Origin: Candidatus Omnitrophota bacterium
Lineage (GTDB): Bacteria; Ratteibacteria; UBA8468; B48-G9; JAFGKM01
Length of the DNA: 64,000 nt
Reading direction: 5' to 3'
NCBI GenBank assembly: GCA_023819375.1
Contig: JAMWDI010000002.1
Span: 57,076-121,075, forward strand
The notes under the pieces are model-generated. The model was given only the letters and a program-made list of their open reading frames with translations. It searched no databases and was not told the DNA's origin. This document shows positions 1 to 64,000 of this stretch, piece by piece. Each line of letters starts with the position of its first letter. Within the stretch, counting starts at the first letter, position 1. A program made the translations under genes and the position numbers.

Positions 1-1142
1 AAACTTTTTATAAAATATTCAAGATATTTGGAAATTTCAGGCCTTTTAAAATTATCAACAAATGGTTGACCATATCTATTCATTTCTGTTCCACATATTA
101 CAGGCATATTTATTTTTTTACACAAATTCATGAATTCATTAAATTTTTGAACTTTCATTCTTTTTTCTTCTGGTTCTTTTATGTTCCAATTTCTCTCAGG
201 TATAACTGTAATTCCCTCAATTCCTTTTGATTTTAACAACTCAATAAGAAATTTTATGTCTCTTTCACCTTCATTTGTCCCATCTAAAAATGTTCCTATA
301 GGAATTCCATCTGCTTTTCTTGTCATTTCAACAACATCTTCAAAAGTTGGGAAATCTTTACTTTCTGATTTTATATAGCCTGGTCCTCCAAATTTAATCA
401 ATTTCTGCCTTATTATTTCATAAAATTCCCCTATATTTTTTTCTTTCAATTCTTCAACTTCCTGTTTTTTTAATTTTAAAATTTCAGACCAGAACTCACT
501 TTCTTTTTCTTTAAAAATTTCTTTTGCTTTTTTATAATAGGCAATTATTATATGTCTTTCAGTTGGATTATTTGAAGGCGTCAAAGGTAAAACATCTTCT
601 TTGTAATCAATTCTTACATCTTTCAAATATTCATTAATTTTTTCAATTATTTTTTTATTTCTATTTTGAGAAATTTCTTTTAATTTTTTAAAGAAAATGG
701 TCTCTTCACTATTTTCTTTTGGTAATTTTTTAAACCCTTTTCCGCAAAGATAAAATATTCCTGGCTCATTTGGAGAGTTTATTATTTTGTCCTTCATTTC
801 TTTTAAAAAAACTCTTGTTTCAAAACCTCCTGTAACTTTAATATTTAGCATTTCTCCTGCCCACAATGTTTCTTCAACTCCTTCAAGAGTATCAAAGTCT
901 ACAGTTCCAAGATAAAGCATACCCTTTTTCCATCCCTCAAAAACAATTCTTAAAGGAGACCAATTTTTATAATTAAAAGAATGAAAAGTATGAATATGAG
1001 CATTTATAAGATTAAAAAATTCATTATCTTTGTTAATTTTATTTTTTTTAATATACTCTACAACTTTCAAAAAGGCATTCTTTCTGACTTCAATATCAAA
1101 ATGTGAAAGCGCTTCAATATATTTTTCTATTTTTTTATTCAT
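1..1142 (-). CDS. PHP-like metal-dependent phosphoesterase, 3' end beyond window
   Basis: An open frame runs leftward from ATG at 1142 off the left edge, giving about 380 residues without a stop. Near residue 48 it has NAHIHTFHSF, the His-x-His metal motif of PHP (polymerase/histidinol phosphatase) domains. Later come GTVDFDTLEG, GGFETRV and GTEMNRYGQP, which fit the remaining metal-binding strands. PHP proteins hydrolyse phosphate esters with a trinuclear metal centre; the substrate here is unknown. No Shine-Dalgarno sequence is visible. A TATTAT box (1151-1156, minus strand) ends 8 nt before the ATG, so the message may be leaderless. It is divergent from thioredoxin. Assigned from motifs only. 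Confidence 0.7.
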   Translation of the reverse strand, partial: MNKKIEKYIEALSHFDIEVRKNAFLKVVEYIKKNKINKDNEFFNLINAHIHTFHSFNYKNWSPLRIVFEGWKKGMLYLGTVDFDTLEGVEETLWAGEMLNIKVTGGFETRVFLKEMKDKIINSPNEPGIFYLCGKGFKKLPKENSEETIFFKKLKEISQNRNKKIIEKINEYLKDVRIDYKEDVLPLTPSNNPTERHIIIAYYKKAKEIFKEKESEFWSEILKLKKQEVEELKEKNIGEFYEIIRQKLIKFGGPGYIKSESKDFPTFEDVVEMTRKADGIPIGTFLDGTNEGERDIKFLIELLKSKGIEGITVIPERNWNIKEPEEKRMKVQKFNEFMNLCKKINMPVICGTEMNRYGQPFVDNFKRPEISKYLEYFIKS

Positions 1143-1165
1143 ATTTTTAAATAATACCACAAATT

Positions 1166-1193
1166 TTGATGTTTTTAAAAATTCTGATATAAT
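1166..1193 (+). promoter_or_regulatory. sigma70-type promoter of thioredoxin gene
   Basis: TTGATG (1166-1171), a 16-nt spacer and a perfect TATAAT (1188-1193) lie just upstream of the thioredoxin gene. GGAGG at 1211-1215 is its ribosome-binding site. Confidence 0.6.
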
Positions 1194-1220
1194 TATTGCA
1201 ACACTTTTCTGGAGGTAAAA

Positions 1221-1559
1221 ATGGAGAATAAATATGTTTTGAATCTCAACAAGGAAAATTTTGAAGAAATAATAAAAAATAATGAAAATGTAATTATTGA
1301 TTTCTGGGCAAATTGGTGTATGCCTTGTAAAATAATGATCCCTGTATTTGAAAAACTTGCAGAAAAATATAAAAACAAAATTGTTTTTGCAAAAGTAAAC
1401 GTTGACGAAAATCCAGAAATTGCTGAAAAATATAAAATAATGTCAATTCCAACCTTTATTTTTTTTAAAAATGGCAACAAATTACAAGAAATAATTGGTG
1501 CCATGTCAGAAAACATTTTTGAAAAGAAAATCTTAGAAATATTTGAAATAACTGAATGA
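1221..1559 (+). CDS. trxA: thioredoxin with CMPC active site
   Basis: This is a single thioredoxin domain of 112 residues, the normal family length. It shows DFWANWCMPCK at the active site, the buried Asp-region motif KVNVDENPEIAEKY and the cis-Pro loop SIPTF. Thioredoxins reduce disulfides of cytoplasmic partners using thioredoxin reductase. The active site reads Cys-Met-Pro-Cys instead of the usual Cys-Gly-Pro-Cys, which can shift redox potential in this fold. GGAGG precedes the ATG by 5 nt, and a consensus promoter is present. The gene stands alone and converges on gmk with only 2 bp between them. No reductase gene is nearby. Confidence 0.93.
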   Translation: MENKYVLNLNKENFEEIIKNNENVIIDFWANWCMPCKIMIPVFEKLAEKYKNKIVFAKVNVDENPEIAEKYKIMSIPTFIFFKNGNKLQEIIGAMSENIFEKKILEIFEITE

Positions 1560-1561
1560 AT

Positions 1562-2113
1562 TTAAGAAAGAATAATTTTTTTTATTTTCTCAATTGTTTT
1601 TCTTAAATCTCTGTTAATTAACTTAATATCGTAATGTTTTCTTATTACATCCCTTTCTTGTTTTGAAAAAGAAAGGCGTTTCTTTATCTCTTCCTCTGGC
1701 ATATCCTTTCTTTCCCTCAATCTTCTTTCTTGTTCTTTCAAAGATGGTGGCAAAATACCTATTAAAAATGCATTCGGGTATATTTTTTTTATTTTTAATC
1801 CTCCTTGAGTATCAATAATAAGCAATGTTTTTTTTTCTTTTTTTAAATTTTCTTCAATTTTATCTTTTGGTATCCCATAATAATTTCCATATACTATAGA
1901 CCATTCAATAAGTTCTCCTTTTTCTATTTTCTTTTTAAATTCGTCTATTTCAATAAAATTATAATCTATTCCATCTTTCTCTCCTGGACGAGGCTTTCTT
2001 GTTGTATATGTAACAACAATATCAACATCTTTTAATTCATCCTTTAAAATTTTCAGAATAGTAGTTTTCCCTGTTCCTGAAGGAGCAGAAAGAACAAATA
2101 TTAAATTTTTCAT
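1562..2113 (-). CDS. gmk: guanylate kinase
   Basis: Guanylate kinase phosphorylates GMP to GDP with ATP. The 183-residue length is typical. The P-loop SAPSGTGKTT is at residues 9-18, followed by the GMP-binding TYTTRKPRPGEKDGIDY and the lid region RRLRERKDMPEEEI. The start abuts the stop of the upstream TPR gene (2114), so the two are probably co-transcribed as the last members of a leftward operon. Nothing unusual is seen. Confidence 0.95.
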   Translation of the reverse strand: MKNLIFVLSAPSGTGKTTILKILKDELKDVDIVVTYTTRKPRPGEKDGIDYNFIEIDEFKKKIEKGELIEWSIVYGNYYGIPKDKIEENLKKEKKTLLIIDTQGGLKIKKIYPNAFLIGILPPSLKEQERRLRERKDMPEEEIKKRLSFSKQERDVIRKHYDIKLINRDLRKTIEKIKKIILS

Positions 2114-3049
2114 TTAAGGAGTGAAAGGCTTTCCCTGTTTTAATGTTTCTATTGCTCTTCTTGCTATAGAATCAAAAGAAGTTCCAAGTAATTTTTCCCA
2201 TTGTTTAATTGCAAGGTCGATCTGACCATTTTTTTCATAGGCATGGGCTAAAACATCATCAACATATTCAGGATGAGGAAACTTAACCGCTTTTTCAAGA
2301 TATCTCACTGCATTTTTGTAATCTTTACCTTTATGATAGTAAGTCCAACCTGCTTCAAAATAAAGATCATACCTATCTGGATTATAAGATATTCCTTTCT
2401 TTATATAGGAAATTCCATTATTATACCAAAATATCATTTCCACCGGAACATTTATAAGATCAGATAACAATTCATAAATTTTTGTCAACTTCTTATTTTC
2501 TTTAAATTTTTCATTTTGATTAAAACACTTATCTGTTATTGAAAAATATTCTTTAATTTTCTCTTCTGTTTTAGGATAATCTCTTGCAAGTCCGTCAATT
2601 AGATTTTTAATATCTTTAACAATTCCTTCAATTTCCCTCTTTTCTAATTCAGTTAATGATAAATTTGGTATTAATTTTTCATATTCTTTCAATAAATTCT
2701 CTCCTCTACTTCTTACAGTAGCAAAAACATTATAAGCCATATGCCATCCACCAACTGCCCAAACAATTATATAAGTTGGCTGAAGCCACGCTATCGCATC
2801 AAACAATGGAAGCATTTTATAATGCTGTCCAGAATGCCAGTAATTTTCAATATTTAACCATAATAAATCAGCAGCAAGTCCTTTAAATCCACTTAATACT
2901 AAACTTCCTGCAATTTGTCCTGGCATAAGTAAAATATTACTTTCAAGATCTTCAAGTTTTTTTGAATAATCAATACTTACCTGAAGAAAACCAATTGGAA
3001 TAAACAGAATAACTGCAATAAATAACTTAATCCAGTTTCTTTTTGTCAT
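2114..3049 (-). CDS. membrane-anchored TPR protein linked to an ABC-2 transporter
   Basis: The 311-residue protein begins with one hydrophobic segment (about residues 9-27). A conserved-looking block GFKGLAADLLWLNIENYW follows, then helical repeats of tetratricopeptide type near the C-terminus (for example YDLYFEAGWTYYHKGKDYKNA without its flanks). It is likely an inner-membrane protein with a periplasmic or extracytoplasmic TPR scaffold. The ATG overlaps the permease stop by 4 bp (ATGA), so it is translationally coupled to the ABC-2 permease and ATPase. A role as a partner of that exporter is inferred from context. The family has no function that I can name. Confidence 0.75.
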   Translation of the reverse strand: MTKRNWIKLFIAVILFIPIGFLQVSIDYSKKLEDLESNILLMPGQIAGSLVLSGFKGLAADLLWLNIENYWHSGQHYKMLPLFDAIAWLQPTYIIVWAVGGWHMAYNVFATVRSRGENLLKEYEKLIPNLSLTELEKREIEGIVKDIKNLIDGLARDYPKTEEKIKEYFSITDKCFNQNEKFKENKKLTKIYELLSDLINVPVEMIFWYNNGISYIKKGISYNPDRYDLYFEAGWTYYHKGKDYKNAVRYLEKAVKFPHPEYVDDVLAHAYEKNGQIDLAIKQWEKLLGTSFDSIARRAIETLKQGKPFTP

Positions 3050-3810
3050 ATTTCCTTCTTTTGAATAAAATAAGAACCAATTAAAAGAACAATAAATAAA
3101 TATAAAATACCATAAAGCCCTGTTTTAAAAACATAATTCCAACTTACTTCAATCCCAACAACTACTTTATCCCTTATATTGAAATTTTCATAATTAGGCA
3201 CAACTGTATAAATTATCTGCCAGAAACTTTTCAATAAAAGGTTTTCAGTTCTTTCAATTATTTGCTTCCCATACGTAGTCAAATGACCTATTATATAGAG
3301 AAAAACAGAAAAAATTATATTAAAAGCATCTGAAGCAAAGGTTGCAACTGTTAAAGTTATAGAACCAATTAATATTAATTCAATAAAGATGAGCAATAAT
3401 GTTTTAAAAACTTGAATATCTGGGTAAGCCTTTTTAAAAATTAAAAGTCCAATAAAAAATAAACACATAAGTAAAAAATTAATTAAAATAATCAAAACTA
3501 TTCCAACAAATTTACCCATAAAGAAATTTTGTCTTGTTATTGGTTTTGAAAATAATGTGTAAATTGTTCTTTTTTCAATCTCTCCAGAAATTACTGTTAA
3601 AGACATAAAAATTGCTATTAAGGCTCCAAAAAACTCTATACTTGAAAAACTTACATCTTTTACCATTTTTATCTCTTCTTCTGCTGTTAAAAAAGAGAAT
3701 GCCTTAGAAGCACCTATCACTATCAAAGCGACTACGAGTAGAATATACAAGGTTTTTTTTCTTAATGATTCTTTAAAAGTATTCAATCCTATAATCCATG
3801 CTTTTTTCAT
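3046..3810 (-). CDS. ABC-2 type transporter permease
   Basis: The 254-residue protein has about six hydrophobic segments. Its N-terminus (IGLNTFKESLRKKTLYILL) and the loop TVISGEIEKRTIYTLFSKPITR are hallmark features of ABC-2 permeases of the NosY/GldF type. It would form the membrane half of an exporter with the ATPase encoded immediately upstream, whose gene it overlaps by 4 bp. The substrate cannot be read from sequence. The TPR gene downstream overlaps by 4 bp and may be an accessory subunit. Confidence 0.9.
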   Translation of the reverse strand: MKKAWIIGLNTFKESLRKKTLYILLVVALIVIGASKAFSFLTAEEEIKMVKDVSFSSIEFFGALIAIFMSLTVISGEIEKRTIYTLFSKPITRQNFFMGKFVGIVLIILINFLLMCLFFIGLLIFKKAYPDIQVFKTLLLIFIELILIGSITLTVATFASDAFNIIFSVFLYIIGHLTTYGKQIIERTENLLLKSFWQIIYTVVPNYENFNIRDKVVVGIEVSWNYVFKTGLYGILYLFIVLLIGSYFIQKKEI

Positions 3811-4562
3811 AATTTTTCTCCTTTTCTATCAAACTCCTCTATTGTTTTCACAAATAAATCTTCAAGACCATCTGCGTTATATTTTTGAATAAGTTCTTTA
3901 AGATTTCCTTGTGCAAGTAAATGGCCTCTGTGAAATATTGCTATTCTATCACAAACTTTTTCAACTTCTGAAAGAAAATGGCTTGAAAGTAAAATAGTTT
4001 TACCTTCTTTTTTAAGTTGTAATAATAAATCCCTTGTTTCAATACAACCTATAGGATCAAGTCCAGTTGTTGGTTCATCCAGAATAAGGATTTTAGGATC
4101 ATTAATCAAACTTGCTGCAATTCCAATCCTTTCAAGCATACCTTTAGAATAATGTCTCAAAGCAAGTTTTTTAGCATCGTGAAGTTTTACAAGATAAAGC
4201 AATTTTTCAATTCTTTCATTTATAACTTTTTCTGGAAGATCATATAATTTCCCATAAAATTTTAAAAGTTCTGGACCTGTTAAATAATCGTAATAATAAG
4301 GATTTTCTGGCAAAAAACCAATATTTTTTTTCGTTTGAATATCAAATTGATCTTTTCCTAAAATACTTATTTCACCAGAAGTTGGAAAAAGGATTCCGAG
4401 CATTAATTTTAAACAAGTAGTTTTTCCAGACCCATTTGGTCCAAGTATTCCATAAATTTCTCCTTCTTCAACATTAAAAGAAACACTTTCAAGTCCAACA
4501 ACTATTTTTTTTCTTCCTAGATAATAGTATTTTGTAAGATCTTTTATTTCAATTATACTCAT
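3807..4562 (-). CDS. ABC transporter ATP-binding protein
   Basis: The 251-residue nucleotide-binding domain has Walker A GILGPNGSGKTT (residues 38-49), a degenerate signature RHYSKGMLERIG, Walker B KILILDEPTTGLDP and the switch His in LLSSHFL. It resembles NosF/CcmA-type ATPases that pair with ABC-2 permeases. GGAGG lies 5-6 nt before the ATG. It leads the cluster with permease and TPR protein and is separated from the upstream prenyl synthase gene by 64 bp. The transported substrate is unknown. Confidence 0.94.
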   Translation of the reverse strand: MSIIEIKDLTKYYYLGRKKIVVGLESVSFNVEEGEIYGILGPNGSGKTTCLKLMLGILFPTSGEISILGKDQFDIQTKKNIGFLPENPYYYDYLTGPELLKFYGKLYDLPEKVINERIEKLLYLVKLHDAKKLALRHYSKGMLERIGIAASLINDPKILILDEPTTGLDPIGCIETRDLLLQLKKEGKTILLSSHFLSEVEKVCDRIAIFHRGHLLAQGNLKELIQKYNADGLEDLFVKTIEEFDRKGEKL

Positions 4563-4626
4563 TCTGCCTCCTTAGATAATTTTAAAATTTTTAAAATTAT
4601 ACAATTAAATTTGTTAAAAAGCAAAA

Positions 4627-5418
4627 TTAAAAAAATTCACCATAAATTTTTTCAACAATGTAAAGTAAAACCTCTCCTTTTTCTTTAAAAGAAGATATAT
4701 TTTTTTTCATTCGCAAAACTAAACTTTTTAATTCTTTTTTCAATTTTTCCACATCACCCTCTTTATCTTCAATATCATCCCTTATTTGAAAGGCAATACC
4801 AAAATCTTTTGCAATTTTTTCTATTTTTTTCTTCTCCTGTGCATTAATTTTTTTAAAATAGAATGGAATTTTAAAACAAATTTCAAAAAGTTTTCCTGTT
4901 TTTAAATAATTAATTCTTCTTCTTTCTTTTTCAGTAATTTTTTCATATTTGTATATCAAATCAAGTGTCTGTCCTCCTGCCATTCCTCTGCCTCCAATTG
5001 CATCTGCTATATCTTTAATCAAAGAGACATTTCCTGCTTCTGCAATAAATTTAAAACCATAAGTCAAAAGAGTATCACCTGCAAGAATAGCAATGCCTTC
5101 GCCAAATTTTTTATGACAGGTAGGCAATCCTCTTCTGTAATCATCATTATCCATTCCAGGTAGATCATCGTGAATTAAAGAAAAGTTATGAATCAATTCA
5201 ATTCCACAAGCAATTGGTAAGACTTTTTTTAAATCAAGATTGAATATTTCACTAATAGTTAAAACTATAATTGGTCTCAATCTTTTACCACCCGAAAAAA
5301 CAGCATATCTTATTGCTTCATTTAAAATTTTAGGGTTTTCTTTTAAAGATGGTAAATTTTCATCAATATATTCTTCTATTAAACTTTTCCAGTTTTTAAG
5401 TTTTTCTTCTATTTTCAT
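4627..5418 (-). CDS. ispA: polyprenyl synthetase (farnesyl/geranylgeranyl diphosphate synthase type)
   Basis: The enzyme condenses isopentenyl diphosphate with allylic diphosphates to make C15-C20 isoprenoid precursors. Family motifs are GGKRLRP, the first aspartate-rich motif HDDLPGMDND, and the second, FQIRDDIED. At 263 residues it is shorter than the usual 290-300. The region after the second aspartate-rich motif is compressed, so either it is a compact homologue or the C-terminal helices are reduced. It starts with a 4-bp ATGA overlap on alr. Product chain length cannot be fixed by eye, so the symbol is provisional. Confidence 0.88.
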   Translation of the reverse strand: MKIEEKLKNWKSLIEEYIDENLPSLKENPKILNEAIRYAVFSGGKRLRPIIVLTISEIFNLDLKKVLPIACGIELIHNFSLIHDDLPGMDNDDYRRGLPTCHKKFGEGIAILAGDTLLTYGFKFIAEAGNVSLIKDIADAIGGRGMAGGQTLDLIYKYEKITEKERRRINYLKTGKLFEICFKIPFYFKKINAQEKKKIEKIAKDFGIAFQIRDDIEDKEGDVEKLKKELKSLVLRMKKNISSFKEKGEVLLYIVEKIYGEFF

Positions 5419-6515
5419 TTTATATAAATTTTTTCAACCCTCTTACTTCCAAATCCACATAGAATTTCCTGAGGAACAGTTTTACCAATCTCTGCCATTT
5501 TTTCTATTTCAAAATCACTACCAAAAATTTCTATTATATCTCCTATTTTAACATTTTTCCCTGTAACATCAACAAGTGTTTGATCCATGCATATATTTCC
5601 AATTATTTTTATCTTCTCTCCTTTCCATTTAAGATAAAAATTGTTTGAAAGAAATCTTCTTAAACCATCACCATATCCAATTCCTAATGTAGCAACTTTC
5701 ATTTTTCTTTTTGTTATAAAAGATAAACCATAACTTAAAGGAGTATTTTTTTCAACTTCTTTTATAAAAAATACTCTTGTGAATCCTTTAATAGCACATT
5801 CAAATTTTATTTTTTTAGAAAGATATATTGAAGGATATACCCCAAGAAGTAAAAGTCCAATTCTGACCATGTCAAAATTTTTATAACTTTCTGGAATATT
5901 AAGAACTGCTGCAGAATTTGCTATATGTTTAAGTGGAATATATATTTTCTCCTCTTCAATTTTTTTCAATATTCTTGAAAATATACTTAACTGATAATCT
6001 GCATACTCTCTATTTTTCCATTCTGCTGTTGCAAAATGGGAAAAAATGCCTTCAATTTTAATATTTTTGAACTCTATAACTTTTCTTAAAAATGGCAAAA
6101 CCATTCCTTCTTTCAATCCTATTCTTCCCATTCCAGTATCTAACTTTATATGAACTATTGCTTCTTTTTGATATTTTTTAGAAACTTCAATAATTTCATT
6201 TAAAACCTCTTCATTACAGAGTGTTATTCTTATATCATTTAAAATGGCATCTTCAACTTGTGAAGGTAAGATATTTCCCATAATTAAAATTGGCTTTTTA
6301 ACCCCTATTTTTTTTAATTCAACTGCCTCTTCAATCGTTGCAACTCCATAGAAGTCAACAGTGTCATCTATTTCCCTTGCAATTTCCTTTACTCCTATAC
6401 CATACAAATCACACTTAACACTTGCAAGAAATTTTTTCTTTGTTATAAACTTAACTTTTTTTATATTTTCCTTTATTTTCTTTATATCCACCTCAATCCA
6501 TGTTCTTCCCTTCAT
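5415..6515 (-). CDS. alr: alanine racemase
   Basis: This PLP enzyme interconverts L- and D-alanine for peptidoglycan. The 366-residue length is typical. The PLP lysine is in ASVKCDLYGIG, where the usual reading is VKANAYGHG, so the loop around the lysine is unusual. DTGMGRIG, HFATAE, HIANSAA and the catalytic-Tyr region PLSYGLSF are present, as is the C-terminal domain ending in DTLVDVTG-like sequence (QTLVDVTGKNVKIGD). It overlaps pyrF by 23 bp and the prenyl synthase gene by 4 bp, indicating one transcription unit of cell-envelope precursor genes. Confidence 0.92.
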   Translation of the reverse strand: MKGRTWIEVDIKKIKENIKKVKFITKKKFLASVKCDLYGIGVKEIAREIDDTVDFYGVATIEEAVELKKIGVKKPILIMGNILPSQVEDAILNDIRITLCNEEVLNEIIEVSKKYQKEAIVHIKLDTGMGRIGLKEGMVLPFLRKVIEFKNIKIEGIFSHFATAEWKNREYADYQLSIFSRILKKIEEEKIYIPLKHIANSAAVLNIPESYKNFDMVRIGLLLLGVYPSIYLSKKIKFECAIKGFTRVFFIKEVEKNTPLSYGLSFITKRKMKVATLGIGYGDGLRRFLSNNFYLKWKGEKIKIIGNICMDQTLVDVTGKNVKIGDIIEIFGSDFEIEKMAEIGKTVPQEILCGFGSKRVEKIYIK

Positions 6516-7197
6516 TTTTTATTAACCTTAAAATTTTCTTAACAATTTTTACAGGATTTTCACTCTCATAAATCGGCCTACCAACAACTATAAAATCTGC
6601 TCCATTTTTAATTGCTTCGTTAGGAGTTGTTATTCTTTTTTGGTCATCTTTTGATTTTTCTACTCTTATCCCAGGGACAACAAAAAGAAAAGGAGGTTTA
6701 AATTTTGGTCTTAAAGTCTTTAATTCTTCACCTGAACATACCACACCGTCAATGCCCCATTTATATCCATATTCAACCAATTTTTCTGTTAAATCTAATA
6801 TTTTCATTTTTATCCCTAAAAATTTAAGTTCTTCTTCTCCAAAGGAAGTTAAAACAGTAACACCAATAATTTTAGTATCTTTTTTAACGTTATCCTTAAT
6901 TTCAGTTATATTTTTAATTACTTTTTCTCCTGCCATTAAATGGACAGTAAACATATCTATTTCATTATCAAAAATAATTTTAACTGCCTTCTCAACAGTG
7001 TTAGGAATATCAAAAAATTTCAAGTCAAGAAAAATTCTTTTATTTTGTTTTTTAAGATACCTCAATATTTCATTTCCAAATAAAAGATATGGAATAATTC
7101 CAACTTTATAAAAATTAACTAATCCTCCTAATTTTTCTACAAGTTCATATACTTTTTTCTTCTCTGTTAAATCCAGAGAAACTATTAACTTTTCCAT
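6493..7197 (-). CDS. pyrF: orotidine 5'-phosphate decarboxylase
   Basis: It decarboxylates OMP to UMP in pyrimidine synthesis. The catalytic block FLDLKFFDIPNTV carries the Asp-Lys-Asp set, and the phosphate-binding end is GADFIVVGRPIY. An upstream in-frame start at 7236 would add 13 residues. I prefer ATG at 7197 because homologues begin at MEKLIVSLDL-like sequence and GAGGGA lies 5-10 nt ahead. Even so it overlaps the preceding WecA/MraY-type gene by 53 bp, an unusually long but clean overlap. Its last 23 bp overlap alr. Confidence 0.92.
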   Translation of the reverse strand: MEKLIVSLDLTEKKKVYELVEKLGGLVNFYKVGIIPYLLFGNEILRYLKKQNKRIFLDLKFFDIPNTVEKAVKIIFDNEIDMFTVHLMAGEKVIKNITEIKDNVKKDTKIIGVTVLTSFGEEELKFLGIKMKILDLTEKLVEYGYKWGIDGVVCSGEELKTLRPKFKPPFLFVVPGIRVEKSKDDQKRITTPNEAIKNGADFIVVGRPIYESENPVKIVKKILRLIKNEGKNMD

Positions 7198-8263
7198 TTT
7201 TCCCTCTACCAAAAAATTCAAGAATTCCAACGACAATAAGTATAATTATAACCTCTAAAAGAACTCCTATGCCACCTTTTAAGTTAAGATTTTTAATAAA
7301 TAAAGCATTAATACCGGTAGCAAGTGTCAAAAGATAAATAAATAAAACTGCCTGTTTATGTGTCATACCAAGATTTACAAGACGATGAGAAAGATGATTT
7401 TTATCTGCCTTAAAAATTGAATACCCTCTCTTTTTTCTTATCCAGATTACTGAAATAGTATCAAAAAATGGAACAGAAAAAACAATTAAAGGAATAAAAA
7501 TTGGTAAAAAATTCTGTCCTTCTTCATATTTATAATAAGTTAAGAGAATAGAAACGACACCAAGAAAATACCCAATAAAACTGCTTCCACATTCTCCCAT
7601 AAAAATTTTGGCAGGTGGGAAATTATAAATTAAAAAACCGAGTAAACTTCCAAGAAAAACAGAAAGAATTGTACCTATAAATAACTGTCCCATTTCAAAT
7701 GCAAAAACAAAAAGAATAAAACCTGTTATAAATCCAACTCCTGCAGAAAGTCCATCCATATTGTCAAGAAGATTAAAACAATTCATCATAAAAATAATCC
7801 AGAAAATTGTTATCACATATGAAAAGAAAATATTAGGAATAAAAAAAGTAATTCTAATTCCAGAAATAAAAACAACAGTTGCAGTGATTATTTGTAAAAG
7901 AAGTTTTTGAAATGGTTTCAATTGATAAATATCATCAATTATACCAAAAATAACTGTTAAAATCCCTCCCAAAAGTAAAATAAGCAATTTAGGCAAAACA
8001 GAATAAATACCATCTATATATGTTCTAACAAAGTTAGGAACAAAACCATGATTTACAAAAATTATACCAAAAGTAATTAAAAGAAAAAACGAGAAAAAAA
8101 TTCCAAGACCCCCAAGTAAAGGAGTTGGAGTTTTATGGATTTTTCTTTCACTCGGAAAATCTATAATACCTACTTTTTGAGCAAATTTTTTAAATAAATT
8201 TGTCAGTAATAGAGAAAATATAAATGAAGCAATAAAAAATAAGAAATATAAATATTTCCACAT
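7145..8263 (-). CDS. undecaprenyl-phosphate sugar-1-phosphate transferase (WecA/TagO/MraY superfamily)
   Basis: The 372-residue polytopic membrane protein has about ten hydrophobic segments. It moves a UDP-linked amino-sugar phosphate onto undecaprenyl phosphate. Motifs are RKIHKTPTPLLGGLGI near residue 41, the Mg-binding NCFNLLDNMDGLSAG, FMGECGSSFIGY, and the cytoplasmic NHLSHRLVNLG loop. That last motif is of the His-x-x-His-Arg type that separates WecA/TagO from MraY. It probably initiates a surface glycan or O-antigen-like polymer. It is first in a leftward gene string, divergent from purE, with only a weak AGAG ribosome-binding site. Confidence 0.9.
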   Translation of the reverse strand: MWKYLYFLFFIASFIFSLLLTNLFKKFAQKVGIIDFPSERKIHKTPTPLLGGLGIFFSFFLLITFGIIFVNHGFVPNFVRTYIDGIYSVLPKLLILLLGGILTVIFGIIDDIYQLKPFQKLLLQIITATVVFISGIRITFFIPNIFFSYVITIFWIIFMMNCFNLLDNMDGLSAGVGFITGFILFVFAFEMGQLFIGTILSVFLGSLLGFLIYNFPPAKIFMGECGSSFIGYFLGVVSILLTYYKYEEGQNFLPIFIPLIVFSVPFFDTISVIWIRKKRGYSIFKADKNHLSHRLVNLGMTHKQAVLFIYLLTLATGINALFIKNLNLKGGIGVLLEVIIILIVVGILEFFGRGKNGKVNSFSGFNREEKSI

Positions 8264-8358
8264 TTTTTTCTCTTTTTAAAAATTCTATTTTAATTTTGAT
8301 CTTAAGTCAAACTTTTAAAAATTTTAAAGTATGATAAAATTTTTTTAAAAGGAGAAAA

Positions 8359-8835
8359 ATGAAAATAGTTATAATTATGGGTTCAAAAAGTGATCTGGAA
8401 TGGTCAAAAAAAATAGAAGAAAAAATAAAAGAGTTTGATGTGGAAGTTATTTTAAGAGTTGCGTCTGCCCATAAAACGCCTTTTAAAGTTATTGAAATAA
8501 TTAAAGAATATGAAAATGAAGATGTCATTTTTATAACAGTTGCTGGAAGAAGTAATGCATTAAGTGGTTTTGTTGATGCAAATACTTCAAAACCAGTTAT
8601 TGCCTGTCCACCTTATAGTGAAAAATTCTCAGGTTTTGATGTTTTTTCAAGTTTAAGAATGCCAAGTGGAGTTGCTCCTTTAGTCATTCTTGAACCAGAA
8701 CAAGCAGCAATTTCTGCCATAAAAATACTGGCTCTTAAATATCCTGAGTTGGAAAATAAAATTAAAGAATATCAGAAAAAAATGAAAGAAGAAATAGAAA
8801 AAATTGATAAGGCACTAAAAAATGGGAAGTGTTAA
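8359..8835 (+). CDS. purE: AIR carboxylase, class II PurE type
   Basis: The 158-residue protein opens with IIMGSKSDLEWS and VASAHKTP, the PurE nucleotide-binding core. Its second half reads AGRSNALSGFVDANT and PVIACPPYSE, then SSLRMPSGVAPLVIL. This matches the C-terminal AIR-carboxylase domain of animal PAICS (class II) better than bacterial class I mutases, which have GAAHLPGM here. Class II enzymes carboxylate AIR directly with CO2 and need no PurK. GGAG sits 5 nt before the ATG, with a TATGAT box at 8330-8335. The gene overlaps purC by 14 bp. Confidence 0.88.
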   Translation: MKIVIIMGSKSDLEWSKKIEEKIKEFDVEVILRVASAHKTPFKVIEIIKEYENEDVIFITVAGRSNALSGFVDANTSKPVIACPPYSEKFSGFDVFSSLRMPSGVAPLVILEPEQAAISAIKILALKYPELENKIKEYQKKMKEEIEKIDKALKNGKC

Positions 8836-9841
8836 AGATGTAATTGTTATAGAAAAACCAGAAAATGGAAAATCCGGAAGGGGACGATTTTTATTTTCTG
8901 ACAGATATTCTGTTTTTGATTGGGGAGAAATGCCAGATCATATCCTTGATAAAGGGAAATCTATATGTTTAACTACTGCTTATTTTTTTGAAAAACTTGA
9001 AGAAAAAGGTATTAAAACTCATTACATTGGAATTGTTGAAAATGAAATGATAAAGAAACTTAATGAAATTAAAAATCCAGTTAATATGATTGAATTTAAA
9101 ATGTTAAGAGTCTTGAAACCTGAGATTAAAAATGGTATTTACGATTATTCAATTTACAAAAAAGAAAAGGCCAATTTTTTGATACCCTTGGAAATTATAT
9201 ATAGAAATTATTTACCAGAAGGATCCTCAGTTTTTAAAAGACTAAATGAGGGAACTTTGAAACTTGAAGATATAGGATTAAAAGAAAAACCCCTCCCTGG
9301 TCAGAAACTTGAAAAACCTATAATTGATATTTCAACAAAACTTGAAATGAGTGATAGATATCTAAAATGGGATGAAGCAAAAGAAATTGCAAATCTTACC
9401 GACGATGAAATTGAAGAAATAAAATTTATAACATTAAAAATAAATGAAATAATAACAAAAGAGGTAGAAAAAATAGGCCTTATAAATGAAGACGGAAAAG
9501 TAGAATTTGGATTTGATGAAAATAGAAATCTTATACTTGTTGATGCTGTTGGAACTCTTGATGAATGTAGATTTACTTATGAAGGAATACCTGTAAGTAA
9601 AGAAATTGCAAGAATATTTTACAGGAAAACAGAATGGTTTAAAAAAATAGAAGAAGCCAAGAAAAAAGATAAAATCAACTGGAAAAATTTTGTGAATATA
9701 AATCCTCCTAAATTACCAAAAGAACTTTTCATTTTAATTTCAAATATTTATAAAAGTTATGCAAATGAATTAACTGGTAAAGTTTGGTTTGATGCACCTC
9801 CTTTAAGAGACATTCTTTCAGACATTAAAAATTATCTATGA
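8822..9841 (+). CDS. purC: SAICAR synthase (phosphoribosylaminoimidazole-succinocarboxamide synthase)
   Basis: It ligates aspartate to CAIR with ATP in purine synthesis. The 339-residue protein carries FLFSDRYSVFDWGEMPDHI, the substrate loop LEMSDRYLKW, and LVDAVGTLDECRFT. It belongs to the longer (about 330 residue) form seen in archaea and many anaerobes rather than the 237-residue E. coli form. The start lies inside purE (14-bp overlap) with no clear ribosome-binding site, so translational coupling is likely. Together purE and purC supply the two PAICS activities. Confidence 0.93.
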   Translation: MGSVKDVIVIEKPENGKSGRGRFLFSDRYSVFDWGEMPDHILDKGKSICLTTAYFFEKLEEKGIKTHYIGIVENEMIKKLNEIKNPVNMIEFKMLRVLKPEIKNGIYDYSIYKKEKANFLIPLEIIYRNYLPEGSSVFKRLNEGTLKLEDIGLKEKPLPGQKLEKPIIDISTKLEMSDRYLKWDEAKEIANLTDDEIEEIKFITLKINEIITKEVEKIGLINEDGKVEFGFDENRNLILVDAVGTLDECRFTYEGIPVSKEIARIFYRKTEWFKKIEEAKKKDKINWKNFVNINPPKLPKELFILISNIYKSYANELTGKVWFDAPPLRDILSDIKNYL

Positions 9842-9845
9842 AAAT

Positions 9846-10823
9846 ATGGCTCAAATATTAAAACCAGAGAAAAAAAACATAGAGTTAGCAGCAAATATTC
9901 TTAAATCTGGTGGAGTTATTGCTTTTCCCACAGAAACTGTTTATGGACTTGGTGCAAATGGTTTAAATCCAATTTCTGTTGCAAAAATATTTGAAATAAA
10001 AAATAGACCATTTTTTGATCCTGTTATATTACACATTTGCAGAAAGGACGATATTAAAAAATTATGGAAAAAAATTGATGAAAGAGCAGAAAAACTTATT
10101 GAAAAATTTTGGCCTGGTCCTTTAACAATAATTCTTCCTAAAACTGAAATCGTTCCTTATATTGTAACTGCTGGACTTGAAACAGTAGCAATAAGAATGC
10201 CATCACATCCGGTTGCTCTTGAAATTCTCAAAGAAGTTGATTTTCCAGTTGCTGCTCCAAGTGCTAACTTATTTGGAAGATTAAGTCCAACAACTCCAGA
10301 ACATGTGAATAAACAAATAGGAAATAAAATTGAAATTATTATTGATGGTGGAAAATGTCCAATTGGGATAGAGTCTACTGTGCTTGACTTGACAACAGAA
10401 AAAAATATAATTTTAAGACCGGGAGGTTTACCAAAAGAAGAAATTGAAAAAGTAATAGGTAAAGTGGAATTCGCCGAAAAAACAAATCATATTTCCTCTC
10501 CTGGGCAATTACCATCTCATTACTCTCCAAAAACTCCATTGAAAATTATTAAAGATTACAAGGAAATAGATAAAAATTTAAAAGCAGGTTTACTTGCTTT
10601 TAAATTACCACCTGAAAAAATAAAAGATTATGTGATTGCAATAGAAATACTTTCAGAAAAAGGGGATTTAAAAGAAGCAGCCAGCAATTTTTTTTCAGCA
10701 CTTCATAAACTTGACAATTTAAATCTTGACATAATTTATGCTGAACCTGTTCCTCAAGAAGGTCTTGGAATTGCAATTATGGATAGATTAAAAAAAGCAG
10801 AGAAAAAATTTATTAAATCTTAA
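9846..10823 (+). CDS. sua5: L-threonylcarbamoyladenylate synthase, long Sua5 form
   Basis: Sua5/TsaC makes threonylcarbamoyl-AMP for the t6A37 modification of tRNAs reading ANN codons. The YrdC domain (about residues 1-205) shows AFPTETVYGLGANG, KNRPFFDPVILHI, WPGPLTIILP and AAPSANLFGRLSPT. The linker PGQLPSHYSPKTPL and a C-terminal Sua5 domain (about 225-325) make this the full-length two-domain version. It starts 4 bp after purC, so it is in the same rightward unit, and converges with the ceramidase-like gene. Confidence 0.94.
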   Translation: MAQILKPEKKNIELAANILKSGGVIAFPTETVYGLGANGLNPISVAKIFEIKNRPFFDPVILHICRKDDIKKLWKKIDERAEKLIEKFWPGPLTIILPKTEIVPYIVTAGLETVAIRMPSHPVALEILKEVDFPVAAPSANLFGRLSPTTPEHVNKQIGNKIEIIIDGGKCPIGIESTVLDLTTEKNIILRPGGLPKEEIEKVIGKVEFAEKTNHISSPGQLPSHYSPKTPLKIIKDYKEIDKNLKAGLLAFKLPPEKIKDYVIAIEILSEKGDLKEAASNFFSALHKLDNLNLDIIYAEPVPQEGLGIAIMDRLKKAEKKFIKS

Positions 10824-10824
10824 T

Positions 10825-12270
10825 TTAATCTACATCAGGGCCAAGCACACCGTAACTCCATGGAGTTGTTGAAATTTCAGATTTTTTAAATGGTATTTCT
10901 TCTGGTTTAAAATTTTTAATTAATTTTATACTTTCCTCTACAATTTTTTCTCCTGTATTTATTTCAAGATTTGAATAACTTGTTAAAACAGTTTCATATC
11001 CACCTTCACTTTCTGAAAAAGCCTCTATATTAGGAATATATCCTATACATCCATTAGCAAGTTCTACAACAAAAGTAAAAGGAAAATGAGAATTTTCTTT
11101 TATTCTTTTCCCAAGAATACAAAAAAACTCTCCAGGGTTTGAGACTATAATAACCGGTCCTATCTGAACTGCCTGAATTTCAACTTCAACTGTCTGTTTC
11201 TTTTTAAATAGATAATCTGCAATCAATCTTTCTTTTGCAAATATCCACTCAGTTGTATTCATTAATTTTTCATCTGTAAATCCTCTTTTAACAATTTCTT
11301 CTGCTTTTTTTAATTTTTCTTCAGATTGTTTTCTTATTTTAACTTTAAAAATTACAGATTTTGACTTAACTTCATTAAATTTGTATTTATCTTCCGTAAG
11401 AATAATTTTTAACGCTTCAAGTCCAATACGTGTTCCCAAATAATTACTTCCTTTCTCGCCATACTCCAATTCTTTTGGTCTTAATGAAAAATTATCAACT
11501 TGCGTAATATCTCCACTTGCTCCTTGTAAAACTATGATTTTTGTTTTTTCATTAAATAACTTTTTTATTACATTTTCAGTATAATATATCCAGTCAGCAG
11601 AAATACCGTCTGGTCCGGTTGTACAATGACAGGCAAAATTTATAAGGCAACCTTTAAAATTTTCCTTTAAATCCCAAAATGATAAAACTCCAACATCGTA
11701 ATCAACAGGCCCTGCTGGACCAATTATATCTGGATTACCTTTGCCAGGATGAGTATAAACTTTATTATTTTTCATTTTACTTCTTCTATTAAAAGAAACT
11801 TTGTTTTCAAAACCAATTCCTACTTGACATAAAACTTCTTCTTTAAGAAGATCTGCCATATAAATAGCATCAATTGTTTTTCTTTTTACAAATTCATAAT
11901 AATAAGGATCAACAGTTATTGAATATTTTGAAATAAGTTCCTTTATCAATTCGGGTGCATCTTCATATTCATCTGGAAATAAACCAAAAAGAGGACCTCC
12001 AGAATGAGTATGTGTTGCAGAAATTAATATATTCTTTCCTTTTATATTTACCTTTTTACCAATTTCTTCTCTTATTTCTTCAACAAATCTCCGTGGAATA
12101 ACAAGAGTATCAAGAACACATATACCAATTTTTTCTGACTCTCCTTCACAGACAAGAACTCTAATTTTAAGTGGATCATGGATTTTATTAAGAAAAGATT
12201 TAATATACCCACCAGGTCTTTCCATTCCAATAAAAGGAGTTATGTCAAGTTCATAAAAACCTGCTTTCAT
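10825..12270 (-). CDS. neutral/alkaline ceramidase-like hydrolase
   Basis: The 481-residue protein starts directly with GFYELDITPFIGMERPGGY and has the zinc-site motif ISATHTHSGGP near residue 83. These are the N-terminal domain features of neutral ceramidases. A second set of likely metal ligands is at NFACHCTTGPDG, and QGASGDITQVD matches the ceramidase QGN.GD block. No signal peptide is visible, unlike most characterised members, so it may be cytoplasmic and act on another amide or ester. The ATG overlaps the upstream exported-protein gene by 4 bp. The family call is good; the substrate is unknown. Confidence 0.8.
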   Translation of the reverse strand: MKAGFYELDITPFIGMERPGGYIKSFLNKIHDPLKIRVLVCEGESEKIGICVLDTLVIPRRFVEEIREEIGKKVNIKGKNILISATHTHSGGPLFGLFPDEYEDAPELIKELISKYSITVDPYYYEFVKRKTIDAIYMADLLKEEVLCQVGIGFENKVSFNRRSKMKNNKVYTHPGKGNPDIIGPAGPVDYDVGVLSFWDLKENFKGCLINFACHCTTGPDGISADWIYYTENVIKKLFNEKTKIIVLQGASGDITQVDNFSLRPKELEYGEKGSNYLGTRIGLEALKIILTEDKYKFNEVKSKSVIFKVKIRKQSEEKLKKAEEIVKRGFTDEKLMNTTEWIFAKERLIADYLFKKKQTVEVEIQAVQIGPVIIVSNPGEFFCILGKRIKENSHFPFTFVVELANGCIGYIPNIEAFSESEGGYETVLTSYSNLEINTGEKIVEESIKLIKNFKPEEIPFKKSEISTTPWSYGVLGPDVD

Positions 12271-13076
12271 TGTTTTTGTGAATTTAACAATATGAGGGCA
12301 ACTTTCAAATTTAATAAAATTTTCATTCCAAATGTTTCTGTTCTTTTTTCAGGTTGAGATGGAATATCATATTTTATTCCCAAATTAAGAAAAAACTCTC
12401 CATTAAAATTCTCTATTTTTCCTTCTTTTTCATTAAATTTAAAAAACCCTTTACTTGTATTTTTACCTGAAAATATGATTTTCATATTCTCTTGCTTCCG
12501 TGTTTCATTGATATTTTGATTTGCCATAATTTTAATATTTGAAAATAAATCTTTTTTTTCATAAATATATTCAAATTCAAGTTCACACATCGGAATTCCA
12601 GGAAATTCAATTGCAGGTATTTTTTGTTTCCATTTTTTCCCTTCTTTTAAATCATTAGGAAAAGCAGGCAAGAGAGATAACAGTTGAGATAAACTAATCA
12701 GTCCCTTTTTTAATTCTTCTGTTTCAATAATTTCTCCATTTTTTTTCATTTTTATTAACTGAGTTGAAATAACTGAACTTTCATTATCGGAATTACTTAA
12801 ATTCTCTATTATTCCTTCTCCTATCTTCACAACTGTTTTAAAAGGAATTAATTTAATTGTATAAATGTCATCCTTAAAATCAATATATTCTATTTTAAAA
12901 TTTCCATTTACAGAAATCTTAAAATTTTCTTCCTGTATTCCAGGATAAGCCAAAGAACCTGTTCCATTCATTTGAAAAGAATAAATAGGGGTTTCAGTTT
13001 GAGAGAAATTGTAAAAAATCTGTGAAAATAAAAATGAATGTAAAATTAAAATAATGAAAAATATACATTTTTTCAT
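12267..13076 (-). CDS. exported protein of unknown function
   Basis: The 269-residue protein has a clear Sec signal peptide (KKCIFFIILILHSFLFSQ, cleavage probably after the SQ region). The mature part alternates polar and hydrophobic residues in a beta-rich pattern and has no cysteine pair or catalytic motif I recognise. It overlaps the aminotransferase gene upstream (13073-13076) and the ceramidase-like gene downstream (12267-12270), each by an ATGA. The three are therefore translated as one unit. I do not recognise the family. Confidence 0.75.
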   Translation of the reverse strand: MKKCIFFIILILHSFLFSQIFYNFSQTETPIYSFQMNGTGSLAYPGIQEENFKISVNGNFKIEYIDFKDDIYTIKLIPFKTVVKIGEGIIENLSNSDNESSVISTQLIKMKKNGEIIETEELKKGLISLSQLLSLLPAFPNDLKEGKKWKQKIPAIEFPGIPMCELEFEYIYEKKDLFSNIKIMANQNINETRKQENMKIIFSGKNTSKGFFKFNEKEGKIENFNGEFFLNLGIKYDIPSQPEKRTETFGMKILLNLKVALILLNSQKQ

Positions 13077-14221
13077 AAATTCTCCTTTACAAATTCATTC
13101 ACTCTTTCAACTGCTTTTTTTAAACTTTCTATATCTAAAGCATAGGATATTCTTATATAATTGTCAACACCAAATTCTTCTCCAGGAACTGTTGCTATTA
13201 ATTTTTCTTCAAGCAATCTTTGGGATAAAATTTTTGAATCCATATTTTTAAAATTTAAAAACATATAAAAAGCACCTTCTGGATATGGATATTTTATTTC
13301 ATTAGATAAATTTTCTACCAAAAAATTTCTTCTCTTTTTAAATTCTTCTACCATGTTTTTAAATAACCTTTCACCCTCTTTTATCGCATAATATGAAGCC
13401 ATTTGGGAAATAGAAGACGGAGCAGAAGTTGTTTGTCCCTGAATTTTTCCTATTGCATCAGCAATATCTTTTCTTGAAGCAGTAAATCCAATTCTCCAGC
13501 CTGTCATTGCAAATGTTTTTGAAACACCATTCACTATGATTGTCAAATTCTTCAATTCTTTTGAAAGGGAAGCAATACTTATATGTTGCTTATCAAAGAT
13601 TATTTTTTCATAAACTTCATCTGAAATACAAAAGATTTTATTTGATAATATTATTTCGGCTATTTCTTCAAGTTCCTTTTTCTCATAAACAATTCCTGTT
13701 GGATTAGAGGGGCTATTAAGAATCAATGCTTTTGTTTTTGGAGTAATTTTTGTCTTTAAATCTTCAATATCAATTTTAAATTTTTCATTATATTTACAGA
13801 AAACAGGGACACCTCCACAGATAAGAACCATAGCAGGATAACTTACCCAGTAAGGAACTGGGATTATAACTTCATCTTCTGGATTTAAAATTGAAAGAAA
13901 TATATTAAATAGAGAGTGTTTTGCCCCGTTTGAAATAACTATTTCTTCTGGGTCATATTTCAATCCATTATCTTTTTCTAATTTTTCACATATTATTTCT
14001 CTTAAATTTTTCATTCCCTTTTCTTCTGTGTATTTAGTATATCCATCCTTCATTGCTTTTATTGCAAATTCTTTTATTTCCTCAGGAGTATCAAAATCAG
14101 GTTCACCCACTGTTAAATTTATTACATCAAATCCTTTTGCTTTCATCTCTTTTGCTTTTTTATTTAAAGATAATGTTGCTGAAGGTTTTAAAATTTCTGC
14201 TCTCTGAGAAAGATTTATCAT
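13073..14221 (-). CDS. aspC: class I/II PLP aminotransferase (aspartate aminotransferase type)
   Basis: The 382-residue fold-type I aminotransferase has NLTVGEPDFDTP, LNSPSNPTGIVY, the Asp-Tyr-type SDEVYEKIIFD, the PLP lysine in NGVSKTFAMTGWRIGF and the C-terminal YIRISYALD, whose Arg binds the substrate carboxylate. It probably moves amino groups between aspartate or related acids and 2-oxoglutarate. GGGGGC lies just before the ATG. It heads a three-gene coupled unit with the exported protein and the ceramidase-like hydrolase. Substrate range within the AspC/aromatic group is not settled. Confidence 0.9.
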   Translation of the reverse strand: MINLSQRAEILKPSATLSLNKKAKEMKAKGFDVINLTVGEPDFDTPEEIKEFAIKAMKDGYTKYTEEKGMKNLREIICEKLEKDNGLKYDPEEIVISNGAKHSLFNIFLSILNPEDEVIIPVPYWVSYPAMVLICGGVPVFCKYNEKFKIDIEDLKTKITPKTKALILNSPSNPTGIVYEKKELEEIAEIILSNKIFCISDEVYEKIIFDKQHISIASLSKELKNLTIIVNGVSKTFAMTGWRIGFTASRKDIADAIGKIQGQTTSAPSSISQMASYYAIKEGERLFKNMVEEFKKRRNFLVENLSNEIKYPYPEGAFYMFLNFKNMDSKILSQRLLEEKLIATVPGEEFGVDNYIRISYALDIESLKKAVERVNEFVKENL

Positions 14222-14236
14222 TTTGCCCCCTTTTTC

Positions 14237-16126
14237 CTAAATAAATTTTTCAGGAGAAATATAATCACCAAATTTTTCTCTTGCCTTTAACAATCTTTCT
14301 TTTTGCTCATTTAAAACTTGATAAACTTCTTCTGGAGGATCTTCTATCTCAGTAGAAATAAATTTTAAAACTCTTTCAATTTTTGCTAAATTTTCTGGAA
14401 CTCTTATTGTAAATTGTTTTACATAATCGTCCTTTAAATATTCTTTTTTTAGAACATCCAAAAATAAAATTTTCAAATCATCATAATAAGGAATAAGACC
14501 TGTTGGTGTTTGAATTGCTTTAACATCATTATGAACTCTCAATTCCATCCATTTTATCCAAACATGTTTGTCTTTTCTTGAATTAAGATATTCTCCTGTT
14601 TTTATATCTCTTAAAAAATAATTAACACCAAAAACACAAGGAACTTTTTTTAATTTTTTCCCAAATTCAATATAATTTTTAATATATGTACCGAGGGGTA
14701 TGGAGACAAAATCTTGAATACTCATTATATTTATCTCATATTTCCCTTCTGCTTCTGTTATTGCAAAAGTTGTTTCAGTTTCAAGAGCAACGCCATAAGC
14801 AATAATTCCATGGACCCAATCAAATCCTTGTTGAACAGGGACATAACCCCGGTAATCTCTTCCTCCAAATATTATTCCACCAAGTTCAACACCATTCGGA
14901 TTATCAAGTTCCTCATCACAATTCGGAAGTGCTTTTAGAGAAATTGTATATCTTGCATTTTTATGTGCTGGTAAAATCTCTTCCCCTTTTTCATCTTTTT
15001 TTCCTTTATACCACTTTCCAGAATAATTTATCCCTTCTTCAGGTAGTTCACACCCCATATCTAACCACCAAACTTTTCCATCTTTAACAAGAACATTTGA
15101 AAAAATTATTTCATTTGGAGAAGTAATTGTTTTATAAATTAAAGGATCATCAATAGGATTTACTCCTTGAATAATACCAAAAATTCCACATTCAACATTA
15201 ACTGCACGACATATTCCATTAATATTTCTCACGTAAGCAAGATCATCTGAAAGAATTTTCTCTCCTTCAAGCATTGCTGTTGAAGTTTTCCCACAGGCAC
15301 TTGGGAAAGCACCTGCAAGATAGGTTTTTCTTCCATTGGGTCCATAAACTCCAATAATCATAAAATGTTCTGCAAGCCATCCTTCTCTATGGGCTTTTCT
15401 TATTGCCAATCTTAAAGCAAGTTTTTTAAAACCGACAGAATTTCCCGCATATTGAGTATTAACACTATAAACTGTATTTTCAATATAATCAATGTAAATT
15501 CTTTTTTTATCATAATTCTTACTTGTCATATTTTCATCAAGTTCTCCTGCTGAATGTAAAGTGAAAAAAATATCTGTTTTTTCGTCCTCCGGTAAATCTA
15601 AAAATTCCTTATAACCATGTCTGTAAAGTAATTCAACAGAATGAGCGACATACCAACTATCAGTACATTCAACACAGGGAATTGTAAAGATAGAATTTGC
15701 AGGACCAAGAATAAGAAATCTGACAATCATTGTTTTACCTTTCATAGAATTTTTAAGTAATTCTTTTATTTCGGATAAACCCTCATCTCTGTCTATTTGT
15801 TTTAATGCAGGACTTAATTTATCTCCTTTAGGAACAAGAAATTTAGTAACTTCCCTGTCCCTACCTTGATCATAATAACCATCAAAATGAAATGTATGTC
15901 CTGGTGTTAATAAGGCTGAACTTTCTTCTTTACTTACAATTGCCATATTTTTTATATAAGCAACTTCATCTGGTGTATCAGAACAAATAAAAACATCGTC
16001 AGGATTACAAAGTTCTATACTTTCTGCAATAAATTTCAAAACTTTTTTATTTTTAATTTTATTTAATTTTTCATACTCCTCTTGTTTTAATTTATTCTTT
16101 AAAATCTGGATATAAAGATCCTCCAT
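14237..16126 (-). CDS. pckG: phosphoenolpyruvate carboxykinase (GTP)
   Basis: The 629-residue protein is of the GTP-dependent class. The P-loop/kinase-1a region GAFPSACGKTSTAM contains the reactive Cys typical of GTP-PEPCK. Other matches are GYYDQGRDREVTKF, SGELDENMTSKNYDKKRIYI (as separate parts), GGIIFGGRDYRGYVPVQQ and FGVNYFLRD. It links oxaloacetate and PEP, giving gluconeogenesis or, in reverse, anaplerosis. GGGAG precedes the ATG by about 6 nt, with AT-rich promoter-like sequence further upstream. It lies 15 bp before the aminotransferase gene, so the two probably share transcripts and meet at oxaloacetate. Confidence 0.95.
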   Translation of the reverse strand: MEDLYIQILKNKLKQEEYEKLNKIKNKKVLKFIAESIELCNPDDVFICSDTPDEVAYIKNMAIVSKEESSALLTPGHTFHFDGYYDQGRDREVTKFLVPKGDKLSPALKQIDRDEGLSEIKELLKNSMKGKTMIVRFLILGPANSIFTIPCVECTDSWYVAHSVELLYRHGYKEFLDLPEDEKTDIFFTLHSAGELDENMTSKNYDKKRIYIDYIENTVYSVNTQYAGNSVGFKKLALRLAIRKAHREGWLAEHFMIIGVYGPNGRKTYLAGAFPSACGKTSTAMLEGEKILSDDLAYVRNINGICRAVNVECGIFGIIQGVNPIDDPLIYKTITSPNEIIFSNVLVKDGKVWWLDMGCELPEEGINYSGKWYKGKKDEKGEEILPAHKNARYTISLKALPNCDEELDNPNGVELGGIIFGGRDYRGYVPVQQGFDWVHGIIAYGVALETETTFAITEAEGKYEINIMSIQDFVSIPLGTYIKNYIEFGKKLKKVPCVFGVNYFLRDIKTGEYLNSRKDKHVWIKWMELRVHNDVKAIQTPTGLIPYYDDLKILFLDVLKKEYLKDDYVKQFTIRVPENLAKIERVLKFISTEIEDPPEEVYQVLNEQKERLLKAREKFGDYISPEKFI

Positions 16127-16215
16127 TGTTAAACTCCCTTTTAAAAATTTATTTTAAAGGTTGGATATTATTCTATCATATAAAAAACCTTCAATCAAAA
16201 TTTTTTCATTTGTGA

Positions 16216-16338
16216 TACTTAACTTTGGTATACTTTGCAGGTTTCTCAGTAATTCCACTTCTTGCTAAAAAGTATAATTTTATACTTCTAACAGTAGTTG
16301 GTAAATTAAAAGCCAAAAATATAAAAAAATTAATTTAA
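16216..16338 (+). other. possible remnant of a membrane-protein gene
   Basis: In the 215-bp gap between pckG and the LysM gene, one plus-strand frame is open for 40 codons without a start. It ends FILLTVVGKLKAKNIKKLI and looks like the last helix and basic tail of a membrane protein. It may be a decayed gene end or chance. Confidence 0.2.
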
Positions 16339-16341
16339 AAT

Positions 16342-17136
16342 TTAAGGAATTAAAAGTTTTTGCCCTGGATATACAGTGTCTTCCTTCAAATTATTTATTT
16401 TTTTTATTTCTTCAACTGTTGTATTAAATCTTTGTGCAATTTTTGTTAAGTGATCCCCTTTCTTAACTATATAATAATTTCTTTTTTCATCTTTCAAGAT
16501 TGATTTTACAACTTCTTCTTTTTCCTTGCCATAAAATTCTTTTTTCAATCTGTATATTTCACTTTCATGTCTAACAATTTCTTCCAATAAAATTTTAGTG
16601 CTCTCATCAAATTTTTTCTCAAGACTATTCAATTTTTCTTCAATTCTATTAACTCTATCTGGCATTTCCTGAAAACTTTCTAAAATTCGCGTTTGAGAAT
16701 TTTTCAAATTTATAACGTCTGTCTGTATTAGTGTAAGATTTTTATTTACACTTGCTGTTGTTGTTAGAATATCATTATATGCTTTTTTAAGCCCTTCAAT
16801 GTCTCTCTTTAATTCAAGATTTTTCACATCTATTTCTTCTCCAATTTTTTTAATTTTCTCTTCATATTCATAATTCAATTCCTCTATTTTACCTCTTATA
16901 AGTTTAATTTCTTCTTTAATAGAGTTTATTTCGTTTGTTAAAGTAAGAATTTTATCGGCTGTCTCTTTAATCTTCAGATTCAGATCTTTTTCAATGTTCT
17001 GTATTTTTTTATTTAAATCCTCTTCAACCTTATCAACTGCTTCTTTCGTGACTTCAACATCTTCTCTTGTTGCTATATAGCCACAATTTGTTAAAAATAA
17101 GGTTAAACCAATAAAAAAGAAAAGTTTTCTTTTCAC
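16342..17136 (-). CDS. coiled-coil lipoprotein with C-terminal LysM domain
   Basis: The 264-residue protein has a lipoprotein signal (FFIGLTLFLTNC, lipobox Cys at residue 18). A long heptad-rich coiled coil covers about residues 25-200, and one LysM peptidoglycan-binding domain covers about 220-264 (YYIVKKGDHLTKIAQRFN to PGQKLLIP). It probably spans from a membrane anchor to the cell wall. The start is GTG at 17136, overlapping the Pal stop as GTGA, with a GGTGGAG ribosome-binding stretch inside pal. Co-expression with Pal supports an envelope-stability role. Confidence 0.85.
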   Translation of the reverse strand: MKRKLFFFIGLTLFLTNCGYIATREDVEVTKEAVDKVEEDLNKKIQNIEKDLNLKIKETADKILTLTNEINSIKEEIKLIRGKIEELNYEYEEKIKKIGEEIDVKNLELKRDIEGLKKAYNDILTTTASVNKNLTLIQTDVINLKNSQTRILESFQEMPDRVNRIEEKLNSLEKKFDESTKILLEEIVRHESEIYRLKKEFYGKEKEEVVKSILKDEKRNYYIVKKGDHLTKIAQRFNTTVEEIKKINNLKEDTVYPGQKLLIP

Positions 17137-17738
17137 TTCTCCACCTCTATTTTAAATTCACATCTTCTATTTTTGGCCCATGCTTCTTCATTACTTCTTG
17201 GATCTGCAGGCATATCTTCTCCATAACTTAAAGTATACATTCTTTTTGGAGACACACCCATTATAATCAAATATCTTCTTGCACTCAATGCCCTTTGTTC
17301 TCCAAGAACTAAATTATATTCCCTTGTTCCTCTTTCATCGCAATGTCCTTCAATTAAAATTTTAATATCAGGATTTTTTAATAAGTAATCTCCAATCTTC
17401 TTTAAAACCTCTTCTGCATCAGGTCTTATGTCATATTTATCAAAATCAAAATAAATATTTTGAAAAATTTTAGCAAGTTCAAGACTTATTTCTTCTGGCT
17501 TTACAAATCTTTTCCCTTTTGGTATTTCTGCTACTGGAATTTCTTCCCCTCTAATTGCTTTTTTAATTTCTTCTGGCGTTGCTTTCCCTTCAATTTCTCT
17601 CTTTTCTTCTGGTTTTGTCAATTCCTTCTTTTCTTCTGGTTTTATCATTTCTTCTTCTACTTTTTTCTTTATAACTGGACATTTACAACCAGATAATATT
17701 AAAATTGGAATTAAGAAAATTAATAAAAATTTTCTCAC
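17133..17738 (-). CDS. pal: peptidoglycan-associated lipoprotein (Pal/OmpA-like)
   Basis: An in-frame start exists at 17786, but a perfect AGGAGG (17744-17749) lies 5 nt upstream of GTG at 17738. From there the protein reads as a proper lipoprotein signal peptide (FLLIFLIPILILSGC), so I place the start at that GTG, giving 201 residues. A Lys/Glu/Pro-rich linker follows, then an OmpA domain with IYFDFDKYDIRPDAEEVL, EGHCDERGTREYNLVLGEQR and the terminal NRRCEFKIE. Pal tethers the outer membrane to peptidoglycan, which supports a diderm cell. No tol genes are adjacent. Confidence 0.92.
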   Translation of the reverse strand: MRKFLLIFLIPILILSGCKCPVIKKKVEEEMIKPEEKKELTKPEEKREIEGKATPEEIKKAIRGEEIPVAEIPKGKRFVKPEEISLELAKIFQNIYFDFDKYDIRPDAEEVLKKIGDYLLKNPDIKILIEGHCDERGTREYNLVLGEQRALSARRYLIIMGVSPKRMYTLSYGEDMPADPRSNEEAWAKNRRCEFKIEVEK

Positions 17739-17782
17739 TTTAACCTCCTTTTTGAAAATTTTAACTTTTTTTACAAACAAAG

Positions 17783-18940
17783 TCAAACAAAATTTAAAAT
17801 CAACTGTGAAAAATATTTAACTGAAAAAGGTAATATTCTTTCATCAATAGTAAATTTACTACTATGATTTACTCCACATTTTTTGCCTATTCCAATGAAA
17901 ATATAAACAGAAGGGACAATCTTAGAGTAAAAAGCAAAGTCTTCTCCACCCATAATTGGATGATATTTATAAAAATATTTTTTAGGTAAAATTTTTCTGC
18001 TTATTCTTTCTATCATTTCTGTAAGTTTAGAATCGTTTTTTACACTTGGAGAATAGCATTCATAAACCAATTTTGTTTTGCAATTGAAAGAAGAAGCAAC
18101 TTTTTGAGTCATATTTCTCATTTCTTTTTTTATTATATTTCTTGTTTTTTCAGACAATGTTCTCACTGTTCCTTCAATTTCAACTTTTTCTGGAATAATA
18201 TTAAAAGCCTCTCCACCATTTATTTTACAGATAGAAATAACTGCTGGATTTTCTATTATATTCAGTTTTCTACTTATTATCGTCTGGATTGCGTTAATTA
18301 TATATGAAGAGCAAACGATCGGATCATTTGTAAGATGTGGAGAACTTGCATGCCCTCCTTTCCCTTCAATTATTAATTTAAATCTATCTGTATTTGCCAT
18401 CACAGTCCCTTTTTCAATATATATCTTGTAAAGAGGAATTAAAGGATAAAAATGAAATCCTATCATATAATTTACATCTTCAAGGACTTTATCTTTTATA
18501 ATAGCAAAAGCGCCTCCTGGAGGTTTTTCTTCACAAGGTTGAAAAATAAATTTCACATTACATTTAAGATAATTTAAAAATTTTGATAATATTTTCGCAA
18601 TTCCAAGAAGAGTTGCCATATGACCATCGTGCCCACAAGCATGCATTATTCCCTCATTTCTTGATGAAAAATCAAGATTTGTTTCTTCTTTTATTGGTAA
18701 AGCATCCATATCTGCCCTTATTCCAATTGTAATCTTTGCTCCTTTATTTATATAACCTACAACCCCTGTCTTACCTTTCACTTCATAATTAATTCCTATA
18801 TCTTTTAAAACCTCCTGTATTTTCTCAGAAGTTTTAAATTCTTCAAATCCAAGTTCAGGATACATATGAAAAAATCTTCTCCACTCTATTATTTCGTTTT
18901 TTATCTTTTCTACTTCTTTCTCTATAGTTTTGTCAAACAT
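17783..18940 (-). CDS. M20 family amidohydrolase (N-acyl-amino-acid / hippurate hydrolase type)
   Basis: The 385-residue metallopeptidase has the M20D signatures: RADMDALPIKEETNLDF, HACGHDGHMATLLGIA with the two metal His, FQPCEEKPPGGAFAII with Cys-Glu-Glu, and GGEDFAFY near the C-terminus. Family members remove acyl groups from N-acyl amino acids or hydrolyse indole-amino-acid conjugates. The exact substrate is unknown. GGAGTAAT precedes the ATG. It follows mscS by 3 bp and lies 45 bp before the GTG I assign to pal. Confidence 0.92.
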   Translation of the reverse strand: MFDKTIEKEVEKIKNEIIEWRRFFHMYPELGFEEFKTSEKIQEVLKDIGINYEVKGKTGVVGYINKGAKITIGIRADMDALPIKEETNLDFSSRNEGIMHACGHDGHMATLLGIAKILSKFLNYLKCNVKFIFQPCEEKPPGGAFAIIKDKVLEDVNYMIGFHFYPLIPLYKIYIEKGTVMANTDRFKLIIEGKGGHASSPHLTNDPIVCSSYIINAIQTIISRKLNIIENPAVISICKINGGEAFNIIPEKVEIEGTVRTLSEKTRNIIKKEMRNMTQKVASSFNCKTKLVYECYSPSVKNDSKLTEMIERISRKILPKKYFYKYHPIMGGEDFAFYSKIVPSVYIFIGIGKKCGVNHSSKFTIDERILPFSVKYFSQLILNFV

Positions 18941-18943
18941 TAA

Positions 18944-21484
<2,541 letters not shown>

Positions 21485-21488
<4 letters not shown>

Positions 21489-22753
21489 TCTTTCCCTTTT
21501 AATATTTCTCCATAGTATTTTGCAGTTTCACCAAGAATTTCTTCTATTCTTAAAAGTTGATTATACTTACATAATCTTTCAGATCTGCTTAAAGATCCAC
21601 TTTTTATCTGTCCAGCATTTGTTCCAACAGAAAGATCTGCAATAAAAGTATCTTCTGTTTCTCCACTTCTGTGAGAAATAATTGTTTTATATCCATTCCT
21701 TTTTGCAAGTTCTATTGTTTCAAGTGTTTCTGTAAGAGTTCCTATTTGATTTAATTTAATCAAAATTGCATTTGCCACTTTTTGTTTTATTCCTTCTTTT
21801 AATATTTCAGGATTTGTAACAAAAATATCATCTCCAACAAGTTGTATTTTTTTGCCAAGTTTCTCAGTTAATTTTTTCCAACCTTCCCAGTCATTTTCTG
21901 CAAGTCCATCTTCGATTGAGTAAACGGGATATTTTTCAATAATTCTTTCATAAAATTCAATTAAGTCGTCTGAATTAACCTTTTTACCTTCAAAATTATA
22001 TAAACCATTCTCATAGAAAGAAGAAGCAGCAGAATCAAGAGCAATTGAAATATGTTCTCCTGGAATATAACCTGCTTTTTCTATCGCAGTTATTATCAAT
22101 TGAATTGCTTCTTCATTTTTATTTAAATTTGGAGCAAAACCTCCTTCATCTCCAACAGATGTTGAATATCCTTTTTCTTTTAAAATTTTTTTAAGATACT
22201 GAAAAACTTCTGCAACCATTTTATATCCCTCTGAGAAACTCTCTGCCCCAATAGGTGCTATCATGAATTCCTGTATGTCAAGATTATTATCTGCATGAAG
22301 TCCTCCATTTATAACGTTACATAATGGAACCGGCATAATATTTGCATAAATTCCGCCTATGTAAAAATAAAGAGGGATATCTAAAAGATTAGAAGCGGCA
22401 CGAGCAACTGCTAAACTTACTCCTAAAATTGCATTTGCTCCAAGACGAGATTTATTTTTTGTCCCATCAAGTTCAATCATTTTGTAATCTATTTTTCTCT
22501 GTTCAAAAACATTTTCCCCTTCAACTTCAGGGCCTATAATCTCATTTATATTTTTAATTGCTTTTTCAACATCTTTCCCAAGAAAATCTTTTCCCCCATC
22601 TCTTAATTCAAGTGCTTCTCTTTCTCCTGTGGAAGCACCGGAAGGAACCGAGGCTCTACCAATTATTCCACCCTCCACCATAACCTCAACTTCTACTGTG
22701 GGATTTCCTCTTGAATCAAGAATTCTTCTTCCATAAACATTTATTATTTCCAC
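21485..22753 (-). CDS. eno: enolase
   Basis: Enolase interconverts 2-phosphoglycerate and PEP in glycolysis and gluconeogenesis. The 422-residue protein has [27 protein letters not shown], the catalytic [31 protein letters not shown], the catalytic Lys in [14 protein letters not shown] and [15 protein letters not shown]. The start is GTG at 22753 with AGGAGG 7 nt upstream. It leads the unit eno-ftsB-serS-mscS-M20-pal-lysM. Confidence 0.98.
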
Positions 22754-22774
22754 CTTTGCCTCCTTTTTTTAAAG

Positions 22775-22804
22775 ATTATAACTTTTAAATTAGTTTATTA
22801 TCAA
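22775..22804 (-). promoter_or_regulatory. promoter of the enolase unit
   Basis: On the minus strand TTGATA (22799-22804), an 18-nt spacer and TATAAT (22775-22780) precede the eno GTG by about 22 nt, with AGGAGG between. Confidence 0.55.
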
Positions 22805-23441
22805 TTAAAAAATTTTTCAATTTAAAAAGATTTTCAAAAATCAAAACTTCATTTATATTTTCAAAATCTTTCTTATCCGAAACGCCTGTAAGAACGATAA
22901 AAGTATCAATTCCTGCATTTTTACCTGCCAAATAATCAATCATCATATCGCCAACATAAAAAACGTCATTTTTTTTAAATTTAAATTCTTCTATTATTTT
23001 TAAAATCATTTCTGGATCCGGTTTTATTTTCCTCACATCATCAGCACATACTAAAAAATCAAAAAAATTTTTAAGTTTTGTCTCTTCTAAAAGTGGTATA
23101 AGAGAAAATCTTGATCTATTTGTTGCAAGAGCAATTTTTATATTTCTTCTCTTAAGTTCTTCAAATAAATCAAAAGTTCCATCAATCACTTTTACATTAC
23201 CTTTTAAAAATCTTAAATAATTTTCCCTATAAAGTGTATGGGATAATTTAATAATTTCTTCATCTTTAAAAAGATTACTCATAAGTTTTAAATCACCACT
23301 TCCTACTGCTTTTTTAACTGTCAGATAGTCAAATTTTTTCAGATTTAATTTATCACAAATGAATGAAATTGTTTCATATATTGAATCAAAAGCATCTACT
23401 ATTGTTCCATCAAGATCAAAAATTGCAAGTTTTTTGAGCAA
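22785..23441 (-). CDS. HAD-superfamily phosphatase (phosphoglycolate phosphatase-like)
   Basis: The 218-residue HAD hydrolase has motif I IFDLDGTIVDAF with the nucleophilic Asp, motif II ATNRSR, motif III Lys in KIKPDPEMI, and motif IV YVGDMMIDYLAGKNAG. A helical cap lies between motifs I and II, as in the Gph/PpaX group. The substrate is undetermined. The start appears to be TTG at 23441 with GGA-rich sequence 7 nt upstream. Its 3' end overlaps the eno promoter region. Confidence 0.88.
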   Translation of the reverse strand: MLKKLAIFDLDGTIVDAFDSIYETISFICDKLNLKKFDYLTVKKAVGSGDLKLMSNLFKDEEIIKLSHTLYRENYLRFLKGNVKVIDGTFDLFEELKRRNIKIALATNRSRFSLIPLLEETKLKNFFDFLVCADDVRKIKPDPEMILKIIEEFKFKKNDVFYVGDMMIDYLAGKNAGIDTFIVLTGVSDKKDFENINEVLIFENLFKLKNFLIDNKLI

Positions 23442-23523
23442 TTCTATTTCCTTTTAAAAAAGTATCTTACACTAAACTTTTTAAAGTTTCAAATGTCTAA
23501 ATTATTAGAAAAGGAGAAAAATT

Positions 23524-23913
23524 ATGAAAAATCTAATAAAAATTTTCACATTATTGATCTTAAATTTAGGAATTCTGGTAAATAATGCTTTTTCTCAAGA
23601 GAAAAATTTACCTTCTTTAAGGGAAAAAACAGAATTTAATGTTCCAGTGAAAAAAAGGGATCCAATTCTAAAAACCTTAAAAGAAGTGATGGAAACCAGA
23701 AAAAAAATGCGAGAAATTGAAAGGCAAACAATTGAAAATGATCCTGAATTAAAAACAGATTTTGAAAAATTAATAGAATTAAAAAGACAGATGAGACTGA
23801 AACTTGAGGAAAAATTAAAAGATAATATAGAGTATCAAAATTTGAAAAAGAAGTTAAAAGAAATTGAAGAAAGAATAAAAGAGAATATTAAAAGAAAGGA
23901 GGTGGAAAAATGA
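23524..23913 (+). CDS. small exported helical protein, paralogue A
   Basis: The 129-residue protein has an N-terminal signal peptide (IKIFTLLILNLGILVNNAFS) and an otherwise charged, helical mature part with no cysteines. It contains MREIERQTIENDPELK, repeated almost exactly in the next gene. AAGGAG precedes the ATG. The stop overlaps the next start by 4 bp. The charged helices suggest a periplasmic chaperone-like or assembly role (Spy/CpxP or Skp-like appearance), but I cannot assign a family. Confidence 0.7.
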   Translation: MKNLIKIFTLLILNLGILVNNAFSQEKNLPSLREKTEFNVPVKKRDPILKTLKEVMETRKKMREIERQTIENDPELKTDFEKLIELKRQMRLKLEEKLKDNIEYQNLKKKLKEIEERIKENIKRKEVEK

Positions 23914-24266
23914 AAAAAATAATGTTAGGATGTTTGTTAACATTTTTATTCTTTGGAGTTAGTCAAATTACTCTGAATTCACAAGAGAGACGAGAAAGAC
24001 CTCAATTTCAAAGAGAAGGGGGTCTTTTCGGAGAAGGTTTTGAAATAAGACAAAAAATGAGAGAAATTGAAAAACAAACGATTGAAAATGATCCTGAATT
24101 AAAAAAACTTGATGAACAAATTAAATCTTTGCAAAAGCAGTTTACAGAAAAGTTACAGCAAAAACTTAAAGATAATGCAGAATATCAAGAATTAAAACAG
24201 AAACTTGAAAGATTACAACAGCAGTGGAGAGAAAGGAGAAGGGAAAGACAACAAGAAGAAGATTAA
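23910..24266 (+). CDS. small exported helical protein, paralogue B
   Basis: The 118-residue protein has a signal peptide (KIMLGCLLTFLFFGVSQITL), then a Gln/Glu/Arg-rich helical domain. The block MREIEKQTIENDPELK and the following KLKDNAEYQELK segment mirror paralogue A, so the pair arose by tandem duplication. AAAGGAGGTGG gives a strong ribosome-binding site inside the upstream gene. The gene ends just before a rho-independent terminator, closing a two-gene unit. The role is unknown. Confidence 0.7.
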   Translation: MKKIMLGCLLTFLFFGVSQITLNSQERRERPQFQREGGLFGEGFEIRQKMREIEKQTIENDPELKKLDEQIKSLQKQFTEKLQQKLKDNAEYQELKQKLERLQQQWRERRRERQQEED

Positions 24267-24275
24267 AAATTGAAA

Positions 24276-24308
24276 GGGGCTATCTTTAAGGTAGCCCCTT
24301 TTTTTCTT
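24276..24308 (+). terminator. rho-independent terminator of the small exported protein pair
   Basis: GGGGCTA (24276-24282) and TAGCCCC (24292-24298) form a strong stem, extended inward, with a small loop and a following run of T. It lies 10 bp after the upstream stop codon. Confidence 0.9.
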
Positions 24309-24337
24309 TTTTAAAAATTTATGATATTATTTTTTAA

Positions 24338-28171
<3,834 letters not shown>

Positions 28172-28175
<4 letters not shown>

Positions 28176-28669
28176 TTCTTAGAATTTTTAATAAGTTTAT
28201 CAATTTTATCTTGATAGTACCTTTTTTCTTCTTCACCTGCATAATCAATTATCAAAATCCCATTCAAATGATCAATTTCATGTTGAAAACATCTAGATAA
28301 CAATTCTTTCCCTTCTATTATTATCTCTTTTCCGTCTTCATTTAAACCTTTTATAACAGTTATTTTAGGTCTTTCAATTGTAAAATATATCTCAGGAAAA
28401 CTTAAACAACCTTCAAGGTCAACATAACTACTGATTTCCTCAACAATTTCAGGATTGATAATTGTCCCTAAAATCTCCTTTTCCTTATCATAAAAAATGA
28501 AAATTCTTTTTAAGACTCCAACCTGTGGTGCTGAAAGTCCTACTCCTTTAACGTATAAAAGAGTTTCTTTCATTGACTTTATCAATTCATGGATTTTCCC
28601 ATCTATATTATCTACAGGACTTGATTTTTTTCTTAATATTTCCTCTCCAAATTTTCTTATTCTTCTCAT
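28172..28669 (-). CDS. def: peptide deformylase
   Basis: It removes the N-formyl group from nascent proteins. Motif 1 GVGLSAPQVG, motif 2 EGCLSFPE with the metal Cys, and motif 3 QHEIDHLNGI with the two His are intact. A start at 28708 would lie inside thiC. The ATG at 28669 begins RRIRKFGEEILRKKS, matching normal PDF N-termini, and directly follows the thiC stop, so I prefer it (165 residues). Neither start has a well-spaced Shine-Dalgarno sequence. A possible fmt fragment (38988-39110) lies far away. Confidence 0.93.
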
Positions 28670-28670
28670 C

Positions 28671-29960
28671 TTAACAAAATATTTTAACTCCAAGATATTT
28701 TTCAACAATTTTTATAGCACAATATTTTCCACACATAGTACAAACATCTTTTTCTTTGAGAGTAAATTTATTTCTTAATTTGTCAAATCTCTCTTTGTCA
28801 ATCGCAAGTTCTCTCTCTTTTTCCCAGTCCCTTTTTGCTCTGTAAATATCCATTATAAAGTCCTTTTCAATTTCACTTTTTATTCCTTTTCCTATATCTC
28901 CAACATGCGCTGCTATCTTTGCAGCAATAACACCTTCTTTTACCTCTTCAATACCTGGTAAAGATAAATGCTCACTCGGAGTAACGTAACATAGAAAATC
29001 TGCTCCCTTCCACGCTGCAATTGCACCACCAATTGCAGAAGTTATATGATCATAACCAGGTGCAATATCAGATACAACTGGACCTAAAACATAAAAAGGT
29101 GCTCCATTACATATTTTTTTCTCAAGATAAACATTAGTTTCAATTTCATTTATAGGTATATGTCCAGGCCCTTCAATTATAACTTGAACATCATTTTCCC
29201 AGGCATATTTTGTTAATTCTCCTAAGGTAAGTAATTCCTCTATTTGTGAAATATCCGTTGAATCAATTATGCCACCAGGTCTTAATCCATCTCCTAAACT
29301 CAAAACAAGATCATATTTTTTAGCAATTTCTATCAATCTATCGTAATTTTTATAAAGAGGATTTTCCTTTTCATTAACTATCATCCAAGATATTAAAAAA
29401 GCCCCTCCTCTACTTACAACAAGTGATTTTCTTGGATTTTTTCTTAATCTTTCAATTGTTTTTAAGTTGACACCAGAATGAACAGTAATAAAACTTACTC
29501 CATCTTCTGCATGTTTTTCTATAACTTCAAATATTTTTTCTTCATCCATTTTGACCAAAGCACCCTTGTTTTCAATTGACTCTATTACTGCTTGATAAAT
29601 AGGAACAGTTCCAACCGGAACATTGCTTGTCTTTATTATCTTCCTTCTTATCTCATCAATATTCCCACCAGTACTTAAATCCATAACAGTATCAGTTCCA
29701 TATTTTTCAGCAACTTCAAGTTTTCTCATTTCTAAATCAATATCACAAACTTCTGGAGATGTCCCAATATTAGCATTTACTTTTGTTCTCAAACCCTCAC
29801 CAATACCAAGAACGTCATCTTTATGTTTTAAAATCACTACTTTACCTTCAGCAATTTTTTTTGCAAGTTCTTCTTTATCAATCCCTTCTTTTTCTGCTAT
29901 TTTTTTAACTGCTTCACTTATTAAACCTTTTCTTGCAATTTTCTTCTCAAGTTCTTTCAT
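28671..29960 (-). CDS. thiC: phosphomethylpyrimidine synthase ThiC
   Basis: This non-canonical radical-SAM enzyme turns AIR into HMP-phosphate for thiamine. The 429-residue protein shows [48 protein letters not shown] and [11 protein letters not shown]. Its C-terminal cluster motif is [11 protein letters not shown], with one residue fewer between the second and third Cys than the CX2CX4C of well-studied ThiC. Anaerobe ThiC and the related BzaF hydroxybenzimidazole synthases also vary here, so BzaF is an alternative. It overlaps ilvD by 4 bp. AIR also feeds the PurE/PurC branch. Confidence 0.9.
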
Positions 29961-31612
29961 TCAAGTATACCCCCTGTATTTGCTGATTTTACAAGTTTAG
30001 AATATTTCAAAAGAACTCCCTTTAAATCTTTTTTTAAAATTTTCATTTCTTTTTTTCTATTTTCAAGTTCTTTTTCACTGATATGAATTTCAAGTTTTCT
30101 ATTTGGAATATCAATTTCTATTAAATCTCCATCTTTCACATATGCTATTGGACCTCCCTCTGCTGCTTCTGGACTCACATGCCCTATACACGGACCTCTT
30201 GTCCCACCAGAAAATCTGCCGTCTGTTATCAAAGCAACTTTTTCATCAAGCCCCTTCCCACTTATCGCAGAAGTTATTGACAACATCTCTCGCATTCCTG
30301 GCCCTCCTTTAGGTCCTTCGTATCTTATAATTATAACCCCTTCTTTTATTTTACCTTCAATTACTGCTTTCATAGCATCTTCTTCACAATCAAAAACAAC
30401 TGCCTTACCTTTAAATTTTAACATGGTTTCTTTTACAGCAGATTGTTTAACCACTGCTCCTTCAGGAGCAAGAGAACCTTTTAATATTGCAATTCCTCCT
30501 TCTTTCATATAGGGGTTTTCAACACTTCTTATTACATTTCTATCATAAATTTCTGCTTTTCTTATTATTTCCCCTATTTTTTCTCCACTTACAGTTAAAC
30601 AATCTTCTTCTATCAATCCCTTTTTACTTAGTTCTTTCATAACGGCAGAAATACCACCTGCTCTATCAAGATCTTGAATATGTTGACTTGAAGCAGGTGA
30701 AAATTTACAAATATTTGGAGTCTTTCTACTCATAACATCAAAAATTTCAAGGTCAAGTTTTATTCCTGCTTCATTTGCAATTGCAGGTAAATGCAAAACT
30801 GTATTTGTTGAAGCACCTATCGCCATATCAACGACAATAGCATTTTTAAAACTCTCAAATTTAACAATATCCCTTGGTTTTAAATTATTTTTAACAAGGT
30901 CTACAATTTTCATTCCAGTATATTTTGCTAATCTTATTCTTCGAGCATCTACTGCTGGAATTGTTCCATTTCCAGGTAATGATAAACCAAGTGATTCCGA
31001 AATGCAATTCATTGAATTAGCAGTGAACATTCCTGCACAACTTCCTGCTCCTGGACATGCTCTTTCTTCAATTAATTTTAGTTCCTTCTCATCAATTTCT
31101 TTATTTAAAAATTTCCCTACCCCTTCAAAAACACTTATTAAATCTATTTCTTTGCCATCTGGCAAAATACCGCAGAGCATAGGTCCACCACTTATAAAAA
31201 TACCTGGAATATTAATTCTCAAAAGAGCCATGAGCATACCTGGCACAATTTTATCACAACTTGCAACCATAACTATTCCATCAAACTGATGGGCTTTACA
31301 CATTATTTCAATACTATCAGCAATTATGTCTCTTGAAACCAGACTATATTTCATGCCTTCATGTCCCATTGCAATTCCATCACAAACACCAATAACTCTA
31401 AATTCTATTGGTGTTCCTCCTGCTAATCTTATTCCTGCTTTAACTGCTTCTGTAATTTTATCAAGATGAATATGTCCTGGAATTATTTCATTCCCAGAAT
31501 TGGCAATTCCAATTATAGGTTTTTCTATTTCTTCATCTGTCAAACCAATTGCTTTTAATAAACTTCTATGAGGAGCCCTTAAATATCCCTTTTTAATATT
31601 ATCACTTATCAT
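29957..31612 (-). CDS. ilvD: dihydroxy-acid dehydratase
   Basis: It dehydrates 2,3-dihydroxy acids in valine, leucine and isoleucine synthesis. Fe-S and active-site blocks are [45 protein letters not shown] and [20 protein letters not shown]. An upstream in-frame start at 31666 would add 18 residues. ATG at 31612 has a perfect AGGAGG (31620-31625) 7 nt upstream and matches the family N-terminus ([15 protein letters not shown]), so I use it (551 residues). First gene of the ilvD-thiC-def-nadB-gltD operon. Confidence 0.96.
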
Positions 31613-31637
31613 AAATTTGCCTCCTTTTGCTTCAAAA

Positions 31638-31666
31638 ATAATATAGTAAAAAAGATGAGATGTCAA
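31638..31666 (-). promoter_or_regulatory. consensus sigma70 promoter of the ilvD operon
   Basis: On the minus strand a perfect TTGACA (31661-31666), a 17-nt spacer and TATTAT (31638-31643) lie 26 nt before the ilvD ATG. No leader-peptide attenuator is evident in the short leader. Confidence 0.8.
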
Positions 31667-31676
31667 TTAAAGAAAA

Positions 31677-32864
31677 TTAAAATTTAAAAAGTATTGTTGG
31701 AAGAAATCTTTCCTGATTTGGCGTATCTAAAAACCCTTCATTTGTCCCCCAGTAATAAAGAATACCATTTTTTGATAAAGCAACTGAATAACTTCCAGAA
31801 GCAGAAATTTTGACAATATCTTTTAAAATTTTTCCATTGTAATTTACTGCAATTGGAATATTTATTCTTTTAATAATATTATTTCCAAGTTGTCCATGTT
31901 TATTACTACCAAAAATAAAAACATATCCATCTTTATTAAGAAGAATTGTATGATTTCTGCCAAGAGAAATCTCAACTATATTTTTTATAAATTTATCTCC
32001 ATTTTCATCTTTTACAAAAGTAGGAATATTTTTATTTTCATAAGTCCCATCTCCTAATTGTCCTTTCCAATTCTTTCCCCACATTAAAACATATCCATCA
32101 GAAGTAATTGCACCACTATGAAATGCTCCACATTCAATCTTTTTAATATTTTTTAAATATCCAGAACCATTAAAGTTTTTAACTTTTACAGGAAAATATC
32201 TATTTCGGTAGGTTCCATCTCCAAGTTGTCCAAATTGATTATCTCCCCAAGCAAAAACAGTTCCATCTTTTGCAAGTGCTAAACAATGAAATGCTCCTGC
32301 TTTTATATCAACAATATCTTTTAAAAAACCTATGCCATTTGAATTTTTAACAGGTAAAGGATAATTTCTATTTTCTTTTTTACCATCTCCTAATTGTCCA
32401 CATTTATTTTCTCCAAAAGCCCAAACTGTCCCATCTTTTTTCAAAATAACTGAAAAATCCCAACCACAAGCAACTTTTACAGCATCTCTGAAAAATTTTA
32501 GATTTTTTTCTCTAACTATAACAGGAAAGTCAAAATTTTCATTACTAAAATTTCCAAGTTGTCCAGAAAAATTTCCCCCAAAAGATAAAACAATACCATC
32601 TTTTCTTATACAAAGAGAATGAATATCTCCTGCTCCAATATCAATAATGTCTTTTAAAAATTCAATTTTAACTGGTTTTATTATATTTTTCGTTGTTCCA
32701 TTACCAATCTGGCCTGCATTATTCCATCCAAATCCCCAAACTTCTCCATTTTTTAAAAGTATTAAAGTGTGCGATTTGCCACTAACAATTTTCTGAATTT
32801 CATGAGAAAAACCAAAATTGACAACGTTAATTACAACAAATTTTATAAGTATTAATTTTTTCAT
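31677..32864 (-). CDS. exported RCC1-repeat beta-propeller protein
   Basis: The 395-residue protein has an N-terminal hydrophobic segment (LILIKFVVINVVNFGFS) followed by about seven RCC1-type repeats. They recur as GxxHxLxLxxDGxVxxWGxNxxGQLG, for example FAWGDNQFGQLGDGT and LMWGKNWKGQLGDGTYENK. The fold should be a seven-bladed propeller. RCC1 is a nucleotide-exchange factor in eukaryotes, but bacterial exported versions are usually adhesion or structural proteins of unknown role. AAGAAGGG precedes the ATG. It stands alone between ilvD and a Gfo/Idh/MocA gene. Confidence 0.88.
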   Translation of the reverse strand: MKKLILIKFVVINVVNFGFSHEIQKIVSGKSHTLILLKNGEVWGFGWNNAGQIGNGTTKNIIKPVKIEFLKDIIDIGAGDIHSLCIRKDGIVLSFGGNFSGQLGNFSNENFDFPVIVREKNLKFFRDAVKVACGWDFSVILKKDGTVWAFGENKCGQLGDGKKENRNYPLPVKNSNGIGFLKDIVDIKAGAFHCLALAKDGTVFAWGDNQFGQLGDGTYRNRYFPVKVKNFNGSGYLKNIKKIECGAFHSGAITSDGYVLMWGKNWKGQLGDGTYENKNIPTFVKDENGDKFIKNIVEISLGRNHTILLNKDGYVFIFGSNKHGQLGNNIIKRINIPIAVNYNGKILKDIVKISASGSYSVALSKNGILYYWGTNEGFLDTPNQERFLPTILFKF

Positions 32865-32907
32865 ACCCTTCTTTTTTAGACGTTTAAAATAAAATTTTGG
32901 TTTATTT

Positions 32908-32936
32908 TTGACATTTAAAATTTTTTATGTTTTAAT
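32908..32936 (+). promoter_or_regulatory. sigma70 promoter of Gfo/Idh/MocA gene
   Basis: A perfect TTGACA (32908-32913), 17 nt, then TTTAAT (32931-32936). A perfect AGGAGG (32955-32960) lies 6 nt before the ATG at 32967. Confidence 0.75.
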
Positions 32937-32966
32937 TTAAAACCAGCCAAACAAAGGAGGAAAAAA

Positions 32967-34118
32967 ATGGAAAAAGTCAGGATAGGAGTTATTGGAGTAG
33001 GAGGAATGGGATACGCTCATTGTAAAAGTGTAAAATTGATTGAAAATGCAGAATTAACCTGTGTTTCTGATGTAGATGAAAATGTTGCAAAAGAAAGAGG
33101 GGAAGAATTTGGGGTTAAATACTTTACAGATTATAAAGATTTAATTAAAAGCGGATTATGTGATGCAGTAATAGTTGCAACTCCACATTGGTTTCATCCT
33201 GAAATAAGTATCTTTGCATTTGAGAATGGTCTCCATGTTTTAAGTGAAAAACCAATAGCAGTTAAAGTATCTGATGCAGATAAAATGATAGAAGCAGCTA
33301 AAAAATCTGGTAAGGTTTTTTCTATAATGTTCCAAAGAAGAACAGAACCAGTATTTAAAAAAGCGATTGAAATTGTTAAAAGTGGTAAAATTGGTGAAAT
33401 TCAAAAAGCAGTTTGTATTGATCCGTGGTATAGGACACAGGCATATTATGATAGTGGAATATGGAGAGCAACTTGGGTAGGAGAAGGTGGAGGGGTAATA
33501 ATAAATCAAGCTCCCCATACGATTGATTTATTTACACAACTTGCTGGTCTTCCCAAAAAAATAGAAGCAAAAACAAGAGCAAAATTACATGATATTGAAG
33601 TAGAAGATGAAGTTAGTGCTTTTCTTGAATATGAAAATGGCGCCTGGGGATGGTATTATACCTCTACCTGTGAACCTGTTGGTCCATTTCATCTTGAGAT
33701 AACTGGGGATAAAGGAAAGTTAATTATTAGAGGAAGTACATTAACTTTTTATTCATTTGAATATCCTATTTCAGAATTTACCAAAAAAGCACCTGATATG
33801 TGGGCATCTTTAAAATACACAGAAGAAAAAATTGAGATAACTTCAAATGTTGAAACAGGGCATATAGTAATCATCAAAAATTTTGTGAGAGCAATTTTAT
33901 ATGGAGAAGAATTGATTGTTAAAGGAGAAGAAGGTTTAAATAGTGTAGAATTTTTAAATGCCTGTATTCTCTCAGGAAAAAAAGAAAAACCTGTTGAACT
34001 ACCAGTAAATAGGAAAGAGTATGACGAATTGATGGAAGAGTTGAAAAAATCTTCTAAACCCAAAAAGGTTGTAAGAGTTCAAAGAATTACAGATCCAAAC
34101 ATTGCAAAGAAAATTTAA
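32967..34118 (+). CDS. Gfo/Idh/MocA family oxidoreductase
   Basis: The 383-residue protein has an N-terminal Rossmann motif IGVIGVGGMGYAHCKS and the family motif LSEKPIAVKVSDAD, whose Lys is catalytic. The C-terminal alpha/beta domain contains the likely substrate-site GGGVIINQAPHTIDLFTQLAG. These enzymes oxidise or reduce sugars, inositols or related polyols with NAD(P). Substrate unknown. It has its own consensus promoter and strong ribosome-binding site and converges with gdhA, 5 bp apart. A second family member is encoded at 35350-36393. Confidence 0.92.
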   Translation: MEKVRIGVIGVGGMGYAHCKSVKLIENAELTCVSDVDENVAKERGEEFGVKYFTDYKDLIKSGLCDAVIVATPHWFHPEISIFAFENGLHVLSEKPIAVKVSDADKMIEAAKKSGKVFSIMFQRRTEPVFKKAIEIVKSGKIGEIQKAVCIDPWYRTQAYYDSGIWRATWVGEGGGVIINQAPHTIDLFTQLAGLPKKIEAKTRAKLHDIEVEDEVSAFLEYENGAWGWYYTSTCEPVGPFHLEITGDKGKLIIRGSTLTFYSFEYPISEFTKKAPDMWASLKYTEEKIEITSNVETGHIVIIKNFVRAILYGEELIVKGEEGLNSVEFLNACILSGKKEKPVELPVNRKEYDELMEELKKSSKPKKVVRVQRITDPNIAKKI

Positions 34119-34122
34119 AAAT

Positions 34123-35334
34123 TTACAACCATCTTCTTTCGTGCATTGCTTCTATTAAGAATTTAACTGCTAAAAGAGTTGCTGATTCACGATATGTTAT
34201 ATTTAATTTTTCTTTTGTTTCTTTGACTTTGTGAAAACATTTTATTATTTTTTTATCAATCTCATTAAATGTTTCCTCTTTTTCTGTTTGATTACCTGAC
34301 TTTGCATTTCTCCATTCAATATAAGAAGCAATAACTCCTCCAGAATTACATAGAAAATCTGGTAAAACTTCTATACCCATTTCTTCTAAAATTTTATCTG
34401 CTTCTTCTGTCACAGGATCATTTGCTCCTTCAATTATTGCCTTACATTTTAAATATTTTCCATTTTCTTTATTAATAACTCCACCTGTTGCACAAGGAAT
34501 TAAAATATCAACATCCATTTCAAGTAATTCTTCATTTGTTATTTTTTCACTCTCCGGATAATCAGAAATTGTAATATCTTTTGTAGGAGCATATTCAAAA
34601 AGTTTTTCTATATCAAATCCTTTTTCATTATAAATACCACCATAAATATCTGAAACTGCAACAATTTTTGCACCCCATTTATAAAGAAAATAAGAAGTCC
34701 ATCTACCTACATTACCAAATCCTTGTATTGCAATTTTCATATTTTCAAGTTTTTTCTTCATAATTTCTTCAACATATAACTTTGTAGATGTAGCGACTGA
34801 CCTTCCTGTGGCTTCTAACCTTCCTGGAAGTCCTCCTATTTTAACTGGCTTACCAGTTACACACTCAGGTTTATGTAATTCCCCATAAATTACTGCCATA
34901 TCAAAAGGATCTGTTCCAAGATCAGGAGCAGGAATGTAATGTTCTGCAATAAGTTCTTCTCTAATCATATGGACATATTCTTTAAAAATTGAAATTCTTA
35001 TAAATTCACTTATATTGGTATTGGTAGGTATTTTTATTCCAGATTTTCCACCCCCAAAAGGAAGTTCAGTTAAAGCATTTTTATAAGTCATTATTTTTGC
35101 AAGACGTCTAGTTTCTTCAAGAGTTACATTTGGATCCATTCTTATTCCACCTTTTGCTGGCCCAAGAACAACATTATGGTAAACTACAAATGCATCACAA
35201 AAAATTATTTCATCATCTTTTGTTTTAAAATTTACAGAAAAAGAAATCTCTTTTTCATTTTTCTCAAGAAGCATTTCAGCAGCAGGTGAAATGTTAATAA
35301 ATTCTTTTATCCTTTCAAGTTTTACTATTGCCAT
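34123..35334 (-). CDS. gdhA: glutamate dehydrogenase (Glu/Leu/Phe/Val family)
   Basis: The 403-residue protein has GPAKGGIRMDPNVTLEE, LPFGGGKSGIKI with the catalytic Lys, the Asp region PAPDLGTDPFDMAVI, and the cofactor fold IAIQGFGNVGRWTSYFL. The order and AxGGxINxENG-like end (CATGGVINKENGKYL, then EGANDPVTEEAD) fit glutamate dehydrogenase rather than leucine dehydrogenase. It interconverts glutamate and 2-oxoglutarate plus ammonia. AGGAG lies about 9 nt before the ATG. It is probably transcribed with the Gfo/Idh/MocA gene just upstream (15 bp gap). Confidence 0.92.
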   Translation of the reverse strand: MAIVKLERIKEFINISPAAEMLLEKNEKEISFSVNFKTKDDEIIFCDAFVVYHNVVLGPAKGGIRMDPNVTLEETRRLAKIMTYKNALTELPFGGGKSGIKIPTNTNISEFIRISIFKEYVHMIREELIAEHYIPAPDLGTDPFDMAVIYGELHKPECVTGKPVKIGGLPGRLEATGRSVATSTKLYVEEIMKKKLENMKIAIQGFGNVGRWTSYFLYKWGAKIVAVSDIYGGIYNEKGFDIEKLFEYAPTKDITISDYPESEKITNEELLEMDVDILIPCATGGVINKENGKYLKCKAIIEGANDPVTEEADKILEEMGIEVLPDFLCNSGGVIASYIEWRNAKSGNQTEKEETFNEIDKKIIKCFHKVKETKEKLNITYRESATLLAVKFLIEAMHERRWL

Positions 35335-35349
35335 TTTTTTTCTCCTTAT

Positions 35350-36393
35350 TTATAAATTTATAAATTGACTATAAAGTTCATTTTTAATATCAACCTTTCT
35401 ATTTTCTCTTGCAGAAATCACAACTGCTAAACAACTTGCCACTGTTTTTGTCCCTTCAATTTCATTCATTTCAACAAATTCATTTTTAATAATTTTGTCA
35501 ACAAAATAATTTATTTCAGCAGAAACATTATGACTTGACACATTTACAGGTATTTTCGCAAAATTATATTCTGACTTTGTTTTAAAATATTTTGTAGAAC
35601 ATAAAAGTATATGATCTGAAGTATTATCAGCAATTATAGTTCCTTTTGTTCCATAAAAAACACTTCTCATAGTATAGGGTCTTATACACCCAATAGAACA
35701 AAAAACTTTTCCAATTATATCATTCTCAAATTTATAAATTCCTATTGTTGCATCATTAACAGGCCAGTCAACAAGACATTTATGATTAGAATAACCAAAT
35801 GCTTCTATTGGATCTCCTGCAATCCATCTTATTAAATCAACTGCATGACATCCACCTCCAATGAAAGGTTCTCTTCTTGGATCCTTTCTCCATTTTCCTA
35901 CGCCTTCTGCAACTCTATAATCATGAGCATATTCACTTTCTACAAAAAATAATTCTCCTATTTCACCAGAATCTATTATTTCTTTACTTAAAGAAAAACC
36001 TGGAGCAAATCTACATACTTGACCTATCATAAATTTCTTCCCTGATTTTCTTACTGCTTTAATAATATCAATACAATCTTCAAGATTCAAAGCAAGAGGC
36101 TTTTCGCACAATACGTGTTTTCCTGATAAAAGAGCAGAAACACTGTGTTCTTTATGATAATAATCGGGTGTAGCAACCGAAATTATCTCAATTTCTTTTA
36201 TTTCTATAAGTTCTCTATAATCAGTTGTTGCGAATGGAATATTAAATTCTTCTTTTACCTTTTTTAAAGTCTCCTCATCTATATCACAAATTCCATATAC
36301 TTCTGTATATGGATTCTGTAAATAACCAATAAGATGACTTCTTCCCATTCTTAAACCAATTATTCCAACCTTGATTTTCTTTCTTTCTATCAT
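35350..36393 (-). CDS. Gfo/Idh/MocA family oxidoreductase
   Basis: The 347-residue NAD(P)-dependent enzyme has the Rossmann start VGIIGLRMGRSHLIGY and the catalytic-Lys motif LCEKPLALNLEDC, followed by EPFIGGGCHAVDLIRWIAG, which carries the His-Asp typical of the C-terminal substrate domain. It is only distantly similar to the family member at 32967-34118. Substrate probably a sugar or cyclitol; not determinable here. AAGAAG precedes the ATG. Followed at 15 bp by gdhA. Confidence 0.9.
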   Translation of the reverse strand: MIERKKIKVGIIGLRMGRSHLIGYLQNPYTEVYGICDIDEETLKKVKEEFNIPFATTDYRELIEIKEIEIISVATPDYYHKEHSVSALLSGKHVLCEKPLALNLEDCIDIIKAVRKSGKKFMIGQVCRFAPGFSLSKEIIDSGEIGELFFVESEYAHDYRVAEGVGKWRKDPRREPFIGGGCHAVDLIRWIAGDPIEAFGYSNHKCLVDWPVNDATIGIYKFENDIIGKVFCSIGCIRPYTMRSVFYGTKGTIIADNTSDHILLCSTKYFKTKSEYNFAKIPVNVSSHNVSAEINYFVDKIIKNEFVEMNEIEGTKTVASCLAVVISARENRKVDIKNELYSQFINL

Positions 36394-36489
36394 TTTTCTT
36401 CTTTCAAATTTTAAAGATCAATACAACTTAAAAAATTAAAACACAACAACTTTTTTCTTCAAAAGTAATAAAAACAAAAAGGGAGAAAA

Positions 36490-36948
36490 TCAACTTATTT
36501 TTATCTGCTTTATTTCTTTTAAAATTAATTTTCCGTTTCTATAATACTCAACTGTAACACTTCTTGACCCATTTTCAATTTTACCAGGAGTTGCCACTAT
36601 TTCTTCTTTTGTTCCATCTTCTGTTATTCTCTCATACTTAACAACTGAATTTAATTTTACTGCCTCTCTGGCTGCGATATCTACAATATCTGCTTTTGCA
36701 TCAACTGTCCTTTCTTTTTGACTTTGTTCCATTTTATAACCAATCCAACCACCTGAAACAGATCCGATAGTTGCTCCAATAATCGCACCTCTCCATGGTT
36801 TATTAGAGTCAAGTATTGCTCCTAAAATCCCACCAATAGCAGCACCAATAACAGCCCCTTCTTTTGTTTTAGGAGAGAGTTCTTGAAGAGTTGAACAATT
36901 TGTAAAAAATAAAGTTGCTATAAATAAAACAATTAAAATTTTTTTCAT
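36490..36948 (-). CDS. glycine-zipper lipoprotein
   Basis: From the ATG at 36948, which has GGAGGG about 7 nt upstream, the protein (152 residues) begins with a lipoprotein signal ILIVLFIATLFFTNC. It then carries a glycine-zipper (GAVIGAAIGGILGAIL and GAIIGATIGSVSGGWIGY), the pattern of SlyB/OmpA-anchor membrane-inserting lipoproteins. A longer start at 36969 is less likely. It lies 34 bp downstream of the OmpA-like gene and probably shares its transcript. Confidence 0.82.
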   Translation of the reverse strand: MKKILIVLFIATLFFTNCSTLQELSPKTKEGAVIGAAIGGILGAILDSNKPWRGAIIGATIGSVSGGWIGYKMEQSQKERTVDAKADIVDIAAREAVKLNSVVKYERITEDGTKEEIVATPGKIENGSRSVTVEYYRNGKLILKEIKQIKIS

Positions 36949-36981
36949 ATACTTCCCTCCATTTTTCAAAAATTAAAATTT

Positions 36982-37746
36982 TTATTGATCGATAATAATA
37001 AATTTAACTTTTCTTGCAAAAGGCCAGTCAGTTTTAGAGACATCAATTTCACCTTCTGCTTTTATTTCAATTCTATCAGGAGATATTCCTTCTTTTTCAA
37101 CAAGATAATTTTTTACTGCCTTTGCCCTCTTTTCTGCTAACTTAAGATTATACTCTACTGTTCCTTCAGGAGAAGCATAACCAACAAGTAAAACTTTAAC
37201 ATTTGGATTTTCTCTTAAAACTTTTGCATTTTCTTTCAATTTCTGGATGTTTAGAGAAGTAAGTTTGGCACTATCATACGGGAAAAGAATATCCTGTAAA
37301 TTTAAAGAAACAATCTTTACCTTTTCAATAACTTTTTCAACTGGCTTTTCAACAATCTTTTCAACTGGCTTTTCTATTACCTTTTCAATAACTTTTTCAA
37401 CTGGCTTTTCAACAATCTTTTCAACTGGCTTTTCTATTACCTTTTCAATAACTTTAACTTCTTCTTTTTCTTTCTTTTCTTCTGGCATCTTTTTCACTTT
37501 TTTAACTCCAACAAAAATATATCCTCTATTGCCCCATAGTTCATTTTCTTTTCCTTCCGGTGGTTTAGTCGGCATCCACCAATATCCTTTTTTTACAGGA
37601 TCATAAACAGGTGGTTTCTCAGCCCCTGATTTTCCATACCATGAAAATTCCTCTGGTAACTCCCATTCATTATTACTTGCAAAAACTAAAATCCCTCCAA
37701 TAAATAAAATAATCCCTCCAATTATATAACTTAAAACTCTTTTCAC
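36982..37746 (-). CDS. OmpA-family protein with Glu-Lys-Pro-Val repeat linker
   Basis: The 254-residue protein has one N-terminal transmembrane or signal segment (VLSYIIGGIILFIGGILVFA). A Trp/Gly/Pro-rich stretch (GYWWMPTKPPEGKENELWG) follows, then a repetitive linker of VIEKPVEKIVEKPVEK units, and a C-terminal OmpA peptidoglycan-binding domain (ILFPYDSAKLTSLNIQKL to KLAEKRAKAVKNYL). The Asp and Arg used to bind diaminopimelate sit in variant context, so wall binding is probable but not certain. The start is GTG at 37746 with GGAGGA upstream. Confidence 0.85.
   Translation of the reverse strand: MKRVLSYIIGGIILFIGGILVFASNNEWELPEEFSWYGKSGAEKPPVYDPVKKGYWWMPTKPPEGKENELWGNRGYIFVGVKKVKKMPEEKKEKEEVKVIEKVIEKPVEKIVEKPVEKVIEKVIEKPVEKIVEKPVEKVIEKVKIVSLNLQDILFPYDSAKLTSLNIQKLKENAKVLRENPNVKVLLVGYASPEGTVEYNLKLAEKRAKAVKNYLVEKEGISPDRIEIKAEGEIDVSKTDWPFARKVKFIIIDQ
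37321..37440. repeat. exact 60-bp tandem repeat inside the OmpA-like gene
   Basis: Positions 37321-37380 and 37381-37440 are identical 60-bp units. The first 15 bp of a third copy follow. They encode the 20-residue Val/Ile-Glu-Lys linker units. Exact identity suggests recent slippage or recombination, and the linker length may vary between strains. Confidence 0.95.
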
Positions 37747-37806
37747 TTTTCCTCCTTTTTGTTAGAATTTTATCAAATCATGCGAAAATTGTCAAATTTT
37801 ATTCTT

Positions 37807-37840
37807 TTTTAAGTTAAGACATAGTATTAGGGAGATAGGA
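37807..37840 (+). repeat. 34-bp direct repeat, copy 1
   Basis: It begins TTTTAAGTTAAGACATAG and ends GGGAGATAGGA. It is identical, in the same orientation, to 43748-43781. The two copies enclose the decayed region, the glycoside-hydrolase-like gene, the prepilin and the IS110 remnant. Confidence 0.85.
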
Positions 37841-38235
37841 TATTGGGACAGTAATATATGGCTAAGAGGTATGTAGAAGTATTTATTTCAAGGCATCAAA
37901 AAGAAACAAAAAAGATTACAAAAGAAATTTTGTGTCTGATTTATTGGGTTCTTTTCATATCTTATATTTGTCTATTTATATTCTTACAGGCATTAGTCAT
38001 ATATATAAACTTTGGATCTCGTATATTTTTAAAAAATTCTTCTTTATCTTTCTTAAATTAATCACACAACTCAATATTTTTTTAAACCTCTTTAAATCTT
38101 TTATAATCATTTTCCTAATTTAATTTTTTAATAGCGGCTTATTTGAGATGGACTATATCCTGAACTTATTAAAAAAATAAAAATTCGTCAAGATTATCTA
38201 AAGACCTTTTATATTTTAAAGGTAATAAACTTGGC

Positions 38236-38352
38236 CTAAAAATTACCATTCTTTTCCCGGCTTATATCTGGAAATGTCTTATTTATCACTTCCTCTATTG
38301 CCTCTTTCTTTATCTCCTCAAACCTCTCCTTTGCCATTTTCCATCTTTCCAT
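38236..38352 (-). pseudogene. 38-codon ORF with strong ribosome-binding site in decayed element
   Basis: ATG at 38352 is preceded by AAGGAGG at good spacing. The peptide runs MERWKMAKERFEEIKKEA and on to a stop at 38236, charged and helical. The strong ribosome-binding site suggests the start of a once longer gene, plausibly the second ORF of an insertion sequence. I do not recognise it. Confidence 0.35.
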
Positions 38353-38365
38353 TTTTTCCTCCTTT

Positions 38366-38461
38366 TTACTTTATATTGTAATTGTCGGTTTTGAATATTC
38401 TCGCTACCTCTGATATGTTCTTCGTCTTTTCATATGTCTGAATTATAAACTTCTTGCTATT
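38366..38461 (-). pseudogene. transposase helix-turn-helix fragment
   Basis: This 31-codon frame reads KKFIIQTYEKTKNISEVARI then FKTD. The pattern matches the N-terminal helix-turn-helix of IS481/IS630/IS3-type transposases, where it is followed by a Trp/Lys-rich third helix; here a stop intervenes. No start codon. Immediately upstream of the ORF at 38352. Confidence 0.45.
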
Positions 38462-38497
38462 GTCTCATCTGCTATTTAACAACTCTCTATAGTTGGA

Positions 38498-38671
38498 TTA
38501 TATTTCTAAATTATTCATGGGGCTTCCTCCTTTCTTAATAAAGTTTAAATATATTTTACAGACAGGTACCTCCTTTCCTAAAAATTTCTTCTGTAATCCC
38601 TTTATCTTCTCTTTTACCTTTCTGGAATGAATACCTCTAAATGCCTCCTTAACCATATATTCCTTTCTCAT
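38498..38671 (-). pseudogene. 57-codon fragment, possibly transposase-derived
   Basis: The frame MRKEYMVKEAFRGIHSRKVK and on resembles the helical insertion of ISL3/IS256-type transposases (a KEAFR-type block). The match is weak and the frame ends after 57 residues. It has no ribosome-binding site. Treated as decayed DNA. Confidence 0.3.
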
Positions 38672-38987
38672 ATCTTATCTACTTAGATAACATATCGTAT
38701 AACCCAAAAAGATAATGGATTTACATTAAAAAAATAAACTTTTTTCAATTTATGCTGAAGTCTTAAATTAAGCCGTAGAAAAAAAGAAGTGAAAAAACAT
38801 TATCTTCAAATCGGAATACTTTCATATCCTCCAAAACCAAAAAGAAAATGGACTTATAGACTGGAAAAATAAATCAGAAAAACCCACATAATCTTGTTAG
38901 GGGAATTATTATATTGTCAAGTGTACATACTTATTTACATAAAAATATATAAAACAGAAAATAGGAGAAAAAAGGAATTTTTGAAAG

Positions 38988-39110
38988 ACAGGATAAATTG
39001 CAAAAATAGAAAATGAGTGTATTGAAGTTACCGATGGAAAAGAAACAATAAAGATAAAAAAATTACAGATTGAAGGAAAAAATAGAATAACATTCTCAAT
39101 TTTTATGTGA
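38988..39110 (+). pseudogene. fmt: C-terminal remnant resembling methionyl-tRNA formyltransferase
   Basis: The plus-strand frame reads through one in-frame stop (38994-38996), then IAKIENECIEVTDGKETIKI and KKLQIEGKNRI before ending at 39110. Fmt proteins end with PG.I..I...G..V..GDG...I..LQ.EGKK.M, and the alignment is good over about 33 residues, with the stop at the position of a Thr/Gln codon. No upstream Fmt sequence is present. An intact copy is presumably elsewhere. Confidence 0.4.
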
Positions 39111-39156
39111 CTACTGTGACAGAATATCTTTTACTTTTTTCTCTTATTAAACATTT

Positions 39157-42100
39157 TTAAGGTATTAGAAATTTCCAAATAGGTCTATTTACTTTCGTTT
39201 CTGCTTTTTTCTGGAAAATCCTAAACAATTCATCTATTTTTGTTTCTATCAATAGAATATCAGGCGCCATAGGATTTGCAGTAAAATATATTACCTTACC
39301 TTTCCCATAATTGTTTTCAAATATTGCAGGACTATCATCCATAAATTTTCCTATAATTTTTACATTTTTTTCAAAATCTTTAACTAAATAACCTTGATGA
39401 ATATTGTCATAAATACTCCCTTTTTTCTTTATTAAAATCTCACTTCCAGTAAGGCCTTCAATATTTGTTATTCTAAACCTATCAGTATCAATAACTTTCT
39501 TTTCAATTTTTACTCCTGTGATTTCTTCTCTATATTTTGCAAGTGAACTCCCATCTATATTATATTCAAATGCAAGAGGGTCTGTTATGACCAAAATACC
39601 GCCATTTCTCACATAATCTACTATTTTCTCAACAACCTTCTTTGTCATATATTTTCCGAGTGGTAAATAAATAATTTTAAACTCCTTTAAATCTTTTTCT
39701 TCTCTCTCAATCTGTCTATCTGAAAGAAATTCAAACCAAACTCCTACTTTTTCACCAAGAATTGAATATGCAGTATAAATTTCATCTCCTGACAAACACT
39801 CGCCTGTAACATTTTTTGCTGCTTCAGAATCTAAACTAACAATTATTGCAGTATCCGCGTCATCAGGTATATTTACTTTATTCATAGTAGTTATGACTTT
39901 TGATAATCTTATCATTTCATTATACAATGCAGGGTTTCTATATCTTTCCATATTTTCATAAAATTCAATTCTGCAAGCGCCCATTTTCAATGCCTGAGAT
40001 ACCCATTCTTTTAAATCATCAGGAGTTGGAGTGTATCCAGCATAATTAAATGCTTGACAAACAGTAATTACTGGTTTTCCATTTCCAAGATCTTTCAATA
40101 ATTTTGTTCCAAATCCATGATTGTAAATTCCTCTTCCTTCTCTTCTTTCTGCAGAAGAAGCATATGGGTCACATTGTAAATAATCTGTATATTTTGCAAT
40201 TAATGAATAATCAAAAGGTACAAAACCACTCATAAACCAATAATCCGCACCAACGTATTCTAAATGGCTATTTCCTTTGCTTTTCTTAAATGCTTCATAC
40301 ATCCTTTTCTTTGCTTCTACCCATTTATCACTTGCCCATCTAAAAAAAGCAATCCACTGAAATGGATGGTTTTCTTTATTCTGCCAGTAAGAATCATCAT
40401 TTATTGCAGGTATCCCATATTTTCCAAAACCATAATTTTTCAAAACCTCATCATTCCATTTTTTCATCTGTGGACTCATTTCTGAAATTTTACATCTTAT
40501 AGGATAAATATACGGCTCATCTTTTCCTTCTATTGTCCAGACGTATGGTTTATCTTTAAACCTTTCTGTCCATTTTACTAATTCTTCAATTGCACAATTT
40601 ATATAAACTGGATCTATTAAAGAACATTTTTTAATATTTCCTTCTTCAAATACAATTTCTGCACCTTTTTTAATTGCATCTGACATCACCCCGCTATGTT
40701 CAACACAGCACTTTAATCTTGTCCCATATTTTTCGTAATAACCTTTCCATAATTCTTCTTTTTCCCATGGATGCCTTTCCAAAAAAGCCCATGGTAACGG
40801 TAATCCCATAAATCCTGCTTTTGCATGTGTTTCAAGTTGGTCCCATAGTTCTTTTTCCCAATCTTCTTTAGTAAATTTACTTTTTATGTCACCTGGCATA
40901 TTCTCATAAGGTCCAATACTATGATACCACATATATGTCGTATAATTCCCTTTTTCTGAAGTTAACAATTCTTTAAACAAAGATTCTTTCCTGACAATTT
41001 TCAATGGAGAAATAGGTAAATATTTGTTTCTTATTACATATCCCTCTTTTTCTTTAAATATAATCTTTGAAAAAAAGTTTGGTTGATAAAAAGATCCTGC
41101 TAGTCTTGAAAATGAACTATTTACTCCAGACACTTTGTCCTCTCTTGCAAAATTAAAATTCCATGTCTCTCCTGATAGAGGTTTTTTATTTAAATCTGAA
41201 AATGGCAAAGACATTTCAATTGCCCAAAATGTTTTTTCAATTCTTGCTGAAATTTTTGCATTTGAGTTATACGTATTGTCTCTTTTATATCCTGTTGCAG
41301 TTTTATCATCTGGAATAATTATCGCATCATATAGAACACCGAGAGAATTTATAATAAAATGATATGTTTTATTAATTTCAGGAGATAAAAAAATTTCAAT
41401 ACAATCGTCATTCCAAACATCACCATCTCTTTCTTTTACTTTTGCTACAAGATATTTTGTATTTGCTTCTTCGCATTTAAAATAAAAATAAAGATTCTCA
41501 TCGTCATAACACATTTTTACATATGTTTGCTTCTCTGCTTTTTTCTCAACAAAATCTGCAACGAAAAAATCATTCATTACTTCAATATTTTGCCAACAAT
41601 CATCTTCATCTTTTCCATCAATAATAGGCGCTTTACTTACTTTCTTTACTATAATTTCCTCTGACCTTAATTCAATTACTCTAACACTATCTATCCAAAC
41701 GATTCCTTTTGTTCCAGAAAAATCTATAGCAAATTGTACAACATCAGTCCCTGCTGGAGGCACTATTTCAACAATAAATTCTTTCCAATCAGTATTTGCA
41801 TATCCAGAAGGGAAATTTATAGTTTGTCTTCCAGCACTTGCATTTGGACCACCTTTTAAATTAAATGCCAATTGCAATTTTATCATATTTGAATCAGGTA
41901 TTAAATTCTGTGTTTTAAACCAAAGTTTTACTTCATATTTTTTTCCTTCTTTCATTGGAATGTAGCAATATAAAACTGTTCTTTCTGTTACTTCTGGAAT
42001 TGTTATTTTGGCACTTGTTTTACCTTCTTTAAAAATTTCTTTATCTAATACAAAAGTACTTTTTGTTGTACTTGGCCATAATGTCCATCCTCTTTCTGTT

Positions 42101-42198
42101 TCAAATGAACCTATCTGTGGATCTATAACATGTATTTGTGTATATGCCAAAATTGAAAAAATAATAACAAAATTAAAAATTTTCTTAATCATTTTCAT
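39157..42198 (-). CDS. large exported glycoside-hydrolase-like protein with carbohydrate-binding domains
   Basis: The 1013-residue protein has a signal peptide (FNFVIIFSILAYTQIHVID). Residues about 28-175 form a CBM4/9-like jelly roll (ERGWTLWPSTTKS). About 185-365 is a CBM9/DOMON-like domain (PIIDGKDEDDCWQNIE, DENLYFYFKCEE). About 395-770 is a barrel-like region with TYMWYHSIGPYEN and VWTIEGKDEPYIYP, a candidate acid/base Glu region. About 780-1013 is a Rossmann-like beta-galactosidase-trimerisation/GATase type domain (VRNGGILVITDPLAFEYN). It probably binds and cleaves an extracellular polysaccharide; catalytic residues are unproven. GGAGG lies upstream of the ATG. Transcribed after the prepilin gene. 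Confidence 0.75.
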   Translation of the reverse strand: MKMIKKIFNFVIIFSILAYTQIHVIDPQIGSFETERGWTLWPSTTKSTFVLDKEIFKEGKTSAKITIPEVTERTVLYCYIPMKEGKKYEVKLWFKTQNLIPDSNMIKLQLAFNLKGGPNASAGRQTINFPSGYANTDWKEFIVEIVPPAGTDVVQFAIDFSGTKGIVWIDSVRVIELRSEEIIVKKVSKAPIIDGKDEDDCWQNIEVMNDFFVADFVEKKAEKQTYVKMCYDDENLYFYFKCEEANTKYLVAKVKERDGDVWNDDCIEIFLSPEINKTYHFIINSLGVLYDAIIIPDDKTATGYKRDNTYNSNAKISARIEKTFWAIEMSLPFSDLNKKPLSGETWNFNFAREDKVSGVNSSFSRLAGSFYQPNFFSKIIFKEKEGYVIRNKYLPISPLKIVRKESLFKELLTSEKGNYTTYMWYHSIGPYENMPGDIKSKFTKEDWEKELWDQLETHAKAGFMGLPLPWAFLERHPWEKEELWKGYYEKYGTRLKCCVEHSGVMSDAIKKGAEIVFEEGNIKKCSLIDPVYINCAIEELVKWTERFKDKPYVWTIEGKDEPYIYPIRCKISEMSPQMKKWNDEVLKNYGFGKYGIPAINDDSYWQNKENHPFQWIAFFRWASDKWVEAKKRMYEAFKKSKGNSHLEYVGADYWFMSGFVPFDYSLIAKYTDYLQCDPYASSAERREGRGIYNHGFGTKLLKDLGNGKPVITVCQAFNYAGYTPTPDDLKEWVSQALKMGACRIEFYENMERYRNPALYNEMIRLSKVITTMNKVNIPDDADTAIIVSLDSEAAKNVTGECLSGDEIYTAYSILGEKVGVWFEFLSDRQIEREEKDLKEFKIIYLPLGKYMTKKVVEKIVDYVRNGGILVITDPLAFEYNIDGSSLAKYREEITGVKIEKKVIDTDRFRITNIEGLTGSEILIKKKGSIYDNIHQGYLVKDFEKNVKIIGKFMDDSPAIFENNYGKGKVIYFTANPMAPDILLIETKIDELFRIFQKKAETKVNRPIWKFLIP

Positions 42199-42224
42199 TT
42201 TTTATCCTCCTTTTTTCTTATTTT

Positions 42225-42962
42225 TTACCAGCCAAGAACAGAGTCCCAATATTTATATCTGGGTAACCTCCAGTAAGTAGAATACCATTCCAAGTCTGTT
42301 GTTTCTACATGTCCATCATAAATTAAAACGTTAACCTTTCCTCCATGTCTTGTTTTCTGATTAATCAGAATACCCCTGCCATCAACATAATCACGATAAG
42401 CATTTGAACCATCTCCTCTATTGTCAACCAAAATCCACCATTTAATTTCAGTTCCTATTAAAGACCTGTTGTTTTTCTGTAAAGTTGAATATTTCATCCA
42501 TTGAATATTTGTAATACTTTGTCCAAATCCACATTTTAAGTTATAAGCATATCCACAAACACCTCCCCAAAAGATACTTCCTGAAACTCTCTCTCTCCAA
42601 CCACTGGGGCATATTAATACTGAGTTTGCACCCTTTTTTATAAAATACGTCCAGTTACTGCCGGGCCATTTATAATCAGAATAAAGATAACTTCCCAATT
42701 TTTCAGGCCAGCACATATTATTTGACCCTGGGTCAGCATGTAAAGGGAAGTAATCATTGTTATCTTGAATATACATTAAAAAAGCCACTCCAAGTTGTTT
42801 TAAATTACTTATACAAACTGCTTGCCTTGCTTTTTCTCTTGCTTTACTTAATGCAGGCAATAACATCGCTGCCAGAATTGCTATAATCGCCACCACTACA
42901 AGCAATTCTATTAATGTGAAACCATGTGGTTTTGAAAACCTCTTTGAGAATTTCTTCTTCAT
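42225..42962 (-). CDS. type II/IV prepilin-like protein with H-X9-DG domain
   Basis: The 245-residue protein has the prepilin peptidase site and helix [20 protein letters not shown] (residues 15-34), with the Glu at +5, followed by [12 protein letters not shown] and [20 protein letters not shown]. Near the C-terminus [12 protein letters not shown] fits the prepilin-associated H-X9-DG signature exactly. Such proteins are found in high numbers in Lentisphaerota, Planctomycetota and Omnitrophota-type genomes. AGGAGGTGC precedes the ATG. Only 27 bp separate it from the glycoside-hydrolase-like gene, so surface display or secretion of that enzyme may be linked. Confidence 0.92.
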
Positions 42963-43033
42963 AATGCACCTCCTGTAAAATTTAATCTATATGTAATCAT
43001 CCGGCAAAACAACCGGATAGGAAAGGAGATAAA

Positions 43034-43564
43034 ATGAATTATATAGGAGTAGATTTGCATAAAGATAGTATAAGTATTGTAGCAGTTAATGAAAAAGGAA
43101 GTATCTCTCTTAAAGAAAGAATACCTACTAAATGCATTGGTAAAATTGAGGAATTTTTTAATAAAGATATTGGTTCTTGTGTAGTTGCTTATGAAGCAAT
43201 TGGGTTTTATCATTGGTTTTATGACTTGATTTCTGATAAAGTAGAAAAATTTATTTTGGCAAACCCTATTGAAATTAAAAAATACTCCTGAAATAATCTT
43301 AAAACTAATTTCTACGATGTTACTCGTTTTACTTTCTTGTTGCTCTCTGTCCCTAAAATACTTAACTTCCAATACTCTTTGTAGTTTGTTGACAAATTTC
43401 ACAATAGGTTCAATCAATAGCATATAAAAGCACTTATAAATGAAAGTTAAGTAGGTATGAGAGAAAATAAAAAAATAAGAAAGATATTTATAAAAATTTC
43501 TAAAAGAAGCGGAGGGAAAAAGGCAATTGTGGCTATAGGTAGAAAAATACTTTATTGGTCTTGA
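43034..43564 (+). pseudogene. IS110-family transposase with internal deletion
   Basis: ATG at 43034 with AAAGGAG upstream opens YIGVDLHKDSISIVAVNEKG, the DEDD/RuvC-like N-terminus of IS110 transposases, including VVAYEAIGFYHWFYD. The frame ends after 85 residues at 43291. At 43457-43564 a second frame carries KRSGGKKAIVAIGRKIL, the conserved IS110 C-terminal basic block. About 250 central residues including the serine domain are missing, so the copy is dead unless supplied in trans. Confidence 0.75.
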
Positions 43565-43893
43565 CCTCTTGTTGTTAATGAAGAGACATGAAAAAACTTT
43601 TGTAATAAAACTCCAAGAGAAAATAGGTTCAAGATCATCTTGATAAAGTTTTTGAATGAAAGAGATGAATTTTATTTTTATATTTTCACCTCCTTTTCTA
43701 ATTTTATTTTTTACATATTTTTCTTATTTGTCAAGTTTTTTCCCTTCTTTTAAGTTAAGACATAGTATTAGGGAGATAGGAATAGAAGATATAACTTCAA
43801 TTTAAATTGATGGACACTCTTTGGTTAGATTTTCAAAAATTTAGCATTTGATTTTACCTATTTAAATTGATGAAATTACTTAACAATAAAAAG
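43565..43893. other. non-coding stretch between IS110 remnant and tRNA-Ser
   Basis: No open frame of note. It contains copy 2 of the 34-bp repeat and two short TTTAAATTGATG segments (near 43800 and 43861). Otherwise nothing is recognised. Confidence 0.5.
43748..43781 (+). repeat. 34-bp direct repeat, copy 2
   Basis: It is identical to 37807-37840 and in the same orientation. It lies about 180 bp downstream of the IS110 C-terminal fragment and 113 bp from tRNA-Ser. Confidence 0.85.
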
Positions 43894-43978
43894 CGGAGGG
43901 TGAGGGACTCGAACCCCCATGTCCCGAAAGGGACGGCGGATTTCAAGTCCGCTGCCTTACCGATTAGGCTAACCCTCC
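43894..43978 (-). tRNA. tRNA-Ser(UGA)
   Basis: Read on the minus strand, the 85-nt gene has acceptor stem GGAGGGT/ACCCTCC, a D-arm, an anticodon stem GCGGA/TCCGC with loop CTTGAAA (anticodon TGA, complement of 43943-43945), a long class II variable arm with GTCCC/GGGAC, and GGTTCGAGTCC in the T-arm. CCA is not encoded. It lies 43 bp after the acsB stop in the same direction, at the border of the accessory island, and is a possible integration site. Confidence 0.95.
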
Positions 43979-44021
43979 AATTAATTAATTTTACATTTTA
44001 AATTTATATTAGTAAAGATAA

Positions 44022-46226
44022 TCACATAATTGGTGGAAGTTCAAGCGCAGGATGCTTTTTTTCCTGTAAAAAGGGTAAAATCTCTTCTTCCGTTATTCCT
44101 ATTGTTTCATCAGCAATTCTGTCAAGTAAATCTGGTATTCCTATTTCTTCTGCTCTTTTTATAAATCTCTCTTTTATTTCTTCTTTTAACATTTTAGGCA
44201 TCCATACAAGACGTAAAATTCCACCTTCTGCTTGTAAAAATTTCTTTTGAGTTATGTTAAATTTTGAATGGCCAAGAAATCCAGGGATTTGTCTTCCACC
44301 TCCTATAGTTCCTGCTAAAGTTGTAAATTTCATTCCACAAGGAGTGTCTCCTTTATATTCTCTATTCACAGTCATAATTCCATTGCAAAGAGGCAAAACT
44401 ACTGCTATACACTCACAGCATCCACATGTTGTCATTGGATCCACCATTAAACTGTAAACACTTACCTTTTCTATTGTCCCTCTACTTGCTTTTTTAACAA
44501 ATTCATTAACTCCTTCCCATTGACCATATTTTTCATCAATAATTCTTCCTTTCTTAACTGGTTGATTAGGGCCAGTTGGATTTATTTTGTTTGATGCTCT
44601 ACAATCAAGCCAAGAAAAAGCCCCGCATAATCCTGTTCTTTCAGGAGTCACAATACACACATGATTTGGAGCAAATGATTGACAAAGTGTACAAGAATAA
44701 AAAGTGTCAACTTCCTCATCTGTAATCCCAGCAAGTCTTTCATCTCTGTGACGCCATACTCTTTTGGCTTTTTCAAGTATTTCTTTTACTTTTTCTTCCT
44801 CTGTGTAAATTTTAATCTGAACTTTATCAACTATATTTGAAAATACCTCATGATATTTTGCATGAATTGCTACACCAAGATGCCTCAATTTTAAACCTTT
44901 TTCTTTTGCTTTTTTGCTAATTCTTATCCAAACTATATCCCTCTGCCCTATATGCATAACTCCATTAATATAGTTTATATAATCGTGTATCTGTCTTTCT
45001 AATATAGGTTCAAAATCTTCCTGCATTTCTCTTCCAGCAACTTCAACTACAATTGCCAAAGGGATAGCACTTCCTTCTGGTAATTCATCTATTTCAGGAC
45101 CAATAACTTCTATTTTTCCATCTTCAACTTCATTTAATGGTAAACTTGTTGTCCACTCACAAGAAATGGTTTTTGCTCCTCCTGCTTCAAGATATAAATC
45201 CTCTTTTCTAACTCTCTCTCCTTCAAAAGCAGGTCCATATGGAACTGGAATATCTATTTTTGATACTGTTACTTTCAAACCCCTCACTTCCACTGCTTTG
45301 GATACAATTTCTGAATGAGGAATATTTGACACAACATGTTCATAAGTACATATTCCAGTAGGTAAAATCTGTGGTATTGGTGTATCTGCAATTGTAGGAA
45401 ATCCAAAATTTATTGCTCCTGCTGCATTTGCATACCATTCTTCATTAACGTAACCAAAAGCAAGAACAAAAGCAAAAATCCTATCTTTATTGTAAATCAA
45501 AATTCTTCTATAATCTCCTGGTTCAATACCTCCAAAACTCATCGCTGCCCTTACTGCAAAACCAAGTGCAAAAACTGCTTGGTATATATCAGGTCCGAAA
45601 GGAACAAGTCGTACTGGCCAACCAAGTTGAATCCCACTTTCCTTCAATTGTTCAGCAAATCTTTTGCCATTATATTCAGCACACATAAAAACATAAAGAT
45701 TCTTCTCTATCAATTCTGTTGCTATTCTTATTGCTGTTTCATTATCTGGAACAGAACCAACAACTGCTGCAAATCCTGGAGCAGTTCCATCAACAAATTC
45801 AATTCCTCTTTTCCTCAATATAATATCATTTGCTGCCCCAAGCCAAAGTTTATCTTCTGGTGGTTCCTCTTCTGGCCAATAAAAATCAGGTTCCTCTATA
45901 TACCTAATCGCTTCCATCATTTCTTCAGCAAATAGTGTTGCCATTCCTGCATCTAAAACAGGACCAAGATATGGTAAATGACAATCTTTGTAAACAGGTT
46001 CTGGTAAAAGGTCCCTACAAATTTTAAATACTTTTTCCATATGTGACAATTTAGATACAGGAATTCCAAGTATTCCATAAATTATCGGTAAATAATAAGC
46101 AGTTTCAGGAAAAGCAACATCTTGGTTTGGCCCATATTTATCCATTGCCATTTTCCATTTATTTTCAGCCATATTTACAATTTTATAAGCACCATTTATA
46201 GCAGCAGAGGCAATTATTTTTGACAT
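44022..46226 (-). CDS. acsB: acetyl-CoA synthase, CODH/ACS complex subunit beta
   Basis: AcsB joins CO, a methyl group from the corrinoid protein and CoA into acetyl-CoA at the A-cluster. The 734-residue length matches bacterial AcsB, which includes the N-terminal CODH-contact domain that archaeal CdhC lacks. The [4Fe-4S] ligands appear as SCTLCQSFAPNHVC and ERTGLCGAFSW (Cx2Cx8Cx9C). The dinickel bridge is TTCGCCECI, with the Cys-Gly-Cys that holds the distal Ni. GGAGGATAGG precedes the ATG. Last gene of the CODH/ACS cluster, followed by tRNA-Ser. Confidence 0.97.
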   Translation of the reverse strand: MSKIIASAAINGAYKIVNMAENKWKMAMDKYGPNQDVAFPETAYYLPIIYGILGIPVSKLSHMEKVFKICRDLLPEPVYKDCHLPYLGPVLDAGMATLFAEEMMEAIRYIEEPDFYWPEEEPPEDKLWLGAANDIILRKRGIEFVDGTAPGFAAVVGSVPDNETAIRIATELIEKNLYVFMCAEYNGKRFAEQLKESGIQLGWPVRLVPFGPDIYQAVFALGFAVRAAMSFGGIEPGDYRRILIYNKDRIFAFVLAFGYVNEEWYANAAGAINFGFPTIADTPIPQILPTGICTYEHVVSNIPHSEIVSKAVEVRGLKVTVSKIDIPVPYGPAFEGERVRKEDLYLEAGGAKTISCEWTTSLPLNEVEDGKIEVIGPEIDELPEGSAIPLAIVVEVAGREMQEDFEPILERQIHDYINYINGVMHIGQRDIVWIRISKKAKEKGLKLRHLGVAIHAKYHEVFSNIVDKVQIKIYTEEEKVKEILEKAKRVWRHRDERLAGITDEEVDTFYSCTLCQSFAPNHVCIVTPERTGLCGAFSWLDCRASNKINPTGPNQPVKKGRIIDEKYGQWEGVNEFVKKASRGTIEKVSVYSLMVDPMTTCGCCECIAVVLPLCNGIMTVNREYKGDTPCGMKFTTLAGTIGGGRQIPGFLGHSKFNITQKKFLQAEGGILRLVWMPKMLKEEIKERFIKRAEEIGIPDLLDRIADETIGITEEEILPFLQEKKHPALELPPIM

Positions 46227-46404
46227 CCTATCCTCCTTTTTCTCTTAACTTGCTTGCATAATTTAAAAAAGCATTAAAGTATTCTTTTTCCACAACTCAT
46301 CACTTAACTTAAAATTTTTCTTACTCCAAACTCCCTTACACTTTTTTTATACATTTCTTATATCAATTTTTTTAAATTCGGATAATTTCATTCTATTCTT
46401 CTCG

Positions 46405-48291
46405 TCATTCAAGTTCTCTTCTCATTGCCATATCATAAAGAATTCTTTCCCTTGCTTTATCTATCCCAAGTTTTCTTCTTTTTTCATCTATATGTTTTAA
46501 TATCAATTCTGCCATTTTATCAGGATCTGATTCAAAAGCCCATTTTCCACCAACTTCTTTTTCAATATCTTCAAATAAATATTTTGTTAAATTTTTACTT
46601 CCTAAAGTTGGCCAAGTAACTCCAAAAACAACAAATATTCCTGAAGAAACAAAATATTGACCTATACTTAATGCTTTCTCACTCATCCATTCCGGCGCTG
46701 CTCCTGCCGCTGGCAATTCTGAAATATCATCTCCAAGTCCTCCTTCCTTCACAACACAAGTTGCTGCCATTAAAATCCTTGAATTATCAACACAACTACC
46801 CATATGAATAACAGGTGGGATGCCAACCGCTTCACAAACTTCTCTTAATCCTTTTCCAGCATAATTTAAACCCTTAACAGAATCTAAGAATCCCGCTTTA
46901 GCACAAGCAATTGCAGAACAACCAGTTTGTAAAACTAAAACATCATTTTCTATAAGTTTACTTACAAGTTTTATATGAATTTCGTCATGAGAAACCTTTG
47001 GATTATTACAGCCAACCACTCCTGCAATTCCTCTTATTTTTCCATTTATAATATTGTCATTCAAAGGCCTGTATGATGCTCTAAATCTACCACCAAGTAT
47101 GTAATAAATACTCTCATAAGAAAAACCAGCAACCAAATCTATTTGACTTTCAGGAATTATAACATTTTCCTTTTTTCTATTTTCAAAATTTTCAATGGCC
47201 ATTTTAATTATTTCTTTTGCCTTTTCTAAAGCATTTTCTTCTGTGAATTTAACATGAATAGCACCTGGTATTTTTGTTTTTTCTGATGTTGTTATAATTT
47301 TTGTATGAAAACAAGAAGCAATTTCAGGTAATGAAGCCATAATACATTGAACATCAACAACCATAACTTCTACAGCACCTGTAGTAATTGCCATCTCTTG
47401 ATTTAGAAAATTTCCTATAATTGGAATTCCATGTCTCATTAAAATTTCATTTGCTGTACAACATATTCCTCCTATATTTATTCCCTTTGCTCCTTTCTGT
47501 TTTGCAAGATTTATAAGTTCTGGATCTTCTGAAGCAACAACTATCATTTCAGATAGAAGTGGTTCATGTCCATGAACAATAATATTCACATAATCATCTT
47601 TCAATACTCCAAAGTTTACTCTTCCTAAAATTGGTTCAGGAGTTCCAAACAAAACATCTTGAAGATCAGTTGCAACCATTGAACCGCCCCACCCATCAGA
47701 TAAAGCACATCTTTGTGCTTGTTTCATTAAGTTATAGAAATCCTGGTCTGTTCCCATATGTGTTCTATGAAGAGATTCAACAACTTCTCTATCAATTCCC
47801 CTTGGAGTAATCTCTAAATCTGACCAAATTCTCTGTCTTTTTACAGGTGCTCTTTTAGTAAAAATCAAATTCCCTTCTTGTTGGCCAAACTGTGAAAGAC
47901 ATATTTCACCAACTTTAAGCGCAATTTCTTCTATCTTTTTATCCTTTACATCTATTCCAAATTCAAGAGCAAGTTTAATAAGTTTAAACTCATCCTTAAT
48001 TTCATAACCAATTGCCTCTTTTCTTGCCACTTTTATTAAGGTCTCTGCAACTGCTCTTCCATGGTCAGAGTGTGCACTTGCTCCAACTGCAATTTTTCTT
48101 AAAAAATTTCTAGCAACAATAACATCCTCATCCGCACCACAAACACCTTTCTTAGGACCATCATCAAAAGGACTTATTCTACAAGGACCCATAGAACAAT
48201 TCCTACAACAAATTTCAAAAATTCCAAATCCACATTGTGGTTCCTGTGATTTCAATCTTTCTTCTGCTGTAGTAAATTTTTTTTCACTCAT
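46405..48291 (-). CDS. cooS: Ni-Fe-S carbon monoxide dehydrogenase catalytic subunit
   Basis: The 628-residue CODH interconverts CO2 and CO at the C-cluster. The D/B-cluster region is CGFGIFEICCRNC and SMGPCRISPF. C-cluster ligands are suggested by VHGHEPLLSEM (His), GGICCTANEIL, VVGCNNPKV, QTGCSAIACAKAG and MGSCVDNSRI. ASAHSDHGRAVAE is the conserved N-terminal block. As neighbour of acsB it is probably the AcsA subunit of the bifunctional complex. Its ATG overlaps the short NuoG-like gene by 4 bp. A 178-bp gap separates it from acsB. Confidence 0.97.
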   Translation of the reverse strand: MSEKKFTTAEERLKSQEPQCGFGIFEICCRNCSMGPCRISPFDDGPKKGVCGADEDVIVARNFLRKIAVGASAHSDHGRAVAETLIKVARKEAIGYEIKDEFKLIKLALEFGIDVKDKKIEEIALKVGEICLSQFGQQEGNLIFTKRAPVKRQRIWSDLEITPRGIDREVVESLHRTHMGTDQDFYNLMKQAQRCALSDGWGGSMVATDLQDVLFGTPEPILGRVNFGVLKDDYVNIIVHGHEPLLSEMIVVASEDPELINLAKQKGAKGINIGGICCTANEILMRHGIPIIGNFLNQEMAITTGAVEVMVVDVQCIMASLPEIASCFHTKIITTSEKTKIPGAIHVKFTEENALEKAKEIIKMAIENFENRKKENVIIPESQIDLVAGFSYESIYYILGGRFRASYRPLNDNIINGKIRGIAGVVGCNNPKVSHDEIHIKLVSKLIENDVLVLQTGCSAIACAKAGFLDSVKGLNYAGKGLREVCEAVGIPPVIHMGSCVDNSRILMAATCVVKEGGLGDDISELPAAGAAPEWMSEKALSIGQYFVSSGIFVVFGVTWPTLGSKNLTKYLFEDIEKEVGGKWAFESDPDKMAELILKHIDEKRRKLGIDKARERILYDMAMRRELE

Positions 48292-49061
48292 TTTTTTCCT
48301 CCAGTCAAAGAAAATGGTAATAATTTATCAACATAATTCTTTCCTTTGCATTCATTACAAATTAGAAATATATCAAGTAAAACATTTGCACCCAATTTAT
48401 TTTTAATATATTCAATAAGTTTTTTAGGAATAAAAGGTTTCTGACAGATTTTACATTTTTCCAGTTCAAGTTTTGCATTTATTTTTTTTATAATTCTTTC
48501 ATTTTTAATATCTTCTACTTTAATTGCATCAACAGGACACACAAAACTACAAGCACCACAACCAATACAATTAGTAGGTTCTTTTTCAAAAGGAGAAGAT
48601 ACTTTTCTCTCTATCCCCCTTTGGGAAAAACTTATTGCACTAACTCCAATTATCTCTTTACAAACATTAACACATAATCCACATAAAATACAATCATCAT
48701 TCCCAATGCCGAATCTTGGTTCAACTTCATATTTTTCTGCATATTCTTTGACTTTTCCTTTATAACCAACTTTTGCAATTAGAAGTTCAAGTATCAATTT
48801 TCTTATTTTTACTACATTTTCATTATTAGTTTCTATTTTTATCTCATCCTCTACAGGGAAATTACAGGCAGTAACATATCTTTTTCTACCATTTCTTTCT
48901 ATTTCAACAATACATAATCTACAAGCACCATAAGGTTCAATGGCTGAGTGATAACATAATGTTGGTATTTCAATTCCAACATCCTGTGCTATTTTTAAAA
49001 TTGTTATTCTTTTAGGCACGATCTTTTTAATCCCATCAATTATTATTTCAACACTTTTCAT
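48288..49061 (-). CDS. NuoG/HydA-type iron-sulfur subunit, truncated (no catalytic domain)
   Basis: The 257-residue protein has a [2Fe-2S] plant-type ferredoxin domain (CYHSAIEPYGACRLC, then TACNFPVED). A His/Cys-less linker follows, then two [4Fe-4S] sets (DDCILCGLCVNVCKEI and TNCIGCGACSFVCPVDAI). A C-terminal tail has CKICQKPFIP and LICNECKG, a possible extra Cys4 metal site. It equals the N-terminal electron-relay part of NuoG, HydA or NAD-formate dehydrogenase alpha subunits but lacks the H-cluster or molybdopterin domain. Placed between NuoF-like and cooS, it probably wires the diaphorase to CODH. Confidence 0.88.
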   Translation of the reverse strand: MKSVEIIIDGIKKIVPKRITILKIAQDVGIEIPTLCYHSAIEPYGACRLCIVEIERNGRKRYVTACNFPVEDEIKIETNNENVVKIRKLILELLIAKVGYKGKVKEYAEKYEVEPRFGIGNDDCILCGLCVNVCKEIIGVSAISFSQRGIERKVSSPFEKEPTNCIGCGACSFVCPVDAIKVEDIKNERIIKKINAKLELEKCKICQKPFIPKKLIEYIKNKLGANVLLDIFLICNECKGKNYVDKLLPFSLTGGKK

Positions 49062-49063
49062 TT

Positions 49064-50911
49064 TTATTTCCTTTCAATTGCATTAAATTTACAGATGGTA
49101 AAGCATATTCCACATTTAATACACTTTTCTTTATTTATTTTATGAATTTTTTTCCTTTCTCCTTCTATTGCATTTACTGGACAATTTTTAGCACATAAAG
49201 TGCAACCAGTACATTTCTCTGTGTTTACAAAATACTCAATCAAATCTTTACAAACACCAGCAGAACATTTTTTTTGCTCAATATGATTAATATACTCATC
49301 ATAAAAGTAAGTAATTGTTGTCAAAACAGGATTTGGAGCAGTTGTTCCAAGGGCACATAAAGATGCTTTTTGCATAAAATCAGAAATTTCCTTTAAAATT
49401 TCAATATCTTCCTTTTTTCCTTTGCCTTGAGTTATTCTATTTAAAATTTCAAGCATTTGATTTATACCTTCTCTACAGGGAACACATTTACCACATGATT
49501 CTTCTTTTAAAAAATTTAGAAAATATCTTGCAACATCAACCATACATGTATCCTCATCCATAACAATCATACCTCCTGAACCCATCATAGACCCAACTTC
49601 ATTCAATCTGTCAAAATCAACAGGTAAATCAAGATATTTCTCAGGTATAACTCCTCCTGAAGGTCCCCCTGTTTGAACCCCTTTAAATTTTTTATTTTCT
49701 TTTATTCCTCCACCTATATCAAAAATTATTTCTCTTAAAGTAATTCCCATCGGAACTTCAACAAGTCCTGTATTTTTAACCTTACCAACAAGTGAAAAAA
49801 TTTTTGTTCCTTTGCTTGTATCTGTCCCGATTTCTGCAAACTTTTCCCATCCATTGTTTATTATAAAAGGAACATTTGCCCAAGTTTCAACATTATTAAG
49901 ACAGGTTGGTTTTTCATATAATCCTTTTTCAACAGTATGTATATATTTTGCTCTTGGTTCTCCAACTTTCCCTTCAATTGATGCCATCAAAGCAGTTGAT
50001 TCACCACAAACAAAAGCACCTCCACCTCTAACAATATCAATATCAAAAGAAAATCCAGAACCAAGAATATTTTCTCCAAGGAATCCATATTCTCTTGCTT
50101 GTTCAATAGCAATTTTCAACCTTTTTAAAGCAAGAGGATATTCATGCCTGATATATACATAACCTTCATTTGAACCAATAGCATAAGCCCCTATAATCAT
50201 TCCTTCTATAACTGAATGAGGATTCCCTTCTATTACACTTCTATCCATAAAAGCACCAGGATCCCCTTCATCAGCATTACAGATTACATATTTTGGATAA
50301 CCTTCTGCTTTTCTACAATATTCCCATTTTTTACCCGTTGGGAATCCGCCACCACCTCTTCCCCTTAATCCTGATTTTTTAATCTCCTCAATTACTTCTT
50401 CTGGGCTCATTCCAGATAGAACTTTTGATAAAGCAGTATAACCACCATAGTAAATATAATCCTCTATATTTTCAGGATCAATTAAGCCATTCAAAGAAAG
50501 AACCAATCTTTTTTGCTTTTTATAAAATGGAATTTGGTCAAGATATGGTATAATTTGCCCTTTTTCATCTTTATATGTCAACCTTTCAACAATTTCTCCT
50601 TTTTTTATTGTCTTTTCAATTATTTCTTTTACATCATTTGGGCTCAACCTAATATAAAATATTTTTTCTGGGTAAATCACTATAGCAGGATCCACTTCTG
50701 AAAACCCATGACATCCAGTTTTAATTACCTTTATCTCTTTATTTTTTACTTTTTTAATTTCTTTTCGTAATTCTCTGTAAATTTCTTCACTTCCTGCAGC
50801 AATACAGCCAGTTTCCATGCAAACACTTATAATGATTTTTTCTTTATCTTTAATCCCCTTTAATTTTTTTCTCAATTTTTCAAGTTCTTCAAAACTGTTT
50901 ATTTTTTTCAT
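49064..50911 (-). CDS. NuoF/HydB-like NAD(P)-binding flavoprotein
   Basis: The 615-residue subunit is the NAD(P)H-FMN module of bifurcating hydrogenase/complex I-like enzymes. An N-terminal thioredoxin-like [2Fe-2S] domain (CMETGCIAAGSEEIY, TGCHGF) is followed by the FMN/NAD core (SGLRGRGGGGFPTGKKWE, CNADEGDPGAFMDRS), the N3 cluster ESCGKCVPCREG, and a C-terminal 2[4Fe-4S] ferredoxin (CTGCTLCAKNCPVNAI, CIKCGICFTICKFNAI). This layout matches HydB/HndC rather than plain NuoF. It overlaps the NuoE-like gene by 23 bp. Confidence 0.93.
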   Translation of the reverse strand: MKKINSFEELEKLRKKLKGIKDKEKIIISVCMETGCIAAGSEEIYRELRKEIKKVKNKEIKVIKTGCHGFSEVDPAIVIYPEKIFYIRLSPNDVKEIIEKTIKKGEIVERLTYKDEKGQIIPYLDQIPFYKKQKRLVLSLNGLIDPENIEDYIYYGGYTALSKVLSGMSPEEVIEEIKKSGLRGRGGGGFPTGKKWEYCRKAEGYPKYVICNADEGDPGAFMDRSVIEGNPHSVIEGMIIGAYAIGSNEGYVYIRHEYPLALKRLKIAIEQAREYGFLGENILGSGFSFDIDIVRGGGAFVCGESTALMASIEGKVGEPRAKYIHTVEKGLYEKPTCLNNVETWANVPFIINNGWEKFAEIGTDTSKGTKIFSLVGKVKNTGLVEVPMGITLREIIFDIGGGIKENKKFKGVQTGGPSGGVIPEKYLDLPVDFDRLNEVGSMMGSGGMIVMDEDTCMVDVARYFLNFLKEESCGKCVPCREGINQMLEILNRITQGKGKKEDIEILKEISDFMQKASLCALGTTAPNPVLTTITYFYDEYINHIEQKKCSAGVCKDLIEYFVNTEKCTGCTLCAKNCPVNAIEGERKKIHKINKEKCIKCGICFTICKFNAIERK

Positions 50912-51362
50912 TTTCTAAACCTTTAATTATTTTTTCTGTTTTTCTCACATCCATTTGACCATAATATTTTTCATTTATAACAACGATAGGGCCAATAGCA
51001 CAAGCACCAAGACAATTAACTGTATCAAAGGAAAAAAGACCATCTTCTGTTGTTTCTCCTGGTAAAATTCCAAATTTGTTCTTTAAAAATTCCGCAATCA
51101 TATATCCACCTCTCACATGGCAAGCGGTTCCAAGACAAACTTTTATTCTGTATTTCCCTTTTGGTTTTAAAGAAAATGCTCTGTAAAAAGTTGAAATTGA
51201 ATAAATTTGAGAAAGAGGAATATTAAGTTTTTCAGAAATATAAATAAGAATATCTTCTGGCAAATAACTGTAACTATCTTGAATGTCCTGTAAAATTCCG
51301 ACTATTTTATTTTTACTCCATCCGTTTTTTTCTAAAATTTTATCTACTTCTAATTTTCTCAT
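50889..51362 (-). CDS. NuoE/HydC-like [2Fe-2S] subunit
   Basis: The 157-residue thioredoxin-like ferredoxin (24-kDa subunit family) has a helical N-terminal part (ILQDIQDSYSYLPEDILIYI) and [2Fe-2S] ligands in CLGTACHVRG and VNCLGACAIGPIV. A TTG start 21 bp upstream is possible. The ATG at 51362 has AGAGAAGA before it and is preferred. It overlaps the ferredoxin gene by 23 bp and nuoF by 23 bp, showing tight coupling of the electron-transfer module. Confidence 0.92.
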   Translation of the reverse strand: MRKLEVDKILEKNGWSKNKIVGILQDIQDSYSYLPEDILIYISEKLNIPLSQIYSISTFYRAFSLKPKGKYRIKVCLGTACHVRGGYMIAEFLKNKFGILPGETTEDGLFSFDTVNCLGACAIGPIVVINEKYYGQMDVRKTEKIIKGLENEKNKQF

Positions 51363-51816
51363 ATTCTTCTCTAAACTCAACAAATTTCAATGCTTTATTT
51401 GGACAACTTAAAACACAAGCAGGCAACATATCTTTTTTTAATCTTTCTATACAAAAATCACACTTTATATGAATTTTTTTATCTCTATTTATATTTAGTA
51501 TTCCGTAGGGACAAACAATAGCACACATTCCACATCCAATACATTTTTTTTCTTCTATAATTACAATTCCGTTCTCATCCTTCTCTAATGCTCCAGTTGG
51601 ACAGATAATAACACAGGAAGGAAAATCACAATGTAAACATCTTAAGGGAGTAATAAATTTCTCAATTTTTTTAATCTTTACAGAAGGAAATCTATCGGGA
51701 TTTTTCATAAATTCAAAAAAATTATTTTTCTTACTATGAGAGAAAGCACATTCAATTTCACAGGTTCTACACGCAAAACACCTTTCAACATTTACAATAA
51801 TCTTACTCCTTTTCAT
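51340..51816 (-). CDS. polyferredoxin, CooF/HycB type
   Basis: The 158-residue protein has four Cys clusters: CFACRTCEIECAF, CLHCDFPSCVIICPTGAL, CIGCGMCAIVCPYGIL and CDFCIERLKKDMLPACVLSC. This is the pattern of CooF, the electron acceptor of CO dehydrogenase, and of HycB/DmsB-like subunits with four [4Fe-4S] clusters. No signal peptide, so it is cytoplasmic. Its ATG overlaps the acsD stop by 4 bp. It probably carries electrons between CODH and the NuoEF-like module. Confidence 0.9.
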   Translation of the reverse strand: MKRSKIIVNVERCFACRTCEIECAFSHSKKNNFFEFMKNPDRFPSVKIKKIEKFITPLRCLHCDFPSCVIICPTGALEKDENGIVIIEEKKCIGCGMCAIVCPYGILNINRDKKIHIKCDFCIERLKKDMLPACVLSCPNKALKFVEFREEYEKIRSR

Positions 51817-52748
51817 TTCATATCCATAATAAGTTTTTCAATTAACTTAACAGTTTCTGGATGTCTAATTACGACAATATCTGCTCCTGCAAGTAAAAGC
51901 AAAATTCCTGTTAATGCTTCAAACATAATACCTCTTTCTTTTTCTTTTCCAAGTTTAAAGTCAATATTTTCAGGAATACTAACTTCTTTAATTTTCCAAA
52001 CTTCTTTTGATAAATAACAATACAAAGGAAAGGCAAGTTTATCATCGCCCTGTAAAAGTCCAGCAAGTCTATCTCTTTCCATAACAGAATAAGTATACTC
52101 AATGCCATAACCAAGCGCTCCAATCGTTGGATCCATTATAATTTTATTTTCAGGTACTCCAAGTTCTAAAAGTAAAATATTTAATTGTTTTGCAAGATTT
52201 ATATCAATTGGAGTTGAAGCAACCACTACCTGTTTATATGCAATTGCACTTGCTCCAATTTGCTTGTAATTCTTATCAACAACAGGCCCAACACCTACAT
52301 TTTTACCACTTGCAACTTCACAGACCATTTTCAAAACATCAATATCTTTTTGAACATTACCAGTCCCCCAAAAAATCATAGGAATATCAATTTCTTCAAC
52401 TAATTTTTCTACAACAGGTCTAATCTCTTCCACACTTCTATTTAATCCATTTGGATCTGTTGAATTTAAAAATATAGTTAAACACTTTGCAGAGTATTCA
52501 TTCACACATTTTTTAGCCCATTCAACAGGATTGTTTATTACATCCTTATAAGGGACAAGACAACTTTCTGGCCAATCCTCTGGAATACTATCCCATACTT
52601 CAAAGGAAATAACAGGTGGATTAGGAATTACTCCCTCAAATGTATGAAAGTTTAGACAATCTTGTCCTCCAACTTTTATTTTTTTGTCACCTACACCAAT
52701 TTCAACTTCTCTTATCTTTCCGGTATATTTCAATTTTACATCTTCCAT
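51813..52748 (-). CDS. acsD: CODH/ACS delta subunit (corrinoid iron-sulfur protein small subunit)
   Basis: The 311-residue TIM-barrel protein pairs with AcsC to carry the methyl-cobamide to acetyl-CoA synthase. Its family sequence is recognisable: DVKLKYTGKIREVEIG, GGQDCLNFHTFEG, PPVISFEVWDSIPEDWPE and MDPTIGALGYGIEYTYSVME. Its partner genes acsC (large subunit) and acsE (methyltransferase) are not in the window and must lie elsewhere if the pathway is complete. AAAGGAG lies just before the ATG. Confidence 0.94.
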   Translation of the reverse strand: MEDVKLKYTGKIREVEIGVGDKKIKVGGQDCLNFHTFEGVIPNPPVISFEVWDSIPEDWPESCLVPYKDVINNPVEWAKKCVNEYSAKCLTIFLNSTDPNGLNRSVEEIRPVVEKLVEEIDIPMIFWGTGNVQKDIDVLKMVCEVASGKNVGVGPVVDKNYKQIGASAIAYKQVVVASTPIDINLAKQLNILLLELGVPENKIIMDPTIGALGYGIEYTYSVMERDRLAGLLQGDDKLAFPLYCYLSKEVWKIKEVSIPENIDFKLGKEKERGIMFEALTGILLLLAGADIVVIRHPETVKLIEKLIMDMK

Positions 52749-52759
52749 CTTTTCTCCTT

Positions 52760-52930
52760 TTAAGCAGGTGTTTTCCTTTTTTCACTTCCATATCCTTCCC
52801 CAAACCAATATCTTTCACTTGTTTTTATAAATTTAATCATTTCTTCTCTATTTTCAAATTTTTTCCATTTAAGTGGTTTATCTGGTTTCCCCTCTTTATA
52901 TGTTTCTCCAAGAACTTTTTTATTTTCCAT
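52760..52930 (-). CDS. 56-residue protein of unknown function in the CODH/ACS cluster
   Basis: The ORF starts at ATG 52930, which overlaps the cooC end by 11 bp and has GGAGGAG at ideal spacing, and ends TAA at 52760, 12 bp before acsD. The product reads MENKKVLGETYKEGKPDK, then PLKWKKFENREEMIKFIKT and an aromatic, glycine-rich tail SERYWFGEGYGSEKRKTPA. No cysteine, signal or membrane segment. Coding pattern, ribosome-binding site and exact fit between cooC and acsD argue it is real. A small accessory or assembly factor is an inference; I know no named family. Confidence 0.75.
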   Translation of the reverse strand: MENKKVLGETYKEGKPDKPLKWKKFENREEMIKFIKTSERYWFGEGYGSEKRKTPA

Positions 52931-53687
52931 TTTTCTCCTCCATTTTATTTACTATATTCTCAAGATAATCCAAAATTTCAGGAACTGCTTCCCATGGAGT
53001 TAGTCCTTTTAATTCACTTTTTTTAAATTCACTAAAATATGGAATAAAACCAAGGATTTCCATTCTATTTAACTTTTTTCTCATAAATTCTTTTTCTTCA
53101 TCTAATTCAACTTTATTTCCGATTACTCCTATTTTTTTTATTTTTATTTCTTTTGCTAAATTTTCTATCCTTTCTGTTGTTTCAATACTTTTTTCTGTTG
53201 GTTCAGTTATTATAAGTAACCAGTCAATTCCTTCTGTTGTTCCTCTTCCAAGATGTTCAATGCCTGCAGGCATATCAAGGATAACAACTTCATTCCTTTT
53301 TAAAATCAAATTTCTTAAAATTGCTTTTAAAAAAGCATTTTCAGGACACATACATCCTAAACCTCCGCCTTTTACAGTTCCCATAATTCCAAAAAGCAAA
53401 TTCCCATTCTTATAAAAAAATTTATCTGGGATATCGTCAACCTCTGGATTCATTTTAAAAAATATAGGTCTTTCATCTGGTTTTGTTCCTGTTCTTTCTG
53501 CAATAATTTCTTTAAGTTCAATTAAAGGAATAATTTCCTCTTTTATATTTAAAGTTGATTTTAAATTGGCATCAGGATCAGCATCAATTAAAATAACCCT
53601 TTTCCCCTTTTTTAAATATATTTGAGAAAGACAGGCAGCAATTGTTGTTTTTCCAGTCCCACCCTTTCCAGATATTGCAATTTTCAT
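52920..53687 (-). CDS. cooC: CO dehydrogenase nickel-insertion ATPase CooC
   Basis: The 255-residue MinD/NifH-like ATPase matures the Ni site of CODH/ACS. Deviant Walker A is ISGKGGTGKTTIAACL, Walker B lies around VVILDMPAGIEHLGRG, and the dimer-bridging nickel motif is GCMCPEN (Cys-x-Cys), diagnostic for CooC/AcsF. IDADPDANLKSTL is the switch region. No ribosome-binding site is seen; the promoter's -10 box ends 10 nt before the ATG, suggesting a leaderless mRNA. It is the first gene of the cluster running to acsB. Confidence 0.95.
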   Translation of the reverse strand: MKIAISGKGGTGKTTIAACLSQIYLKKGKRVILIDADPDANLKSTLNIKEEIIPLIELKEIIAERTGTKPDERPIFFKMNPEVDDIPDKFFYKNGNLLFGIMGTVKGGGLGCMCPENAFLKAILRNLILKRNEVVILDMPAGIEHLGRGTTEGIDWLLIITEPTEKSIETTERIENLAKEIKIKKIGVIGNKVELDEEKEFMRKKLNRMEILGFIPYFSEFKKSELKGLTPWEAVPEILDYLENIVNKMEEKNGK

Positions 53688-53697
53688 AAGGAAAAAA

Positions 53698-53725
53698 TTT
53701 TAAAACATAAAAACTAAAAAGTCAA
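53698..53725 (-). promoter_or_regulatory. promoter of the CODH/ACS cluster
   Basis: On the minus strand TTGACT (53720-53725), a 16-nt spacer and TTAAAA (53698-53703) precede the cooC ATG with only 10 nt between, leaving almost no 5' UTR. Confidence 0.55.
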
Positions 53726-53752
53726 ATTTTTAACATTAATTAGAAAACAAAT

Positions 53753-53781
53753 TTGACAGAGAAGATAAATAAAATTTAAAT
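53753..53781 (+). promoter_or_regulatory. sigma70 promoter of the spermidine-synthase-like gene
   Basis: A perfect TTGACA (53753-53758), a 17-nt spacer and TTAAAT (53776-53781) precede the ATG at 53802. It is back-to-back with the CODH/ACS promoter. Confidence 0.65.
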
Positions 53782-53801
53782 TTAGTAAACAACACAAGAA
53801 A

Positions 53802-56069
53802 ATGAAAAAAGTTTTAAATTTTGTAGTTCTGATTACTGGTTTTTCTGGGTTCTGTGTCCAGATGCTTTTTATAAGAGAACTTCTAATTATTTTTTCTGGC
53901 AATGAACTGTCTCTCGGTATAATCTTTACAAACTGGTTAATTTTTGAAGGTCTTGGTAGTTATCTTGCAGGTAAAAAAACTAAATTTTTTTTAAACAATC
54001 CTGAAAATTTTTCAACTTTAACCTTGGTTTTTGCTTTCTATATTCCATTTAACATTTATTTCATCCGAATTTTTAAAAACCTTATCGGAATTTCAATCAC
54101 CCAACCTTTTGTCATTACTCAAATTTTATACTGTTCATTTTTTACACTTTTTATTCCATCTTTAATACATGGAGCACTTTTTACACTCTCCTGCAAAATT
54201 TATTCAGATTTGTTAGATGAAAAAGAAAAATCTCCAGGAATTACTTACATTTATGAAACTATAGGCACAATTTTAGGTGGATTAATTTGGACATATTTTT
54301 TGATACGACATCTTCATTCATTTGATATTGCTTTTTTAATTTCTGCATTAAACTTTCTCATATCCTTTTTAGTTCTTTTTTATTTTTCGCAAAAAAATAA
54401 TTTTTCAATTAAAACAAGAATAATTTTCTCTTTTTTGTTTTTTCTATTTATCATTTTTTCTTTTTTTACAAAATTGCCTGAAAAACTTCAAAATATCACA
54501 ATATCAAAACAATGGAAAAATATTAACATTATTCACTATAAAAATTCAATTTATGGAAATATCACAATAAGCGAAAATAAAGGACAATATACATTTTTTA
54601 TCAATGGAATACCTCAATTTTCTATACCTGTTCCTGATATAAGTTATGTAGAAGAATTTGTCCATTTGCCTTTACTTTTACATCCCTCACCTGAAAATGT
54701 TCTTATTATAGGTGGGAATTTTGAAATGATTAATGAAATTTTGAAATACAGAACAATAAAATCAATTGAATACATTGAAATAGACCCTATTCTTATTGAC
54801 ACGATAAAAAAATTACCCCCTGATTTAATTAAAGTTTTTGAAAATGAAAAAGTTAAAATAATTAATGAAGATGGAAGATTTTATTTAAATAAAACAAAAA
54901 AGAAATACGATATAATTTTCATTGGAATTTCTGAACCAACAAATTTACAATCTAACAGATTTTTCACAAGAGAATTTTTTAATATTTCAAAAAATAAATT
55001 AAATAAAAGCGGAATATTAACTTTTGCAATTTATGGTTCCTTAAGTTATCAAAGTGAAGAATTAAATAAACTTCATAAATGTATTTTTGAAACCATAAAT
55101 TCTGTATTTCATTCTAACTTTTCTTCAAATTATAAAATAAGAGTTTTCCCAGGGATGGGTAAATTTCTTTATCTTGCGTCAGAAAATGAAAAAATTTTGT
55201 GGATTGATAGAATTGAAAAAGAAAAATACGGAAACTCAAATTTTTATCTTAATTATAAACTCCATTTTGGATGGTTTAACTTTTATTCTAACCTTATTCA
55301 CAAAGAAAAAATTATTGATATAAATTATGATTTCAAACCGATCGGTGTTTTTTATTCTATTTCATATTGGAATACAATTTTTGCACCATACATAAAATTT
55401 CTTTTTAAATTAATTGAAAAGATAAATTTACTTAAAATCCTATCTTTTTTATCCTTAATTTTTTTAGTTTTAATCTTTTCAAAAAATAAATTTTGTAAAC
55501 CAATCCCATTTGCTATATTTTCAACTGGTTTTTCTGGCATAATATATAACCTTATCATAATCTTTGTGTTTCAAATAATTTACGGATACATATTCTATTT
55601 AATTGGAATTTTGACGACTTTTTTTATGATTGGTTCAACATTAGGTGCACTTAGAGCAAACTTTATATTAAAACATTACAGAAATCTAAAAAAATTTTTT
55701 ACCCTAACAGAAATAATTATAATATCTTACTCAATTTTGCTCCCCTTTTTTATTACACTATTTTCAAAATTCAACCAAAATTTCGGATCTTCCAATTTTT
55801 CAATATTTATATTTTTACTTTTTTCCTTTATAAGTGGCTTTCTTGTGGGAATGCAATTTCCACTTGCAAACGTCATATATTTGAAACATGAAAAAAATAA
55901 TATAGGTAAAACAGTAGGAATTCTTTACAGTAGTGACTTAATAGGGGGTTGTATCGGTGGACTTTTAGGAAGTTTATTTTTCTTCCCTGTTTTAGGAATT
56001 TTCAATACCTGTATAATTGTTTTTTTCTTGAAAATAATTAGTTTACTTAATCTTATCATCAAAGTATAA
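53802..56069 (+). CDS. polytopic membrane protein with spermidine-synthase-like domain
   Basis: The 755-residue protein has about six N-terminal hydrophobic helices (to about residue 225), a soluble SpeE-like methyltransferase-fold domain (about 235-500), and about six C-terminal helices. Such MFS/SpeE-like fusions are widespread and mostly uncharacterised. The Gly-rich loop is IIGGNFEMINEIL rather than GGGDGG, the acidic loop YIEIDPILID is kept, and the catalytic DxxDP-type site is replaced by FIGISEPTNLQSNRFFT. Aminopropyl transfer is therefore doubtful. Own consensus promoter; next gene 9 bp downstream. Confidence 0.8.
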   Translation: MKKVLNFVVLITGFSGFCVQMLFIRELLIIFSGNELSLGIIFTNWLIFEGLGSYLAGKKTKFFLNNPENFSTLTLVFAFYIPFNIYFIRIFKNLIGISITQPFVITQILYCSFFTLFIPSLIHGALFTLSCKIYSDLLDEKEKSPGITYIYETIGTILGGLIWTYFLIRHLHSFDIAFLISALNFLISFLVLFYFSQKNNFSIKTRIIFSFLFFLFIIFSFFTKLPEKLQNITISKQWKNINIIHYKNSIYGNITISENKGQYTFFINGIPQFSIPVPDISYVEEFVHLPLLLHPSPENVLIIGGNFEMINEILKYRTIKSIEYIEIDPILIDTIKKLPPDLIKVFENEKVKIINEDGRFYLNKTKKKYDIIFIGISEPTNLQSNRFFTREFFNISKNKLNKSGILTFAIYGSLSYQSEELNKLHKCIFETINSVFHSNFSSNYKIRVFPGMGKFLYLASENEKILWIDRIEKEKYGNSNFYLNYKLHFGWFNFYSNLIHKEKIIDINYDFKPIGVFYSISYWNTIFAPYIKFLFKLIEKINLLKILSFLSLIFLVLIFSKNKFCKPIPFAIFSTGFSGIIYNLIIIFVFQIIYGYIFYLIGILTTFFMIGSTLGALRANFILKHYRNLKKFFTLTEIIIISYSILLPFFITLFSKFNQNFGSSNFSIFIFLLFSFISGFLVGMQFPLANVIYLKHEKNNIGKTVGILYSSDLIGGCIGGLLGSLFFFPVLGIFNTCIIVFFLKIISLLNLIIKV

Positions 56070-56078
56070 TGTTTTTTG

Positions 56079-57146
56079 ATGGGAAATAAATTTGTTAAAA
56101 TATTCATATTCATTGTTTGCCTTTGTTTTACCTTTTTATCTTTAATTTCAAAAAGTGAAGAAAATAAAAAATCCAAGAATGAAAAATTACAAATGAAGCC
56201 TGCAATAGACCCTAATTTTGAACCATCTTATTTAAAACTGCACAAATCAGGAGAACTTAAAAAAAGAGCAGAAGAATTATGGAAAATTATGGAAAAATGT
56301 GCTTTATGTCCAAGAAATTGTGGAGTAAATCGCCTGAAAGGCCAAATAGGTTTTTGTCGTGCCCCAGGAACAAAACTTATTATATCTTCATATTTTCCAC
56401 ATTTTGGAGAAGAGAAAGGCCTTGTAGGTAGAGGAGGCTCTGGAACAATATTTTTAACTCACTGTAATTTAAAATGTGTATTCTGTCAAAACTGGGAGAT
56501 AAGCCATCTTGGAAAAGGATATGAAATAACTATTGAAAAACTTGCAGATATAATGCTTGAACTCCAAAACATGGGATGTCATAATATCAACTTTGTTACA
56601 CCAACCCATTATTCTCCTCATATTTTAAAAGCAATTGATATATCTGCAGGAAAAGGATTAAGATTACCGATTGTTTATAATACAAGTGGGTGGGAGAAAG
56701 TTGAAATACTTAAATTTTTTGATGGTGTTGTAGATATATATTTACCTGATTTTAAATACTGGGATCCAAAAATGTCAAAAAAATACTCTCAAGGTGCAGA
56801 AAGTTATCCAGAAATAACAAAAAAGGCAATACTTGAAATGCATAGACAAGTTGGAGTGGCAAAACCTGCAAAAGATGGAATTATATACAGGGGCCTTATA
56901 ATAAGACATCTTGTTATGCCAAACAATGTTTCAGGTTCTGAAAGTATATTAACTTGGATAGCAGAAAATCTTCCAAAAGACACCTATGTAAATATTATGC
57001 CTCAATACACTCCCTATTATAAAGCATTTGACTATCCTGAAATAGCAAGGAGAGTAACCCCTGAAGAATATAAAAAAGTGGTAAAAAAAGCAAGAGAACT
57101 TGGACTTACAAATCTTGATGTTAGAATTTATTTTTCTTTTGATTAA
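56079..57146 (+). CDS. radical-SAM protein (PflA/AmmeMemoRadiSam type) with N-terminal export signal
   Basis: The core has an N-terminal Cys block CALCPRNCGVNR and GFCRAPGT, then the radical-SAM cluster CNLKCVFCQNWEIS and downstream GLIIRHLVMPNN, NIMPQYTPYYKAFDYP. This is the PflA-like family also called AmmeMemoRadiSam radical SAM. Residues 5-24 (FVKIFIFIVCLCFTFLSLIS) form a hydrophobic signal or anchor, unusual for an oxygen-sensitive cytoplasmic enzyme. I use ATG 56079; a TTG one codon earlier is possible. No ribosome-binding site is seen; it lies 9 bp after the SpeE-like gene. Target unknown. Confidence 0.85.
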   Translation: MGNKFVKIFIFIVCLCFTFLSLISKSEENKKSKNEKLQMKPAIDPNFEPSYLKLHKSGELKKRAEELWKIMEKCALCPRNCGVNRLKGQIGFCRAPGTKLIISSYFPHFGEEKGLVGRGGSGTIFLTHCNLKCVFCQNWEISHLGKGYEITIEKLADIMLELQNMGCHNINFVTPTHYSPHILKAIDISAGKGLRLPIVYNTSGWEKVEILKFFDGVVDIYLPDFKYWDPKMSKKYSQGAESYPEITKKAILEMHRQVGVAKPAKDGIIYRGLIIRHLVMPNNVSGSESILTWIAENLPKDTYVNIMPQYTPYYKAFDYPEIARRVTPEEYKKVVKKARELGLTNLDVRIYFSFD

Positions 57147-57161
57147 CTTATTTATAAAAAA

Positions 57162-57190
57162 TTGACAGAAAAACTAAAAAATTCTAATTT
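57162..57190 (+). promoter_or_regulatory. promoter of cas6, probably giving a leaderless mRNA
   Basis: A perfect TTGACA (57162-57167), 17 nt, then TAATTT (57185-57190), only 6 nt before the cas6 ATG. No ribosome-binding site is present. Confidence 0.65.
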
Positions 57191-57196
57191 TTTTAT

Positions 57197-58126
57197 ATGA
57201 GTTTTGATTTTTTAGAAAATCTTAAATTTAACATTCTAACTTTCTCAATTATGCCTGAAAACAAAATCAGTTTACCATTATTTAAAGGAGCAACAATCAG
57301 GGGTGGACTTGGCTATTCCTTTAAAAAAATTATATGTTTAAGAAAAAATAAAAATTGCGAAGAATGTGATTTATTTCAAACCTGTATATATATAACTTTT
57401 TTTGAACCAAAAATAAAAAACGAAAAAGAAAAAATAGAAGAAATCCCGAGACCTTATGTGATTGAATTTCCAACTGAAAGAAAAAATGTTTATAAAATTG
57501 GTGAAAAAATCCAATTTAATTTCATTCTTTTTGGAAAATCCATTCAATACTTTCCTTATTTTTTTCTCTCTTTTATTGAACTTGGTAAAATAGGTATAGG
57601 AAAATTTAAAGAAAAATTTTACATTGATGAAGTTTTTCAAATTTATCCGTCTTTAAAAAGTATCTTCAAATATGGTAATGAATTTATTGAAAAGGTTGAA
57701 GAAAAAAACTTCAAAATTGAATTCAAAGAGATAAATAAAATAAGAATAAAATTTATAACACCAGTAAAAATAAAACACGAGGGAAAATTTATTCAAATTC
57801 CTGAATTTCCTATATTTTTAAAAGCGATCTTAAGAAGAATTTCACAAATTCTATATTTTTGGTGTGATTATAAGGAAAAACAAGATTTTTCTGAAATTCT
57901 GAAAGAAGCAGAAAAGATAAGAATAGAAGAATGCAATTTAAAATGGTTTGATTATAAGAGATATTCAACAAGACAAAATAGAGAAATGAAAATAGGGGGG
58001 ATAAAAGGAGAAATTATATATAAAGGAGAAATAGGAAAATTTTATCCATTAATTAAAGCAGGTTCTTATATTCATATTGGCAAAAATACTTCTTTTGGTC
58101 TTGGGAAATATATAATTTCTTCATAA
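57197..58126 (+). CDS. cas6: CRISPR pre-crRNA endoribonuclease Cas6
   Basis: The 309-residue RAMP protein has an N-terminal LPLFKGATIRGGLGYSFKK and a Cys block with CEECDLFQTC, typical of the PF10040-type Cas6 group. The C-terminal glycine-rich loop reads GSYIHIGKNTSFGLGKY. It would cut the repeat RNA of the adjacent array to free crRNAs with an 8-nt 5' handle. It is the only cas gene in the window and faces the array's inferred 3' end, so the two are convergent. The catalytic His is not obvious by eye (candidate His194 in IKHEGKF). Effector genes must be elsewhere. Confidence 0.88.
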   Translation: MSFDFLENLKFNILTFSIMPENKISLPLFKGATIRGGLGYSFKKIICLRKNKNCEECDLFQTCIYITFFEPKIKNEKEKIEEIPRPYVIEFPTERKNVYKIGEKIQFNFILFGKSIQYFPYFFLSFIELGKIGIGKFKEKFYIDEVFQIYPSLKSIFKYGNEFIEKVEEKNFKIEFKEINKIRIKFITPVKIKHEGKFIQIPEFPIFLKAILRRISQILYFWCDYKEKQDFSEILKEAEKIRIEECNLKWFDYKRYSTRQNREMKIGGIKGEIIYKGEIGKFYPLIKAGSYIHIGKNTSFGLGKYIISS

Positions 58127-58178
58127 AACTTTTTTTTCACATTTTTTCCACATTTTGCTATAAGTTTAAATCTTTCAA

Positions 58179-58215
58179 AAATATATCCCCTTTAAAACGG
58201 GTCATTTTTTCCAAC
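58179..58215 (-). repeat. degenerate terminal CRISPR repeat
   Basis: The first 6 plus-strand bases of the repeat are replaced (AAATATAT against GTCGCAAT), while the remaining 29 match. In the transcribed orientation this removes the ATTGCGAC handle, as expected for a decayed leader-distal repeat. Confidence 0.85.
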
Positions 58216-60725
58216 AGATGAAAATAACTTAACAATTGAAGCAACTTATATAGGTGTCGCAATCCCCTTTAAAACGGGTCATTTTTTCCAACATGATTTA
58301 TAAAAAACACTTGACAAAATTTTTAAAATATGAGTCGCAATCCCCTTTAAAACGGGTCATTTTTTCCAACTTACTATTTTTCCTTCTTTCAATGCAGGAA
58401 TTGAAAGGTATCGTCGCAATCCCCTTTAAAACGGGTCATTTTTTCCAACATGGGCATTTTATTGTCAGGTTTAAAGGAGAATTCTTAACTCGCAATCCCC
58501 TTTAAAACGGGTCATTTTTTCCAACTACATCCAGGAATAAAAATTTACATTTGGGATTGGTGGGTCGCAATCCCCTTTAAAACGGGTCATTTTTTCCAAC
58601 AATATGTGGAAAGGAGTTGGATAGTCAAGGGCTTGGTGGGCGTCGCAATCCCCTTTAAAACGGGTCATTTTTTCCAACGTGAAAGAAAGGCAAGGGGATA
58701 CTACGGAACAATGGGAAGTCGCAATCCCCTTTAAAACGGGTCATTTTTTCCAACAAGAACGGATTGCTTTAAGACTTATGACTGATACAGATTTGTCGCA
58801 ATCCCCTTTAAAACGGGTCATTTTTTCCAACGTGTTTTCTGGCATTCAACAACAAAAACTTCATTTCAAACAGGTCGCAATCCCCTTTAAAACGGGTCAT
58901 TTTTTCCAACGGAGCAATCTCTTTTCCGTTTTCTTGTTGAATATCAAAAGGTCGCAATCCCCTTTAAAACGGGTCATTTTTTCCAACGTATATACTGGGG
59001 GGTTAGGAAAGAGGGGGTTATTATATAGTCGCAATCCCCTTTAAAACGGGTCATTTTTTCCAACTCTCTTGCTTCTAAATATAATGACAGAGAGTTAAGA
59101 ATTGGTCGCAATCCCCTTTAAAACGGGTCATTTTTTCCAACGCAACAAAGGTTTGGCCTTCTGGTTTTTTTAATGATTTTGTCGCAATCCCCTTTAAAAC
59201 GGGTCATTTTTTCCAACACGCGTATGACGCGTTGCAGGCAAGAACAAACCCCAGAGTGTCGCAATCCCCTTTAAAACGGGTCATTTTTTCCAACTCGTTT
59301 TTTTAGGCCTTACCATCATTGAAACCTATTATAATAGTCGCAATCCCCTTTAAAACGGGTCATTTTTTCCAACTTGTTGTGATTGAAGGTTTCTATGAAG
59401 GTCTTTACATAGAGTCGCAATCCCCTTTAAAACGGGTCATTTTTTCCAACCAAGTGGTGGGAATTTAGCAGATGGGACTTACTATGTTTGTCGCAATCCC
59501 CTTTAAAACGGGTCATTTTTTCCAACTTTATTTATTTCTCAAATCAATTTCAAGCAAGTTTACAACTGTCGCAATCCCCTTTAAAACGGGTCATTTTTTC
59601 CAACTTCTGGCTTTCTCCTTGCTTGTATAATTCAATAATTGAGTTAGTCGCAATCCCCTTTAAAACGGGTCATTTTTTCCAACGTGTCAAGAGTTTAACA
59701 AATATTGTTAAGAAATATAACATAGTCGCAATCCCCTTTAAAACGGGTCATTTTTTCCAACGATTTAGGAGAATTAGGAGAATTTGAGACTTGGAGTGCA
59801 AGAGTCGCAATCCCCTTTAAAACGGGTCATTTTTTCCAACCTGTAATATATCCGTTCCTATCAATTCCTGTTGACATTTTTGTCGCAATCCCCTTTAAAA
59901 CGGGTCATTTTTTCCAACAGATGAAAATAACTTAACAATTGAAGCAACTTATATAGGTGTCGCAATCCCCTTTAAAACGGGTCATTTTTTCCAACAAAAA
60001 TTGGCATCCGGATGATGCTGACTTTAGCTTAGATTGTCGCAATCCCCTTTAAAACGGGTCATTTTTTCCAACGAGGTATATTTCATGAATAACTTTACGG
60101 GCAAAATAAAATGTCGCAATCCCCTTTAAAACGGGTCATTTTTTCCAACAAGTAGAATAAATGAGATGTGTAAAGTTGTAAACTTGCTTGAGTCGCAATC
60201 CCCTTTAAAACGGGTCATTTTTTCCAACTTCTAAGAAAACTTTTTCCTTTAAGCGAGTTTGTAGGTTAAGTCGCAATCCCCTTTAAAACGGGTCATTTTT
60301 TCCAACGAGAAGAGAAGAGAGTGATTGAGTTGTTTGAGGAAGCAAGTCGCAATCCCCTTTAAAACGGGTCATTTTTTCCAACAAATTCAAGGGCTAATAT
60401 TGGTGCAAGTGATATTATTTGTCGCAATCCCCTTTAAAGCGGGTCATTTTTTCCAACTGTATATACTGGGTGGGTTAGGAAAGAGAGGGGGTATATTAGT
60501 CGCAATCCCCTTTAAAGCGGGTCATTTTTTCCAACTGAAATAGGATGCGATGGAGCAGGTTTCCAAGTAGAGTCGCAATCCCCTTTAAAGCGGGTCATTT
60601 TTTCCAACACGCAACAGCGAAAAACGCAAAACGCAACAGCAAAAACCGGTCGCAATCCCCTTTAAAGCGGGTCATTTTTTCCAACACTGGGAGAGGTGCA
60701 AACCTTGTTACCTCTTATGGGAAGA

Positions 60726-60914
60726 GTCGCAATCCCCTTTAAAGCGGGTCATTTTTTCCAACATTTGATTATCTAAGTGCCAAAATTTTCGATCTTCATA
60801 AGTCGCAATCCCCTTTAAAACGGGTCATTTTTTCCAACGCGAGGATAAAGAGGAGACTAGGAAGAGCGATTAGAAAAGTCGCAATCCCCTTTAAAGCGGG
60901 TCATTTTTTCCAAC
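60726..60914 (-). repeat. duplicated two-spacer CRISPR segment, copy 1
   Basis: Spacers 60763-60801 and 60839-60877, with their central A-form repeat and flanking G-form repeats, are repeated identically at 61109-61297, 383 bp away. Confidence 0.95.
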
Positions 60915-61108
60915 TAGGAAAACCTCTCCTTGAACTTTCTGGGAAGGGGAGAGTCGCAATCCCCTTTAAAGCGGGTCATTTTTTCCAACGGGTAAAAAGT
61001 GTTGTAGGAGAAAAGGAAGAAAATACAATAGTCGCAATCCCCTTTAAAGCGGGTCATTTTTTCCAACCCTATTTTAATTCAAAAATTAAATTTAGAAAAA
61101 ATAGAAGA

Positions 61109-61297
61109 GTCGCAATCCCCTTTAAAGCGGGTCATTTTTTCCAACATTTGATTATCTAAGTGCCAAAATTTTCGATCTTCATAAGTCGCAATCCCCTTTA
61201 AAACGGGTCATTTTTTCCAACGCGAGGATAAAGAGGAGACTAGGAAGAGCGATTAGAAAAGTCGCAATCCCCTTTAAAGCGGGTCATTTTTTCCAAC
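61109..61297 (-). repeat. duplicated two-spacer CRISPR segment, copy 2
   Basis: Second copy of 60726-60914, with spacers at 61146-61184 and 61222-61260. Three unrelated spacers lie between the two copies. Confidence 0.95.
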
Positions 61298-64000
61298 ACA
61301 CAGTATGGTTAAAGTGGATGCATGTTGCTGAGTATTTGGTCGCAATCCCCTTTAAAGCGGGTCATTTTTTCCAACTTTTTTTTTCTTTTTTTTTCTTTGG
61401 AAAGTATGAAAAGTCGCAATCCCCTTTAAAGCGGGTCATTTTTTCCAACAACTTTACAATTTTTACCTAAATAATCTGCAACTGCCAAGTCGCAATCCCC
61501 TTTAAAGCGGGTCATTTTTTCCAACTTGTAATTTACGGAACAAGTGCAGAGTTTGATACCTTTTGTTGGGTCGCAATCCCCTTTAAAGCGGGTCATTTTT
61601 TCCAACTTGAAAATTGTGAGTGGGAAGGAGGGACAGGATATAAAAGTCGCAATCCCCTTTAAAGCGGGTCATTTTTTCCAACCGACAACAGAATTTTAAG
61701 AAAACTTGAATTTAATGAAACATGTCGCAATCCCCTTTAAAGCGGGTCATTTTTTCCAACAAGATAATGCAGGAAATACAACCTTTACTTTCAGAGTGTG
61801 GGTCGCAATCCCCTTTAAAACGGGTCATTTTTTCCAACTATATAGATATTATGCTCCAACTCCTTTAGCATTGCAAAAGTCGCAATCCCCTTTAAAACGG
61901 GTCATTTTTTCCAACTGAAAAATATTGAAAAGAACATCCAACAAAGATTATTTTGTCGCAATCCCCTTTAAAACGGGTCATTTTTTCCAACGTATAAGAT
62001 AGGATTAAGTGTAGATAGTTTAGAAAAAATTGGTCGCAATCCCCTTTAAAACGGGTCATTTTTTCCAACGAAGAGAACGATATTCTAATAGTTGCATCTC
62101 TAAACACTCGTCGCAATCCCCTTTAAAACGGGTCATTTTTTCCAACTCGTCTTTCTTTCCAAGATGAGCAAGTCCTTCAATACCTTGAGTCGCAATCCCC
62201 TTTAAAACGGGTCATTTTTTCCAACTCGTCTTTCTTTCCAAGATGAGCAAGTCCTTCAATACCTTGAGTCGCAATCCCCTTTAAAACGGGTCATTTTTTC
62301 CAACGTAAATTGACAGAAGAGGAATATAACTTCTTGAAAAACTGTCGCAATCCCCTTTAAAACGGGTCATTTTTTCCAACGATAGTAAGCCATCGTTTAA
62401 ATTGTCAACAAAAGACAATAGGTCGCAATCCCCTTTAAAACGGGTCATTTTTTCCAACAATAAAAATGTTAACTTTCTATAAAACAAGAATTATCAAGGG
62501 TCGCAATCCCCTTTAAAACGGGTCATTTTTTCCAACAAGGTTTATGGCTTGATGCAACAGGCCATTTACCTGCTTAGTCGCAATCCCCTTTAAAACGGGT
62601 CATTTTTTCCAACAATTTAAAACTTTTAAGTTCTTCAATAACTTCTTGCCACGTGTCGCAATCCCCTTTAAAACGGGTCATTTTTTCCAACATGTTTTAC
62701 ATTAAAAACAAAAAAATTGTGTCTTTATTTTGAGTCGCAATCCCCTTTAAAACGGGTCATTTTTTCCAACTTTATTTATTCAGACACAACATATTACAAA
62801 CTTTATCGAGAGTCGCAATCCCCTTTAAAACGGGTCATTTTTTCCAACATGCTGTAATATCAACCCCAGCGTCCGGCCAAATCACAGTGTCGCAATCCCC
62901 TTTAAAACGGGTCATTTTTTCCAACTTTTACGCTGTTGTGTTTTTCGTTTTGCTGTTTACGCAATTTGTCGCAATCCCCTTTAAAACGGGTCATTTTTTC
63001 CAACTTGTCCCTATCGCTCTTCGTGCCCTTCTCCCTTTATAAGAGTCGCAATCCCCTTTAAAACGGGTCATTTTTTCCAACAAAATTAAACTCGCTCACG
63101 GAAAAAAAGTTTTCTTTTACCTGTCGCAATCCCCTTTAAAACGGGTCATTTTTTCCAACCCTAGTGAATTCAATATAGGAATTGAACTTATTAAAAAACG
63201 GTCGCAATCCCCTTTAAAACGGGTCATTTTTTCCAACTTGATACTTTGAAAAGGCAAGAGAAGATAAGAGTTTTTGTCGCAATCCCCTTTAAAACGGGTC
63301 ATTTTTTCCAACTAGAATGTAAAGAGTTAAAATCAGTAGAAGATTTTTTTAAGTCGCAATCCCCTTTAAAACGGGTCATTTTTTCCAACGCTCTGCTCCT
63401 TATAGGGTCAAAATAAGGAAAGACAATAGTCGCAATCCCCTTTAAAACGGGTCATTTTTTCCAACTGTTAGAATAGGGGCTTGGGATGCAACTACTTCTG
63501 CAAGGTGTCGCAATCCCCTTTAAAACGGGTCATTTTTTCCAACTATTGTCCTGATTGCTTATTTTTGAGTAAAAGAATTCCGTCGCAATCCCCTTTAAAA
63601 CGGGTCATTTTTTCCAACAAAGAGAAAAAGATAAGGCAGACACCCAACAATTCTTGGGTCGCAATCCCCTTTAAAACGGGTCATTTTTTCCAACCAAAAA
63701 GATTTAGGATTTCAAACTACAGAAGCATACTGGGTCGCAATCCCCTTTAAAACGGGTCATTTTTTCCAACTGATTCTAATTTTCCCCCCCCAGTTTTCAT
63801 TGATTGGGAGTCGCAATCCCCTTTAAAACGGGTCATTTTTTCCAACTTTTTAGTAGCAGTAGATGGGAAGAAGATAAAAGGGTTTGGTCGCAATCCCCTT
63901 TAAAACGGGTCATTTTTTCCAACAAGAATTATAAATAGTGAAAGAAAAAATGTCAAGTTTAAGGTCGCAATCCCCTTTAAAACGGGTCATTTTTTCCAAC

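Follow-up and report, generated by a model that had tools for sequence, protein, structure and literature searches.

Codh-Bfu, a complex of a Ni-CODH with an electron-bifurcating BfuABC core, has been predicted from four Firmicutes sequences, with Acetohalobium arabaticum and Clostridium cellulovorans being the organisms named (Schut et al. 2022, PMC9304861). It was proposed to serve CO oxidation, a bifurcating enzyme possibly permitting the oxidation of very low CO, and in both named organisms cooS lies between bfuB and bfuA; this sandwiching of the CODH genes was used as an argument and does not define Codh-Bfu (PMC9304861). The locus described here shares with that system the combination of BfuABC, a Ni-CODH and extra 4Fe-4S subunits, together with a short Type 2 BfuA, but differs from it in that bfuA lies between bfuB and cooS, acsB and acsD belong to the operon, and the host is of another phylum.

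Other known enzymes resemble parts of this arrangement. Wor-Bfu, a bifurcating tungsten aldehyde oxidoreductase (9MQX), is comparable in the length and predicted fold of BfuA, in its HydB-like BfuB and in a CooF-like ferredoxin subunit, while its catalytic subunit is an aldehyde oxidoreductase and not CooS. Among the HydABC and NiFe-HydABCSL (7T2R) enzymes, the HydB chain of the bifurcating NiFe hydrogenase (NiFe-Bfu; 7t2r_B) is the closest solved chain to our BfuB by sequence (E 1e-241), but our locus contains neither a hydrogenase domain nor a hydrogenase subunit. Finally, the known CODH-CooF-FNOR clusters (Geelhoed 2016, PMC4703632; Inoue 2019, PMC6344411) likewise carry cooF and a flavoprotein beside cooS, and occupy the equivalent slot in sister genomes of the one studied here; their FNOR is a single FAD protein, whereas ours is a Bfu module.

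The union of a CODH with a bifurcating module, which the preliminary description of this DNA had put forward, had already been proposed in 2022 (PMC9304861). What is new is the presence of Codh-Bfu inside CODH/ACS operons, its wider phylogenetic spread, the exchange of FNOR and Bfu in one slot, cooF remaining as the connector in either case, and a stripped variant of the module. From the gene content, the cofactor ligands, the predicted BfuA fold and the conserved pairing observed here, we consider it probable (about 0.65) that the operon encodes a bifurcating Codh-Bfu complex joined to acetyl-CoA synthase and wired CooS–CooF–BfuA–BfuBC, whose assembly, coupling and direction we infer.

Gene Content and Organization of the Locus

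The window, that is, the whole stretch of 64,000 nucleotides analysed, corresponds to positions 57076-121075 of contig C3 in a genome of 1.73 Mb that is 93.8% complete. Nine intact ORFs, from cooC to acsB, lie on one strand:

52920..53687, minus strand: cooC, Ni-insertion NTPase, 255 aa; matches to the CbiA/NTPase families, with orthologues at the equivalent place in relatives
52763..52930, minus strand: conserved ORF for a small protein of 56 aa, found upstream of acsD in 31 loci
51813..52748, minus strand: acsD, corrinoid iron-sulfur protein small subunit, 311 aa; CdhD/AcsD models
51340..51816, minus strand: cooF-like ferredoxin, 158 aa, with 16 Cys corresponding to four [4Fe-4S] sites
50889..51362, minus strand: bfuC (NuoE/HydC-like), one [2Fe-2S]; PF01257 at 4.9e-47
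49064..50911, minus strand: bfuB (HydB/NuoF-like), 615 aa; FMN/NAD(H) domain, B1-B4 cluster ligands, His543 of the bifurcating B2 site
48288..49061, minus strand: bfuA, Type 2, 257 aa; N-terminal [2Fe-2S], two [4Fe-4S], C-terminal CxxC..CxxC, 16 Cys
46405..48291, minus strand: cooS, Ni-CODH catalytic subunit, 628 aa; TIGR01702 at 672 bits
44022..46226, minus strand: acsB, acetyl-CoA synthase, 734 aa; NF040764 at 1093 bits

Between acsD and cooS every gene overlaps its neighbour except for bfuB and bfuA, which are separated by 2 bp, the distances being −4 bp for acsD-cooF, −23 bp for cooF-bfuC, −23 bp for bfuC-bfuB, +2 bp for bfuB-bfuA and −4 bp for bfuA-cooS, followed by +178 bp for cooS-acsB. 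For bfuC, the ORF list places the start at a TTG at position 51383, and the ATG at 51362 is the likelier start. The ORF check and the Pfam and NCBIfam scans agree with the preliminary description in gene content, position and strand; the CODH/ACS cluster contains neither a hydrogenase nor a formate dehydrogenase (FDH) gene. Pfam and NCBIfam matched no family to the 56-aa ORF. The GC content of the module (0.28-0.31) and its GC3 (0.12-0.18) are similar to those of the neighbouring genes, so that composition gives no sign of a recent horizontal transfer of the module.

In CooS the ligands of the D, B and C clusters are complete. Specifically, by the usual cluster assignment in CODH structures, C20 and C28 belong to the D cluster, C29, C32, C37 and C51 to the B cluster, and H242, C278, C316, C428, C458 and C500 to the C cluster.

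Cofactor Sites of the Predicted Bfu Module

As judged from their sequences, the three NuoEFG-like genes code for a typical BfuABC electron-bifurcating core with a Type 2 (short) BfuA. In BfuB, the Pfam matches comprise an N-terminal thioredoxin-like domain, the 51K FMN/NAD domain, SLBB (25.1 bits, slightly below the cut-off of 27), NADH_4Fe-4S and a C-terminal 2x[4Fe-4S] domain, the last four of which, presuming the correspondence between InterPro and Pfam entries, are the domains that characterise BfuB in the Bfu family. The ligands of B1, B3 and B4 are all kept. At the B2 site, an unusual [2Fe-2S] site with one His, for which the reference ligands in A. mobile are H525, C438, C476, C531 and C536, four of the five are present (H543, C456, C549 and C554, with His543 equivalent to H525), and the fifth position, that of C476, is Thr494; this position is variable in other Bfu members too, the bifurcating T. 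kivui HydB included. The N-terminal [2Fe-2S] site of BfuB (B5) consists, in the window's genus, of C31, C36 and C67 together with Ser71 in place of one Cys, which speaks against the reading favoured here, and the B5 site of the related genome G008 shows an altered pattern resembling that of NfnB in 9n5u. In BfuC the cysteines are C83, C88, C124 and C128, in the numbering of the 164-aa ORF.

BfuA contains no His-Cys cluster, no match to NADH-G_4Fe-4S_3 and no catalytic domain. A BfuA of about 240-260 aa is nevertheless a normal form and not, as first described, a truncated NuoG-like protein: 29 genes of this kind occur, spread over 28 of the 80 nearest BfuB loci, where the partners include an oxoacid oxidoreductase and an aldehyde oxidoreductase, among others. 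In an AlphaFold2 model (pLDDT 88.7), BfuA is predicted to have the fold of 9mqx_A, its best match (Z 25.0, rmsd 3.3 over 243 residues; next Z 21.4). CooF matches chain E of 9mqx in sequence at 2.5e-19, with other ferredoxin-type subunits, e.g. 2vpw_B, scoring higher. BfuA, BfuB and CooF thus each correspond to a subunit of a single solved bifurcating enzyme, 9MQX, which is the nearest solved relative of the module.

These cofactor sites bear on the possibility that the module is a simple diaphorase, through which a plain NAD(P)-coupled CODH would pass the electrons of CO to NAD without ferredoxin or bifurcation. The CO/CO2 couple, at −520 mV at standard CO, lies below either acceptor, so that direct NAD reduction is possible and bifurcation is not thermodynamically required. 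A locus of this simpler type also exists: in G040 (L143), the order cooF-cooS-nuoE is accompanied by a BfuB without the B2, B3 and B4 ligands, and this locus is predicted to be a natural stripped, non-bifurcating NuoEF version. The window's BfuB, however, retains precisely what G040 lost, namely His543, Cys549, Cys554 and the C-terminal 2x[4Fe-4S], and we regard the diaphorase as an unlikely explanation. The earlier proposal of an NAD(P)-coupled, possibly bifurcating enzyme accords with a BfuABC bearing the cofactor ligands of bifurcating enzymes, with NAD or NADP as the predicted cofactor.

Pairing of CooS with Bfu Genes in Other Phyla

The distribution of the arrangement was followed by one profile scan of genome contigs and by CooS searches in further phyla, the groups being named by their record labels. 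The pairing of cooS with bfuCBA recurs, in one group with identical gene order and in others with different orders. Specifically, cooS and bfu genes occur together in a Deltaproteobacteria-labelled group (G059, with the gene order of the window, and G868); in six Spirochaetales-related genomes, as cooC-cooS-cooF-bfuC-bfuB, followed by bfuA-acsB-acsC where the contig runs on; in one Phycisphaerae genome, as bfuB-bfuA-cooS-acsB-acsC; and in a Clostridia-related group, as bfuB-cooS-bfuA and in other orders without acsB, which reproduces the published Codh-Bfu. The sandwiched position of cooS between bfuB and bfuA was seen in L258 and L259, as opposed to bfuC-bfuB-bfuA-cooS in the window. Altogether, acsB was directly seen with Codh-Bfu in nine genomes of four phyla (G000, G023, G008, G059, G072, G075, G510, G474 and G035). 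The pairing is rare: the Planctomycetota-related search yielded it once among 30 inspected loci, and the Clostridia-related one five times among 30; its recurrence in other groups places the arrangement far beyond chance.

In compiling these loci, L163/L226 was removed from the Bfu-linked set, as it contains a ferredoxin domain only. The bfuB that seemed to be missing from L140 had been masked by a shadow ORF and is intact. L144 (G045) is ambiguous, a molybdopterin FDH-like gene following bfuB.

The Bfu label on the CooS tree needs seven changes. A single clade of all CODH-linked bifurcating-type BfuBs is rejected by the AU test (p 1.9e-8, n=16, including the Clostridia-related loci), and the pairing therefore arose repeatedly. 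For the BfuBs of ACS-type loci alone (n=11), one clade is not rejected (AU p 0.15); several origins among these ACS-linked BfuBs are likely.

CooF as the Probable Connector and Exchange of Modules in One Slot

Across 96 CooS loci, most of them surveyed with flanks of 1.5 kb, within which distant modules could be missed, cooF adjoins cooS in 15 of the 17 loci with a flavoprotein versus 3 of the 79 without one; both exceptions among the 17 are contig-limited, and the cooF counted for L144, at a distance of ~5 kb, is doubtful. The same association is found within the window's phylum, where 13 of 35 genomes contain cooS. Here the slot between acsD and cooS holds cooF with bfuCBA (G000, G023, G008), cooF with FNOR, a pyridine nucleotide-disulphide oxidoreductase of the NirB/PadH type (G001, G002, G031, G032), or is empty (G011, G026, G027, G028), so that cooF is present in 7/7 genomes with a flavoprotein versus 0/4 without (Fisher p 0.003). 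Because CooF accompanies the flavoprotein and resembles the ferredoxin subunit found in 9MQX, it probably wires CooS to BfuA.

This modifies the earlier claim that CooS itself replaces the catalytic domain otherwise joined to a NuoEF module. The claim is borne out insofar as the CODH pairing recurs, with no FDH or hydrogenase in the cluster; its direct docking of CooS on the NuoG-like subunit, in which CooF would play no part, may draw on the 4-bp overlap of bfuA and cooS, but it appears very improbable in view of the flavoprotein-linked occurrence of cooF and its 9MQX counterpart, and CooF likely stands between the two.

The exchange of modules is also relevant to the idea that BfuABC is a separate NADH/ferredoxin enzyme, merely co-expressed with CODH/ACS, and that CooS uses free ferredoxin. 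Such an enzyme would agree with the many partners with which Bfu modules pair, and with the absence of the module from close relatives: G026, of the same genus, lacks it despite a CooS 89% identical to that of the window, which makes the module dispensable for CODH/ACS, an accessory wiring option and not a catalytic need. We nevertheless hold two unconnected enzymes to be improbable, since the genes overlap, cooF is present or absent together with the flavoprotein, FNOR replaces Bfu in one slot, the Clostridia-related group has cooS between bfuB and bfuA, and the short BfuA has no catalytic site of its own. In addition, the repeated pairing of CooS and Bfu is hard to explain as an accident of neighbourhood.

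Proposed Electron Path and Direction

In the Codh-Bfu complex that we favour, CooS would interconvert CO2 and CO, exchanging electrons through its D and B clusters with the four-cluster ferredoxin CooF, from which, by analogy with 9MQX and with the Bfu proposal, they would pass to BfuA and on to the BfuBC core. In that core, a single FMN and adjacent clusters would couple CO/CO2 simultaneously to NAD(H) and ferredoxin, as in 9MQX, and AcsB would consume the CO made by CooS.

The likeliest use of such a complex would be CO2 reduction with NADH and reduced ferredoxin acting together as donors, CO being held very low by ACS and ferredoxin thereby saved; in the reverse direction, acetyl-CoA oxidation would return both carriers. 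By our calculation, the mean of the NADH (−280 mV) and ferredoxin (−500 mV) potentials, ~ −390 mV, equals the CO2/CO potential at ~4e-5 atm CO, the latter being about −431 mV at 1e-3 atm and −372 mV at 1e-5 atm. As AcsB could hold CO that low, NADH could share in CO2 reduction. We therefore advance, tentatively and as a possibility with the odds against it, that the CO for acetyl-CoA synthase comes from electron confurcation, CO2 being reduced at CooS by NADH together with reduced ferredoxin, a reaction that becomes possible because AcsB keeps CO very low, and that this would be an NADH-linked variant of the Wood-Ljungdahl carbonyl branch that spares ferredoxin, gained several times as flavoprotein modules were exchanged in a single operon slot.

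In the usual view, reduced ferredoxin is the only electron carrier that CODH/ACS works with. Were NADH to provide half of the electrons, the energy balance of acetogenic CO2 fixation would be different, as would that of its reversal. Related cooS genes flanked by Bfu, by FNOR, by a stripped NuoEF or by no module form a natural comparison set, which includes same-genus pairs with CooS 89% identical.

Other Redox Enzymes Encoded in the Genome

The Wood-Ljungdahl pathway appears to be encoded complete, with acsC-acsE on contig C13, FTHFS on C12 and fchA-folD-metVF, these last genes named by reading of the sequence, on C9. The term 'hydrogenase-less', applied to the module at the outset, is right for it but not for the genome, which encodes a [NiFe] hydrogenase together with folD and metVF, and a group-4-like hydrogenase/Mrp complex on C12. 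The H-cluster domain PF02906 has no match anywhere in the genome, and hence an [FeFe] hydrogenase is absent.

As the genome encodes both an FDH and a [NiFe] hydrogenase, BfuABC might instead serve one of these enzymes from a distance. We consider this extremely unlikely, since a NuoE and a NuoF-NfnB fusion are already encoded in the FDH operon, on C8, and the hydrogenase genes lie beside folD and metVF. The preliminary description had named a second such module next to an FDH or hydrogenase as evidence against a role with CooS; the one on C8 is literally of that kind, but every FDH is supplied with a NuoEF pair of its own, which leaves BfuABC to CooS, and the claim is not refuted by it. In G059 and G008, too, an FDH with a further NuoEF module lies near the CODH/ACS operon. 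Rnf is encoded on C2.

Small genes of the CODH/ACS operon

52763-52930, (-) strand: gene for a 56-aa protein, upstream of acsD
46227-46404: gap between cooS and acsB, in which two small genes are present as short remnants

The 56-aa protein, which ends in the C-terminal motif ERYW[FY]...GSEKRK, is conserved upstream of acsD at 31 loci belonging to several phyla. When Pfam and NCBIfam families were looked for, none matched, and the protein is possibly an unnamed CODH/ACS-associated small protein. As regards the cooS-acsB gap, one remnant derives from a DUF5674 gene and the other from an unnamed gene; G023, G026 and G027, three genomes of the same genus, carry both genes in intact form.

Other loci

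In the Spirochaetales-related CODH/ACS-Bfu operons L213, L214 (9633-11317) and L215, a SpoIIE-type phosphatase gene separates cooF from bfuC; the L214 insertion also holds a PAS protein gene. At locus L143 (54-5557), cooF-cooS is followed by the genes for NuoE and for a NuoF devoid of the B2, B3 and B4 cluster ligands, making this locus a candidate for encoding a simple NAD-reducing CODH.

Within the window's own genome, contig C8 (L004, 6217-12373) encodes NuoE, a NuoG-FdhA fusion and a 1000-aa fusion of NuoF with an NfnB/GltD-like FAD domain, together possibly a formate dehydrogenase contacting both NAD and NADP. On contig C9 (L223, 5000-10846), [NiFe] hydrogenase small and large subunit genes are flanked by fchA-folD and metV-metF, an arrangement that suggests hydrogen-linked methylene-THF reduction. 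Contig C12 (L224, 3470-15194) encodes an Mrp antiporter/group-4-hydrogenase-like complex; among its components are a CooF-like ferredoxin and a subunit resembling an FAD reductase.
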